Position numbers and translations under genes: made by a program
The notes under the pieces: model-generated
The model's database searches: none
The model's input: the letters and a program-made list of their open reading frames with translations, nothing else
Told to the model about the DNA's origin: nothing
Shown: positions 1-56,914 of the stretch, piece by piece
How positions within the stretch are numbered: position 1 is the first letter of the stretch
Layout: each line of letters begins with the position of its first letter
Origin: Acaryochloris sp. CRU_2_0
GTDB taxonomy: Bacteria > Cyanobacteriota > Cyanobacteriia > Thermosynechococcales > Thermosynechococcaceae
Reading direction: 5' to 3'
Assembly: GCA_012034865.1 (NCBI GenBank)
Contig: JAAUOM010000013.1
Coordinates: forward strand, 1-56,914
DNA: 56,914 bases

Positions 1-114
1 CACGCCCTGCATATCTATGGAGATATGGGTTTCAAGGCAATCAACTGCTGCAGCTAAAACACCTTCGTCGATCAGGGTCGGTGTTGTGGATAATGGGGTT
101 GGGGTAGTTGTCAT
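1..114 (-). CDS. N-terminal fragment of an unidentified protein, running off the left edge
   Basis: Reading leftward from an ATG at 112-114, an open frame of 38 codons reaches the window edge without a stop. The visible residues begin MTTTPTPLSTTPTLIDEG and continue with an Ala-rich helix-like stretch containing one Cys. I do not recognise the family, and the fragment is too short to place. The next gene on the same strand starts about 500 bases upstream, so this gene probably has its own promoter in 115-342. Confidence 0.45.
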   Translation of the reverse strand, partial: MTTTPTPLSTTPTLIDEGVLAAAVDCLETHISIDMQGV

Positions 115-342
115 GGCTGATATTTAACGCTTTTAGTCTGACACTACCCTTCTTATAGGGACAATTCTCAATCTTTTCGATCTACTGAAACTGCTTAGAC
201 TAGCAGTGCCTCGCTGTTTTCTCAATTCCCTCAATTAGACCCCCTGAAAGGTTGCCATTACGGTATACTTTCAGACCTGAAGCTCTTGCCAGTTATGAGT
301 CGATCGTACCTTCATCCGTTTAAGAATCGCTATAGTATGCTC

Positions 343-612
343 TTAGATCGCCTGAATCCATTCGTGAACTTCATAGTCCGTCCAAATTCCGTTTTGCCAG
401 TAGGGATCGGACTCCACTAAATGGCGAATGGTGGCTTTATCTTTAGCCTCGTAGATGCCAAAGACCCGCTTGAGATCTTGGGTGGGGCCAAGGGTGATGA
501 GTGTTCCGGATTCTTTTTGGCGATTTAGGCCTTCTAAATGGGCTTGGCGATAGGGGGTTCGTTTTTCTAATACCCCTTCGCAGTAACTTCCCCACATTAC
601 GTATTTTGGCAT
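343..612 (-). CDS. YciI-like (YCII domain) protein
   Basis: A small single-domain protein of about 89 residues. From its second Met it reads MPKYVMWGSYCEG, followed by an RxxHLxGL segment, then TLITLGPTQD and a C-terminal SDPYWQNGIWTDYEVHEW. The dimeric alpha-beta barrel of the YCII family typically has this layout, with a conserved His in the first third and an Asp-Pro (DPY) pair late in the chain. The exact biochemical role of most YciI proteins is unknown. An alternative start seven codons upstream (633) exists, but the Met at 612 fits the family better. It is divergent from the RNase D gene. Confidence 0.75.
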   Translation of the reverse strand: MPKYVMWGSYCEGVLEKRTPYRQAHLEGLNRQKESGTLITLGPTQDLKRVFGIYEAKDKATIRHLVESDPYWQNGIWTDYEVHEWIQAI

Positions 613-748
613 GGTTGGCAATTGTCTCGTCACTCTGTGGTGATTATAGCGGGGGATTTACCTGGATTGAGCAGCGGTTGAGTTCTAAACTCTGTTGGTG
701 AGTCCTTAATTTCTGTACAATGCCCATCAGAACCTATGGGGATGCTGT

Positions 749-1378
749 ATGGCACTGAGTGATTTTCAGATTTGCGATCGCGATTTAGAGGATGCCGTCC
801 TCCAAGACTATCTCAAAGCCGATCGCATTGCCGTGGATACAGAAACGATGGGCCTCAAACCTCACCGAGATCGCCTGTGTCTAGTGCAGCTTTGCAACCC
901 GGAAGGGCAAGTCACTGTTGTGCGGATTGTGCGCGGACAAACCACTGCCCCTAACTTGCAGCGGTTAATGGAAGACGAAAATATCTTAAAGGTGTTTCAC
1001 TTTGCCCGGTTTGATATTGGCACGCTCCTGCATCATTTGGATATTGAAACCATGCCCCTGTTTTGTACCAAAATTGCCAGTAAGCTGGTGCGCACGTATA
1101 GTCCTCGCCATGGTCTTAGAGAACTGGTGAAAGAATTAGTAGGCATTGATTTGGATAAATCTGCCCAAAGTTCGGATTGGGGGAATACCGAAAACCTCAC
1201 CGAAGAACAGCTTCAGTATGCTAGCAACGATGTCCGTTATCTGCTGCCCGCCCAAGCTACCCTCATGCAGATGTTAGAGCGAGAAGAACGCGTAGAACTT
1301 GCGATCGCCTGTTTTCAATGTCTGCCCATCTTCGTGACCCTAGACCTGATGCATTTTGACAATATCTTTGAACATTAA
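749..1378 (+). CDS. rnd: Ribonuclease D-type 3'-5' exonuclease
   Basis: This 209-residue protein is a single DEDDy exonuclease domain without the HRDC domains of E. coli RNase D, a short form common in cyanobacteria. Visible motifs are Exo I (VDTETMGL, near residue 30), Exo II (FHFARFDIGTL, near residue 92) and Exo III (YASNDVRYLLP, near residue 158), which together supply the metal-binding acidic residues and the catalytic Tyr. The family trims 3' ends of structured RNAs, including tRNA precursors. It lies nine bases upstream of recF on the same strand, so co-transcription is likely. Confidence 0.85.
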   Translation: MALSDFQICDRDLEDAVLQDYLKADRIAVDTETMGLKPHRDRLCLVQLCNPEGQVTVVRIVRGQTTAPNLQRLMEDENILKVFHFARFDIGTLLHHLDIETMPLFCTKIASKLVRTYSPRHGLRELVKELVGIDLDKSAQSSDWGNTENLTEEQLQYASNDVRYLLPAQATLMQMLEREERVELAIACFQCLPIFVTLDLMHFDNIFEH

Positions 1379-1387
1379 ACGGGCTTT

Positions 1388-2509
1388 GTGTATCTTCAGC
1401 AGCTTCACCTCTTTCACTTTCGCAATTATGGGGCGCAGCAGGTTGAGTTTTCTGCCCCCAAAACAATTCTGGTGGGAGCAAATGCCCAGGGTAAATCCAA
1501 CCTCTTAGAAGCCGTTGAACTGCTGTCAACGTTGAGGTCGCATCGAGTGAGCCGCGATCGCGACCTCGTTAAAAATGGCGAACCCCTCGCTCAAGTGACG
1601 GCCAATCTCCAGCGAGACAGCGGCCCTCTCGATTTAAGTTTGACCTTAAGAACCAACGGACGAAGGACTGTTGCCGTCAATAGCGAAACCATCCGCCGCC
1701 AGCTCGACTTTTTAGGCCACCTCAATATTGTCCAGTTTTCCAGTCTCGATCTAGACCTAGTACGAGGCGGGCCAGGAGAACGTCGCAACTGGCTCGATAC
1801 TGTCCTCATACAATTAGAACCCCTCTATGCCCATCTCCTCCAGGACTATCAACAGGTTTTGAAACAGCGCAATGCCTATCTCAAGCACCATCGAGCCGAT
1901 GAGACCCCCGTAGATCCTCAACAGCTTGTCCTCTGGAATCAGCAATTAGCGGCCAGGGGTGCACGGGTGATTCAGCGTCGCCAACGCATGTTAACCCGTT
2001 TAGTGCCCTTAGCCCGTCACTGGCACCAGACCATTAGTGGCCAACAAGAAGACCTAGAGATTCTTTATACGCCCAATATCAGCTACGATGCCCAACAGCC
2101 AGGGCAACTCTATCCCCTCTTTTTGCATCAGCTTGAAGAAAAGGCACTCCTAGAACAATTACAAGGCATCTCCCTAGTCGGTCCCCATCGGGATGAAGTC
2201 ACCTTACAGATTAATGGTACCCCAGCTCGCCAATATGGTTCCCAAGGCCAACAGCGAACCTTGGTGCTGGCTCTGAAATTGGCTGAGTTAAACCTGATTG
2301 AAGAGGTCATAGGAGAAGCTCCACTATTACTGCTAGATGATGTGTTAGCTGAGCTGGATCTCAACCGCCAAAATCAACTCTTAGACGCCATTCAAACCCG
2401 CTTTCAAACCTTAATTACCACCACTTATCTAGGGGCTTTTGATGCCAAATGGCTGGACTCGGCTCAAGTACTTTCGGTACAGGCAGGGCAGATTCAATGT
2501 CCGGCTTAA
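1388..2509 (+). CDS. recF: DNA replication and repair protein RecF
   Basis: RecF is an SMC-like ATPase that helps load RecA at single-strand gaps in damaged or stalled replication forks. The protein is 373 residues, normal for the family, and starts at GTG 1388. It opens [14 protein letters not shown]; the Walker A motif GANAQGKSN lies at residues 30-38, the ABC-type signature [14 protein letters not shown] near residue 285 and the Walker B stretch [12 protein letters not shown] near residue 313. It follows rnd with a nine-base gap. No dnaA or dnaN lies nearby. Confidence 0.95.
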
Positions 2510-2548
2510 CGTTATCCTAGAAGCAGTAACATTCCCATTCTCTCCGAT

Positions 2549-3112
2549 ATGGTTCAAGTTCCCTCTAAACCTCTCACTCTGGCAGAATTTTTGAGGCTAC
2601 CTGAGACAAAGCCTGCCAGTGAATATATTGAGGGTGAAATCATCGAAAAGCCTATGCCCCAAGGGAAACACAGCCGTATTCAGGCCGAACTGTTAGCCGC
2701 CCTTAATCAGGTTGTCAAGCCACAACAGGTAGCCTGCGCCTTTCCCGAACTGCGCTGTACCTTCGGTGGACGCTCAATCGTTCCTGATATTGCTGTATTT
2801 GTTTGGAACCGGATTCCCTGCGACGATAGGGGTGAAATTGCCAATACCTTCTCCCTCGCGCCAGATTGGACTATTGAAATTTTGTCGCCAGATCAGAGTC
2901 ACACCAAAGTGACTAAAAATATTTTGCACTGTCTCCACCATGGTGCATCTATGGGTTGGTTGGTTGACCCAGACGAAAAAACCGTGTTTGTGTACTACCC
3001 CAAACAGGAAATTGCCATCTTCGATGAACCCGATGCAGTTTTGCCATTGCCAATCTTTGCGAAGAGGCTAAAGCTGAGGGTGATGGATTTGTTTGCCTGG
3101 TTGAAGCTGTAA
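2549..3112 (+). CDS. Uma2 family (DUF820) endonuclease-like protein, copy 1
   Basis: This 187-residue protein has the Uma2/DUF820 layout: an N-terminal LTLAEFLRLPE helix, then ELRCTFGGRSIVPDIAVF with the PDxAV motif, DWTIEILSPDQS with the conserved Glu, and GWLVDPDEKTVFVY. The family adopts a restriction-endonuclease (PD-(D/E)XK) fold, is greatly expanded in cyanobacteria and is mostly uncharacterised. It stands 40 bases after recF. A diverged paralogue of the same length lies at 25593-26156. Confidence 0.85.
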   Translation: MVQVPSKPLTLAEFLRLPETKPASEYIEGEIIEKPMPQGKHSRIQAELLAALNQVVKPQQVACAFPELRCTFGGRSIVPDIAVFVWNRIPCDDRGEIANTFSLAPDWTIEILSPDQSHTKVTKNILHCLHHGASMGWLVDPDEKTVFVYYPKQEIAIFDEPDAVLPLPIFAKRLKLRVMDLFAWLKL

Positions 3113-3240
3113 TCCCTTTTCTCGATCATCAAGCTAAAGATGCGGGTAAGGAAGATGGGGAAGAAGTTCTAGCTCAATTTCGGAGAATGGGTATAACAAG
3201 CTAGGAATGGCAAAATCTTGGGATGAGCTTTTTGAGGGGT

Positions 3241-3583
3241 CTAACCGCCAACAAATTTGACGGGATAGCCCTGTTGTTGCAGATAGTCTGACAGTTTCTG
3301 GCGATGATCGCCTTGGACCTCAATTGCAGTCTCTTTAAGGGTGCCGCCTGCGCCACATTGGACTTTGAGCTGTTTGGTGAGGGTTGCCAAGGTTGCAGGT
3401 TGCGCTTGAAATCCACTGATGACCGTCACGGTTTTGCCTTTGCGGCCCTTTCGCAAGACTTGGATCTTTAAACTCTGCTGCGAGGGAGGGAGATCGAGGC
3501 GAGAGGTGGGGGTCAGGGGGAGGGGCACCGCCGAATTCACGATAGACCCGATGATCAGAAGAGGGACGCTGTTTTTTACCCAT
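3241..3583 (-). CDS. SUI1/YciH (eIF1-like) translation factor, frameshifted near its N-terminus
   Basis: The C-terminal part (about 99 residues from 3540) is a clear SUI1 domain: LKIQVLRKGRKGKTVTVISG, CGAGGTLKETAIEVQGDH and QQQGYPVKFVGG. SUI1-like proteins in bacteria resemble eukaryotic eIF1 and may affect start-site fidelity. The usual cyanobacterial N-terminus, MGKKQRPSSDHRVYREFG, is present but in another frame, starting at ATG 3583. The frames join somewhere in 3500-3540, a C-rich stretch (plus-strand G runs), and need one base removed or two added. The alternative is a short protein from GTG 3540, which has no clear ribosome-binding site. Restored length is about 113 residues. Confidence 0.75.
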
Positions 3584-3660
3584 AGAGATTGTCAGTCAAC
3601 CAGGGTAAAATCATAACCCAATCCAGAAAGCGGTATAAGTTGAGTATCGGTTGCCATTCA

Positions 3661-4374
3661 TTATTTTTGTAAGGATCCTAACCAAAATTCACTGACGATA
3701 AAGCATAAGGTGGCACTGGCAAGAGGCACGGTCAAATTATCAATTCCCCACTTGGAAAAGGCTTCTAGGCTAGAGACAAGGATAGAGATTGCGATCGCAA
3801 TCCCTGCCGTCGCCAATCCCTGGCCTTGGGTCATCGACAAAATACTATAAATGATCAAGAAGCTCACCCCTGCCATACTCAAAGACCCTTCCCAGCTTTT
3901 TTGCATTCCCCATACTTGATAGGGATGCTGACCCCAACGTTGACCAATGAGAGCCGCCAGTCCATCTCCCCAGGTCATGGTTAAAATACCGATGGCTGCA
4001 TATTGCGGTAATTTCAAAGGCCAAAACCAGGCAATTAACAGACCAATACTCAAAGCATAAAAAAAAGTCCCCCAACTCTTGCGACCCACCCCACTCACAC
4101 TCGCTAGAATCGGATAGCGATAAGACAGCAGAGTGACAACACTAAAAATGACCGAAGCCGCAATCCCCACCCAGGTGGGGATATCTAACCACCAGGCCAG
4201 CAAAATCACATTCCCTGTACCGATATGCACAACTTTGCGAGTGATCTCTGGATCGTTAGGAAAGAAGCGCTTCAGCAGTTCGGCACTGCCAATCACAATT
4301 CCTAACCAAATCCCCAGCAACCCTAATTGCAGAATTAAGGAACTTGGTGGATGGAGGGATGCCAGCACAATCAA
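3661..4374 (-). CDS. Phytol kinase / polyprenol kinase family membrane protein (VTE5-like)
   Basis: A polytopic membrane protein of 237 residues with about six or seven hydrophobic helices. It carries family hallmarks EITRKVVHIGTGN near residue 44, TMTWGDGLAALIGQRWG near residue 133 and KSWEGSLSM near residue 158. This CTP-dependent lipid kinase family includes VTE5-type phytol kinases, which phosphorylate phytol released from chlorophyll and feed tocopherol synthesis. The MPBQ methyltransferase at 38690-39676 acts later in that pathway but is not adjacent. Exact substrate (phytol, dolichol or another prenol) cannot be fixed from sequence. Confidence 0.8.
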   Translation of the reverse strand: MIVLASLHPPSSLILQLGLLGIWLGIVIGSAELLKRFFPNDPEITRKVVHIGTGNVILLAWWLDIPTWVGIAASVIFSVVTLLSYRYPILASVSGVGRKSWGTFFYALSIGLLIAWFWPLKLPQYAAIGILTMTWGDGLAALIGQRWGQHPYQVWGMQKSWEGSLSMAGVSFLIIYSILSMTQGQGLATAGIAIAISILVSSLEAFSKWGIDNLTVPLASATLCFIVSEFWLGSLQK

Positions 4375-4440
4375 AGGTTGTCTATGCCACTAAAGACCGC
4401 TGACCTTATATTGTAGCCGCATCAGCCTATCCGTTCTCTA

Positions 4441-5856
4441 TTAATCTGCCGAGGGCAATAAAGTTCGCACATCCGCAACCGTACCGTTGACAGCGGCGGC
4501 CACCACCATCGCTGGACTCATCAGCAACGTTCGCCCAGAAGCAGATCCCTGGCGTCCTTTGAAATTACGATTAGAGGAGGATGCACTCAATTGTCGCCCT
4601 TGTAATTTATCGGGATTCATCGCCAGACACATGGAACAGCCCGGTTCCCGCCATTCAAATCCGGCTTCCTGAAAGATCTCATGTAATCCTTCGGCTTCAG
4701 CTTGCTGTTTGACCTGCTCTGACCCTGGAACCACAAAGGCTTTTACCCCCGCTGCCACCTGCCGACCCTTGGCAAACTGAGCGGCCTCGCGTAAATCACT
4801 GAGACGACCATTGGTACAACTGCCAATGAAACAAACATCCACTTTGGTGCCTTGAATCGGCTGACCAGGTTGCAAATCCATATACTGATAGGCTTCTGCT
4901 GCGATCGGCTGATCCGCCGCGATGAATCGATCTAGGGTGGGAATGACCTCATCAATGCCAATGCCTTGGCCGGGGGTAATACCCCAGGTCACCGTTGGCG
5001 AAATAGTAGCAGCCTCAAAAACCACGACATCGTCATAGACTGCATCGGCCTCACTACAGAGACTCTGCCACCAACTCACAGCCTTCTCCCAATTAGCTCC
5101 CTGGGGCACACCTTCTCGATCCTGGAGGTAAGCAAAGGTAATGGCATCAGGATTGACATACCCACAGCGCGCGCCGCCTTCAATGGCCATGTTGCAAACG
5201 GTCATGCGCTCTTCCATGCTCATCTGGGTAAAGGTGGTGCCTGCAAACTCATAGGCATACCCCACGCCCCCATTGACCCCCAGGGTGCGGATAATATGCA
5301 GGATCACATCCTTGGCATAGACCCCGGGCTGTAAAGTGCCATTGACTTCGACTTTGCGGACTTTGAGTTTGGCTAAGGCCAGGGTTTGAGATGCCAGCAC
5401 ATCGCGGACTTGGCTGGTGCCAATCCCGAAGGCGATCGCACCAAAAGCCCCATGGGTAGAAGTGTGACTATCTCCACAGGCAATGGTCATTCCCGGTTGG
5501 GTTAACCCTTGTTCTGGGGCAATCACATGGACAATACCTTGTTTACCGGAACCAATCTTGTGAAAGGGAATGCCATGCTCTGTGCAGTTGTCCTCTAGCA
5601 CCTGGATCATCTCTTCGGCCAAGGGATCGGCAAAGGGACGGGCTTGGTTATCCGTGGGCACAATGTGATCCACCGTGGCTACCGTTCGTTGGGGATACAA
5701 CACCTTTAACCCCCGCTCCTTCAGCATGGCAAAGGCTTGCGGACTGGTGACTTCGTGAATCAGATGTAGCCCAATCAACAATTGGGTTTGACCCGAAGGC
5801 AGAACCCCCACGGTATGTAAATCCCAAACTTTATCAAACAGTGTGCCTTCGCTCAT
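4441..5856 (-). CDS. leuC: 3-isopropylmalate dehydratase large subunit
   Basis: LeuC isomerises 2-isopropylmalate to 3-isopropylmalate in leucine biosynthesis, together with LeuD, using a [4Fe-4S] cluster. From the ATG at 5856 the protein is 471 residues, typical for LeuC, and begins [16 protein letters not shown]. Aconitase-family motifs are visible: [19 protein letters not shown], the first cluster Cys in FIGSCTNGR, and the other two in [11 protein letters not shown], followed by [12 protein letters not shown]. An in-frame start 18 codons upstream adds a tail not seen in the family. LeuD is not in the window. Confidence 0.95.
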
Positions 5857-5959
5857 GGTGGAGAGTATCAAATGGTAGCGTTTAGACTCTAATTTTATCT
5901 CAATTCTCAAAACGGTTTAGGACAGGTGGTGGAGGTGGGTGAACCCCAAAAAGTGGTAG

Positions 5960-7239
5960 CTAATATCCTAAATTCTGCTCTAGCTCCAGAATGACCGTTT
6001 CTAAGTACCATTCTTCAGAGCGGCCAGGGTAATTGGTTTTGACTCGTCGGATCATGCCATCGGCTAGCGCTTGATTGCCTCCCACTAAGCCCAACAAACG
6101 CTGGCGCAGACGTTCACAGGTGGTTTCAGGTACAGAAGTTTGTGTGGGTTGGATGGCGTTGAGGCTGGCTAAGATTTGTTGATAGTTAAGCCAATCTTCT
6201 TGGGTGCAAAAGAGACTAATGGCGCGCTGATAATCGGAGATCGCAAGGGGATACTCCTTCGTGCCCGCATAGGTTAATCCACGCTGATAGAAGGCTTCAG
6301 CATTATTAGCATTGAGGCTGAGGGCTTCAGCATAGTCCTCAATGGCTCCTAAGTTGTGGCCAATGGCTCGATAGGCATTGCCACGGGCAACGTAAGCGTC
6401 ACTATCGGCTGGGGAGAGGGCTAAGGCTTGGTTACAGTCGGCAATGGCTCCTTGGGGATCCTTTAAGTGGAGTCGGGCTTTACTGCGGCCTCGGTAGGTA
6501 ATGGCATCGGCAAAATTGAAGTTGAGGGCTTGGTTAAAGTCGGCGATCGCCGATTGATAGTTACCCTGTTTGCAATAAACTAAGCCCCGGCAGCAGTAGG
6601 CTTTGCCATCTTTAGGATCAGCTTGCAGAACCCAGTTGATGTCGGAGAGAGCTTGGGTAAGTTGGCCTTTTTTAGCGCGATCCAAGATTTGAGTGAAGTA
6701 GTCTTTGGTGGAGATAGGAGGTGGGGGAGCGGGTGGGGATGAAGAGGATGGGGAAGGGGCGGAGTTTTTGGGTCGAATTTGTTCGATTTTGGCTAGGCAT
6801 TGGCGGGCGTTGTCACCATCTTTTTGGTCGAGATAGAGTCCGGTGGCGATTTTGAAGTCGGCGATCGCAGCTTGAATATCGCCTTGTTGCGGTGGACAAT
6901 GCCTCGTAACTTATAAGCGGCGGCATAGGTTCGTTCGCAGCGAATGGCCTCTTCGATATCGGTCAGGGTGCCAGGTAAATTTTTTAAGGCGAGGCGGGCT
7001 AAGGCTCGGCAGTAGTAGGCTTTAGCGCAGTTGGCGTCAATATCTAGGGCTTTGCCGTAGTCCTCAATGGCTGCGTACAGGTTGCCAGAATCATAGTGGG
7101 CTAGACCCCGCTGACAATAGGCTTCTAAGGCAAAGGGATCTTGGTCGATGACTTGGGTAAAGGTGGCGATCGCACCTGCATAATCAGGATTATGCAGGTG
7201 TTCTTGACCGTGTTGGAATAATGGAGTACTCATGGACAC
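5960..7239 (-). CDS. TPR repeat protein, split by a one-base frameshift near 6890
   Basis: Two adjacent reading frames form one tetratricopeptide protein. The upstream frame (to 6793) carries three TPRs and breaks after KLRGIVHR. The other frame continues as QGDIQAAIADFKIATGLYLD, a Pro/Ser-rich linker, and five or so further TPRs ending near ELEQNLGY. One extra base at about 6890 (plus strand GTTGCGG to GTTGGCGG) restores a continuous protein of about 426 residues. TPRs are protein-protein interaction scaffolds and give no specific function. It lies 103 bases upstream of leuC on the same strand. A true pseudogene is possible, but other genes here carry the same kind of lesion. Confidence 0.75.
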
Positions 7240-7343
7240 TCTGAATTAAAATGCAAACCGAATCAAACGGCAGAGGGGGCTGCGCATCAATATACCCAAC
7301 GGAACCAAATAGATAGCGATCCTTTTCAAATTCTGAATGGATG

Positions 7344-7382
7344 GCAGGGGTGAAACCCCTGCGTGGGGCAACGTCTCCACGC
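7344..7382. repeat. Two abutting hairpins in an intergenic region
   Basis: GCAGGGG (7344-7350) pairs with CCCCTGC (7356-7362), and GCGTGG (7361-7366) pairs with CCACGC (7377-7382), so the two stems share a GC dinucleotide. They lie between divergent genes and have no T-run, so they are poor terminators for either. The compact GC-rich palindromic pair resembles the small dispersed intergenic repeats of cyanobacterial genomes, but no second copy is in this window. Confidence 0.5.
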
Positions 7383-7480
7383 CCCCTTATTCATGACCTA
7401 CTTAGAATGGCTATAGCTTTAGCATAACGAGTCACTACAGCGATCTTAAATCATTTGTGAACTCACACGGGTTGACATCC

Positions 7481-8766
7481 ATGCCTAGAACTTTTTTACA
7501 TAGCCTACGGCGAATTGGGCTTTGCCTTGGCTGCACTTTGCTGATTATGTTGCTCGGTAGTCTTAACGCTGCATCAGCCTGGGCAGACCCAGTGACTTTA
7601 CGTTTTTTGGTGGCTGCTTTTGAGGTACCCGTCTGGCAGCCGCTAATCACTGAGTTTGAATCCCAGCATCCAGAGATTCACATTGAGGTCATTGAAGGCC
7701 CCAGCACCTCTAATCTTGTTGAAGATCTCTATGTATCCGCCTTTTGCTAGGGAATGCTCCCTATGATTTGGTCTATATGGATATTACCTGGGTAGCCAAA
7801 TTTGCCGCCGCTGGCTGGTTAGAGGATTTGAGTCCACGGGTCACCCCAGAACAAGCTGCACAGTTTCTTCCCGGAGCCTGGAAGGGCGGTCAATACCAGG
7901 GCAAGCTCTATCGTTTTCCAGCGGTGCGCGCAGATATCGGGGCACTGTATTATCGTCAAGATTTGTTGGAGGAGTACGGCTACTCCCCGCCGCAGACCTT
8001 TGCTGAGCTGATCCAGATTTGCCAAGTTCTGCAAGCCCAAGGAGCCGTCCCCTGGGGATTTCTCTGGCCAGGGAAGCAAACGGAGGGAACTACGGCTCTG
8101 TTTATAGAAGTGTTATCGGGGTTTGGTGGCAATTGGATTGACCCAGAGACCTTGGCCGTGGGGTTGGATGAATCAAGGGCGATCGCAGCCCTCAACTTCC
8201 TTGTCAGTACCTTGAAACAAGGCATTTCCCCTCCCGGCACCGTCACCTACCAAGAAGAAGAAACCCGCCGTCTTTTTCAAAATGGCCAAGCCGTTTTCCT
8301 GCGCAATTGGCCTTATGCTTGGCCTTTGATCAATGCCCCCACATCTCCCATCCAGGGCAAAGTGGGCATCCAAGGCATGGTGTCTCAACCGAGCTATCCA
8401 GTGCCAGCTTGTCAAGGAGGTTGGGGCTGGGGGATTGCTAAAACCAGCCGCTATCCTGAAGCAGCCTGGGAGGTCATTCAGTTTTTCTCTAGTGAGACCG
8501 CGCAACGCCAGATAGCCAACCAATATGGCTATCTGCCCACCCGCAAGTCCCTTTATACCGATCCACCGATTGTAGAGAAATATCCGCATTTCCCCACACT
8601 AGGAACTCTGCAAGACCATGCGGTGTTGCGACCCGCGATCGCTCAGTATGACCAAGCCTCTGACATTCTGCAACGCTATCTCACCGCCGCCTTCACCCAA
8701 CAGATGAGTCCCCAGGCCGCCATGACCACTGCCGCCCGCGAAACCCGCCAGTTGTTAGCAGGTTAA
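7481..8766 (+). CDS. ABC transporter family 1 solute-binding protein, split by a one-base frameshift near 7743
   Basis: A periplasmic sugar-type binding protein. It has a signal peptide (Arg-containing N-terminus, hydrophobic core, cleavage near ASAWA-DP), then VTLRFLVAAFEVPVW, FESQHPEIHIEVIEGP, and the downstream frame with YDLVYMDITWVAKFAAAGWL, GALYYRQDLLEEYGY, and WGWGIAKTSRYPEAAWEVIQFF. The upstream frame stops at 7748-7750. One extra T in the T4 run at 7742-7745 joins VSAF to LLGNAPYDL, giving about 428 residues, the usual family length. No permease or ATPase gene is adjacent, so the transporter partners are encoded elsewhere. Substrate is unknown, probably a sugar or disaccharide. Confidence 0.85.
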
Positions 8767-9060
8767 CAACCCCGGAAAATTTATCTAGACACTGGCTCTT
8801 TCGTAGTCTATGATGTTAAATCGGTGCTTATACAGGATACTGGGTTGTCCTTAAGACTACTCAAGTCCTAAAGACCCAGAAGCTTATTCATGCTTCTATT
8901 GTTTCTACAAAAGAATTTGTCCTTCGGATTGGCGTTAGCTCTCATGTCTTTCTGGCTTAGAGCCTAGTATGCCTTTCGTCTCTATGGCGATCTGGGGATC
9001 AGATTTTTTGTCCTTGATAGGGGTTTCCCTATGGTGTTTTGGTAAGGGAGTCTGCTCACT
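8767..9060 (+). other. Leader region of the ribosomal protein cluster
   Basis: This stretch of 294 bases has no gene. It must contain the promoter and a long untranslated leader for rplC, because the upstream gene ends at 8766 and belongs to a different function. The only clear structure is the terminator-like hairpin at 8990-9009. No tRNA or known riboswitch is recognisable. Confidence 0.5.
8990..9009 (+). terminator. Terminator-like hairpin in the rplC leader
   Basis: ATCTG at 8990-8994 can pair with CAGAT at 9000-9004 around a five-base loop, followed directly by a run of six T (9004-9009). It lies about 50 bases upstream of the rplC start. The stem is only five pairs, so it is weak; it could act as an attenuator in the leader or be a chance match. 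Confidence 0.35.
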
Positions 9061-9699
9061 GTGACTGTCGGTATTTTAGGAACGAAACTGGGAATGACCC
9101 AGATCTTTGATGACGTAGGTCGGGCGATTCCGGTCACGGTCATCCAGGCTGGACCCTGCCCGGTCACCCAGATTAAGACGCGGGAAACAGATGGCTATAG
9201 TGCCATCCAAGTGGGCTACGGCAGTACGACAGAAAAAGCCTTAACCCGTCCTGAATTAGGTCACCTGAAAAAATCTGACTCTGCTCCCCTGCGCCATCTG
9301 CATGAGTATCGCTTAAGAGATGTCAGCGAATTTGAGCTAGGTCAGCAGATGGCTGCGGATCAATTTGCTGTCGGTCAATTGGTGGATGTCTCGGGGGCTA
9401 CGATTGGCCGTGGCTTTGCCGGTTACCAAAAACGCCATAACTTCCGCCGTGGCCCCATGGGGCACGGTTCTAAAAATCATCGTCTTCCTGGTTCAACCGG
9501 GGCAGGAACAACGCCGGGTCGGGTCTATCCCGGCAAGCGGATGGCGGGACGTCTAGGAAATTCTCAAGTCACGATCCGCAAATTGACTGTTGTCCAGGTG
9601 GATGCAGAGCGCAACTTGCTGTTGATTAAAGGGTCTGTCCCCGGTAAGCCCGGTGCCTTGCTCAATATTCGACCCGCCACCATCGTCGGTCAGCCCTAA
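9061..9699 (+). CDS. rplC: 50S ribosomal protein L3
   Basis: First gene of the ribosomal cluster, 212 residues. It starts at GTG 9061 with [15 protein letters not shown], and carries the L3 core [18 protein letters not shown] near residue 148. L3 binds 23S rRNA early in 50S assembly and reaches the peptidyl transferase centre. rpsJ, which precedes rplC in E. coli, is absent, as is usual in cyanobacteria where it sits near tuf. Confidence 0.97.
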
Positions 9700-9741
9700 G
9701 CTTTGCCCCAACACCTATAAGGAAGCCCCAAAAGGAAGATC

Positions 9742-10374
9742 ATGGTTAATTGTGTTGTCAGGAATTGGCAGGGAGAAGAGGCAGGTCAAGCTGAGTTTGA
9801 TCTGAAAGTAGCCCGAGCCGAAAATGCTGCCCATATCGTCCACTTGGCTCTGCGCCGACAAATGAATAATGCCCGTCAAGGCACTGCTTCTAGTAAAACC
9901 CGCGCTGAAGTTAGAGGCGGTGGTCGCAAACCATGGCGGCAAAAGGGCACAGGTCGAGCTAGGGCGGGTTCGAGTCGTTCTCCCCTGTGGCGAGGTGGGG
10001 GGGTGATCTTTGGCCCCAAACCCCGAGACTATTCTACTAAGATGAATCGCAAAGAGCGGCGGCTGGCTTTGCGAACTGCCTTTGCCAGTCGAGCAGATAA
10101 CCTAATTGTGGTTGAGGATTTTGGGGATCAATTGCCGCGGCCTAAGACCAAAGAACTCATAGAAGCCATGACCCGTTGGGGAGTGGAAGCCGATGCCACC
10201 ACCTTGATGATTCTCGCCGATAAGCACGAGACTATTTATCTATCGGCGCGGAATGTGGAGCGTCTTAAGGTGATTTTGGCCGATCATCTGAATGTCTACG
10301 ATTTGCTGCTGGCCGATCGCATCGTGGCTACTCAATCGGCGATCGCAAAAATTCAGGAGGTTTACAGTGACTAA
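9742..10374 (+). CDS. rplD: 50S ribosomal protein L4
   Basis: A 210-residue L4 with the conserved loop [19 protein letters not shown] near residue 55 and [18 protein letters not shown] following. L4 lines the exit tunnel with its extended loop and in E. coli also represses its own operon; whether that holds here is not visible. It begins 42 bases after rplC, and its last eight bases overlap rplW. Confidence 0.97.
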
Positions 10375-10669
10375 GGTAACACCCACCAGTTTGGCTGACT
10401 TAATTCGACGACCGATTGTGACGGAAAAAGCTACCCTCTTGCTAGAGAACAATCAGTACGTCTTTGAAGTAGACCCCAGAGCCAGCAAACCTCAGATTAA
10501 AGCGGCGATTGAACAACTGTTTGATGTCCACGTTACTGGGATTTCCACCCACAACTTACCCCGCAAAAAAAAGCGCATCGGTAAGTTTATAGGTCATAAA
10601 GCTCAATACAAGCGTGCCACGGTCACCCTTGCCCCTGATAGCACCATTAATCTCTTCCCTGAAGTCTAA
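10367..10669 (+). CDS. rplW: 50S ribosomal protein L23
   Basis: From GTG 10367 the protein is 100 residues ([22 protein letters not shown]...), a normal L23 length; this start overlaps the end of rplD by eight bases and is preceded by the strong site CAGGAGG. In-frame starts further upstream inside rplD would add a tail without family support. L23 sits at the tunnel exit and docks trigger factor and the signal recognition particle. Confidence 0.95.
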
Positions 10670-10707
10670 ATGCCATTCTCTGACGTTTTTATTAAAGTGA
10701 TATAGCA

Positions 10708-11571
10708 ATGGGAATCCGCTATTACAAACCCTATACCGCTGGCACTCGCCAAAAAACGAGTTCCGATTTTGCCGAAATTACCCGCGATCGGCCAGAGAAA
10801 AGACTACTTAAAGCCAAACATCGAGCTAAAGGTCGCAATAACAGAGGTGTAATCACCAGTCGACGACGCGGCGGTGGCCATAAGCGTCGCTATCGAATGG
10901 TTGACTTTTACCGCAATAAGTTAGGTATCCCCGGCACCATTGCCACTATTGAGTACGATCCCAATCGCAATGCTCGCATCGCCCTTGTCAATTATAAAGA
11001 TGGCGAAAAACGCTACATTCTCCATCCCCGCAATATCACTGTCGGCACAACCATTATTGCGGGGTCAGACGCCCCCATCGAAGTTGGCAATGCCTTACCC
11101 CTAGAGAAAATTCCCCTAGGAACAGACGTTCACAACGTTGAGCTGATCCCTGGCAAAGGCGGACAACTGGTACGCGCTGCCGGATCCATGGCTCAGGTTG
11201 TGGCTAAAGAAGGCAAAATGGTCACCCTGAAGTTGCCCTCTGGGGAAGTGCGGTTGTTCCAAAAGGAATGCTATGCCACCATTGGCCAAGTGGGCAATGT
11301 CGAAGCTAACAACATCAGCATTGGCAAAGCCGGACGGAACCGTTGGCAAGCCCGTCGCCCCAAAGTCCGTGGCTCAGTCATGAACCCCGTTGATCATCCC
11401 CACGGCGGCGGTGAGGGTCGGGCTCCTATTGGTCGTAGTGGCCCCGTCACTCCCTGGGGTAAACCAACTTTGGGCTATAAGACGCGCAAGCGCAACAAGG
11501 AAAGCAACAAGCTGATTGTGCGGCGACGGCGACGCTCTTCCAAACGCAGCCGGGGAGGACGCCAGTCTTAA
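10708..11571 (+). CDS. rplB: 50S ribosomal protein L2
   Basis: A full-length L2 of 287 residues beginning [16 protein letters not shown]. It carries the nearly invariant [18 protein letters not shown] segment near residue 225, whose His lies close to the peptidyl transferase centre, and a very basic C-terminal tail. It starts 38 bases after rplW and 52 bases before rpsS. Confidence 0.98.
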
Positions 11572-11623
11572 CGCTCCCGTTTCAGTACCCTATGATATTA
11601 CTTGCTGTTTCATTCACTCAACC

Positions 11624-11902
11624 ATGGCGCGCTCTCTCAAAAAAGGTCCCTTTGTTGCTGACCACCTACTGACGAAGGTGGAAACTCTCAATGAAAAAGG
11701 GGACAAACAAGTCATCAAAACTTGGTCTCGTGCTTCTACCATCATTCCGCAAATGATTGGCCATACAATCGCTGTTCACAATGGCCGCCAGCATGTTCCG
11801 GTCTATGTCAGTGAACAGATGGTGGGTCATAAGCTGGGTGAGTTTGCCCCCACTCGCACCTTCAAAAGCCATGCAAAAGGCGATAAAAAAGCTCGCATGT
11901 AG
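11624..11902 (+). CDS. rpsS: 30S ribosomal protein S19
   Basis: From ATG 11624 the product is 92 residues ([16 protein letters not shown]...), the standard S19 size, ending [14 protein letters not shown] longer in-frame reading from within rplB is not credible. S19 sits in the 30S head and contacts S13. It is nine bases from rplV. Confidence 0.97.
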
Positions 11903-11911
11903 GATAACCCT

Positions 11912-12274
11912 ATGACTACGCAACTCAAAGATATTAACGGTGCCTACGCCCAAGCCAAATATATTCGCATGTCCCCTCGGAAAGTGCGCCGTGTCCTCGA
12001 TCAAATTCGAGGACAGACCTATCGCGAAGCCTTAATTCTGCTGGAATTCATGCCCTATCGAGCCTGTGATCCGGTTTTAAAAGTGCTGCGATCGGCGGTT
12101 GCCAATGCCGAAAACAACCAGGGCTTAGAGCCTGTAGATCTAGTTGTCAGCCATGCCTATGCCGATCAGGGTCCTCGGTTAAAGCGCTTTAGACCGCGAG
12201 CCCAGGGGCGAGCTTACCAAATTCACAAGCCCACCTGCCATATCACAATCGCGGTGAGCGCCAATGGGAACTAG
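11912..12274 (+). CDS. rplV: 50S ribosomal protein L22
   Basis: A 120-residue L22 with [19 protein letters not shown] near the start and the tunnel-lining hairpin [22 protein letters not shown] near the C-terminus. The hairpin lines the exit tunnel near the macrolide site. Confidence 0.97.
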
Positions 12275-12331
12275 CCTCCACCTTTAAAGTTTACTGAGCC
12301 ATTGACTGAGCTATCGATAGAGGACATTTTT

Positions 12332-13054
12332 GTGGGACAAAAGATTCATCCAACTGGTTTTCGCCTTGGGATCACACAAGATCACTGGTCACGTTGGTTT
12401 GCGGATACCAACCGTTATCCAGCGTTACTGCAAGAAGACTTTAAAGTCCGCGCCTACGTGAATGCAAATCTCAATAATGCCGGAATTGCTGGTATCCGCA
12501 TTGAACGCAAAGCCGATCAAATTGACTTGGAAGTTCGGACAGCCCGTCCTGGGGTTGTTGTTGGTCGAGGGGGTAGCGGTATTGAATCCCTGCGAGTGGG
12601 TCTGCAAAAGGAATTAGGGAGTGAGCATCCCATTCGCATTAATGTGATTGAAGTGGCTCGCGTGGATGCTGAAGCAGCTCTAATTGCCGAATATGTTGCT
12701 CAGCAACTGGTGCGTCGAGTCTCCTTCCGTCGGGTGGTGCGACAAGCCATTCAACGGGCGCAACGGGCTGGTATAGAAGGCATTAAGATTCAAGTGGGAG
12801 GCCGCCTGAATGGGGCTGAGATCGCTCGTAGTGAGTGGACTCGTGAGGGTCGTGTACCTTTGCATACCCTGCGAGCCAATATTGACTATGCTTACCGCAC
12901 GGCTAATACGACCTATGGCATTCTAGGCATTAAAGTTTGGGTGTTCAAAGGCGAAATCTTACCCGGAGCCGAAGAGCAACCCGCCAGTCGAGAACCCCAA
13001 GCCCGCAGGCGTCAGCAGCGCCGCCGCCAACAGTTTGAAGATCGCTCTGAATAG
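12332..13054 (+). CDS. rpsC: 30S ribosomal protein S3
   Basis: The start chosen is GTG 12332 ([18 protein letters not shown]), which gives 240 residues; a TTG ten codons upstream would add residues foreign to the family. A KH domain is visible ([14 protein letters not shown]), followed by the S3 C-terminal domain and a basic Gln/Arg-rich tail ([16 protein letters not shown]). S3 is part of the mRNA-entry helicase region of the 30S subunit. Confidence 0.96.
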
Positions 13055-13139
13055 CTTATCCCGCTCTATTGAACACCTGCTCACAAATCCATTCAACTTG
13101 TGTTACCACCATCCTAATCCTTACCCTTGAACAGTGATT

Positions 13140-13559
13140 ATGTTAAGTCCCAGAAAAACAAAATTTCGCAAGCAGCAGCGGGGCCGGATGCGCGGTAAAG
13201 CCACCCGTGGCAATACCCTCAGTTTCGGGGATTATGGGCTGCAGGCTCTTGAGCCTTCCTGGATCACCTCTCGTCAAATTGAAGCGGGTCGGCGGGCGAT
13301 GACCCGGTATGTTCGTCGGGGTGGCAAAATTTGGATTCGCATCTTTCCTGATAAACCTGTAACCATGAGAGCTGCGGAAACGCGGATGGGTTCTGGTAAA
13401 GGTGCGCCTGAATACTGGGTAGCGGTGGTTAAGCCGGGCAGAATCATGTATGAAATGAATGGTGTCTCTGAAGCCATTGCTAGAGAGGCCATGCGTCTCG
13501 CTGCTTTTAAGATGCCGATCAAAACCAAATTTGTCTTGCGTTCCCAGGAGGACTCCTAA
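13140..13559 (+). CDS. rplP: 50S ribosomal protein L16
   Basis: From ATG 13140 the product is 139 residues, beginning [17 protein letters not shown], exactly as expected for bacterial and plastid L16. [22 protein letters not shown] near residue 80 is diagnostic. A GTG two codons upstream is less likely. The next gene, rpmC, starts three bases after the stop. Confidence 0.97.
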
Positions 13560-13562
13560 GTC

Positions 13563-13757
13563 ATGGCAATGTCAAAAATGGCAGATCTCCGAAAGCTCTC
13601 TGTTGAAGAAATGGAAGCGCAAATTCAAACCTTAAAACGGGAATTGTTTGAGCTACGCTTTCAAAAAGCGACGCGTGAAAGCATTCAAACCCATCAATTT
13701 AAGCATATTCGGCATCAAATTGCCCAACTCATGACGTTGCAACAAGAACGTCGTTGA
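13563..13757 (+). CDS. rpmC: 50S ribosomal protein L29
   Basis: A 64-residue helical protein with MADLRKLSVEEMEAQIQTLK and ELFELRFQKATRES, diagnostic of L29. It docks near L23 at the tunnel exit. Two nearby Met codons (13563 and 13569) are possible starts. It is closely coupled to rplP. Confidence 0.95.
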   Translation: MAMSKMADLRKLSVEEMEAQIQTLKRELFELRFQKATRESIQTHQFKHIRHQIAQLMTLQQERR

Positions 13758-13810
13758 GACCCAGAAAAATAGTGATGACTAGGTAGTGGATTGGACGATT
13801 GGAGTAACAA

Positions 13811-14062
13811 ATGGCGCTTAAAGAAAGAGTTGGAATTGTCGTCAGCGACAAAATGGACAAAACCGTGGTGGTGGCTGTGGCCAATCGGGTTCCCCATGGT
13901 AAGTATGGGAAAATTATCGGCCAAACCCGGCGATATAAAGCTCACGACGAAGAGAATACCTGTCATGTTGGCGATCGCGTTCGTATCCAGGAATCTCGTC
14001 CCCTCAGCCGGACGAAACGCTGGCGGGTAAAAGATATTTTGTTGGCGGCTAACCGACCTTAG
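13811..14062 (+). CDS. rpsQ: 30S ribosomal protein S17
   Basis: An 83-residue OB-fold protein: [38 protein letters not shown], and [17 protein letters not shown], the standard S17 sequence. It binds 16S rRNA early in 30S assembly. It follows rpmC by 53 bases and precedes rplN by 11. Confidence 0.97.
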
Positions 14063-14073
14063 GACGCACCATT

Positions 14074-14442
14074 ATGATTCAACAAGAAACGACACTTAAT
14101 GTTGCTGACAACAGTGGGGCCAAACGCCTGTTGTGCATTCGGGTTGTGGGTGGAGGGAACCGCCGCTATGGTGGGGTTGGCGATGTGATTATTGCCACAG
14201 TTAAAGATGCCACCCCCAATATGCCCGTCAAAAAATCTGATGTGGTTCGAGCCGTCATTGTCCGCACCCGCAAGTCAATTAGTCGAGAAAGTGGCATGAC
14301 TATCCGTTTTGACGACAATGCGGCTGTGTTGATTAACCCAGATGGCAATCCCCGTGGTACCCGTGTTTTTGGTCCTGTGGCTCGGGAACTGCGGGACAAA
14401 AATTTCACTAAAATTGTTTCTCTCGCGCCAGAGGTACTCTAA
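14074..14442 (+). CDS. rplN: 50S ribosomal protein L14
   Basis: A 122-residue L14 with [35 protein letters not shown] and [18 protein letters not shown], all canonical. Its stop codon TAA is immediately followed by the ATG of rplX, which suggests translational coupling. Confidence 0.98.
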
Positions 14443-14789
14443 ATGGCTCAGCAAAAGTCAAGCCCTAATCGCTGTAGTATGCATGTCAAGAAAGGGGACA
14501 CGGTTCAAGTGATTGCGGGTCGGGACAAAGCCAAGGTGGGCGAGGTTCTAGAAGTCCTCCCCAAAAAAGCCAGGTGGTCGTGGCGGGGGTCAATGTGAAG
14601 ACCAAACATGTTAAGCCTCGCTCAGAGAACGAATCGGGTCAAATCATGACACGGGAGTTTCCCATTCACAGCTCCAATGTCATGTTGTACTCCAACAAGG
14701 AAAACGTGGCTAGCCGGATTTGCTATACCTTTGATGATGCTGGCCGCAAAGTGAGAATGCTGAAAAAGACGGGTGAAATTATTGATTAG
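14443..14789 (+). CDS. rplX: 50S ribosomal protein L24, with a one-base frameshift at 14563-14568
   Basis: The gene starts at ATG 14443, touching the rplN stop. The first frame gives a KOW-type L24 start ([21 protein letters not shown], split here by the residue limit, to EVLEVLPKK) and then runs into a stop. The next frame continues [22 protein letters not shown], then [13 protein letters not shown] to GEIID. Adding one A to the A6 run at 14563-14568 gives [11 protein letters not shown] and a normal protein of 115 residues. L24 initiates 50S assembly and is expected in every cyanobacterium, so a consensus error is the likeliest explanation. Confidence 0.9.
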
Positions 14790-14861
14790 AGAGCATTTCT
14801 TTCCTTTAACCCAGCGTACCCTTCTCTGACCCAGCCCAGAGATTTACAGGAAACCATCGCA

Positions 14862-15407
14862 ATGACAGTTCGACTCAAAACCCTATATCAAGACACTGCG
14901 GTGCCTAAATTGCAGGAGCAGTTCAAATATCAAAATATTCATCAAATCCCCAAAATCACCAAAATTTCGGTCAATCGGGGCTTGGGAGAAGCTTCACAAA
15001 ATGCGAAGGCATTGGAGCGATCCCTCACAGAATTAGCGGTGATTACGGGTCAACAACCCGTCGTGACTCGTGCCAAAAAAGCGATCGCAGGCTTCAAGAT
15101 TCGGCAAGGTATGCCAGTAGGTGTGATGGTCACCCTGCGAGGAGAACGAATGTATGCCTTTCTGGATCGATTAATTAACCTCGCCCTACCGAGAATTCGG
15201 GACTTTCGGGGCGTGAGTCCCAAGAGTTTCGATGGTCGAGGCAATTTCACCTTGGGCTTAAGAGAGCAGTTGATCTTTCCTGAAGTCGATTACGACAGTA
15301 TCGATCAAATCCGAGGCATGGATATTTCCATTATCACAACTGCCAAAACAGATACAGAAGGTCGGGCCCTATTAAAAGTTTTGGGGATGCCCTTCCGTGA
15401 AAATTAA
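14862..15407 (+). CDS. rplE: 50S ribosomal protein L5
   Basis: A 181-residue L5 with [38 protein letters not shown] and [20 protein letters not shown]5 binds 5S rRNA in the central protuberance and contacts P-site tRNA. The reading frame is intact, and the gene starts 72 bases after rplX. Confidence 0.97.
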
Positions 15408-15442
15408 GTTGTTGCGCAGGGGGCGGTTCATAAGGAGAAATT

Positions 15443-15843
15443 ATGGCAGCTAATGACACGATTGGTGATATGCTTACGCGAATTCGCAATGCGAACCTCG
15501 CTCGGCATCAAACAACAAATGTGCCCTCCACCAAGATGACGCGTAGTATTGCTACGGTTCTCAAGGAGGAAGGCTTATTACCCACTTTGAAGAAGTGGGT
15601 GAGGGAATCGAACGACGCCTAGTCATTACGCTGAAATATCGGGGTAAACGTCGTCAGCCAATTATTAACACCTTGAAACGGATCAGCAAACCCGGATTGC
15701 GAGTGTACTCCAATCGCCGTGAATTGCCCAGGGTTCTCGGTGGAATTGGGATTGCTATTATTTCTACCTCTAGCGGCATTATGACCGACCGCGATGCCCG
15801 ACAAACTGGGGTAGGCGGAGAAGTACTCTGTTATGTCTGGTAA
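15443..15843 (+). CDS. rpsH: 30S ribosomal protein S8, with a one-base frameshift near 15575
   Basis: The gene starts at ATG 15443 with [20 protein letters not shown]. The frame breaks after VLKEEG. The downstream frame from about 15577 reads [20 protein letters not shown], then [20 protein letters not shown] and GGEVLCYVW. One additional T in the TT at 15575-15576 turns [10 protein letters not shown] into EEGFITHFEEV and yields 133 residues, the standard S8 length. S8 nucleates the central domain of the 30S subunit. The lesion resembles those in rplX, adk and pyrD. Confidence 0.9.
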
Positions 15844-15882
15844 CCCCAGCCCCTATGTAAAGTATTGATATGGAGTTAGGCT

Positions 15883-16422
15883 ATGTCTCGCATCGGTAAG
15901 CGACCCATTGAAATCCCAGACAAAGTCAGTGTCACCATTCAGGGTCAAGTAGTGAGCGTCAAAGGTCCACAAGGTGAATTATCCAGAGAACTCACCTCAG
16001 AAGTGGAAATTGAGCATCAGGATAATCTCTTAGTGGTCACTCGCCGCAATGACTCTCGGGTTGCCCGCCAGCACCACGGTTTATCCCGTACCCTGGTGGC
16101 CAATATGGTCGAAGGGGTTTCCCAAGGGTTTGCGAAAAAATTGCAAATCCAAGGGGTGGGATATCGAGCCCAAGTGCAAGGACGCAATTTGATCTTAAAC
16201 GTGGGCTATAGCAATCCCGTTACCATTGAGCCTCCAGAGGGAGTGCAAGTGACGGTTGAAAACAACACCAATGTCATTGTCAGTGGCATTAATAAAGAAG
16301 TGGTTGGCAATATCGCCGCCCAAATTCGGGCAGTGCGTCCACCAGAGCCGTACAAAGGTAAAGGCATTCGCTATGCCGATGAGTATGTCCGTCGCAAGGT
16401 CGGTAAGGCAGGTAAGAAATAA
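15883..16422 (+). CDS. rplF: 50S ribosomal protein L6
   Basis: A 179-residue L6 with [36 protein letters not shown] near residue 84 and the C-terminal motif [21 protein letters not shown]6 lies near the sarcin-ricin loop and factor-binding site. The stop overlaps the rplR start by one base (TAATG). Confidence 0.98.
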
Positions 16423-16784
16423 TGAGAACCACACGCAAAGAAGCCACCCGTAATCGTCATCAGCGGGTTCGTCGCAAGGTGATAGGTACTGCCGAGCGCC
16501 CTCGCTTAGCGGTGTTTCGCTCGAATCAGCATATTTACGCGCAAATCATTGATGATGGCCAACATCAAACCCTAGCGTCTGCCTCAACCGTTGAACCTGA
16601 ATTCAAGTCTAACGGTGGATCGGGAGCCACTTGTGCGGCCTCGATCGCCGTGGGCAGGCTGGTTGCCGAACGGGCTATTAAGAAAGGCATCCGTGCGGTT
16701 GTGTTTGACCGGGGTGGCAATTTGTTTCATGGCCGTGTCAAAGCCCTAGCTGATGCTGCCCGTGAAGCTGGCTTAGATTTTTAA
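16422..16784 (+). CDS. rplR: 50S ribosomal protein L18
   Basis: A 120-residue 5S-rRNA binding protein: [20 protein letters not shown], the Thr/Ala-rich middle, and [28 protein letters not shown] at the C-terminus in standard L18 form. It is coupled to rplF by a one-base overlap, and rpsE follows after 15 bases. Confidence 0.97.
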
Positions 16785-16799
16785 GTAGGATACTATCTC

Positions 16800-17333
16800 A
16801 TGGCACAAGAAAATCGTCGCAAAAATAATCGCAATCGAGAAAAAGAATCGAACTGGCAGGAGCGCGTTGTTCAAATTCGACGGGTTTCTAAAGTTGTTAA
16901 AGGTGGTAAAAAGCTGAGTTTTAGAGCCATTGTTGTAGTTGGCAATGAACGAGGCCAAGTCGGTGTGGGCGTCGGTAAGGCCAGTGATGTCATTGGCGCA
17001 GTGCGCAAAGGCGTTGCCGATGGCAAGAAGCAACTGGTAGATGTGCCTTTGACCCGCTCCAACTCGATCCCCCATCCGACAGTTGGTCGTGGTGGAGCTG
17101 CCAAAGTGATGATGCGCCCTGCTGCGCCTGGGACAGGTGTGATTGCTGGGGGAGCCGTGCGGACGGTTTTGGAATTAGCTGGGGTTCGCAATGTCTTAGC
17201 GAAACAACTCGGATCGGATAACCCGTTAAATAATGCCCGCGCCACCCTAGACGCCTTGGAGTCTCTGCGCACCTTCTCTGAAGTTGCTGAAGAGAGAGGA
17301 ATTGCGGTTGAGAAGCTCTATGCGGCAACCTAA
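16800..17333 (+). CDS. rpsE: 30S ribosomal protein S5
   Basis: A 177-residue S5: a basic N-terminal extension rich in Asn/Arg, then [19 protein letters not shown] (double-stranded RNA-binding domain), [17 protein letters not shown], and the C-terminal [21 protein letters not shown]5 helps form the mRNA entry channel and influences decoding fidelity. rpmD, which follows rpsE in many bacteria, is absent, as in cyanobacteria generally. Confidence 0.97.
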
Positions 17334-17386
17334 TCCCTTTTTGCTGTCCTTTTGTCCCTTGTAGACGCTAACCCTGAGAGAAAACC

Positions 17387-17836
17387 ATGAGATTAAACGA
17401 CGCCAAGCCTAAACTCGGATCTCAGCATCGTCGCCGCCGAGTCGGACGGGGAATTGCCGCTGGTCAAGGTGCCAGTTGCGGATTTGGGATGCGCGGCCAA
17501 AAATCTCGTTCAGGCCGCCCGACTCGACCCGGCTTTGAGGGGGGTCAAAATCCCCTCTATCGGCGAGTTCCAAAACTCAAGCATTTTACCCTGATTAATC
17601 AGAAACAATACACTACGATTAATGTAGGACAACTGAATGGTTTGAAGGCAAAATCAGAGGTTACTTTGGCTTCTTTAATGGCTGCCGGGATCATTACTAC
17701 CAATGATGGATCCTTGAAGATTTTAGGGCAGGGGGAACTCATGGTTGCTTTGCAGGTTCAAGCCGCTGCGGCAACGCAATCTGCCATTGCTAAAATTGAA
17801 GGGGCAGGTGGCAGCTTTCAATCCATCGAGTCCTAA
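17387..17836 (+). CDS. rplO: 50S ribosomal protein L15
   Basis: A 149-residue L15 starting [20 protein letters not shown] with the Gly-rich [19 protein letters not shown] and [20 protein letters not shown] region that threads into the 50S subunit. It precedes secY by 44 bases. Confidence 0.97.
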
Positions 17837-17880
17837 ATTTTTCCCGTTTTTCATTGGCTTTTACAAGAGGTATTCCTGAC

Positions 17881-19188
17881 ATGGTTGTCAGCAGAGGCAA
17901 AACGCCGACCGCCCAAGAAACGTTTATGCAAATGGCTCAAGCAGCAGGTCTGCGAGGGCGAATTTTTGTAACGATTGGTTTGCTGATCTTGGTGCGGTTG
18001 GGAATTTTCCTGCCTGTACCTGGTATTGATCGAAAAGCCTTTCAGACGGCTTTTGCTGGGAATCCAGTGTTTAGTTTCCTGGATTATTTTTCTGGGGGTG
18101 GTTTCTCGGCGTTGGGGATCTTTGCCTTGGGTATTATCCCTTTTATTAACGCTTCCATTATTCTGCAATTGCTCACGGCTGCGCTGCCTTCTTTAGAAAG
18201 ACTCCAAAAGGATGAAGGGGAAGCAGGTCGTCGTAAAATCTCCCAAATTACCCGTTACGTAGCCTTGGGATGGGCCATTATCCAAAGTACAGGCCTTGCC
18301 GTTTTGATCAATAATGCTCAGGGGGTGGTCTATAAACCAGGCTTGCCGTTTATTGCCCAGATGATTGTGGCTCTGACAGCAGGGTCAATGTTTGTGATGT
18401 GGGTGGGTGAGTTAATCACGGAAAGAGGGGTCGGCAATGGCGCTTCTTTGTTGATTTTTCTGAGTATTGTCTCTGGGTTGCCGACGTCTATCAGCAGCAC
18501 CCTTGATTTGGCTCAGAAGGGGAAAGTCAGTGGCATCATTACGCTGATGGCAGTGTTTTTGGCCATGATTGTCTGTATTGTCTTTGTTCAGGAAGGAACC
18601 CGCAGAATTCCTATTGTTTATGCTCGTCGACAAGTGGGTCGCAGACTTTACCAAGAGCAAAAAAGCTATTTGCCTTTACGTCTGAATTCGGGGGGTGTGA
18701 TGCCCATTATTTTTGCCTCGGCGATGTTGATTATTCCTGCTACCGTTGCGGGATGGATCAAGAATCCTAAGGTAATTGAATATGCGGGTTACCTCAGCCC
18801 CAACAGTCCTTTGCCCTGGGTTTATGTGATCTTTTACCTATCGATGATTATTTTCTTTAGCTATTTTTATTCTTCCTTGGTGGTGAACCCCATCGATATG
18901 TCTCAAAATTTGAAAAAGATGGGTGCCAGTATTCCAGGGATTCGTCCAGGGCGGGCAACGACGGAATATGTAGAGCGAGTTTTGAATCGATTGACGCTGC
19001 TGGGTGCGGTCTTTTTAGGGGCCGTGGCTTTGATACCGACTGCCGTCGAGCAGGCAGTCAATGTCAGAACCTTTGCAGGTTTGGGGGCAACCTCCCTATT
19101 GATTCTAGTGGGTGTGGCCATTGATACCGCTAAGCAAATCCAAACCTATGTGATTTCCCAGCGCTATGAAGGCATGGTGAAACAATAG
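17881..19188 (+). CDS. secY: Protein translocase subunit SecY
   Basis: SecY forms the protein-conducting channel of the plasma and thylakoid membranes. From ATG 17881 it has 435 residues and ten hydrophobic helices. Visible hallmarks include FLPVPGIDRKAF in the plug region, FSGGGFSALGIFALGIIPFINASII, ASLLIFLSIVSGLP and the C-terminal RPGRATTEYVERVLNRLTLL. An in-frame codon nine positions upstream gives a tail with no support. The stop codon shares one base with the GTG start of adk. Confidence 0.97.
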   Translation: MVVSRGKTPTAQETFMQMAQAAGLRGRIFVTIGLLILVRLGIFLPVPGIDRKAFQTAFAGNPVFSFLDYFSGGGFSALGIFALGIIPFINASIILQLLTAALPSLERLQKDEGEAGRRKISQITRYVALGWAIIQSTGLAVLINNAQGVVYKPGLPFIAQMIVALTAGSMFVMWVGELITERGVGNGASLLIFLSIVSGLPTSISSTLDLAQKGKVSGIITLMAVFLAMIVCIVFVQEGTRRIPIVYARRQVGRRLYQEQKSYLPLRLNSGGVMPIIFASAMLIIPATVAGWIKNPKVIEYAGYLSPNSPLPWVYVIFYLSMIIFFSYFYSSLVVNPIDMSQNLKKMGASIPGIRPGRATTEYVERVLNRLTLLGAVFLGAVALIPTAVEQAVNVRTFAGLGATSLLILVGVAIDTAKQIQTYVISQRYEGMVKQ

Positions 19189-19747
19189 TGACACGGCTAA
19201 TCCTGTTTGGGCCACCGGGGGCGGGCAAGGGAACGCAAGCAGTTTGCCTTGTTCAAAGTTTTCATATTCCCCATATCTCGACGGGTGATTTATTTCGAGC
19301 TGCTATTTCTGGGCAAACACCCTTAGGTTTAAAGGTGAAATCCTATCTCGATCAAGGACAGCTTGTGCCTGATCAGGTGGTCATTGACATGGTGCAAGAG
19401 CGGCTGACCCAAGCCGATACGGATGCAGGTTGGTTGTTAGATGGATTTCCCCGCACAATTCCGCAAGCCCAAGCCTTGGATAAACTGCTCCAGGAGATGC
19501 ATCAAACTTGCGATCGCGTCATCAACCTGCAAGTCCCTGAATCCGTCCTCATTACCCGAATGCTCAGCCGGGGTCGTCAAGATGATACCGCAGCGGTGAT
19601 CCAAGATCGCCTCCAGGTCTATCATCGGCAAACTGCTCCGATTTTGGAGTTCTATCGCGATCGCACTGTCTGGTGGATATTGATGGGGACACCACTGTTG
19701 AGGCGGTTACCCAGCGCCTCAACGCGGCATTAGCTGATCTGTCCTGA
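19188..19747 (+). CDS. adk: Adenylate kinase, with a one-base frameshift near 19664
   Basis: Adenylate kinase converts ATP plus AMP to two ADP. The start is GTG 19188, overlapping the secY stop. The P-loop LFGPPGAGKGTQA is at the N-terminus, followed by HISTGDLFRAAI (AMP site) and LLDGFPRTIPQAQALD. It is the short-lid form. The visible frame ends in a wrong tail at 19733. One added G after GATCGC at 19664 gives RDRDCLVDIDGDTTVEAVTQ and a stop at 19745-19747, for 186 residues. The enzyme is essential, so this is probably a consensus error. Confidence 0.9.
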
Positions 19748-19835
19748 TTCCATGTACCCTTGGTGTAGGAATGTGTTTTGGACAATAGGTTTTGACGAGA
19801 GTACTGGCAACTGACCCTTAAGGAGGATCAACTGT

Positions 19836-20060
19836 TTGGCTAAGCAAGATGCGATTGAAATGGAAGGGACGGTGACTGAATCGTTGCCGAATGCGATGTT
19901 TCGCGTAGATTTGGACAATGGATTTAATGTCTTGGCTCACATTTCTGGTAAAATCCGCCGCAACTATATCAAAATATTGCCTGGCGATCGCGTCAAAGTA
20001 GAGCTGACCCCCTACGATTTAACCAAGGGCCGGATTACCTACCGCTTGCGGAAAAAATAG
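19836..20060 (+). CDS. infA: Translation initiation factor IF-1
   Basis: A 74-residue S1/OB-fold protein starting at TTG 19836, reading [20 protein letters not shown], then [20 protein letters not shown] and a TYRLRKK end. The start is supported by the strong ribosome-binding site AGGAGG at 19821-19826. IF-1 occupies the 30S A site during initiation. In most cyanobacteria rpmJ-rpsM-rpsK-rpoA follow; here the cluster ends. Confidence 0.97.
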
Positions 20061-20068
20061 CTATTTTT
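20053..20068. terminator. A/T-rich perfect palindrome over the infA stop codon
   Basis: AAAAATAGCTATTTTT is a perfect 16-base palindrome overlapping the infA stop (TAG). As RNA it could form a short A-U stem followed by C and pyrimidines. It is a weak candidate for the 3' end of the ribosomal transcript; the stem has only two G-C pairs. Confidence 0.3.
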
Positions 20069-20127
20069 CTCCTCCTTGGCAATGCTGAGAGAACCAAAAG
20101 GGGCGTCGTATCCTCGGAGGTGTTTGC

Positions 20128-20880
20128 ATGGTTCCTATGGATACCCTCAAAGCCCAGATCAGCGTGCATCCTAGCACTGAGTATCGAATTAATCAAAACC
20201 TAGACCTGTTTGATACCGCCAGTCTCTCCACCTTAGCCACCCAAGCTTGGTCGGGTCGGCAGCTCAAGTTTTGCTGTTCACCAGAGCTTAACCTGAAGGA
20301 ACAGAGGGCATTGCCCGTGCGCCTGTGCGAAGATGAATATCCCGGTTGGATCGATCTCCAATCTCTTGTTTTTTTACAGCCCGCAGAACACCCCTATCGA
20401 CCTGTTTCTCTCACCCCTGAACACGTCTCAGCTCGACTTCCTCAGGTGATGGCGTTTATGCAAACTGCTTTGCAGCAAGCGAACGTCTATTTGTGGGGGG
20501 GAACCCTTGGCCCTAACTTTGATTGCTCTGGACTCATGCAACGAGCCTTTGCCCAGGCAGGGATTTGGCTACCACGGGATGCTTATCAGCAAGAAGCCTT
20601 TACCCAGCCCCTTGTCAATCCAGGAACATCAGCAGCAGACCTAGTCAGCGTTCTGCAACCCGGTGATTTGATTTTTTTCGGCCTCGCTGAGAAAGCCAAT
20701 CATGTCGCGTTGTACCTAGGCGAAAGCCAGTATATTCATAGCTCCGGCACCGATCAAGGTCGAAACCAGATTGGCATTGATTATCTGTCAGCACAAGGCG
20801 ATCTCGTCACCCAGACCTATTACTCACAAATTCGAGGGGCAGGTCGTGTGATCAGCAGTTATCAGCCCGCGCCAACATGA
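20128..20880 (+). CDS. NlpC/P60 family cysteine peptidase (C40) with N-terminal SH3-like region
   Basis: A 250-residue peptidoglycan hydrolase-like protein. The C-terminal NlpC/P60 domain contains YLWGGTLGPNFDCSGL with catalytic Cys133, NHVALYLGE with His192, and QYIHSSG with His204. The first 90 residues form an SH3-like module (CEDEYPGWIDLQSL). Cyanobacterial homologues such as AvPCP cleave gamma-D-glutamyl-diamino-acid bonds in peptidoglycan peptides. No signal peptide is evident. It lies 67 bases after infA, with a good GGAGG site at 20115-20119. Confidence 0.88.
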   Translation: MVPMDTLKAQISVHPSTEYRINQNLDLFDTASLSTLATQAWSGRQLKFCCSPELNLKEQRALPVRLCEDEYPGWIDLQSLVFLQPAEHPYRPVSLTPEHVSARLPQVMAFMQTALQQANVYLWGGTLGPNFDCSGLMQRAFAQAGIWLPRDAYQQEAFTQPLVNPGTSAADLVSVLQPGDLIFFGLAEKANHVALYLGESQYIHSSGTDQGRNQIGIDYLSAQGDLVTQTYYSQIRGAGRVISSYQPAPT

Positions 20881-20933
20881 TGGGTCTTGCTCGTGATTTG
20901 GGTTCAATAAAATAAAGTCCTTGCGCAAAATAG

Positions 20934-21034
20934 AGCAATTCAAAAGATAGCAACTAACAGGTATATCTTCCTCTGCCCCATTTCTCCTCTGCTCATAGCA
21001 ATTTAAAACGTAACAACTACACAGGTATGTCTTC
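20934..21034 (+). repeat. Imperfect direct repeat around the kinase start codon
   Basis: A stretch of about 37 bases at 20934-20970 is repeated at 20997-21034, with about five substitutions and one indel (AGCAATTCAAAAGATAGC against AGCAATTTAAAACGTAAC, then CAACTA, CAGGTAT and TCTTC in both). The second copy contains the kinase start codon (GGTATGTCTTC); in the first copy that position reads ATA. It looks like an old local duplication of the translation start region. Confidence 0.65.
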
Positions 21035-22538
21035 TACTCGGTATCGAATTCTTGGGCAGGTTGGCCAAGGTCAATTTGGCCAAGTTTTTTGTGCCATTGA
21101 TCGGCAAACAAGCCAATTTGTGGCTCTCAAAGTATTCAATAAACGAGAGCTATCTACTCGATTATTTCTGCGAGAATTGCGATTGTTGACGAGCTTGCAG
21201 CATGCCCATATTGTTGCAGTCCAGACCATTGCCTACACTGCTAAGGAGCGGTATTTGGTGATGGATTACTGCGAAGGGGGAACCCTGCGAGACTTGCTGG
21301 TGCGCCTGATTCACCTCAGTCTAGAAAAGCGGTTGCAGATTATCATCAATGTACTCAAGGGGTTGGAATATGCCCATCAACGCCAAGTTATCCATTGCGA
21401 TCTCAAGCCCGAAAATATTTTACTGACCTATACTGCTACTGGTTGGTCAGCCAAAATTACGGATTTCGGTATTGCCCGCCTTGCCGAAGAAGCTGGATAT
21501 TCTGTTATCGGTCAAGGTGATACAGGGTCACCTGCTTATATGGCACCAGAACGGTTTTATAGTGAGTATTCCTATGCGTCTGATCTGTATGCAATGGGCG
21601 TCATCTTATTTGAATTATTGGTAGGGAAACGACCCTTCATGGGTCTCCCCGGAGAATTAATGACAGCCCATTTAAATGCAGTGGCTTCCATTCCAGCCTC
21701 GGTGCCATTTTTGTTGCGTTCGATTCTGAAAACAGCCCTGCAAAAATTGCCCCAAAAACGGTTCAAGAGTGCTGGAGAAATGCTGAAAGCCTTAGAGCTA
21801 GCAGCAAACGGCTTAGCCGCTGAGGTATCCACCTCTTATCACAGAGCCTCCAGTCAGGAGTTACCAGCAGAAACTCCTTATCCTGGGGTTTACTCAGAAC
21901 CCTTGTCCAGTCCCGTGCAATGTCTATTAGCAAACCCAGTCACGGGCGGATCGACCCCTACTGTTTTGCCAGAACAGCATCCTGCCAAGATGAACAAACC
22001 GGATTGGCTGTTTTTACTAGACCAGCGATATCGCGTTGCCATTACCTCCCAAGCTGGGCAAACTCAATTTCAAGGATTCACCCGCCGTGGTACTGCTTTA
22101 CCCTCGTTTTCAATCCCCATCGGCCTGCAACAGATCACCCAAAGTTGTCCTCATCCCTATCAATTGTTTGCGATCGCCACCGATCAATCCCAAATTGGGT
22201 TTTTGATTCATCTCAAACCTTGGCGATTGATCCAGATTGCTCTGGCTCTACAACCGGAACACGTCCTCTCAACCCCTTGGGGATACGTCCTCATGAACTC
22301 GAACCAAGTTCTTCTTCTGGGGCTGGATGGGCGACCTTTGGGTCAGTTTAGGCTAGCGATCGCCGAAACCGAGGAGGTTACTGCCATCACCAGCACTGAG
22401 CAAGGATTCATGATTGCAACTGGGTCAGGAGAATCAGCTACTCTCTATACCATTGATCTGCAACCGCTAGTCACTTGCTTACTCGAACAGGAAAACGCAA
22501 TGGATTCCCTAGAAACCACCCATAACTCAATTACCTGA
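21027..22538 (+). CDS. Hanks-type Ser/Thr protein kinase with an uncharacterised C-terminal region
   Basis: A soluble 503-residue protein. The kinase domain (about 5-270) has the Gly-rich loop GQGQFG at 13-18, VALKVF with Lys35, HCDLKPEN with Asp125 and Asn130, DFG at 146-148 and YMAPERF at 171-177. The usual HRD Arg is Cys124, so it is a non-RD kinase. After a linker, the last 180 residues have repeated beta-strand-like segments that could be a propeller-like sensor. No transmembrane helix is visible. The target is unknown. The gene lies between the peptidase and pyrC. Confidence 0.9.
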   Translation: MSSTRYRILGQVGQGQFGQVFCAIDRQTSQFVALKVFNKRELSTRLFLRELRLLTSLQHAHIVAVQTIAYTAKERYLVMDYCEGGTLRDLLVRLIHLSLEKRLQIIINVLKGLEYAHQRQVIHCDLKPENILLTYTATGWSAKITDFGIARLAEEAGYSVIGQGDTGSPAYMAPERFYSEYSYASDLYAMGVILFELLVGKRPFMGLPGELMTAHLNAVASIPASVPFLLRSILKTALQKLPQKRFKSAGEMLKALELAANGLAAEVSTSYHRASSQELPAETPYPGVYSEPLSSPVQCLLANPVTGGSTPTVLPEQHPAKMNKPDWLFLLDQRYRVAITSQAGQTQFQGFTRRGTALPSFSIPIGLQQITQSCPHPYQLFAIATDQSQIGFLIHLKPWRLIQIALALQPEHVLSTPWGYVLMNSNQVLLLGLDGRPLGQFRLAIAETEEVTAITSTEQGFMIATGSGESATLYTIDLQPLVTCLLEQENAMDSLETTHNSIT

Positions 22539-22582
22539 TCCCTACAGAACCAGCCCTATTAGAATTAAGGTTGGTGCAATCA

Positions 22583-23917
22583 ATGGTGGTTATGACTGGT
22601 TCCCCTGATTCTTTCTTACTCATCCAACAAGCAGACGTATTGCTACCCGATGGCCATATCCAGCAAACGGATGTACAAGTTCAAGGCGGTAAAATTACAG
22701 CAATTGGCACAGCCGATGCTACTCACGCAGATCGGATTATTGATGGTCAAGGATTGACCTTGTTGCCCGGTGTCATCGATCCGCAGGTGCATTTCCGTGA
22801 ACCCGGTTTAGAACACAAAGAGGATTTAGGAACCGCGACCCGTGCTTGTGCGCGGGGGGGCGTCACTTCTTTTTTGGAAATGCCCAATACCAAACCGACT
22901 ACCGCTTCCCAAGCCCAACTGACAGCAAAGTTAGCGTTAGCAGCTCAAAAAGCGTTGGTGAACTATGGCTTTTTTATTGGAGCCACTGGCCATAACCTTG
23001 ATGAATTACAACAGGCACACCCATCCCCCGGCATCAAAATCTTTATGGGGTCGATGCAGGGTGAGTTGTTAGTGGATGAAGAAACGATTCTCGATGCCAT
23101 TTTTGCCCAGGGCGATCGCCTGATTGCCGTTCATGCTGAAGATCAAGCCCGCATTCGCGAACGCCGCCAACGCTTTGCTGGCCAAACGGATCCAGCGATT
23201 CATTCCCAAATTCAAGATAACCAAGCCGCGCTATTGGCCACCCAGTTGGCCCTGCGCTTGTCCCGCAAATATCAACGCCGCCTGCATATCCTGCATTTAT
23301 CGACGGCGGAAGAAGCGGAGTTATTGCGCCAAGACAAGCCCCCTTGGGTAACTGCCGAGGTCACTCCCCAACATTTGCTCCTCAATACCGATGCCTATGC
23401 CCAAATTGGCACCCTCGCGCAAATGAATCCACCGTTGCGATCGCACCACGACAACGAAGTCCTATGGCAAGCCTTATTAGACGGGGTCATTGATTTTATC
23501 GCCACGGATCATGCCCCTCACACCCTAGCAGAAAAGGCCAAAGGATATCCCGACTCCCCCTCTGGGATGCCGGGGGTGGAAACCTCTTTAGCACTCATGT
23601 TAACCCAAGCTCACCAGGGTCGTTGTTCCTTGCAGCAAGTAGTGCAATGGATGTCTACGGCGGTGGCGCAAGCCTATAGCATTGCTGACAAAGGCAGGAT
23701 TCAAACAGGCTATGATGCCGATTTAGTATTGGTGGATCTGAACACAAAAACGCCCGTGCTTCGAGAAGCACTCCAGACCAAATGTGGATGGAGTCCCTAT
23801 GAAGGTTGGGTATTGACCGGGTGGCCCGTGGTCACCCTCGTAGGGGGACAGGTGGTCTATGATCATGGCCAGTTTGATCTGAGTGTGCGGGGTCAGGCAT
23901 TGCAATTTCAATCCTGA
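22583..23917 (+). CDS. pyrC: Dihydroorotase
   Basis: An amidohydrolase of 444 residues that closes carbamoyl-aspartate to dihydroorotate in pyrimidine synthesis. Visible motifs are GVIDPQVHFREPGLEHKED, VTSFLEMPNTKPTT, GIKIFMGSMQG, AVHAEDQAR, HILHLSTAEE and IDFIATDHAPHT with the catalytic Asp. The metal-site motif is QVH rather than HVH, so the first His appears replaced by Gln. Starts at TTG 22571, ATG 22583 and ATG 22592 are possible; the ATG at 22583 is used here. PyrD, the next enzyme, is at 33897-35044. Confidence 0.88.
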   Translation: MVVMTGSPDSFLLIQQADVLLPDGHIQQTDVQVQGGKITAIGTADATHADRIIDGQGLTLLPGVIDPQVHFREPGLEHKEDLGTATRACARGGVTSFLEMPNTKPTTASQAQLTAKLALAAQKALVNYGFFIGATGHNLDELQQAHPSPGIKIFMGSMQGELLVDEETILDAIFAQGDRLIAVHAEDQARIRERRQRFAGQTDPAIHSQIQDNQAALLATQLALRLSRKYQRRLHILHLSTAEEAELLRQDKPPWVTAEVTPQHLLLNTDAYAQIGTLAQMNPPLRSHHDNEVLWQALLDGVIDFIATDHAPHTLAEKAKGYPDSPSGMPGVETSLALMLTQAHQGRCSLQQVVQWMSTAVAQAYSIADKGRIQTGYDADLVLVDLNTKTPVLREALQTKCGWSPYEGWVLTGWPVVTLVGGQVVYDHGQFDLSVRGQALQFQS

Positions 23918-24089
23918 TTCAACGTTGAGGTGCTTTTTCAGACAGCGTTTGCCCTCCTCATCCCTACTGAATAGAATTGCTATTGAAAAGCATTACTATT
24001 GTTAAACAGTAGTACCATCTCCCGATTTTTGTAATCAATCCGGCTTTTTGTACGAATCAGCTCTAAGCTCAAGCCATCTAGCAAGAGGT

Positions 24090-24392
24090 TTACCAGCTAG
24101 ACTTGGTAACACCGGGCAACAAGCCTTCATGAGCCATTTCCCGCAAAACATGGCGAGAGAGGCCAAAGTCGCGGTAATAGCCCCGCGATCGCCCAGTGAG
24201 CCAACAACGGTTCCGCAAACGGGTGGGGGCACTGTTGCGAGGCAACCGCTGGAGTTGACGGTGCAAATCCATCCGCTCTTGCTGGGAGGTTGCTTGGGGA
24301 ATTTGTTCTAATAGTGCTTGTCGCCGTTGAGCGTATTTGGCGACCAATCGCTGGCGCTTTTTTTCTCGCTCAATCATGCCTTTCTTAGCCAT
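24090..24392 (-). CDS. rpsN: 30S ribosomal protein S14 (zinc-free long form)
   Basis: A 100-residue S14 beginning [20 protein letters not shown] and ending in [20 protein letters not shown], then [18 protein letters not shown]. It lacks the CxxC zinc ligands, so it is the longer zinc-independent type. As in other cyanobacteria, it is outside the main ribosomal cluster and stands alone, convergent with pyrC. Confidence 0.97.
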
Positions 24393-24627
24393 GCCGTTAT
24401 CAGATATCCAAGTTGAATTTAAACAGTATTTTCCATTCTAACGAATCCTGTTCATTTCTAATGAATTTAATTCCCAGTTCCAAGATCCAGCAATTCCAAA
24501 TTCAGAACCAGTTTATGTCACTTTAGTGATAGCTCCATTGACTGCGTTGTTTGTGACTGACCCCAGATCATCCGGGTGTACCGTAGGAAAACAAAGGTCA
24601 TAATTAGGCTGAAGAAAGGAGACAACC

Positions 24628-25563
24628 GTGATTACAACGGAAAAACTGGATAAGCCCAACTGGTTTGCGATCGCATTTCAACTGGAAGGATCGATTGTGC
24701 TGATGATCCTGCCACGAATTATCATTTTTTCTGGTTTTGCTGCCACCATTGCCTTTCTGTACACCTCAGGATTCCCGATTTATCTAGAGAGGATGGGCGA
24801 GTTGACTACAAACGTGATCTATAACTTGATCCTGGGTCTGCTGATTGTTTTTCGCACGAATACCTCCTATGACCGTTTTTGGGAGGGGCGGAAAGCATGG
24901 GGTACTCTGGTGGTGAACAGCCGAACCTTAGCCCGAGAGATTCAGATTGGCGTTGCCGGAGCCGATGCGGCTGAGAAACAGGCGGCGATGCGTTTGTTAT
25001 CTGCTTTTGCGATCGCCACTAAACTCCACCTACGCGGAGAGAGCATTAATGAAGAACTCAAGGCACTCATCACCCCAAAGCAGGTGCAGCAGCTAGCAAC
25101 CACAGATAATCGTCCCCTGGTAATCTTGTTTTGGATTCGCACCTACCTACAGCAGGCGTTGACTGCGGGTCAAATCTCTGACTCTCGGATCGCAGAGGCC
25201 AATGGGATGCTCAACAATTTGACAGAAGGACTCAGCGGCTGTGAGCGGATTATTACAACCCCCATTCCCATTGCCTACCGCATTTTTCTCAAACGTTTAA
25301 TTTTGATTTACTGTTTGAGCCTGCCCTTTAGGTTCGTCCCCGAATTAACCTGGGGCGCAGTTCCGATGATGGCGATCGTCAGCTTTTTGCTCTTTGGAGT
25401 CGAAGAAGTGGGGCGCGAATTAGAAAATCCCTTTGGATATCAGGCTAACGATCTACCCCTTAATGAGATCTGTAGCGCAATTTTAAGTAACGTTGAGACC
25501 ACTGTTGCTCTGGGTACTCAGGCTTCTAAACAAGAACAAGACTCTTTAGTTCGTCTTTTGTGA
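24628..25563 (+). CDS. Bestrophin family (UPF0187) membrane protein
   Basis: A 311-residue membrane protein with at least four hydrophobic helices and the family signature FRTNTSYDRFWEGRKAWG near residue 76, plus a C-terminal GVEEVGRELENPFGYQANDLPL segment. Bestrophins form pentameric anion channels; thylakoid relatives adjust ion flux across the membrane in plants. Whether this one is an anion or cation channel cannot be told. It starts at GTG 24628, preceded by GAAAGGAGA, and is divergent from rpsN. Confidence 0.88.
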   Translation: MITTEKLDKPNWFAIAFQLEGSIVLMILPRIIIFSGFAATIAFLYTSGFPIYLERMGELTTNVIYNLILGLLIVFRTNTSYDRFWEGRKAWGTLVVNSRTLAREIQIGVAGADAAEKQAAMRLLSAFAIATKLHLRGESINEELKALITPKQVQQLATTDNRPLVILFWIRTYLQQALTAGQISDSRIAEANGMLNNLTEGLSGCERIITTPIPIAYRIFLKRLILIYCLSLPFRFVPELTWGAVPMMAIVSFLLFGVEEVGRELENPFGYQANDLPLNEICSAILSNVETTVALGTQASKQEQDSLVRLL

Positions 25564-25592
25564 CCACCACAGTGATATGGGAAGGAGCCTGA

Positions 25593-26156
25593 TCATCCTT
25601 TGTTTATTTTTAACCATGCAAAAACTTGCTCGGTTGTTAGTTGTAAATCCATCCCCGCCAAGACTTGGAGCTGACACGCACCTCGACAAATGTTAGGTTC
25701 TTGTTGTGGAGCAAAAATCAAGACAGAATAATCATCTGGATCGATCATCCATCCCAACTGGCAGCCATATCTGATGCAATGTAACAGGTTATCAATGACA
25801 CGGCTTGCCTTCTGATCCGGTGAAAGGATTTCAATTGACCAATCGGGGGCTTGCATAAAATTATCCTCTGGTTCTCCTACCTCATTGACTGGGATGCGAT
25901 TCCAGGCAATGACAGCGACATCAGGAATAAGAGATCGCCCTGCAAAGGTACAGCGTAATTCAGGTAAGGCGGTATAGGTTTCACTATGATTATCAATCTC
26001 GATCAATAGTCTTTTCTGTAGAATAGCGTGCCGAGTTTTGGGCATTGGCTTTTGAATCGCAACTCCATCCATATACTCCCAAGCTGGCGATCCCTCCACA
26101 TAAGGCAATTCCAGAAACGCTTCAATGGTTAGAGTGGGGGTGACAATAGCGGTCAT
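25593..26156 (-). CDS. Uma2 family (DUF820) endonuclease-like protein, copy 2
   Basis: A 187-residue paralogue of the protein at 2549-3112. It has LTIEAFLELPYVEG, ELRCTFAGRSLIPDVAVIAW with the PDxAV motif, DWSIEILSPDQKAS and LGWMIDPDDYSVLIF. The ELRCTF-GRS-PD-AV-WNRIP and APDW-IEILSPDQ blocks are shared with copy 1, but the C-termini diverge. The role of these cyanobacterial proteins is unknown. It is convergent with the bestrophin gene. Confidence 0.85.
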   Translation of the reverse strand: MTAIVTPTLTIEAFLELPYVEGSPAWEYMDGVAIQKPMPKTRHAILQKRLLIEIDNHSETYTALPELRCTFAGRSLIPDVAVIAWNRIPVNEVGEPEDNFMQAPDWSIEILSPDQKASRVIDNLLHCIRYGCQLGWMIDPDDYSVLIFAPQQEPNICRGACQLQVLAGMDLQLTTEQVFAWLKINKG

Positions 26157-26314
26157 AGTTGAGCAATGAGACCCTGGCTTTTGCTTTCAGTATAATCGAT
26201 GGCTTGGATTGAATGGGGACGGGCTGGCTACAAACAACAATTAATAGTGGTAGGGTTTAAAACTATAAAATAAACCTGTTTCTGACCTGCAACTTTTTGA
26301 AGCGGAAGGATCCT

Positions 26315-26677
26315 ATGACACAAGCTAGCGGTGCTCAACAAGCCACTGAGAAAAGCCTAGAGGCAATGCGAAAATTCTCAGAAACCTATGCCCAGCGAAC
26401 AGGCACGTATTTCTGTGCCGATCTGGGAACAACAGCGGTGGTGATTGAAGGTTTGGCCAAGCATAAAGATGATCTCGGTTCGCCTTTATGTCCCTGTCGC
26501 TATTACGAAGACAAAGAAGCAGAAGTGGAAGCCGCTTACTGGAACTGTCCCTGTGTACCTATGCGTGAGCGCAAGGAATGTCACTGTATGTTGTTCTTGA
26601 CACCAGATAATCCTTTTGCGGGTGACCAGCAAGCCATTACGGTTGAACAAATTCGGACTGAAACCAATCAATTCTAA
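26315..26677 (+). CDS. ftrC: Ferredoxin-thioredoxin reductase, catalytic (beta) subunit
   Basis: The catalytic subunit transfers electrons from photosynthetic ferredoxin to thioredoxin through a [4Fe-4S] cluster and an adjacent disulfide. From ATG 26315 the product is 120 residues. The diagnostic pattern CPC-x16-CPC-x8-CHC is complete at residues 59-61, 78-80 and 89-91. A longer in-frame start at 26297 is less likely. The variable subunit FtrV is not in the window. The stop overlaps the next start (TAATG). Confidence 0.95.
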   Translation: MTQASGAQQATEKSLEAMRKFSETYAQRTGTYFCADLGTTAVVIEGLAKHKDDLGSPLCPCRYYEDKEAEVEAAYWNCPCVPMRERKECHCMLFLTPDNPFAGDQQAITVEQIRTETNQF

Positions 26678-27141
26678 TGGATGACCTGCCTCCAGCCTTT
26701 TGGCAAGGGGTAGCAGAGTTTAATCAAGGGCAATATTATGCCTGTCACGATACTCTAGAAGCCCTCTGGATAGAAGCAACAGATCCTCTTAAAAGTCTTT
26801 ACCAAGGGATTTTGCAAATTGCCGTTGCATGTTACCACTTGGGCAACCAAAACTGGCAAGGGGCAGTAGTTCTCTTGGGTGAGGGGATAAGCCGATTGCA
26901 TCCCTATGAACCTCAATTTTCAAGTGTGGATATTGAACATCTGGTCAATGTCAGTACCAACCTATTAGAATGCTTGCAGCAAAGCGATCCAGAACAAGTG
27001 GCCAGATTCAGCCCACTTTTTGTAGAGTCCACTCAGCAGTCTGATACTGGAGATAGAGAGGCTACCGCTGATGATACTTTCACTTTGGTGCCTAAAATTA
27101 TCACAGTTTTGAGTTGTCAACAGGATGGAGGTACAGCGTGA
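26677..27141 (+). CDS. DUF309 domain protein
   Basis: A 154-residue helical protein overlapping ftrC by one base. The DUF309 signature is visible at the N-terminus: FNQGQYYACHDTLEALWIEA, then LYQGILQIAVACYHLGNQNW. The family has a conserved H-x3-E-x2-W motif and no known function; homologues are common in cyanobacteria and plastid-bearing plants. The acidic C-terminal third is not conserved. The one-base overlap implies co-transcription with ftrC. Confidence 0.8.
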   Translation: MDDLPPAFWQGVAEFNQGQYYACHDTLEALWIEATDPLKSLYQGILQIAVACYHLGNQNWQGAVVLLGEGISRLHPYEPQFSSVDIEHLVNVSTNLLECLQQSDPEQVARFSPLFVESTQQSDTGDREATADDTFTLVPKIITVLSCQQDGGTA

Positions 27142-27213
27142 AACTATCTTTTATCAGGGAGCATCGATTCGCTGATCATCATCGCTAACAGAACGAAATG
27201 TAAAGAGGTTGGA

Positions 27214-27609
27214 ATGCGGGCACGCATGGGTCAATTGAGGGTGAATTTGATCGGTATGATCTTGCTGGGTTTAGGGGTTGTTTTTTTAAATCCACTCCAA
27301 GCCCAGAACCAAAAACAAACGTTAACGTTGCGGGCTGATATCCAGAAGGCCAATGCTAAAACAGGTGTAATTACTGCTGTTGGCAACGTTCAGATTATTT
27401 ATCCAGAACATCAGTTCAAAGCAACGGCTGACAAAGCTGAGTACTTTAGTCGAGAACGCCGTATTCTCCTAGAAGGGGATGTGTTAGTTGAGCATAAAGG
27501 GCATAATCTGCAAGCAGATAAAATGACGTATCTCATGGACGAAGGTCGATTGGAAGCGCAGTCCCGCGATCAAAACTCGGTAGAAACCAACCTTCAGGTG
27601 CCTAAATAG
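27214..27609 (+). CDS. LptA/OstA-like periplasmic LPS transport protein
   Basis: A 131-residue exported protein: an N-terminal hydrophobic segment (LIGMILLGLGVVFLNPLQAQ) followed by an OstA beta-jellyroll half, with IQKANAKTGVITAVGNVQI, ATADKAEYFSRERRILLEGD and ADKMTYLMDEGRLEA. LptA bridges LPS from the inner to the outer membrane. The adjacent LptB and LptF/G-like genes support this assignment. It is shorter than E. coli LptA (185), consistent with cyanobacterial forms. Confidence 0.85.
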   Translation: MRARMGQLRVNLIGMILLGLGVVFLNPLQAQNQKQTLTLRADIQKANAKTGVITAVGNVQIIYPEHQFKATADKAEYFSRERRILLEGDVLVEHKGHNLQADKMTYLMDEGRLEAQSRDQNSVETNLQVPK

Positions 27610-27689
27610 CCTTTAGATGATGCTTCTTGGCTAAGGTATGAGCTATACCCCGCCATTGTTCTGAATCAAGGGAATAGGAGTGAGCTGGA

Positions 27690-28417
27690 TTGCGGATTTT
27701 GCTGCAAACGTGAGTAAATCCTATCATCGTCGTCATGTTCTCCAGGATGTGACCCTATCTGTGCATCAAGGCGAAATTGTGGGATTGCTTGGTCCCAATG
27801 GTGCGGGGAAAACCACGACGTTTTATATTGCTACAGGGCTAGAACAGCCCAATCAAGGCCGAATCTGGCTGGGCAGTAGGGATATTACAAATTTGCCATT
27901 GCATCAACGGGCAAGGTTAGGGATTGGCTATCTTGCTCAGGAACCCAGTATCTTTCGGCATTTGAGTGTCCGCGACAATTTGTTATTGGTGATGGAACAA
28001 TCGGGGGTACCGCACTGGCAATGGCAATCTCGATTAGCGGGGTTGTTAGCTGAATTTCAACTGAATTCTGTGGCCATGACTTTGGGGATGCAAGTGTCTG
28101 GGGGGGAGCGGCGACGGGCAGAATTGGCACGGGTCTTGGCAACAGGGGGGGAGGAGCCTCAGTTTTTACTGCTTGATGAACCCTTTGCAGGCATTGATCC
28201 AATCGCTGTCGCCGATCTGCAAACTCTGATTGCCCAGTTGTGCGATCGCAACATCGGCATCTTAATTACTGACCACAATGTGCGCGAGACCTTGGCCATT
28301 ACCCATCGCGCATATATCCTCACAGAAGGCAGCATTTTGGCTGCTGGCACACCCGCAGAGTTATATGACAATGTCCTTGTGCGCCAATATTATTTAGGGG
28401 ATCGGTTCCGTCGCTAA
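27690..28417 (+). CDS. lptB: LPS export ABC transporter ATPase LptB, probable one-base frameshift near its start
   Basis: LptB is the cytoplasmic ATPase that powers LPS extraction. Walker A GLLGPNGAGKTTTFY, the signature VSGGERRRAELARVLA, Walker B FLLLDEPFAGIDPIA and the switch ILITDHNVRETLAI are intact. The continuous frame would start at GTG 27680 with an atypical WIADFAANVSKSY. Adding one A to AAA at 27706-27708 and starting at TTG 27690 gives RILLQNVSKSYHRRHVLQD, the expected family N-terminus, and 242 residues. I prefer that reading. Confidence 0.88.
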
Positions 28418-28484
28418 TCGGGGATCTTGAGAATGGGCGGTCTGACCCTACCCTGTATTACACGCAAATTGCTGTCGTTGACTC

Positions 28485-29600
28485 ATGTTGTGGAAAGCCA
28501 TTCCGCGAATTGATCGCTATGTATTTCAGGAATTACTGCCACCCTTTTTGTGGGGGATCGGAGCCTTTGCCGCCATTGGTGTCTCAGCGGCAGTTTTGTT
28601 CGATCTGTTGCGACAGGTCTCTGAGGCTCGATTACCGCTGGCGATCGCGCTCCTGCTCTTGGCACTGCAACTGCCTTATTTTATCAGCTTAGCCATTCCT
28701 ATGGCCGTCTTACTCACCTGTTTACTGACCTTTGCTCGAATGCATACTGATGGCGAATTAATGGCTCTGCAAGCTGCAGGCTTGCATCTGAGACGCTTGG
28801 TGCAATCTAGCCTATGCTTTGCATTCATGGCGTTGATCTTGATGTTTGGCCTGAGCGAAGGACTTGTACCCGTTAGTCAAGCCCAAGCCCAGCAAGTGCT
28901 GATGAAAACCCTGCAACAAGGTAATTTCGAGCTGCAGGATCCCCCCATCCTGTACAAAGACTATGGTCGTCACTCAGATCTAGATCGCCTATTTTATGCC
29001 CAGCAGAGCGAAGATCAAACCTTGTATGGGTTAACCGTCTTGGATTGGACGTCACCTGAAGAACCCAAAATTATTACAGCCAAATCAGCCACTTGGCATG
29101 CCGCAGAAAATCGCTGGACTTTTAAGAATGGCATCATCTACCCCGTAAACATTAAGGGAACAACCCCCTATATTCTGGAATTTAGCGAACAACAGATACA
29201 ACTCGCATCCTTTGCAGTACCAGAGATTAACCCGAATACATTATCCCTAATCCAAGCCCAACAGTACCTTGCCATCCTTCGCCAGCAGGATATGCAATCC
29301 AAGGCTCGCACCTTGGAGATTCAAATTCACCGCAAAGTAGCTCTTCCTTTTACAGTGCTGGTGTTTGGATTTGTGGGTAGTGTCTTAGGCATGAGCCGTC
29401 GCCGACTAGCAGCCAGCAGCGGCTTTGGCCTGAGTCTCGTTCTTGTTTTAGGCCAATATGTCTTAATCTTCATTGCCGATGTTGGCGGACAGCTCGGACA
29501 GCTCTCGCCCTGGTTCGCTGCATGGCTACCCAATCTGATCATGGTTGCGATCGGTCTGGGTTCATTGGTAGGACGCACAGAGGGGTTACGGAGGGAATAG
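28485..29600 (+). CDS. LptF/LptG family LPS export permease (YjgP/YjgQ)
   Basis: A 371-residue permease beginning RIDRYVFQELLPPFLWGIG with three hydrophobic helices, a central periplasmic jellyroll-like domain (about 120-265), and a second block of three helices (LEIQIHRKVALPFTVLVFGF onward). This is the LptF/G layout. Only one permease gene is present here; LptFG normally acts as a pair, so the single gene may form a homodimer or pair with a distant gene. It is 67 bases after lptB in the same direction. Confidence 0.88.
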   Translation: MLWKAIPRIDRYVFQELLPPFLWGIGAFAAIGVSAAVLFDLLRQVSEARLPLAIALLLLALQLPYFISLAIPMAVLLTCLLTFARMHTDGELMALQAAGLHLRRLVQSSLCFAFMALILMFGLSEGLVPVSQAQAQQVLMKTLQQGNFELQDPPILYKDYGRHSDLDRLFYAQQSEDQTLYGLTVLDWTSPEEPKIITAKSATWHAAENRWTFKNGIIYPVNIKGTTPYILEFSEQQIQLASFAVPEINPNTLSLIQAQQYLAILRQQDMQSKARTLEIQIHRKVALPFTVLVFGFVGSVLGMSRRRLAASSGFGLSLVLVLGQYVLIFIADVGGQLGQLSPWFAAWLPNLIMVAIGLGSLVGRTEGLRRE

Positions 29601-29655
29601 GGAGCGGAGGGTAGGAGAAGTAGCGATCCTGAATTGAGTCTTGGTCTCCAGATAC

Positions 29656-29874
29656 TCAAAGGATCTTACACGAGCGCTGCCAACATCGCTCCAAGAAAAG
29701 CCGCTGCTCCTCGGTTTTATCTTGTTTGGTAAAACAGCGCTCCAAGAGTTTTTGTCTATAAACCAGCGAAAATTTAATCGGATTTAAGGCCGTTTCAAGC
29801 CGAAAAAGAGGCTGATTCAGGTAAATCCAAATAGCCATCATTATCTTTAGAGCTTCTGTTCTTTTCCCTATCAT
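29656..29874 (-). CDS. Small hypothetical protein with a strong ribosome-binding site
   Basis: A 72-residue open frame on the minus strand from ATG 29874. It is preceded by AGGAGG (29885-29880) at a five-base spacing, which is better than most genes here. The product starts MIGKRTEALKIMMAIWIYLN, has a hydrophobic N-terminal third and a charged helical C-terminal end with two Cys (LERCWQRSCKIL). I do not recognise a family. The sense of the frame rests on the ribosome-binding site and length only. Confidence 0.45.
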   Translation of the reverse strand: MIGKRTEALKIMMAIWIYLNQPLFRLETALNPIKFSLVYRQKLLERCFTKQDKTEEQRLFLERCWQRSCKIL

Positions 29875-29877
29875 CAA

Positions 29878-30447
29878 GACCTCCTATTTCAATAGAAGCG
29901 ATAGAGTCTATGTCACCTATCTTCATTGGACGCTAATTCATAGCAGCAGTGCTGAGATCATAAGATTAGCTTCACTTTTTATCCTTGTCAGGATATGCTT
30001 TGGGCTTCTATTGTGACTCTAACGAGCAGATCTGAAGAATGGATGAGAGCTTCGCTAAGATGCTGCTGCTGCCAATTTCATTGGTGGGTGTGATGAAGCT
30101 CATGTCAGAATAGAACAGCTTTAGCATGAGGGATGCCACGATGGCGAGGGTAACCAAAGGTAAGCAGGATGATGGCTTACTGACTGTCTGACTGTTCTGG
30201 TTCAGAATAATGCTTTATTTCACAGACTCGATCAGCAGGCAGACTTTAGCGCATTACCTTCAGCCCAAGCAGTTGGTGCGCGAAAATTGTACGCCAGTCG
30301 TCTGATTTACACGGCCTTCCGGCCTAATGTATCACTGGAGTATCTCTATGCAATCCTATGCGGTGGACTCGTTATTGTCCGCATACAGCCTTGCCTTAAG
30401 CTAAGCACGACAGAGATTCAGATGAGTGTTGGAGAAATTGCTAAGCT
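29878..30447. other. Gene-poor stretch
   Basis: 570 bases without a convincing gene. One open frame runs from about 30173 to 30475 on the plus strand (including FHRLDQQADFSALPSAQAVG and LIYTAFRPNVSLEYLYAILC), but it has no good start or ribosome-binding site and overlaps the next gene in another frame. It could be the remnant of a decayed gene. No terminal repeats or transposase signature are visible. Confidence 0.4.
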
Positions 30448-31014
30448 ATGCCTAAATTTAACTGGAGATGGATGAGCGCTGTCTGTGTTGGTATGGTTAC
30501 AACTGCCTTAACCGTAGTCACTCCCCCTGTGAACGCCAACGAATTTACTAAGCTTTTCACAAAATCTAGCATCCCTTTAAGCCTAAAACTCAAAGCTTTA
30601 GACAATAGCTGGCAGCGATTGAGCCTCAATCAAGAGTCTTTAGCGCCTTCTTTCTTATTTGGCATCTCTGGGCTCCTCGAATCGGCTCTCAGAACCAATG
30701 TGTACTATACCCAAGGCAAGATCATCACCATTAGTAAACAGCAGTATTTGGTGGTTTATCGACCGGAAGGGAGTAACCTTAATCTGTCCCTATTCTTGCA
30801 GCTAGGGAACAAGCAAACACCAGCTTCTTTGATCAAAGAGTTAACCCCAGAGAGCAAGCTCGTACTCTCACTAATCAACCTCAGCACCATTAACAGCCTC
30901 CAAGATATTCAACCCTTCAACCTCCAGAAAGAACTTGAAGACGCCAAGAAGGTTTTGCCGCCAAAACCAGAGGCACCGGAAACACTTCCCTCGGCTCCTA
31001 CTAATCCTTCATAA
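30448..31014 (+). CDS. Hypothetical exported protein
   Basis: A 188-residue protein with a clear signal peptide: basic start (MPKFNWRW), hydrophobic core (VCVGMVTTALTVV) and likely cleavage near NAN-EF at about residue 31. The mature part has the segment YYTQGKIITISKQQYLVVYRP and a Pro-rich C-terminus (PPKPEAPETLPSAPTNPS). I recognise no family. It is likely periplasmic or bound to the thylakoid lumen. The gene is separated by 75 bases from the next one. Confidence 0.7.
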   Translation: MPKFNWRWMSAVCVGMVTTALTVVTPPVNANEFTKLFTKSSIPLSLKLKALDNSWQRLSLNQESLAPSFLFGISGLLESALRTNVYYTQGKIITISKQQYLVVYRPEGSNLNLSLFLQLGNKQTPASLIKELTPESKLVLSLINLSTINSLQDIQPFNLQKELEDAKKVLPPKPEAPETLPSAPTNPS

Positions 31015-31088
31015 GGACTGAAGTGCTAGGCTTTATACCTTTAATTGGCCTGTTTCGATTAACTTAGAGACAGTTCAATTTTTCGGCT

Positions 31089-32261
31089 ATGGTGATCCAA
31101 GTTCAACCGCGCTATTCTGTTCAGTGGTTTAAGCGGATTAGCGATATTCCGCAGGCCGCCTGGGATGACTTAGCTTTACCCCTAAAGACCCCCTTTTTGG
31201 AGTGGCATTGGCTGCATAATTTAGAGACCTCTGGCAGTGCGATCGCACGTAAAGGCTGGTTACCTCAACACCTTACCCTCTGGCGAGATCAAACCTTAGT
31301 TGCTGCTGCTCCTTTATATATCAAAGGCCATAGCTACGGTGAATTTGTCTTTGATCATCAATGGGCAGATGTTGCCTATCGGATGGGGATTGAATATTAC
31401 CCCAAATTACTGGGGATGACCCCCTTTACCCCCGCCGAGGGCTATCGATTTTTAATCGCCCCAGATGAAGATGAGGATAGGCTCACAGGGTTAATGGTAC
31501 AGCTCATCGACGGTTTTTGTGACCAACATCAACTCTCAGGTTGTCACTTCTTATTTGTCGATCCAGACTGGCAACCTATAATTGAACGCCACGGGTTTAA
31601 GGGGTGGCTTCACCATAGTTATATTTGGCAAAACGAAGGCTTTTCCAGTTTTGATGATTATTTAGGAGCCTTTAATGCCAACCAACGCCGCAATATTAAG
31701 CGTGAACGCCAGAGTGTTACCAAAGCTGGACTTCAGCTCCAGACTTTCAGAGGTGAAGAGATTCCTGTAGCCCTCTACAGCCGGATGCACTATTACTACA
31801 GTGATACTTGTGACAAGTTTATGTGGGGCAGCAAGTATCTGACCAAGCGATTTTTTCAAGATCTCCAAGCCACCTATGCCCACCGGGTAATGTTTGTCAC
31901 GGCTTATGACAAAACCCCCCAACAGCCCGTAGGCATGTCATTTTGCCTCACCAAAGGTGATCAACTCTATGGCCGTTACTGGGGCAGCGATCAGGTGTTT
32001 GACTGTTTGCATTTTGAAGCCTGTTATTATGCCCCTATTGAATGGGCAGTATCCCAAGGGATTCAACGGTTTGACCCCGGTGCAGGTGGCAGACACAAAA
32101 AACGACGCGGGTTTCGAGCGATGCCGAATTACAGCCTGCATCGCTTTTATGTTCCTCGCCTTCAGCAGGTGTTCGACCATTATATTGATCAAATTAATCA
32201 AGAAGAGCAGGATGAAATTGAGGACATCAATCGAGATCTCCCCTTCAAGCAAGACCCATAG
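31089..32261 (+). CDS. GNAT/FemAB-like acyltransferase (DUF482, PF04339 type)
   Basis: A 390-residue protein with the layout of PF04339 proteins: TPFLEWHWLHNLETSGSA near residue 33, QHLTLWRDQTLVAAAPLYIK near residue 60, SYGEFVFDHQWADVAYRMG, YNRR-type NANQRRNIKRERQSV near residue 200, and a C-terminal RFDPGAGGRHKKRRGFRA. The fold is a double GNAT domain, related to FemAB aminoacyltransferases that build peptidoglycan cross-bridges. The actual substrate in cyanobacteria is unknown. Confidence 0.85.
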   Translation: MVIQVQPRYSVQWFKRISDIPQAAWDDLALPLKTPFLEWHWLHNLETSGSAIARKGWLPQHLTLWRDQTLVAAAPLYIKGHSYGEFVFDHQWADVAYRMGIEYYPKLLGMTPFTPAEGYRFLIAPDEDEDRLTGLMVQLIDGFCDQHQLSGCHFLFVDPDWQPIIERHGFKGWLHHSYIWQNEGFSSFDDYLGAFNANQRRNIKRERQSVTKAGLQLQTFRGEEIPVALYSRMHYYYSDTCDKFMWGSKYLTKRFFQDLQATYAHRVMFVTAYDKTPQQPVGMSFCLTKGDQLYGRYWGSDQVFDCLHFEACYYAPIEWAVSQGIQRFDPGAGGRHKKRRGFRAMPNYSLHRFYVPRLQQVFDHYIDQINQEEQDEIEDINRDLPFKQDP

Positions 32262-32411
32262 GAACTAGGATTAGGGAATCTCAGACTGGCTGTCCCAGTA
32301 ATTCCTGTTTGGGTCCTCAATCCCATGCAATTCAGCCCTGGGAGTGGATCAAGACAACATTTCATCATCCAATGACGTTCTATCCCTCACTATAGACATG
32401 ATTCTGGGAAT

Positions 32412-33023
32412 TTAGGGGGAAGATACGCCAACAGGTTGAGGATATTGGTCATCCATTGAGGTATGGAAGAAGAAGCGACAGCCGCTATTAGTATAAGGAG
32501 CATGGCTGGAGCCAGGACTGGAGCGGATATAATCGCCAGCACCATAGACTGTATCACCAATGACCAAATCGCCTTCTAGCATAAACAGTTCTTCAACCGA
32601 CGCATGGCGGTGCCAAGGATAACAAACACCGGCTTCAGCTCGAAGAAATCCCACCAGTTCTCGCTTGATCTCATCTCTGTGGACAATGGCAACTGCCACA
32701 CCGGGCGTCGATTGGGGTTGCCAGTCCAAATCCTGGGAGCGAACCGCCAAGTAGGCGTCAGCGGCTGGGTCAGAGATCTTTTTAGGCAGGGGAAGATCCA
32801 GTCCGAGATCGGCGAACAGCCGATCCTTTAAGTCTGCTGCCATCGGTAAAGCGGCGGTGCTGTAGGGCATAGCCGTCACCGCAGACTGATACGCCGCCAA
32901 TTCTTCCCCCAAATCTGGACAGTCCAGGAGTTGTTGCTCCACCCAGATCCGCTCCTCTGGGCTGAGGAGGTCGAGGGCATACAGGGGAGCCAGTTCACAA
33001 AAGCAGTAATTCTCAGGGGTCAT
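32412..33023 (-). CDS. Cupin-domain anti-sigma-like protein (ChrR type)
   Basis: A 203-residue protein downstream of the ECF sigma gene. The N-terminal half is helical (CFCELAPLYALDLLSPEERI, then QQLLDCPDLGEELAAYQSAV), as in anti-sigma domains. The C-terminal half is a cupin with YPWHRHASVEELFMLEGDL and GDYIRSSPGSSHAPYTNSGC, providing HxH, Glu and a late His for metal binding. ChrR-type proteins release their sigma factor in response to singlet oxygen or peroxide. The usual zinc motif Hx3Cx2C of the N-terminal domain is not visible. Confidence 0.85.
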   Translation of the reverse strand: MTPENYCFCELAPLYALDLLSPEERIWVEQQLLDCPDLGEELAAYQSAVTAMPYSTAALPMAADLKDRLFADLGLDLPLPKKISDPAADAYLAVRSQDLDWQPQSTPGVAVAIVHRDEIKRELVGFLRAEAGVCYPWHRHASVEELFMLEGDLVIGDTVYGAGDYIRSSPGSSHAPYTNSGCRFFFHTSMDDQYPQPVGVSSP

Positions 33024-33059
33024 TTCAAGTCAGCCTTCCACGGGCGTCACACAGTACAG

Positions 33060-33638
33060 TCACGATAAGTCTTCCTTTGTGCCCAGAGCAGCCTTTAACT
33101 TACTCAATCCTAACCGAGTCCGAGTTTTAACAGTTCCCAAAGACAACCCTGTTTGAGTAGCAATTTGGCTTTGGGTAAGCCCCTGGTAGTAGGCCAGTTC
33201 TAAAACGGAGCGTTGCTCCTGCGGGAGGGTTTGCATCGCTGCAATGACTCGACTGCGGCGCTCTCGCACCAATACATCTTCAAATAAGTCTACGTTATCG
33301 GCCTTGGGTTGGATTTCTAAGGCATCCATGGACACGATCGCAGCGGATTTGGTGCGTTGGATTTTGCGCAGACGATCTAGGATACGGCTACGGGCTAAAG
33401 TAAATATCCAGGTATCGGCTCTGCCTTTTTGCACATCGTAGCGATCGGCAATTTTCCAAACCTGAGCAAACACATCTAAAACCACTTCTTCACTTTCTTC
33501 AACCGATCGCAAACTCCTAAATGCTAAACCATAGATAATGCGAGCATAGCGATCGTACAGCGCCGACAACGCTGAGGAGTCGCGCTGAGCAATTCGAGTG
33601 AGCAACGCAACATCATCAACAGCAAGAGAGTTCTCCAT
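33060..33638 (-). CDS. ECF-type RNA polymerase sigma factor
   Basis: A 192-residue group-4 sigma factor. Region 2 is DRYARIIYGLAFRSLRSVEE to GRADTWIFTLARSRILDRLR, and region 4 is LPQEQRSVLELAYYQGLTQS to GLSLGTVKTRTRLGLSKLK, with the helix-turn-helix. It starts at ATG 33638. The anti-sigma-like gene follows after 36 bases, the standard order for a sigma/anti-sigma pair. Such pairs usually autoregulate, but I did not identify a matching promoter. Confidence 0.93.
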   Translation of the reverse strand: MENSLAVDDVALLTRIAQRDSSALSALYDRYARIIYGLAFRSLRSVEESEEVVLDVFAQVWKIADRYDVQKGRADTWIFTLARSRILDRLRKIQRTKSAAIVSMDALEIQPKADNVDLFEDVLVRERRSRVIAAMQTLPQEQRSVLELAYYQGLTQSQIATQTGLSLGTVKTRTRLGLSKLKAALGTKEDLS

Positions 33639-33896
33639 CCAAGGAGGAATTTTTGAATAGGGATATCATTGGGCAGTATATCCAATCACCCCAAGGATTG
33701 ATCAGAATTTTCTGAAGACACGAGATTTGCAGGTAATTGGGCGATCAGCAGCCATTGGGGAATTTCAATCTTATACACCTTAGCTCAAAATGGCCAGGGT
33801 TCTTCCGATTACCTGGAACGCTCAAGCCATGCTGTTGAGAGCTTTGAAGCATCTGCTTGTCTGATTGTAAACTCAGTCCTCTGTTGTTGAAGCGGT

Positions 33897-35044
33897 TTAG
33901 GAGTTGAGGGATCCGTGATCTTGACCGATGGCTTGGGTAATGTTGTCCATCTTGTGGGTCGCCAATTTCATCAACAGCCCCTCTAAGATCCGCCGAACCA
34001 TCCACGGGCCTTCGTATACCCAACCCGTATACACCTGTAATAAGCTGGCACCTGCATTTAGTTTTTCCAGGCATCTTCAGCAGTGAAAATGCCCCCCACA
34101 CCGATGATCGGCAATTGCCCTTGGGTTTCCTGGTAGATAAATCGAATGACTTCGGTGGCGCGCGATCGCACTGGAACCCCACTGATACCCCCTGCCTCTT
34201 CCCTCGGCGAGTTCCCTGTCGCCGGAATGATTTGGGTTTTCAATCCCTGGCGGTTAATGGTGGTATTAGTGGCAATAATCCCTGCCAAATTATGGGTTTT
34301 ACCCAGTGAAACAATAGCTGCAATTTCTTCCCACGCTAGATCTGGGGCAATTTTTACCAATATAGGTTTATGATTTCTGTTTTCGGCTTGGATCCCAGCC
34401 AAGATCGGTTCAAGTTGGGCGACAGCTTGGAGCGTTCGCAATCCCGGCGTATTGGGAGAACTCACATTCACAACAAAATAGTCCCCCCAAGCTTGAAGGA
34501 GGCAGAAACTGCCCACATAATCTTCCACAGCCCGCTCTAGAGGAGTCACCTTGGATTTGCCTAAATTAATGCCCAGGGGATAAGTTCGCGTTTGGCGGTC
34601 TTGCGAGGCTTTGAGCCTCTGAGCCATCTGGGCAGCTCCCTGATTATTAAATCCCATGCGATTAAGAGCCGCTTGATCCTGGGGCAGCCGAAACAAACGC
34701 GGTCGAGGATTGCCAGACTGAGCATAAAAGGTTACGGTTCCCACTTCGGCAAACCCAAAGCCAAAATCAGGCCAGATATTTGTTGCAACGCCATCTTTAT
34801 CAAACCCCGCCGCTAAACCCATCGGATTCGCAAAGGACAGCCCCCATAAGGTTTGAGATAACCGAGGATCTTGTACACCTAAAGTGGCAGCCAGCCGTTT
34901 TTGCAGTTCCTGAGTCAGACGAGTATGAGATCGTTGATCTAGCTGGGCACAAGTCCGCATCAATTGGCGATGCACCGTTTCTGGATCGGCTCTCAAGACT
35001 GAAAATAAGAGGGGACGCAAACCCTGTTGATATAAATCCACCAT
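33897..35044 (-). CDS. pyrD: Dihydroorotate dehydrogenase (quinone), with a one-base frameshift at 34062-34066
   Basis: The membrane-associated class 2 enzyme oxidises dihydroorotate to orotate with quinone. The N-terminal helix ([20 protein letters not shown]), [40 protein letters not shown] and [10 protein letters not shown] are visible. The first frame stops after FTAEDAWKN. One extra A in the A5 run (plus-strand T 34062-34066) gives [20 protein letters not shown], then [14 protein letters not shown], ending at 33897, for 382 residues. The gene is required for pyrimidine synthesis, so a consensus error is likely. Confidence 0.9.
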
Positions 35045-35355
35045 TCCTAGCAGTCCACAACACTACCTATAGCGATCCTAAATATTACCCTCCTAGCTGT
35101 CACTGTCCCCGCACTTTGGAGCCAAGGCTAGTGTGTACATGGCTTGAGTCGAAAGTCTAGAGGAAACATACCCTACATTGCCCGACTCTGGGTAGACCCA
35201 CCCCACTCTGCGAGTACCCCTTGACAGAGATAATTCACATCAATAAGGGGTCGCAGGTTGAAAGCCTGTAGTGATAATATCCCAATCTACAAAAGCTAGT
35301 GTCCGATATTCTCTAGAATGGTTAAGCAAAGGCAGACCTTCAGGAGTATAGAGTT
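35045..35355. other. Divergent intergenic region between pyrD and leuS
   Basis: 311 bases without a gene. It must hold promoters in both directions. A TTGACA hexamer at 35221-35226 lies 17 bases before TAAGGG at 35244-35249, a possible but poor sigma-70 match for leuS. No tRNA, riboswitch or strong hairpin is recognisable. Confidence 0.35.
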
Positions 35356-37917
35356 GTGGAGTCCCGTTACCATCCCACTGAGATTGAACCCAAATGGCAG
35401 GCAAGCTGGGCCAAGCAAGGACTGGATACCACTCCTGAAGACACCCGTAAGCCCAAATTTTATGCCCTATCCATGTTTCCCTATCCGTCAGGCAGTTTGC
35501 ATGTCGGGCATACACGCAACTATGTGATTACTGATGTGATTGCTCGTCTGAAGCGGATGCAGGGCTATCGGGTTTTACAGCCGATGGGTTGGGATGCCTT
35601 TGGTCTACCCGCAGAAAATGCCGCCATTCAACGGGGAATTCATCCGGCGGCCTGGACCTATACCAACATTGCCCAGATGAAAGAGCAGTTAGGATTGCTG
35701 GGTTTGTCCATTGACTGGAGTCGAGAAATTGCCACTTGTTCACCGGAATACTATCGCTGGACGCAGTGGATTTTTCTGCAGTTTTTAGAGATGGGACTGG
35801 CCTATCAAAAAGAAGCGGCTGTCAACTGGGACCCAGTCGATCAAACCGTTTTAGCAAACGAACAGGTGGATAATCAGGGGCGGTCTTGGCGGTCTGGAGC
35901 CAAAGTCGAGCGTAAACTTTTGCGGCAATGGTTTTTGAAAATTACCGATTATGCCGAAGAACTCTTGGCCGATTTAGAGCAACTCACAGGTTGGCCAGAG
36001 CGGGTCAAAACCATGCAGGCCAACTGGATTGGTAAATCCGTGGGAGCCTATCTAGAGTTCCCGATTGTGGGCCTAGATGCAAAAATTGGGGTGTTTACTA
36101 CCCGCCCGGATACGGTCTATGGCGTTACCTATGTGGTCTTAGCGCCGGAGCATCCTTTGACACCGCAAGTTACGAGTAAAGCTCAGCAGAAAACCGTAGC
36201 TGAATTCATTGCAGCAGTGGGTGCTGAAAGCGAAATCGATCGCACCGCTGAGGACAAGCCAAAAAAAGGAATGCCAACCGGAGGGAAAGCCATTAATCCC
36301 TTTACGGGCGCAGAAATTCCGATTTGGATTGCGGATTATGTCCTCTATGAATATGGCACGGGTGCTGTGATGGGTGTGCCTGCCCATGACACCCGTGACT
36401 TTGGGTTTGCTCAGCAAAATCAATTGCCTATCCAAACCGTGATTGTGCCAGAAGGGAGCGATCCAAAAACGCCTTTAACCGCAGCCTATACCGAGGCTGG
36501 GGTGATGGTGAATTCCGGGGAATTTGACGGCCAACCCTCCAGCGCAGGTAAGCAGGCCATCATTGCCAAAGCGGAACAAGAAGGTCGGGGTGCAGCCAGA
36601 GTGCAGTATCGTCTGCGGGATTGGTTGATTTCTCGGCAACGGTATTGGGGAGTACCCATTCCGGTGATTCACTGTCCCCACTGTGGAGCAGTCCCCGTCC
36701 CTGAGGCGGATCTCCCCGTGAAATTGCCAGAAGATGTGGCGTTTTCTGCCCAAGGTGGCTCCCCCCTGGCCAAACTAGAGACCTGGGTGAATGTCCCCTG
36801 TCCTACCTGTGGCGAATCGGCAAAACGGGAAACCGATACGATGGATACCTTTATTGATTCCTCCTGGTATTTTCTCCGGTATGCCGATACTCAGAACCCG
36901 CAAAAGGTCTTTGATAGCGCTAAAGCCAATGATTGGTTGCCTGTGGATCAGTACGTCGGCGGTATTGAACATGCCATCTTGCATTTGTTGTATTCCCGAT
37001 TCTTTACGAAGGTGATGCGCGATCGCGGTCTCCTCAACTTTGATGAACCCTTCCAAAAGCTCCTAACTCAGGGGATGGTGCAAGCTCTCACCTACAAAAA
37101 CCCCAAGACCGGGAAATATATTGCCCCTGCGGATATTGATGCCGATCATCCCCAAGATCCAGCAACGGGTGAACCCTTGGATGTTTTCTATGAAAAAATG
37201 TCCAAATCTAAATACAATGGCGTGCCCCCAGAAGAGGTAACTAGTAAGTATGGGGCGGATACCGCTCGCTTATTTACGTTATTCAAAGCCCCCCCCGAAA
37301 AAGATCTAGAGTGGGAAGGAGCCGATGTAGAAGGTCAATTCCGCTTTTTAAATCGTGTCTGGCGATTGGTCAGTGAGTATATCGAGAAAGCCCAGGGCAA
37401 AAAGCGCTCCGTTAAAGGAGCCTCACTCCCTAAAGCCGAGAAAGAACTTCGTCGCGCAATCCACATTGCCATCAAAGAAACCAGTGAAGATCTCAGTGGC
37501 GATTATCAGTTCAATACAGCCGTTTCAGAACTGATGAAACTCAGTAACGCCCTAGGAGATGCCCAAGATAAAACTTCGGCGGTCTATGCCGAAGGGATAG
37601 AAACCTTATTACTCCTGTTAGCCCCCTTTGCGCCCCACATCAGTGAGGAACTCTGGCAACAGCTAGGACACTCTGAATCAATTCTCTGTCAAGCTTGGCC
37701 TCAAATCGATCTAGAAGCGCTGGTGACCGATGAGATCACCCTAGTGATTCAAATTATGGGTAAAACTCGCGGCACACTGCCAGTGCCTGCCAACGCCAGT
37801 CGTGAAGCCCTAGAACAATTGGCTCGTGAATCGGAAGTGGGCCAACGGTACCTTGCAGATAAAGCTGTGAAGAAGGTGATTGTGGTTCCTGGCAAACTGA
37901 TTAACTTCGTTCTATAG
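35356..37917 (+). CDS. leuS: Leucyl-tRNA synthetase
   Basis: A full-length class I synthetase of 853 residues starting at GTG 35356 ([20 protein letters not shown]). The HIGH-type motif is in [16 protein letters not shown] near residue 42, the editing domain includes [20 protein letters not shown] near residue 237, and [10 protein letters not shown] near residue 615 is the KMSKS loop. The C-terminal anticodon-binding part is intact. It stands alone on its transcript. Confidence 0.98.
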
Positions 37918-37945
37918 CGTGATCTTACGACCGCACCTGCCAAGA

Positions 37946-38596
37946 TCAAACAGCCTCTAGAAGCTTGATATTTTCAAAGCAAAACTCTTGTCGTTCAAGC
38001 TGTCCTTCAAACTCAGTTTCAATCATCCGGCGACACAAAATGAAGTAATTCCCTACTTGCTCATACTCATCTGTAAATCTGCTTTTGCCCCCTTGTTGCT
38101 CCCCGGTTTTGGGGTCATGGTAAACCGAGTCATATTGATGGGAAAGATAGCCTTCCCCAGTGTTGTGGCTGTTAAAGGTATGAATAGTGACTACCACACC
38201 ATGAATGTGACGATGTACCATGGTGACTTCCTGATTTTTGACCTCATACTTGTCCCCAGCTGCCTTGCCGCCCATCAAAATTTCAACGGCTCCATCCTCC
38301 TTCGTTTGACCGTAGGAAAAGATGTTTTTGCCATGGGTTTCGGTAAAGGAACGACGAACACGATGAATGGTCATTTCCAAAAGCTGAGAGTGAATCACCT
38401 GCTTAGCCTCCTCATCCTCAACCCCGAGTACCTCTAACTTGAGGTCAGCATCCACATGAGCTTGCCCCTGAAAAGTTTGATCGCTAATCCTGTAGACCAC
38501 ATCAACAGTATAGCCAGGGAACTCCTTGTCCCAGGTGTAGCGATTTTCGTAGGCTTCTCGGAACAAATCTTCCGCTGTTAAGGTGGTTGCCGTCAT
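37946..38596 (-). CDS. DUF3386 family protein
   Basis: A 216-residue soluble protein beginning TATTLTAEDLFREAYENRYT, with VHRHIHGVVVTIHTFNSHNT and a C-terminal FILCRRMIETEFEGQLERQE. This matches the cyanobacterial and plastid DUF3386 family as I know it; function unknown. The gene overlaps nothing and is convergent with leuS, 28 bases away. It follows the MPBQ methyltransferase on the same strand by about 90 bases. Confidence 0.8.
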   Translation of the reverse strand: MTATTLTAEDLFREAYENRYTWDKEFPGYTVDVVYRISDQTFQGQAHVDADLKLEVLGVEDEEAKQVIHSQLLEMTIHRVRRSFTETHGKNIFSYGQTKEDGAVEILMGGKAAGDKYEVKNQEVTMVHRHIHGVVVTIHTFNSHNTGEGYLSHQYDSVYHDPKTGEQQGGKSRFTDEYEQVGNYFILCRRMIETEFEGQLERQEFCFENIKLLEAV

Positions 38597-38689
38597 TCAT
38601 CTCTCCTACTTACAGCAAACTTATGGTAATTATCGCTTTTTTAAGCATACAGTGTCTATTCATCTCTCTGTGAGGTCTAAGATGCCGAA

Positions 38690-39676
38690 TTATATGCGTG
38701 CCGTTTGGTGGGTAACGGTCTGTTGGGCTGGGGGCAAAGGCTGCGATCGTTGAGCACGGAACAGTCCAAATCGACACAACCCAGTGCCAAAGGCCAACCG
38801 CATCAGCAAGATGGTGGGCACCTCTCGCAGGGATTTCAGCAGCCCAGAAAAGCCAAACTTTACTAATCCCGACGGTCGAGCTACACCTTGCCAAATGGAA
38901 TCTAGCCAAGAGGGAAGGGTTTCTTGCGTCCAATCAGTGGTTACGATCTTGCCTGCGACTAAACCTGTAGCCACCAACTCCTCAGCAAACCCCTCAATAC
39001 TGGCAAAAGCCGGATGAGACCACTGATCAAGCAACTGTCGCAGGACAGGGCGTTCCCAAAAGTTGAGAGGGTTATGGCGATCATCCCTTTGGTTCCAATC
39101 AGCCAATACCAAAATACCCCCCGGCTTGAGAATTCGCATCAATTCCTTGGCAAACACCGCCTTATCTGGCATATGGGGACCCGCTTCCACAGACCACACC
39201 ACATCAAAGCTGGCATCTGGATAGGATAACGCCATGGCATCATCAACCCGAAACTGAGCATCTACACCCTCTGGGGTCAGCTCCTGCGCCCGCTGAACTT
39301 GTTTGGGGCTAATGGTTATTCCTGTAACCAAGAATCCATACTCTTGGGCTAAAACCCGGCTACTGCCGCCAAAGCCACACCCCACATCTAATAGAGTCGT
39401 TCCAGGTGGGAATTGATCCAGTCCACCCCAAACCACCATTTCATGGACAAAATCAGACTTAGCTTTTAAGAAGTTTTTCCGTCGAGGGGGTGAGCCATAA
39501 TGCCCCAGATGGATATGTTCGCCCCAGTAAAACTCTAAAATCCCGTCTTCTGTCCATTGATCATAGGAGTTGGCAACTGAATCAGCGGATTGATACCGAC
39601 GAGCGGTGAGCAAATAGGCGGCAATACCTGCCAAAACCAGCCCTAGAAAAGTGATCAGGGCAAACACAACATTCAT
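38690..39676 (-). CDS. MPBQ/MSBQ methyltransferase (tocopherol and plastoquinone synthesis)
   Basis: A 328-residue membrane-anchored SAM methyltransferase, closely resembling Synechocystis Sll0418. A hydrophobic N-terminal helix (5-24) precedes YQSADSVANSYDQWTEDGIL and EFYWGEHIHLGHYG; SAM motif I LLDVGCGFGGSS lies at residues 95-106, followed by VWSVEAGPHMPDKAVFAKEL and LADWNQRDDR. The family methylates 2-methyl-6-phytyl- (or solanyl-) benzoquinol in tocopherol and plastoquinone pathways. It is divergent from crtP-crtB. Confidence 0.93.
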   Translation of the reverse strand: MNVVFALITFLGLVLAGIAAYLLTARRYQSADSVANSYDQWTEDGILEFYWGEHIHLGHYGSPPRRKNFLKAKSDFVHEMVVWGGLDQFPPGTTLLDVGCGFGGSSRVLAQEYGFLVTGITISPKQVQRAQELTPEGVDAQFRVDDAMALSYPDASFDVVWSVEAGPHMPDKAVFAKELMRILKPGGILVLADWNQRDDRHNPLNFWERPVLRQLLDQWSHPAFASIEGFAEELVATGLVAGKIVTTDWTQETLPSWLDSIWQGVARPSGLVKFGFSGLLKSLREVPTILLMRLAFGTGLCRFGLFRAQRSQPLPPAQQTVTHQTARI

Positions 39677-42295
<2,619 letters not shown>

Positions 42296-42412
42296 ACCAA
42301 TACCTCAAGGGCTGCGGATGCTCTTCTCAACCATAGGCTAAAATATTAAGAAATATTATTGTCTGCTCAACTTATAGAGTGACAGCAGCTATTTGCGGAT
42401 TATGGTCTGGTT

Positions 42413-43288
42413 ATGAAATGTATCATCCACCGACGTGCTGAGTTTTCCGCCAGCCATCGGTATTGGTTACCTGAACTCTCTGAGTTAGAAAACCAACAAC
42501 AATTTGGTCTTTGTACGCAAACCCCCGGTCATGGGCATAACTATGTTTTATACGTCTCTATGTGGGGAGAGCTTGATTCCTACGGCATGGTTTTGAATCT
42601 CTCAGATGTCAAGCAGATCATTCATCAAGAGATCACTGGCCAATTGAATTTTGCCTATTTGAATGAGGTTTGGCCTGAATTTGAGCAAACCTTACCCACC
42701 ACTGAACAGGTAGCACGGGTCATCTGGCAGCGGCTGAACCACCACCTACCCTTAGTAAACATTCAACTTTTTGAACATCCCCAACTGTGGGCCGACTATA
42801 AAGGAGCGGGTATGCAAGCCTATTTAACTGTTGGTAGTCATTTTAGTGCAGCACACCGACTGGCACTTCCTGATCTGAATTTTGAGGAGAATAGCGCCAT
42901 TTATGGCAAATGTGCTCGACCCAATGGACATGGCCATAACTATCACCTAGATGTGACAGTTACAGGGGAAATTGATCCACGCACAGGTATGATTGTGGAT
43001 TTGGTGACCCTACAGCAAGTCGTAGAAAAAACCGTTTTAGAGCCGTTAGACCATACGTTTTTGAATAAGGATATTCCCTACTTCGCGGAGGTGGTTCCTA
43101 CTGCGGAAAACATTGCTGTCTATATTGCCCATCTCCTGCGACAGCCCATTCAACGCTTAGGTGCCCAGCTCCATCGCATCAAAATCATTGAAAGCCCCAA
43201 TAATGCTTGTGAAGTCCTCTGTGCAGATCTTGGAGAGCCGCCTTTAACCATTTTAAATACAATGAGTGAGCCTGTTTTAGTGGCGTAG
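42413..43288 (+). CDS. Tandem-domain 6-carboxytetrahydropterin / 6-pyruvoyltetrahydropterin synthase homologue
   Basis: A 291-residue protein with two PTPS (QueD) domains. Domain 2 (about 136-290) has all key residues: zinc His148, His173 and His175, catalytic Cys167, the Asp-His pair in LDHTFLN (213-214) and Glu260. Domain 1 (1-130) keeps the zinc histidines (15, 40, 42) and Cys34, but the Asp-His position reads LNFAYLN, so it is probably inactive or altered. The family works in queuosine, biopterin or folate-related pterin metabolism. It stands alone. Confidence 0.85.
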   Translation: MKCIIHRRAEFSASHRYWLPELSELENQQQFGLCTQTPGHGHNYVLYVSMWGELDSYGMVLNLSDVKQIIHQEITGQLNFAYLNEVWPEFEQTLPTTEQVARVIWQRLNHHLPLVNIQLFEHPQLWADYKGAGMQAYLTVGSHFSAAHRLALPDLNFEENSAIYGKCARPNGHGHNYHLDVTVTGEIDPRTGMIVDLVTLQQVVEKTVLEPLDHTFLNKDIPYFAEVVPTAENIAVYIAHLLRQPIQRLGAQLHRIKIIESPNNACEVLCADLGEPPLTILNTMSEPVLVA

Positions 43289-43312
43289 TTTGCTAGAACT
43301 TGCTGTGCAAAA

Positions 43313-43342
43313 AAGCTGGAAGAAAAGCTTTTCTTCCAGCTT
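43313..43342. terminator. Perfect 30-base palindrome, convergent terminator
   Basis: AAGCTGGAAGAAAAG is followed immediately by its exact reverse complement, giving a 15-base-pair arm each way. It lies between the 3' ends of the PTPS gene and the lipoprotein gene. On the minus strand the stem is followed by extra T residues (from A 43309-43312), a typical intrinsic terminator for the lipoprotein; on the plus strand the T-run is short. Confidence 0.75.
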
Positions 43343-43381
43343 GATCCATTCTCAATACATCCTTGGGAATGCTAGTTCAGA

Positions 43382-43852
43382 CTATCCCAGTTTGATGCCA
43401 CTAATGGATTTGACTAGGTTTTGCAAGTCAGCCACCAGCTTGGTTTTGTCTGGTTGGCCTGCACTGAGATCCGTTTTGATGACTTCAATGCTTTCTTGAA
43501 TGGGCTTGGCAGAATCGGCATTAATGCTGTCTTTGAGGGCTGGCCAAGCGTCTTGGACTTTAGTAAATTCTGTTTTAGCTGTGGCAAAGTCACCCGTTTT
43601 GGCCGCATCCAGGGTGGCGGTGACCCCATCTTTCATGCCCGTCACTTTATCTTTGAGAGCAACAACATCAGTAGCTTTCTCAACGTTTTCAACGGCTGTA
43701 GTCTTTGCCTCTTCGGCTTTTGTCTTGGCTTGCTCGGTGGTTTCTTTGGCTTTGTCAGCAGCCTCATTAACGGTCTTGTTCGCTTCTGCACAAGCTGTAA
43801 GGGAGAATAGGCTGAATAGCCCTATGATTAAAGCTGATTTTAGTCGGAGCAT
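43382..43852 (-). CDS. Hypothetical lipoprotein with a coiled-coil Lys/Ala/Glu-rich segment
   Basis: A 156-residue protein with a lipoprotein signal (ALIIGLFSLFSLTAC, lipobox LTAC, Cys21). Residues 25-60 are a long Lys/Glu/Ala/Thr-rich amphipathic helix with repeated KAKETTEQAKTKAEEAKTTA-like units, as in LEA-like or apolipoprotein-like helices. The rest (DAAKTGDFATAKTEFTKVQD and a C-terminal LVADLQNLVKSISGIKLG) is helical. I recognise no family; membrane-associated structural role is only a guess. Confidence 0.75.
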   Translation of the reverse strand: MLRLKSALIIGLFSLFSLTACAEANKTVNEAADKAKETTEQAKTKAEEAKTTAVENVEKATDVVALKDKVTGMKDGVTATLDAAKTGDFATAKTEFTKVQDAWPALKDSINADSAKPIQESIEVIKTDLSAGQPDKTKLVADLQNLVKSISGIKLG

Positions 43853-44117
43853 AGTATTGTGCCTCTAAGTATTTATACTTTACTTTTCCAGGTAATATTA
43901 TCGAGAACATAGGATATTTATACAAGTCTCTTTGGGCCAGTTGATCAGAGTGGTACCTTGAGAATGATCGACTATATAGTAGTCAGCGTTAGATATAAAC
44001 CTATAATTCTCAAAATACCCCTAATATAATCCTTGAAATCTTCAATTTCAGAGTTAAGCTGAATTTTAGACTGATCACGTCTGTTTTTATCTAGAGAAAT
44101 GTATTGATTTTTGAGCT

Positions 44118-44663
44118 GTGGCAAAATTTTATCCTGAATTGACCTCAACCCTGCAAGCGTTCATTGCCCAACAACAGATCTTTTTTACCGCGTCTGCACC
44201 CACCCAAGGTCGGATTAACCTTTCGCCTAAGGGTATGAGTACATTTCGCTGTATTAGCCCACAAGCAGTTGCTTATTTGGATTTAACGGGGAGTGGTAAC
44301 GAAACCAGTGCCCATATTGCCGAAAATGGCCGCTTGACGATCATGTTTTGCAGCTTTGTGGGTGAGCCTTTGATTTTGAGGCTCTATGGTCAAGGCGAGG
44401 TGGTGCGCCCGCGAGATCGCACCTGGTCTCACTGGTTGGCCTACTTTGAGGAATTGCCAGGAACCCGACAAATTGTAGTCCTGCACATTGAGTCAGTGCA
44501 AACTTCCTGTGGGTTTGGGGTGCCCCTATACGAGTACCAAGGGAATCGAGATCGCCTCATCCATTGGGCAACCCAAAAAGGATCAGCAGGCTTACAGACC
44601 TACCAACACCAGAACAACCAAGTCAGCATTGATGGCTATCCGACTGATCTATTTGCAGGCTAA
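44118..44663 (+). CDS. Pyridoxamine 5'-phosphate oxidase-like FMN-binding split-barrel protein
   Basis: A 181-residue protein starting at GTG 44118. It has FFTASAPTQGRINLSPKGMS near residue 23, VAYLDLTGSGNETSAHIAEN near residue 52, and RLTIMFCSFVGEPLILRLYG near residue 73, the split-barrel flavin-binding layout of the PNPOx-like family, and QTSCGFGVPLYEYQGNR near the C-terminus. Such proteins use FMN or F420-like cofactors or bind heme. Its substrate is unknown. It is followed by rpmG after 121 bases. Confidence 0.82.
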   Translation: MAKFYPELTSTLQAFIAQQQIFFTASAPTQGRINLSPKGMSTFRCISPQAVAYLDLTGSGNETSAHIAENGRLTIMFCSFVGEPLILRLYGQGEVVRPRDRTWSHWLAYFEELPGTRQIVVLHIESVQTSCGFGVPLYEYQGNRDRLIHWATQKGSAGLQTYQHQNNQVSIDGYPTDLFAG

Positions 44664-44784
44664 GGGTTCTATACAAATAATTTGTGATGGATTGAAAATC
44701 TTAAAAAAATTGTGGCTAATATCAAGCTAGTCATGAGATAATTATTGTTTGTGTCCAATTGGAAATTTGAAGCGGTAAAAGCTT

Positions 44785-44973
44785 ATGGCAAAAGGGGTTC
44801 GGATCATCGTGACATTAGAGTGTACCGAATGTCGGACAAATCCCAGCAAGCGATCGCCAGGGGTGTCTCGGTACACAACCACCAAAAACCGACGGAATAC
44901 CACCGCTCGGCTAGAACTCAAAAAGTTTTGTACCCATTGCAACAAACACACCAACCATAAAGAAATTAAGTGA
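44785..44973 (+). CDS. rpmG: 50S ribosomal protein L33
   Basis: A 62-residue L33: [20 protein letters not shown], then [20 protein letters not shown] and a [11 protein letters not shown] end. Both Cys pairs (CTEC and CTHC) are present, so it is the zinc-binding form. It precedes rpsR by 79 bases. Confidence 0.96.
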
Positions 44974-45052
44974 GCACAAGACAACCTCTTTCTCTGTTTC
45001 TTGCTCTAACCTCTTACCTTAAAATTCGCAGTTCGTTCAATACCCACTATTT

Positions 45053-45268
45053 ATGTCTTATTACCGACGTCGAGTTTCTCCCATCAAACCTGGTGATCCG
45101 ATTGACTATAAGGATGTTGATCTCCTTCGCCGTTTCATTACTGAACGGGGCAAAATCTTACCCCGTCGGATTACTGGCCTAACCGCTCGACAACAGAGGG
45201 ACTTAACCCGCTCCATCAAGCAAGCTCGCGTCCTGGCTTTACTTCCTTTTATTAACCGAGAAGGCTAA
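45053..45268 (+). CDS. rpsR: 30S ribosomal protein S18
   Basis: A 71-residue S18 with [20 protein letters not shown] and [20 protein letters not shown] followed by RVLALLPF, all canonical. S18 pairs with S6 on the 30S platform. The rpmG-rpsR order, followed by an RNase II-type gene, is the familiar cyanobacterial arrangement. Confidence 0.97.
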
Positions 45269-45387
45269 CCCTGAAGCTAGACCAGGGATCAATAAAACTT
45301 GGCAAAAGCAAAGCTCAACCGCTAAACCTATAATAAATAGGTGAGTTCTCGAATGCCATCACTGCTGAAATTGGATGAGCCAATGGA

Positions 45388-47430
45388 GTGGAGAAAGGAA
45401 CTTTAATAGAATTCAAAGTCAAGGGAGAGGTTGCTGATGGCCAGCGTCCTTTCCAATTGGGGGTAGTGGATCGACCAGAAGGCAAGAAACACTGGATCGT
45501 TGTGGATCAAAAGGGTCAATCCCATACGTTGCATCCCCGCCAATTCACGTTTATTGTACCTGAGCAAACCTATACACCAGCAGAGATTGCTGATTTTCAA
45601 GCCGCTGCGGCATCTTGCATGGATCCCGCTAACCTAGAAGTCGCTTGGGAAATTTTGCTAGAAGAAGAAGGCATGGTGGCCCCTGCTGATCTTGCCCAAT
45701 TGCTATACTCCGATCAAAGTCCCTCGCAGTGTTATGCTGCCCACTGTTTATTGGCAGATGATCGCCTTTACTTTAAGCAAAAAGGAGACCGCTACGAACC
45801 GCGTTCCGCTAGCCAGGTGGCTGAACTTCAACATCAGTTAAGCCAACAAGCCAAGCGCTTACAAGAACAACAAGCCTTTTACCAGCGGTTAGCCCAGGTC
45901 ATCGCTGGGGATAAAGTGGAATGGGAGAGTTGCGATCGCCCCTACATCCAAGCCCTCGAAAAGTTTGCATCCCTGGGGGACGAAGCCTCCACAAAAGCGA
46001 CAGCCGTTGAGATCCTATCCACCTTGAATCGAGGCACCAATGCTGAAGCAGCCTTCCAATTATTAGTCGATCTCCACCATTGGCATCCTCACGAAAATCT
46101 ATTTCTACACCGGAGCAAAATCCCAGTTCAGTTTTCATCGACCCTTATTACTGCTGTTAACCAACTCCTTGAGATGCCTCCTCCTGACTTGCATCCTGAT
46201 CGCCATGATATGACCAGTTTGAAAGTCTATACCATTGATGACGAAAGCACATCAGAAATTGATGATGGCCTCAGCTTAGAGTTTCTGCCAGAAGGCAAAC
46301 AACGGCTATGGGTGCATATTGCCGATCCGAGTCGTTGGATCACCTTAGGCGATGAGCTAGATCGCGAAGCCCAACGTCGAGGCACAACGGTCTATTTACC
46401 CACAGGCATGATTCCCATGTTCCCAATGGAACTGTCAACGGGGCCAATGAGCTTGGTACAAGGTCAGGTATGCTGTGCCCTCAGTTTTGGCATCCTCCTC
46501 ACAGAGGCAGGCGCTATTGAAGCCTATGACATCCGCTGCAGCCAAGTGCAGCCGACCTACCGTCTTACCTACGCAGATGTGGATGAAATGCTAGAGCTAG
46601 GCGTAGAAGCCGAGCCAGAACTCTTGGCGATTGCCGATTGGGCTCGGCGTCGGCAAGTCTGGCGAAAATCCCAAGGGGCGATCAGCATTCAAATGCCAGA
46701 AGCCTCCATTAAAGTAGAGGGGGAGCACGTTGACATCCAGGTCTTATACGATTCCCCAGCTCGTAATCTTGTCGCCGAAATGATGATCTTAACGGGGGAA
46801 GTGGCCGCCCGTTATGGCCAGGATCATGACTTGCCGTTACCCTTCCGTCATCAACCCCAACCTGAGTTACCCCCGCAAGAGGAGTTATTGCAACTGCCCC
46901 CTGGGTTTGTCCGCTCCTGTGCCCTACGCAGTTGTATGCCTCGCAGTGAAATTAGCATTAGTCCCGCGAGACATGCCAGTTTAGGCTTAGAGAGCTATTG
47001 TCAGGTGACCTCCCCTATTCGTCGTTACGCAGATTTGGTAGCCCATTTTCAAATTAAAGCCCATCTCCGGCAGGAGCCGTTCCCTTTTAGCAAGACGGAT
47101 TTGACCACCCTCATTCCCAGCGTGACGACGGCGGCTCAAGAAGCGACTCTCTTAGAGCGACAAACCAATCGCTACTGGAGTTTGGAGTATCTGCGACAAC
47201 ATACTCAGCAAGTGTGGCCTGCCCTGGTTTTAAGGTGGTTACGCGAATCTGAAAATTTAGCCTTGATCCTCTTGGAAGATCTGGGGCTAGAACTCGTGAT
47301 CCGCCTAGACCATGCCGTCAGGCTGGGGGATCAAATTGATGTGAAAGTAGCCTCCGTCAATCCCCGCTTAGATCGCATTCAGTTACAGGAATGTTTTCCT
47401 TCAACTCCTACCTCGGCTCAAGAGGGATAA
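45388..47430 (+). CDS. RNase II/RNase R family 3'-5' exoribonuclease
   Basis: A 680-residue exoribonuclease starting at GTG 45388 (EKGTLIEFKVKGEV). The RNB catalytic domain holds VYTIDDESTSEIDDGLSLEF near residue 285, with the acidic metal ligands, and CQVTSPIRRYADLVAHFQIK near residue 540. A short S1-like segment ends the protein. The family degrades mRNA and structured RNA processively. Calling it RNase II or RNase R is not safe from sequence alone. The end overlaps the convergent DUF3318 gene by 13 bases. Confidence 0.92.
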   Translation: MEKGTLIEFKVKGEVADGQRPFQLGVVDRPEGKKHWIVVDQKGQSHTLHPRQFTFIVPEQTYTPAEIADFQAAAASCMDPANLEVAWEILLEEEGMVAPADLAQLLYSDQSPSQCYAAHCLLADDRLYFKQKGDRYEPRSASQVAELQHQLSQQAKRLQEQQAFYQRLAQVIAGDKVEWESCDRPYIQALEKFASLGDEASTKATAVEILSTLNRGTNAEAAFQLLVDLHHWHPHENLFLHRSKIPVQFSSTLITAVNQLLEMPPPDLHPDRHDMTSLKVYTIDDESTSEIDDGLSLEFLPEGKQRLWVHIADPSRWITLGDELDREAQRRGTTVYLPTGMIPMFPMELSTGPMSLVQGQVCCALSFGILLTEAGAIEAYDIRCSQVQPTYRLTYADVDEMLELGVEAEPELLAIADWARRRQVWRKSQGAISIQMPEASIKVEGEHVDIQVLYDSPARNLVAEMMILTGEVAARYGQDHDLPLPFRHQPQPELPPQEELLQLPPGFVRSCALRSCMPRSEISISPARHASLGLESYCQVTSPIRRYADLVAHFQIKAHLRQEPFPFSKTDLTTLIPSVTTAAQEATLLERQTNRYWSLEYLRQHTQQVWPALVLRWLRESENLALILLEDLGLELVIRLDHAVRLGDQIDVKVASVNPRLDRIQLQECFPSTPTSAQEG

Positions 47431-48089
47431 TTGTGCATATCCGGTACCCGGTTGCGCTCGGCTCGTATCGATTGGCTCCTGGCTTTGGCTTCGGCAGCGC
47501 TAGCTTTTAGGGCTTGTAGACGGGTTTCATAACGCTTGCGGTTACGGCGGCTGGGGGATTGTTCGATCAAGATTTTTAGGGCACTTCCCAAACTTTTATA
47601 GGCATTGGGGAGGGTGTAACCAAATCGAGTGGCGAGGGCGATCGCTTTTTGATCCGCTGAGGTCAGATCGTCAATACTTTTCTGGGAGTTATTACGCTGA
47701 TACAATCGCCATCCAGACACCCCACACAGTCCCAAGGCCAGGATTAACAACCAACCATCTTGAACCCAAAGTTCACCCACAGCTCCCCCTAAACCAATGG
47801 CGAGGGCGGCCATTTCCCAGCCATCTCTGGGAATCGTGTCATTTTGGATGCGAGCCACTTGGTGCCAGAACAGCAAGTTACGCTGATCCTTGGCAAATTG
47901 CTCCCAACGCAGCAGATCGATTTGAATTTCCACCTCATCTTGACCCAATTCTTCACAGGTGATCAAAGAGGCATTGGTGGCAGTCGTCGCTTCTACGGTA
48001 ACCCAGCTTTGCAACTCCGGTGGCAAGAGCGTTCGCAATCGCCGCAGTTCACTCATTTCAGCCCGAGCAGAAGATGTTCCGTAGACCAT
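47418..48089 (-). CDS. DUF3318 family membrane protein
   Basis: A 223-residue protein with ELRRLRTLLPPELQSWVTVE at the N-terminus, two hydrophobic helices (about 98-130: MAALAIGLGGAVGELW and GWLLILALGLCGVSGW), and a basic coiled-coil C-terminus (RRNRKRYETRLQALKASAAE). It matches the cyanobacterial DUF3318 family as I know it, with unknown function. A Met at codon 12 (48056) is an alternative start. It is convergent with the exoribonuclease gene. Confidence 0.75.
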   Translation of the reverse strand: MVYGTSSARAEMSELRRLRTLLPPELQSWVTVEATTATNASLITCEELGQDEVEIQIDLLRWEQFAKDQRNLLFWHQVARIQNDTIPRDGWEMAALAIGLGGAVGELWVQDGWLLILALGLCGVSGWRLYQRNNSQKSIDDLTSADQKAIALATRFGYTLPNAYKSLGSALKILIEQSPSRRNRKRYETRLQALKASAAEAKARSQSIRAERNRVPDMHNYPS

Positions 48090-48183
48090 AAATTTACAAC
48101 TGAAAAGATAAACAACAACCGTATATCAGGATCTATATATTAGGAGTATAACTGGCTTCTTCCTGTTCAGCCGCATAAGCGTT

Positions 48184-49104
48184 TTACCCTAATCCTAACT
48201 GTTGTAGAACGGGTTGGGTGGAAACCACATGTTTTTCTAAGCCTAACTTTTTGGGTGCAATCCCCAAGGCCAAACCGACCAACTGGGGGAGATGTAGAAC
48301 CGGCAAACCCAGCTTTGCGCCCATAATTTTTTCGACTTCTGGTTGACGCGAATCTAAATTGAGATGACACAGGGGACAGGGGGTAATCAAGCAATCTGCA
48401 CCAGCAACAATGGCCTCTTGAATTCTGCTGCCAGCCATCATAAACGATTGCTCGGTCGCATAGCTAGCCAAGGGCCAACCACAGCATTGAGTCCGTCCCT
48501 GGTAATAAATGGGTGTTGCATCCAAGGCTAAAAAGACATTTTCCATCGAAGAAGGATGCACAGGATCATCAAAGGGCAAGCTCTTTTGGGCGCGCAGCAG
48601 ATAGCACCCATAGAATGCAGCACACCTCAACCCACTGAGTTTGTGTTTGACTTGGAGGGTAAGAGCTTCTAAACCGTAATCCCCAACTAAGGCCCACAGA
48701 AGATGTTTGACTTCGGTACTGCCTTGGTAAGGGGAACAATGCTGCTCTGACAAGAGGGTATTGACCTGGTTGAAATATTCCGTATTCGTCTGTTGAGCCT
48801 CTTTAAGTCGTTCATCCACATGGCCAATCACCCCTTGGCAGGTGCTGCAATGGGTCAGTAAGGGTAGGTTGAGTTGTTCGGCTAAGGCAATGTTGCGGGC
48901 ATTCACGGTATCTTCTAGGAGTTGGGAATCTTCTTTGAACGTGCCCGAGCCACAGCAGGCGGCTTTTTTCAGTTCCACCAGCTCAATGCCCAAGGCTTGA
49001 GTCATCGCCTGGGTAGACATATATAGCTCTCGACAGGCTCCTTGGGCAACACAGCCTGGGAAATAAGCATATTTGAGCATTGGAGCAGTCATACTTTCAC
49101 CCAT
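48184..49104 (-). CDS. HdrB-like protein with two CCG (cysteine-rich) domains
   Basis: A 306-residue protein with two CCG motifs: YFPGCVAQ...ACCGSG...HCSTCQG in the first half and FYGCYLL...QCCGWP...PCPLC in the second. This is the B subunit type of heterodisulfide reductase and the C-terminal domain of glycolate and succinate oxidoreductases, which bind non-cubane [4Fe-4S] clusters. It is alone; no HdrA, HdrC or flavoprotein partner is adjacent. The electron partner and substrate are unknown. Start could be Met1 or Met9 (49080). Confidence 0.82.
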   Translation of the reverse strand: MGESMTAPMLKYAYFPGCVAQGACRELYMSTQAMTQALGIELVELKKAACCGSGTFKEDSQLLEDTVNARNIALAEQLNLPLLTHCSTCQGVIGHVDERLKEAQQTNTEYFNQVNTLLSEQHCSPYQGSTEVKHLLWALVGDYGLEALTLQVKHKLSGLRCAAFYGCYLLRAQKSLPFDDPVHPSSMENVFLALDATPIYYQGRTQCCGWPLASYATEQSFMMAGSRIQEAIVAGADCLITPCPLCHLNLDSRQPEVEKIMGAKLGLPVLHLPQLVGLALGIAPKKLGLEKHVVSTQPVLQQLGLG

Positions 49105-49536
49105 GATGGCAGGAACTGAGAGTTCAGTAAAATTGTGCAGACTGATGCAAACGTTGAGTCTATGTCGATGCTAGTGCAACGCTAGCATGTTGGCTTTTGA
49201 ATTTAGGCTGAGTGGGGTTGAACATTAACAAATGGCAAAACTCTCTGCCCTGATTGAGGCCACGACTGGTTCGTCCACCTTCAATCAATTCAGGCTGAGA
49301 CAGCGTGAATTTATGTAGGAAATAGAAAATAAGATCCATGCTTTCAGCAAGAGCGGTTTCAGATTACTATGGAATGAATGGCTGAAATCCTGAGATCATG
49401 GATAAAGCTGTTCTTGCATTTTTGAGCAATGACAACTGTAGATAGCTCGTTGTAAATCCTGTCTGAATTGGCTTCGTCATCTGAAGTCGAGGCTGACTTT
49501 GACAACGAGGGCGTAGTTTGAGAGAAATGAAAACCT
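49105..49536. other. Divergent intergenic region between the HdrB-like gene and acpP
   Basis: 432 bases without a gene. It holds the promoters of both neighbours and the inverted repeat at 49168-49188. A stop-free minus-strand frame over 49359-49769 runs antisense through acpP and has no family match. Confidence 0.4.
49168..49188. promoter_or_regulatory. Inverted repeat upstream of the HdrB-like gene
   Basis: ATGCTAG at 49168-49174 and CTAGCAT at 49182-49188 form a perfect seven-base inverted repeat with a seven-base spacer, 64 bases upstream of the HdrB-like start. The size and symmetry suit a dimeric regulator site, but no protein is identified. Confidence 0.35.
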
Positions 49537-49782
49537 ATGAGTGAGTCGGAAATTTTTGACAAAGTCAAAGACATTGTTGCTGAGCAATTGAGTGTCGACG
49601 CCAGCAAGGTAACCCCAGAAGCAAGCTTCCAAAATGATCTAGATGCTGACTCTCTGGATGTTGTAGAAATGGTCATGGCCTTAGAAGAAGCCTTTGATAT
49701 CGAAATCCCCGATGAAGCGGCTGAAGCGATCCAAACCGTCCAAGATGCTGTCAACTTTATTGGTGGCAAAGTAGCGGCTTAG
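49537..49782 (+). CDS. acpP: Acyl carrier protein
   Basis: An 81-residue acidic ACP with the phosphopantetheine motif [19 protein letters not shown]; Ser39 carries the prosthetic group. It starts at ATG 49537 with [20 protein letters not shown] shuttles fatty-acid intermediates to the condensing enzymes; the next gene is fabF, the classic pairing. Confidence 0.98.
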
Positions 49783-49797
49783 CAGTCGGTGAAGATG

Positions 49798-49835
49798 GGT
49801 GCGATGGCCTACGACCGACCGGAGGTCATCGCACC
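49798..49835 (+). terminator. Hairpin between acpP and fabF
   Basis: GGTGCGATG (49798-49806) pairs with CATCGCACC (49827-49835), with an inner CCT/AGG pairing, and outer GATGGG/CCCATC can extend it. There is no T-run, so it is more likely a processing or stability hairpin than a full terminator. It could set a higher level of acpP than fabF mRNA. Confidence 0.5.
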
Positions 49836-49887
49836 CTCGTACCTGCCCATCCTTAATTACCCCCGTTGCCTTTCACATGGGATCATC

Positions 49888-51141
49888 ATGACGAATCTAG
49901 AGCGTAAGCGTGTTGTTATTACAGGGCTAGGAGCCATCACTCCTTTGGGGAATACCCTCGCCGAATACTGGGAAGGGCTGCTCTCCGGTCGTAGTGGAAT
50001 TGGCTCTATCACCCGCTTTGATGCCTCTCGCCATGCCTGCCGGATCGCGGGGGAGGTCAAAGGGTTCGATCCAGAGGTGTATATGGATCGCAAAGAGGCC
50101 AAACGTATGGATCGCTTTGCTCAATTTGCTGTGGCGGCCAGCAAACAAGCCCTAGCAGATGCCCATTTCACGATTGAGGATCACAATGCCACCGAGGTGG
50201 GCATCATTATTGGCACGGGCATTGGCGGTCTCAAAGTTTTAGAAGACCAGCAAGAAATCTATCTGACCAAGGGGCCAGATCGCTGTAGTCCCTTCATGAT
50301 TCCGATGATGATTGCCAATATGGCGGCGGGTTTAACCGCTATCCATGTGGGGGCTAAAGGCCCTAATTCTTGTTCGGTCACGGCCTGTGCGGCTGGGTCT
50401 AATGCTATTGGCGATGCCTTTCGGTTTGTCCAACGGGGTTATACCAAAGCCATGATCTGTGGTGGTACCGAAGCCGCTGTGACACCCTTGTCTATGGCTG
50501 GGTTTGCGGCTTGTCGGGCGCTCTCAACACGCAACGAGGAACCCACTCTGGCCAGTCGTCCTTTTGATCGCGATCGCGACGGCTTTGTCTTGGGGGAAGG
50601 GGTTGGTATTCTCTTACTAGAAGAACTCGACCATGCCCTAGCACGGGGAGCCAAGATTTATGCGGAAATGATTGGCTATGGCGTCACCTGTGATGCTTAC
50701 CATATGACTTCTCCCTCCCCTGGTGGCGCTGGAGCAGCACGAGCCATCGAACTGTGCCTGAAGGATGGCAATTTAACTCCCGATCAGGTCAGCTATATTA
50801 ATGCCCACGGCACCAGTACCCCCGCCAACGACAGTACAGAGACAGCGGCGATCAAGACAGCGATCGGCGACAATGCCTATCGCGTTGCCATTAGTTCTAC
50901 TAAGTCGATGACGGGTCACCTATTGGGCGGATCGGGCGGCATTGAAGCCGTGGCCTCCGTCATGGCAATTGCCCAGGATCAGGTTCCTCCCACGATTAAT
51001 CTGGATCATCCTGACGAGGCATGTGATCTCGATTATATTCCCCATACCAGCCGTTCATTGACCGTCGATGTGGCTCTTTCCAATTCCTTTGGATTTGGCG
51101 GCCATAATGTCACCTTAGCCTTTCGTAAATACACTGATTGA
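49888..51141 (+). CDS. fabF: 3-oxoacyl-[ACP] synthase II
   Basis: KAS II elongates acyl-ACP with malonyl-ACP. From ATG 49888 (TNLERKRVVITGLGAITPLG) the protein is about 417 residues. The active-site Cys is in SVTACAAGSNAIG, and the two His are in NAHGTSTPAND and TKSMTGHLLGGSG. An upstream in-frame start at 49789 would include the hairpin region and is rejected. The gene follows acpP. Confidence 0.96.
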   Translation: MTNLERKRVVITGLGAITPLGNTLAEYWEGLLSGRSGIGSITRFDASRHACRIAGEVKGFDPEVYMDRKEAKRMDRFAQFAVAASKQALADAHFTIEDHNATEVGIIIGTGIGGLKVLEDQQEIYLTKGPDRCSPFMIPMMIANMAAGLTAIHVGAKGPNSCSVTACAAGSNAIGDAFRFVQRGYTKAMICGGTEAAVTPLSMAGFAACRALSTRNEEPTLASRPFDRDRDGFVLGEGVGILLLEELDHALARGAKIYAEMIGYGVTCDAYHMTSPSPGGAGAARAIELCLKDGNLTPDQVSYINAHGTSTPANDSTETAAIKTAIGDNAYRVAISSTKSMTGHLLGGSGGIEAVASVMAIAQDQVPPTINLDHPDEACDLDYIPHTSRSLTVDVALSNSFGFGGHNVTLAFRKYTD

Positions 51142-51177
51142 TGCTAGTTTTCCCAGACAGAATCTCGTTTGTTGCTG

Positions 51178-51207
51178 AGGCTTGTCGTCTGTACCAAGCC
51201 TTTTTTT
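51178..51207 (+). terminator. Intrinsic terminator after fabF
   Basis: AGGCTTG (51178-51184) pairs with CAAGCCT (51195-51201) with a ten-base loop, followed by a run of seven T (51201-51207). It lies 37 bases after the fabF stop and isolates acpP-fabF from transketolase. Confidence 0.8.
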
Positions 51208-51290
51208 GACGCTATTGAACCTAAAAACAGTCCCGTTTTCTGGCAGATCCTCTCTCCTTGCAGTTCAGTAAATTCTAAAGATTCAAGCTT

Positions 51291-53297
51291 ATGGTTGTCG
51301 CCACCCAATCCCTAGACGAACTCTGTATTAATTCCATCCGTTTCCTCGCCATTGATGCGGTGGAAAAGGCCAAATCAGGGCATCCCGGCTTGCCCATGGG
51401 CGCTGCTCCGATGGCCTATGTGCTTTGGGATCGCATCCTGCGGTTTAATCCCAAAAATCCCCGCTGGTTTAACCGCGATCGCTTTGTGCTGTCGGCGGGA
51501 CACGGCTGTATGCTCCAATATGCCCTTCTCTATCTGACGGGGTTTAATAGTGTTACCCTCGATGAAATTAAAAACTTTCGGCAATGGGGTTCAAAAACGC
51601 CCGGTCATCCTGAGAACTTTGAAACCCCAGGGGTTGAAGTGACCACTGGCCCCTTAGGACAAGGCATTTGTAATGCCGTCGGTCTGGCGATGGCCGAAGC
51701 CCACTTAGCTGCCAAATTCAACAAACCCGATCTCACCCTTGTAGACCATTATTCCTACGTGATTTTAGGGGATGGCTGCAATATGGAAGGCGTCTCTGGC
51801 GAAGCCTGTTCCCTAGCGGGGCATCTGGGATTGGGCAAGCTGATTGCCCTCTACGACGACAACCATATTTCCATTGATGGATCTACGGATATTTCCTTTA
51901 CAGAAGATGTGGGCAAACGCTTTGAAGCCTACGGTTGGCATGTCCAGCATGTGGAAAATGGCAACACCGATCTAGAGGGGATTCAAAAAGCCATTGCCGC
52001 TGCTCAAGCCGTCAGCGATCGCCCCTCCTTAATCAAAGTCACAACCACGATTGGCTACGGATCACCTAATAAAGCCAATACAGCGGGTGTCCATGGAGCG
52101 GCCTTAGGCGATTCAGAAATTCAGGCCACCCGCGAAAACTTAGGTTGGGGGCATCAGCCCTTTGCCGTCCCTGAGGATGTCTTAGCTCATTTCCGCCAAG
52201 CCGTGGATCGAGGCGCACAGACTGAGGCAGAATGGGAAGCGACCTTGGCCACCTATCGCAGCCAATATCCCCAAGAAGCGGCTGAATTTGAGCGGATGCA
52301 GCGGGGTGAATTGCCTGTTGGCTGGGATCAGTCTCTCCCCACCTACACGCCTGCCGATAAAGGCTTAGCTACTCGCAAGCACTCGGAAATCACGATTAAT
52401 GCCCTGGCAGGAGCCATCCCTGAACTGATTGGCGGCTCGGCGGATTTGACCCACTCTAATCTGACGGAGATCAAGGGAGCTGGGGATTTTCAAAAAGGGC
52501 AGTATGGCAATCGCAATCTCCGCTTTGGCGTGCGTGAGCATGGCATGGGAGCCATTTGTAATGGCATTGTCCTGCACAACTCCGGCCTGATTCCCTACTG
52601 TGCGACTTTTTTGGTGTTTGCCGATTATATGCGGGCGGCTATCCGGCTGTCAGCCTTGTCGGAAGCGGGGGTGATTTATGTGATGACCCATGATTCGGTA
52701 GGCCTGGGTGAAGATGGTCCTACCCACCAACCCGTGGAGACCCTGGCCTCCTTGCGGGCGATTCCCAATTTGACGGTGATTCGACCCGCCGATGGCAATG
52801 AGACATCGGGGGCCTATAAGGTTGCGATCGCCCATCGTCATGCTCCCACTTTAATTGCCCTCAGCCGTCAGGCTCTTCCCAACCTAGCAGGCAGTTCCAT
52901 TGATGCGGTTGCCAAAGGGGCTTATATTATGTCCGATAGCAATGGCACCCCCGATTTGATTCTGATCGCTACGGGCAGCGAAGTCCACCTGTGTGAACAA
53001 GCGGCAGAGCAACTCCGCGCTAGCGGCAAGAATGTGCGGGTCGTTTCCATGCCCTCTTGGGAACTTTTTGAAGCGCAAACGGCTGACTATAAAGAATCTG
53101 TACTCCCCAAAGCCATTACCAAACGGTTGGTGGTAGAAGCCGCCATTGATTTTGGTTGGCATCGCTATATTGGCTTTGCAGGGCAATCCATTAGCATCAA
53201 CCGCTTTGGTGCTTCTGCCCCTGGGGATACCTGCTTGGAGCAGTTTGGCTTTACCGTCCAAAATGTCCTGGCGAAAGCCAAGGATCTGTTGGGTTAA
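51291..53297 (+). CDS. tktA: Transketolase
   Basis: A 668-residue thiamine diphosphate enzyme of the Calvin cycle and pentose phosphate pathway. The thiamine motif is [20 protein letters not shown] to NHISIDG near residues 160-200. [17 protein letters not shown] with the conserved His and Glu neighbourhood, and the C-terminal DRFGASAPG-like [17 protein letters not shown], are present. Length and motifs are normal. The gene has its own transcript between two terminators. Confidence 0.96.
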
Positions 53298-53332
53298 GCA
53301 CTGCCTGAGCATTGCGTTAAACCGTGAATTTG

Positions 53333-53360
53333 GCACAGTTGCCCATACGGGCAACTGTGC
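53333..53360 (+). terminator. Intrinsic terminator after transketolase
   Basis: GCACAGTTGCCC (53333-53344) and GGGCAACTGTGC (53349-53360) form a perfect twelve-base-pair stem with a four-base loop (ATAC), followed by TATTT. It lies 36 bases past the stop. Confidence 0.8.
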
Positions 53361-53450
53361 TATTTAGTAGAGCCATTTTTTCTAGATAGAACAATCCAAA
53401 ATCCATTGGGGTACTTTAAAAACGACATAGTGCAATTGCATTGATTAAAG

Positions 53451-56276
53451 ATGGCTAACGATGACCTAGTTCCCCTCAATCTATCCCATATCCAACCCCC
53501 AGAAGAGCAGCTAGCAGAGCATTGTCCCCAGGACACCGAAGCCGTCCTTAAAGCTCAACTCCAGCAAGCAGTTCTGCTCGCACAGATCACGAATGAGATT
53601 CGGCAAAGTTTAGAGACGCCAGTGATCTTTCAGACTGCGGTGAAGGAAGTCTGGGAATTGCTACAGGCCGATCGCGTTGCCATCTTTCGGCTGGATCCAG
53701 GTGCCAATTACACCAAGGGTGTCTTTGTGGCTGAGCGAGTCGGGTCTGCCTTTGACTCTGCGTTAGCTGCCCAGGTTCAGGATGATTGTTTTGGCCATAA
53801 TTGTGCCGCCAAATATCGATTGGGGAGAGTATTGGCTACCCCTGATATTTACAATGCGGGTCTAAGTGACTGTCACATTCACATTCTGGCGCGATTTCAA
53901 GTCCGGGCTAATCTTGTCATTCCTCTGCTTGAGGGGGAAAAGCTCTGGGGACTCTTGTGTATTCACCAATGTTCAGAGCCACGGGTATGGCAAACCGCTG
54001 AAATCGAGTTTATGCAAAAGGTAGCCACTCAGCTGAGCATTGCCTTAAAACAAGCAGCCTTATTGACGGAGAGCCAACGGCGTACTCAAGAATTGCAAGA
54101 GACCCTGATCTACCTTAATGCCCAAATAGAACGGGAAGCTCTCTTGGCTCAGCATGAGCGTCATGTGGCTCAGATTATTCAACTGATTCGCCAAAGCCTT
54201 GATGTTGACGAGATTTTTCAAACCACGACCCAGGAAGTACGGCAGTCTTTGAAGTGCGATCGCGTCGTTGTCTATCGTTTTTTCCCCGATTGGTCGGGGG
54301 AATTTGTCTTTGAAGCGGGTGAACCCCACCTCCTACCCTTAGCAACGGCTCACCAGACCACCCAATGGCAGGATACTTACTTACAAAATACCCGGGGAGG
54401 GCAATATCGAGACAATGCGACAACGGTAGTAGCCGATATTTACCAGCAATCCTATTCTGACTGCCATTTAGAGATGTTAGAACGGTTTGAGATCCGGGCC
54501 TTTATGATTGTGCCCGTTTTTGTGGGCAATACCCTTTGGGGGTTGTTAGCCGCCTACCAAAATCACGTTCGTCCCTGGCATACTCTAGAACTGAATCTTC
54601 TCAAACAGGTGGGTCTGCATTTGGGGGTGGCCTTGCAACAGGCCGAATTATTACAACAACTGCGGGAAGCTAAAACGAAAGCAGAAGCAGCCAATCAGGC
54701 TAAAAGTGCCTTTCTAGCCCATATGAGCCACGAGCTACGAACGCCCTTGAATGCCATTTTGGGGTTTAGTCAACTCCTTGGCCGGGATGAGAGCCTAACC
54801 CCAACACAGCAACAAACCTTGGATACCATTAATCGCAGTGGTGCCCATCTCCTGAACTTGATTAATGACGTTTTGGAAATGTCGAGAATTGAGGCGGGTA
54901 AAGCCAGTCTCAATGTCAACGATTTTGATCTGCACGTTCTCTTTGCATCTCTTTACGAAATGTTTAGTCTCAAAGCCCAGTCTCGCCACCTCTGCTTCGA
55001 GTTTGATATCCCTGCGGATTTACCCCGGTTCGTTAAGGGGGATGAAAGTCGGCTGCGTCAAGTCTTGATCAATCTGCTAGGCAATGCCCTAAAGTTTACA
55101 GAAATGGGTTCTGTTCACCTAGCCGTCGCCTGGACTTGTCTGATGCCAGAGAACAATCCAGGGGAGTGCCATCCCACGCCTGAGGTTGGTGATCTATCCC
55201 AGAAGCCTGGAGACCCTCACTCCCAGCAGATCCGCTTGCATATTATGGTTAAAGATACAGGGGTTGGCATTGCCGCCGAGGAGTTAACCCACCTGTTTGA
55301 GGCTTTTGCACAAGCCGCTGGAGGCCGCCAATCTTCTGAGGGAGCAGGTTTAGGGTTGGCAATCTCCCAGCAATTTGTGCGGTTGATGCAAGGGAACATC
55401 ACCATAGACAGCCAATTCGGGCAAGGAACCCTTGTCCAGCTCCAAATTCCAGTGGTAATGACTGCTTCTTCAGGAGCTTTGGTGGAATGTTACCCTCAAA
55501 AAATTACTGGCTTTGCCCCCGATCAAGCAGACTGGCGCATTCTCATTGCAGAGGATCACCCTGAAAATCGAGAGTTATTGATGAATTTGCTGGAAGGGAT
55601 AGGGTTTCAGGTTCAGGCTGTGGAGAATGGGGAGGCTGCGATCGCACTCTGGCAAACTTGGTGTCCTCATTTGATCTTAATGGATTGGCAAATGCCGATT
55701 ATGGATGGGTACCACACCACTCAACAAATCCGCCAACTCGAAGGTCAAACCCAGTCATTTCAGTTATCGACCCAGGGTGGTCTCCTCACTTCCCCCTCTC
55801 CAAACTTAGACACAGCGAATTCAAGGGTCAAAACCATCATTCTGGCCTTGACTGCCAACGTCTTTGAGGAGGTTCAGCAAAACTGCCAAGACGCTGGATG
55901 TGATGATTTTATCGGTAAACCCTTTCAACTTAATATCCTGCTGGAGACCATTGCTACCCATCTGGGTGTCAGGTATATCTATGAGCCTCCCCAGCAAATG
56001 ATTGCTGGGAGGAATAACCACAGCACTCAATCCTACTCTAGCGTGGACATTGCCCAACAACTATCGGTGTGGCCTAGAACCCAGTTGTTGACCCTAGAGA
56101 AAGCAGCAATTGAACTGGATGAAGTTCAAGTCCATCACCAGTTGTCTGCGATCCAGGCTGAACATCCAGATTTGGGGTTGACACTCATGAGATTCTTCAA
56201 AGGCTTACAGTTGGACAAAATTGCCGATTGTGCCCATCAGGCATTAATGCTACAGAAAATATCTGAGAAGATATAA
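53451..56276 (+). CDS. Hybrid histidine kinase with two cyanobacteriochrome-like GAF domains
   Basis: A soluble 941-residue sensor: GAF1 (about 50-200), GAF2 (about 240-400), HisKA with HMSHELRTPLNAIL (His427), HATPase (N-box NLLGNALKFTEMG, G-boxes DTGVGI and GAGLGLAIS), and a receiver domain with ILMDWQMPIMDG (Asp745), plus a C-terminal tail. GAF1 has DDCF (111-114) and CHIHIL (Cys141), 28 residues apart, as in DXCF cyanobacteriochromes. GAF2 has CHLEML (Cys338) and Tyr310 in place of the DXCF Cys, with WQDTYLQNTRGGQYR nearby. I infer bilin binding at both GAFs and phosphotransfer from the kinase to its own receiver. It precedes a response regulator. Confidence 0.9.
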   Translation: MANDDLVPLNLSHIQPPEEQLAEHCPQDTEAVLKAQLQQAVLLAQITNEIRQSLETPVIFQTAVKEVWELLQADRVAIFRLDPGANYTKGVFVAERVGSAFDSALAAQVQDDCFGHNCAAKYRLGRVLATPDIYNAGLSDCHIHILARFQVRANLVIPLLEGEKLWGLLCIHQCSEPRVWQTAEIEFMQKVATQLSIALKQAALLTESQRRTQELQETLIYLNAQIEREALLAQHERHVAQIIQLIRQSLDVDEIFQTTTQEVRQSLKCDRVVVYRFFPDWSGEFVFEAGEPHLLPLATAHQTTQWQDTYLQNTRGGQYRDNATTVVADIYQQSYSDCHLEMLERFEIRAFMIVPVFVGNTLWGLLAAYQNHVRPWHTLELNLLKQVGLHLGVALQQAELLQQLREAKTKAEAANQAKSAFLAHMSHELRTPLNAILGFSQLLGRDESLTPTQQQTLDTINRSGAHLLNLINDVLEMSRIEAGKASLNVNDFDLHVLFASLYEMFSLKAQSRHLCFEFDIPADLPRFVKGDESRLRQVLINLLGNALKFTEMGSVHLAVAWTCLMPENNPGECHPTPEVGDLSQKPGDPHSQQIRLHIMVKDTGVGIAAEELTHLFEAFAQAAGGRQSSEGAGLGLAISQQFVRLMQGNITIDSQFGQGTLVQLQIPVVMTASSGALVECYPQKITGFAPDQADWRILIAEDHPENRELLMNLLEGIGFQVQAVENGEAAIALWQTWCPHLILMDWQMPIMDGYHTTQQIRQLEGQTQSFQLSTQGGLLTSPSPNLDTANSRVKTIILALTANVFEEVQQNCQDAGCDDFIGKPFQLNILLETIATHLGVRYIYEPPQQMIAGRNNHSTQSYSSVDIAQQLSVWPRTQLLTLEKAAIELDEVQVHHQLSAIQAEHPDLGLTLMRFFKGLQLDKIADCAHQALMLQKISEKI

Positions 56277-56324
56277 AACTAGATGCTCAGGTATCTTGAA
56301 TACAAATTTCAACCTTGAAAACGG

Positions 56325-56914
56325 ATGATGACTTTTCCTGCTAGCGATATCTTGATTGTGGATGATAATATCAACAATCTCCAGCTTTTATCTGGGATAT
56401 TGGCTGAAGATCGCTTGACAATACGGCGAGCCATTAACGGAGCCATCGCCTTAAAAAGTATCCAGGCTATCCGACCAGACTTGATTCTCTTGGATATTCT
56501 CTTGCCCGATTATTCCGGGTATCAGCTCTGCCAACTCATCAAACAAAATCCTGCAACCGCCGATATTCCTATTATTTTTATCAGTGCCTTAAACACCACC
56601 CTGGATAAGGTAAAAGCTTTTGCTGTAGGGGGAGTCGACTACATTAGCAAACCCTTTGAGTTTGCAGAAGTCAAAGCCCGCATCCACAGTCAACTCCAAC
56701 TGCGAGCAGCCAAAGCAGAAGTGGAAGCCCTCAATGCCGAATTGGAAGCGCGGGTGGAGCAACGGACAGCCCAGTTAATGGCGGCCAAAGTCACCCTAGA
56801 GGAACAGATTAAGGAGCGCCACCTTGCTGAAGTTGCCTTACAGCAAAGTGAAAGTCGAATTTCGTATCTCTTATTGAAAAACGCCTCGGATCTCATTTTT
56901 CTGCTGGATCCCCA
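56325..56914 (+). CDS. Response regulator with REC, coiled coil and the start of a PAS-like domain (truncated by the window)
   Basis: An open frame from ATG 56325 (or 56328) to the right edge, about 196 codons. The receiver domain has ILIVDDNINNLQLL, LDILLPDYSG (phosphoacceptor Asp in LLLDILLP) and FISALNTTLDKV, KPFEFAEVK. A Leu/Glu/Ala coiled coil follows (LEARVEQRTAQLMAA), then QSESRISYLLLKNASDLIFL, which looks like a PAS start. A kinase or cyclase output may lie beyond the edge. It begins 49 bases after the hybrid kinase on the same strand, so both are probably one signalling operon. Confidence 0.88.
   Translation, partial: MMTFPASDILIVDDNINNLQLLSGILAEDRLTIRRAINGAIALKSIQAIRPDLILLDILLPDYSGYQLCQLIKQNPATADIPIIFISALNTTLDKVKAFAVGGVDYISKPFEFAEVKARIHSQLQLRAAKAEVEALNAELEARVEQRTAQLMAAKVTLEEQIKERHLAEVALQQSESRISYLLLKNASDLIFLLDP

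Follow-up and report, generated by a model that had tools for sequence, protein, structure and literature searches.

A predicted tandem cyanobacteriochrome hybrid histidine kinase with a DXCF and an expanded red/green GAF domain in an Acaryochloris-type cyanobacterium

The window, that is the whole 56,914-nucleotide stretch of Acaryochloris sp. CRU_2_0 DNA that we analyzed, encodes near its 3' end a 941-amino-acid protein in which Pfam finds GAF twice (E 8.8e-49 over the protein), followed by HisKA, HATPase_c and Response_reg. The gene, its domains and the gene that follows it are arranged on one strand:

53451..56276, + strand: predicted tandem cyanobacteriochrome hybrid histidine kinase (941 amino acids, ATG start), ordered GAF1-GAF2-HisKA-HATPase-REC with a C-terminal extension of about 110 residues
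53580..54071, + strand: GAF1, DXCF class, residues 44-207 (structure alignment, tree)
54072..54164, + strand: linker joining GAF1 and GAF2, residues 208-238 (alignment, relatives' identity)
54165..54662, + strand: GAF2, expanded red/green (XRG) class, residues 239-404 (structure alignment, tree)
54699..54899, + strand: HisKA domain (Pfam), phospho-acceptor His427 within SHELRTP
55038..55454, + strand: HATPase_c domain (Pfam), with N, G1, F and G2 boxes
55539..55940, + strand: receiver domain, phospho-acceptor Asp745 and the lysine in IGKPF; its end, residue 830, is estimated
56325..56912, + strand: next gene, truncated where the contig ends; a receiver domain precedes what is probably a helical stretch

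The motifs of a hybrid histidine kinase are all intact (the HisKA histidine, the four ATPase boxes, and the receiver aspartate and lysine), and together with the Pfam domains they uphold the kinase-receiver layout given in a preliminary description of this DNA. By eye, the receiver domain contains about 25 additional residues near 766-792. The genes on the 5' side, which we named by eye as transketolase, fabF and acyl carrier protein, looked unrelated. A scan of the region for promoters and terminators was uninformative, with 1 promoter-like match against 3.9 expected and 5 terminator-like matches against 3.8 expected.

GAF1 carries the cysteines that define its class, and two more:

53781..53792, + strand: DDCF motif, residues 111-114 (D111 D112 C113 F114), with Cys113 as the second cysteine (alignment)
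53802..53804, + strand: Cys118, aligned with TePixJg Trp499; a cysteine in the window protein only, among 18 GAF1-type rows
53871..53873, + strand: canonical Cys141 (CHIHIL), followed by His142 (alignment)
53958..53960, + strand: Cys170, at TePixJg Ile551; a cysteine in 15 of the 16 GAF1-type rows besides two references

Among solved structures, GAF1 best matches 6oap (1.9e-42), which we take to be PPHK, and it matches 3vv4, presumably TePixJg, at 7e-32. Aligned with TePixJg, GAF1 has Cys113 at the place of Cys494 and Cys141-His142 at 522-523. GAF1 thus shares with TePixJg (4GLQ) the DXCF motif, a Cys-His pair and the spacing of 28 residues between the two cysteines, which the preliminary description had read as cyanobacteriochrome-like and which this register confirms. 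Unlike TePixJg, GAF1 has cysteines at the Trp499 and Ile551 positions. The outputs also differ, the TePixJg chain being named a methyl-accepting chemotaxis protein in the PDB and the window protein being a histidine kinase. By its title, 'Dual sensor histidine kinase', 6oap is likewise a two-sensor kinase, but its matched GAF has a tyrosine in place of the second cysteine.

Searched for as DNA, with GAT set as its first codon, the Asp-Asp-Cys-Phe motif matched once in the window, and in 100 shuffles the same pattern matched 0.08 times on average and at least once in 8 of the 100. The DDCF motif by itself is therefore weak, and it is the domain matches that carry the case. The E-values of the Pfam and solved-structure matches rule out a reading of DDCF as a chance motif. 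An AlphaFold model of the GAF residues 34-410, run as a single sequence, was unusable (mean pLDDT 43, pTM 0.26).

GAF2 is built differently around its chromophore site:

54366..54380, + strand: WQDTY, residues 306-310, holding the Trp289 and Asp291 equivalents, with Tyr310 at the His293 (second-Cys) position
54423..54425, + strand: Thr325, AnPixJg2 position 308, BV4 type (alignment)
54453..54455, + strand: Tyr335, AnPixJg2 position 318, BV4 type (alignment)
54462..54464, + strand: canonical Cys338 (CHLEML), followed by His339 (alignment)
54507..54509, + strand: Ile353, AnPixJg2 position 336, not BV4 type (alignment)

Its matches to solved structures are strong, at 6.8e-54 for AnPixJg2 (3w2z) and 1.3e-56 for 6bhn, which is presumably NpR6012g4. 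The AnPixJg2 alignment sets Tyr310, which lies within WQDTYLQNTRGGQYR, on His293 and Cys338 on Cys321, in line with the earlier assignment of a canonical cysteine at 338 and a tyrosine where the DXCF cysteine would stand. With AnPixJg2 and AnPixJg2_BV4 (3W2Z, 5ZOH) and 6bhn, GAF2 shares the XRG class, Trp289, Asp291 and Cys321-His322; it reads WXDXXL as W306 Q D T Y L, has no DXCF cysteine and carries Cys338-His339. The same alignments put the canonical cysteines of both domains, Cys141 and Cys338, on the bilin-ligating TePixJg Cys522 and AnPixJg2 Cys321. In the available text of PMC11284453, a Trp/Thr/Ala set is described as accompanying unisomerized phycocyanobilin; this set is present in GAF2, its third residue mapped by counting.

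To place both domains among their relatives, we built a tree of 65 rows. Of 63 aligned rows, 12 were set aside as fragments or for want of class features, and 14 further relatives were added. These 14 came from a set of 30 loci, the window itself and 29 relatives, drawn from a far longer list of matches in at least 115 of 291 genomes; of the other relatives in the set, 6 were repeats and 9 were omitted by choice and not by rule. GAF1 groups with TePixJg-type domains on a 20-row side (100/99) and GAF2 with AnPixJg2 on the XRG side of 45 rows (100/99), so that the two class assignments made from motifs hold in the tree as they do in the structure alignments. Within these sides, the genus forms a clade of 9 rows for GAF1 (100/95) and of 9 rows for GAF2 (97/84), so that the pair seems to have been inherited as a unit. 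At E <= 1e-60, the two-GAF stretch finds a match in 16 of the 58 genomes searched, its own included, some of these matches being partial. A scan of the contigs of named relatives yielded one locus in a Pleurocapsa MAG and one remote match, neither of them helpful.

We consider it very probable, on the strength of domain content and class residues, that the gene product is a hybrid histidine kinase with two cyanobacteriochrome domains from a cyanobacterium of Acaryochloris type, and that it belongs with the tandem proteins AM1_1557, AM1_C0023 and AM1_6305 of Acaryochloris marina. That kinship is suggested by the domain architecture, by the numbering of residues and by 13 residues taken from primers. 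In the available text of PMC4876366, the bilin-binding GAF of AM1_1557 and that of AM1_C0023 each come second in a protein that contains GAF, histidine kinase and response regulator domains, and the window protein shares the GAF-GAF-HK-RR order of AM1_C0023 as described there. The canonical cysteine of AM1_C0023 would likewise be at 338, as judged from its Ser334 four residues earlier in that account; the window protein also has Ser334. Around this cysteine, 12 of 13 residues read from the primers printed in PMC4876366 equal those of window GAF2. A DNA pattern made from the AM1_C0023 primers matched none of 7 genus genomes. AM1_6305, compared by description, is likewise reported to have a DXCF GAF1 in tandem with a second GAF; the sources describe its GAF1 as phycoviolobilin-binding (PMC11284453) and its GAF2 as biliverdin-binding and far-red sensing (PMC9378818). 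The pairing of a DXCF GAF with a biliverdin-accepting GAF is thus already known from Acaryochloris and is not new. Conservation speaks partly for and partly against our assignment. In its favour, identity to the 8 genus relatives is 45-68% in GAF1 and 46-69% in GAF2, compared with 32-48% in the linker. Against it, the GAFs do not in every relative form the most conserved stretch, the kinase core, at 55-62%, exceeding GAF2 in the relatives L055 and L056 and GAF1 in L057.

The tandem family itself raises the question of whether both domains are photoactive. Its second GAF1 cysteine is replaced by tyrosine in 2 and by serine in 2 of the 9 aligned tandem proteins, which tells us that this cysteine can be lost, and Cys118 and Cys170 are extra cysteines within GAF1. 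Both points would suit a GAF1 that dispenses with the blue/green two-cysteine cycle and acts as a single-cysteine green/teal-type or a structural domain; we think this improbable, given that window GAF1 keeps Asp111, Cys113, Phe114, Cys141 and the histidine after it. In L055 and L056, GAF2 has lost the canonical Cys-His, as would befit a kinase that reads a single colour pair with one GAF dead and purely structural. For the window protein, in which both GAFs retain the cysteine, the histidine and the class residues, this is more improbable still.

The choice of bilin in GAF2 is harder to call. The four BV4 changes reported to let AnPixJg2 accept biliverdin are H293Y, F308T, H318Y and I336V, and biliverdin shifts such domains to far-red/orange. 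GAF2 differs from wild-type AnPixJg2 in having Tyr, Thr and Tyr at 293, 308 and 318, as engineered BV4 does (Tyr310, Thr325 and Tyr335), and it keeps the wild-type isoleucine at 336 (Ile353). I336V with F308T is reported as the most crucial of these changes, and because the fourth position is isoleucine and not valine, red/green switching with phycocyanobilin is the safe reading of GAF2. Phycocyanobilin should also be on hand, since the genome encodes a PcyA-family bilin reductase along with a heme oxygenase, and AM1_C0023g2 is described as binding both bilins (PMC4876366). The preliminary description had called GAF2 red/green; the class stands, but the label is incomplete, as three of the four BV4 residues and the genus GAF2 clade point also to biliverdin and far-red/orange. 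In the cell, GAF2 could be a biliverdin-using far-red/orange sensor, and the protein would then compare blue/green with far-red, which would suit a chlorophyll d organism; we hold this possible but lean against it. In its favour, 6 of the 9 genus-clade tandem proteins carry the Tyr/Thr/Tyr trio, which is absent from all 25 XRG loci read from outside the genus (best matches only), and the sources name AM1_1557g2, AM1_C0023g2 and AM1_6305g2 as far-red sensing with biliverdin. Against it, L053 and L057 share the isoleucine at position 336.

The gene neighbourhood extends these predictions to a possible output. The next gene, which had been taken for a plain regulator, probably is not one: across 195 residues it shares 60% identity with the REC-PAS-HisKA-HATPase protein in L055, and because this intact relative is a REC-PAS-histidine kinase, the likely output lies further along the operon. 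In L051, L055 and L056, the tandem kinase, the REC-PAS-histidine kinase and an OmpR-type regulator are consecutive on one strand, and the operon continues past the regulator with genes for a V4R protein and for a small protein that is also conserved; in L053, the V4R and small genes lie 5' of the kinase. The V4R protein is distantly related to a V4R protein encoded in the slr0144-0149-type cluster, and the small protein to the product of a gene beside that cluster. Within the stretches fetched, the V4R and small genes were not found in L050, which has the closest GAFs, L052 or L054. In the genome of the window, the rest of the operon lies on a separate contig, C209, which has a MerR-like reading frame at the place expected for the first part of the partner kinase and shares no 16-base word with the window's final 1000 bases. 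Our literature searches found no report linking tandem cyanobacteriochrome kinases with V4R or slr0144-0149-type genes. The neighbourhood hints at control of photosystem-assembly-type genes.

Taking the tandem kinase as a working two-domain sensor, we envisage the following sequence of events. GAF1 would most likely take up phycocyanobilin on Cys141 and isomerize it to phycoviolobilin, switching between two states, one absorbing blue, with Cys113 bonded to the chromophore, and the other absorbing teal to orange and lacking this bond; DXCF photoproducts are described as spanning teal to orange in the available text of PMC6628166. GAF2 would carry phycocyanobilin on Cys338 as a red/green switch, or possibly biliverdin as a far-red/orange switch. 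Both signals would converge on one HisKA/HATPase core that phosphorylates its own receiver, and the phosphate would then pass to the partner REC-PAS-histidine kinase and the operon's OmpR-type DNA-binding regulator, presuming that the window's operon runs as in L051, L055 and L056. Very tentatively, and with more doubt than we attach to biliverdin use in GAF2, we propose that the protein is a dual-bilin comparator (GAF1 blue/green, GAF2 red or far-red by the bilin loaded) that drives, via the REC-PAS-kinase and the OmpR-type regulator, a duplicated V4R gene and its small partner.

The genome has the look of Acaryochloris, and if the DNA is from that genus, the protein adds one further tandem cyanobacteriochrome from a group living on far-red light. 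The relatives, which carry four, three or fewer BV4 residues, would make the phycocyanobilin/biliverdin rule testable on natural proteins. For the tandem group as a whole, a candidate output is offered by V4R-type genes, which have kin in a cluster that has been connected to photosystem assembly, and if the comparator proposal is true, the bilin would gauge light colour for the assembly of photosystems or the handling of pigments in an organism that gave up phycobilisomes.

The subject gene encodes a tandem cyanobacteriochrome hybrid histidine kinase:

53451–56276, plus strand: tandem kinase gene, 941 residues, from the reading frame and Pfam domains

Pfam matches cover a pair of GAF stretches, then HisKA, HATPase_c and receiver domains. 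Key motifs are intact in both output parts: His427 with the N, G1, F and G2 boxes in the kinase, Asp745 and the lysine in the receiver. The C-terminal ~110 residues past the receiver match no Pfam family; this extension nevertheless aligns in six of eight genus relatives (31–41% identity over 106–109 residues), the other two being L051, which stops early, and L053, which is cut off. The preliminary description had placed Cys113 (DDCF) and Cys141 (CHIHIL) 28 residues apart in GAF1, and Cys338 (CHLEML) with Tyr310 at the corresponding position in GAF2. All are where it put them. The observation is confirmed, and its interpretation, a single kinase reading two colour pairs, is supported in part. 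GAF1 has two extra cysteines, Cys118 (window 53802–53804) and Cys170 (window 53958–53960); Cys170 recurs in all but one of the 16 related GAF1-type rows and is absent from TePixJg.

The closest solved structures to GAF1 are 6oap (1.9e-42), titled ‘Dual sensor histidine kinase’, and 3vv4 (7e-32), and those to GAF2 are 6bhn (1.3e-56), 5zoh (3.7e-56) and 3w2z (6.8e-54). Of these, 3vv4 corresponds to TePixJg, 6bhn to NpR6012g4 and 6oap to PPHK. In a maximum-likelihood tree of 65 rows, from which further candidate rows were left out, GAF1 falls on the 20-row side with TePixJg (100/99) and GAF2 on the 45-row side with AnPixJg2 (100/99). TePixJg is also described under 4GLQ and AnPixJg2 under 3W2Z (PMC11284453), and 5ZOH is given as AnPixJg2_BV4 (PMC7504144).

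A tandem kinase joining a DXCF domain to an expanded red/green (XRG) type domain is a kind already known, to which the window adds a member. The first GAF of AM1_6305 (AM1_6305g1) is reported to be of DXCF class and to bind phycoviolobilin (PMC11284453); the second (AM1_6305g2) is named as a biliverdin-using far-red sensor (PMC9378818). AM1_C0023 and AM1_1557 are reported to share an architecture of GAF, HK and RR domains, the studied GAF being the second (PMC4876366). Ser334 of AM1_C0023 is reported four residues ahead of its canonical Cys. The protein encoded in the window is numbered identically here, and it agrees at 12 of the 13 sites read from the mutagenic primers for AM1_C0023. The likeness of the three AM1 proteins to ours was drawn from architecture, residue numbering and these 13 sites. 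DXCF and XRG domains also meet in one protein outside the genus, for example at loci L058, L060 and L063.

Within the genus, we compared nine tandem proteins (the window and L050–L057). The GAF1 and GAF2 rows each form a single clade of nine (100/95 and 97/84, respectively), which suggests that the pair was passed on as a unit while individual pocket residues changed. The canonical Cys and His of GAF1 are present in 9/9; its second Cys is present in five (window, L050, L051, L053 and L057), the position otherwise holding Tyr (L052, L054) or Ser (L055, L056). GAF2 keeps its canonical Cys in seven of nine: L055 has Asp there, with a Cys shifted one place on, and L056 has Gly. Both L055 and L056 have lost the GAF2 Cys-His and carry Ser at the GAF1 second-Cys position, at loci with the full V4R operon described below; either sensor decay or a different ligand could account for these changes. 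In L053, Tyr replaces the His after the GAF2 Cys, and in L057 (contig C33 of G001) a stop codon lies within GAF2. An additional tandem, L061 (G002), belongs to another branch and has His, Phe and His at positions 293, 308 and 318 (AnPixJg2 numbering).

These positions bear on the bilin of GAF2. Biliverdin acceptance was reportedly engineered into AnPixJg2 by H293Y, F308T, H318Y and I336V, with F308T and I336V described as most crucial (PMC8156171). At these sites the window has Tyr, Thr, Tyr and Ile. The Tyr-Thr-Tyr trio occurs in six of the nine genus proteins (window, L050, L052, L053, L054 and L057), and all four residues in three (L050, L052 and L054). Of 29 fetched XRG loci, four were repeats of genus members; the trio occurs in none of the other 25, which are the best matches among those listed, and L078 and L080 instead show Tyr-Ala-Tyr or Tyr-Ser-Tyr. 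AM1_C0023g2 is reported to switch at 650/539 nm with phycocyanobilin and 699/618 nm with biliverdin (PMC4876366). GAF2 of the window protein accordingly belongs by class with the phycocyanobilin red/green domains and may take biliverdin too. GAF2 also contains the Trp/Thr/Ala set (third position mapped by counting), described as accompanying unisomerised phycocyanobilin (PMC11284453).

The window, contig C211, belongs to a 4.9 Mb draft genome with one heme oxygenase gene and one PcyA-family gene, the latter present once in 6/7 genus genomes. Of its eight PF00421 genes, two have the length of psbB/psbC, and the other six, with 350–386 residues, are Pcb/IsiA-like. Acaryochloris is described as making chlorophyll d and having lost phycobiliproteins, although strain MBIC10699 retains apcB, carries pcyA on its chromosome and has seven isiA paralogs (PMC9324425); one apcB-like gene is also reported, as are, next to homologs of slr0144-0148, slr0149-like genes that had been misnamed apcA (PMC6002478). 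Our genome has one strong phycobiliprotein-family match and two weak ones on contig C25, which carries such a cluster:

L109 (G000 C25) 3644–9275: slr0144-0149-like cluster with two V4R genes and two phycobiliprotein-like genes

One phycobiliprotein-like gene is spread over two frames, and a homolog of the small gene introduced below stands divergent alongside. Taken together, the gene content makes Acaryochloris, or a genus closely related to it, very likely as the source.

Downstream of the tandem kinase, a second gene starts after 48 bases, a gap in which a terminator scan found no terminator-like sites, and runs off the contig end. Across 195 residues its product shares 60% identity with a protein of L055 that has the layout REC-PAS-HisKA-HATPase. 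Next after this partner gene in L055, L056 and L051 come an OmpR-type regulator (with REC and Trans_reg_C in L055; 92% identical in L056, 79% in L051), a V4R-type protein and a ~125-residue conserved protein, which matches no Pfam family in L055 and has only a sub-threshold match in L051. L051 has its partner kinase and V4R gene split into several frames and a tandem kinase frame that ends early. In L053, the V4R, small and phycobiliprotein-like genes all lie 5′ of the tandem kinase, adjoined by a HEAT-repeat protein (5995–6933). A corresponding set occurs on another contig of our genome, C209 (4774 bases):

L110 (G000 C209) 1692–4176, minus strand: HATPase piece, OmpR-type regulator, V4R, small conserved protein

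Identities are 60% (HATPase piece), 83% (regulator), 58% (V4R) and 68% (small gene). The set probably forms the distal part of the operon that begins in the window. The expected place of the partner-kinase front is taken by a MerR-like frame, pointing to misassembly or rearrangement.

V4R matches number 22 across seven genus genomes. Thirteen lie in or adjoin phycobiliprotein-like genes (slr0144-0149-type clusters by place, part of them read). Four of the remaining nine have a tandem kinase 2.6–2.8 kb away (L051, L053, L055 and L056, the last below the Pfam cut-off); C209 and a 4.1 kb contig (L112) hold one each, and three were listed by location. The fetched stretches of L050, L052 and L054 contain no V4R, and that of L057 runs out at the contig end. 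At 25–33% identity to their C25 counterparts, inside the cluster and divergent beside it, the operon V4R and small proteins are distant kin of the cluster V4Rs and the divergent neighbor gene. Such clusters have been linked with photosystem assembly and the origin of bilin globins (PMC10151467); some studies credit the adjacent slr0150-0152 instead (PMC10151467), which weakens the functional hint from this kinship. The literature searched, with subscription papers mostly outside it, yielded no report tying a cyanobacteriochrome to V4R genes. The neighboring genes offer a fresh lead on the output of the tandem kinase.
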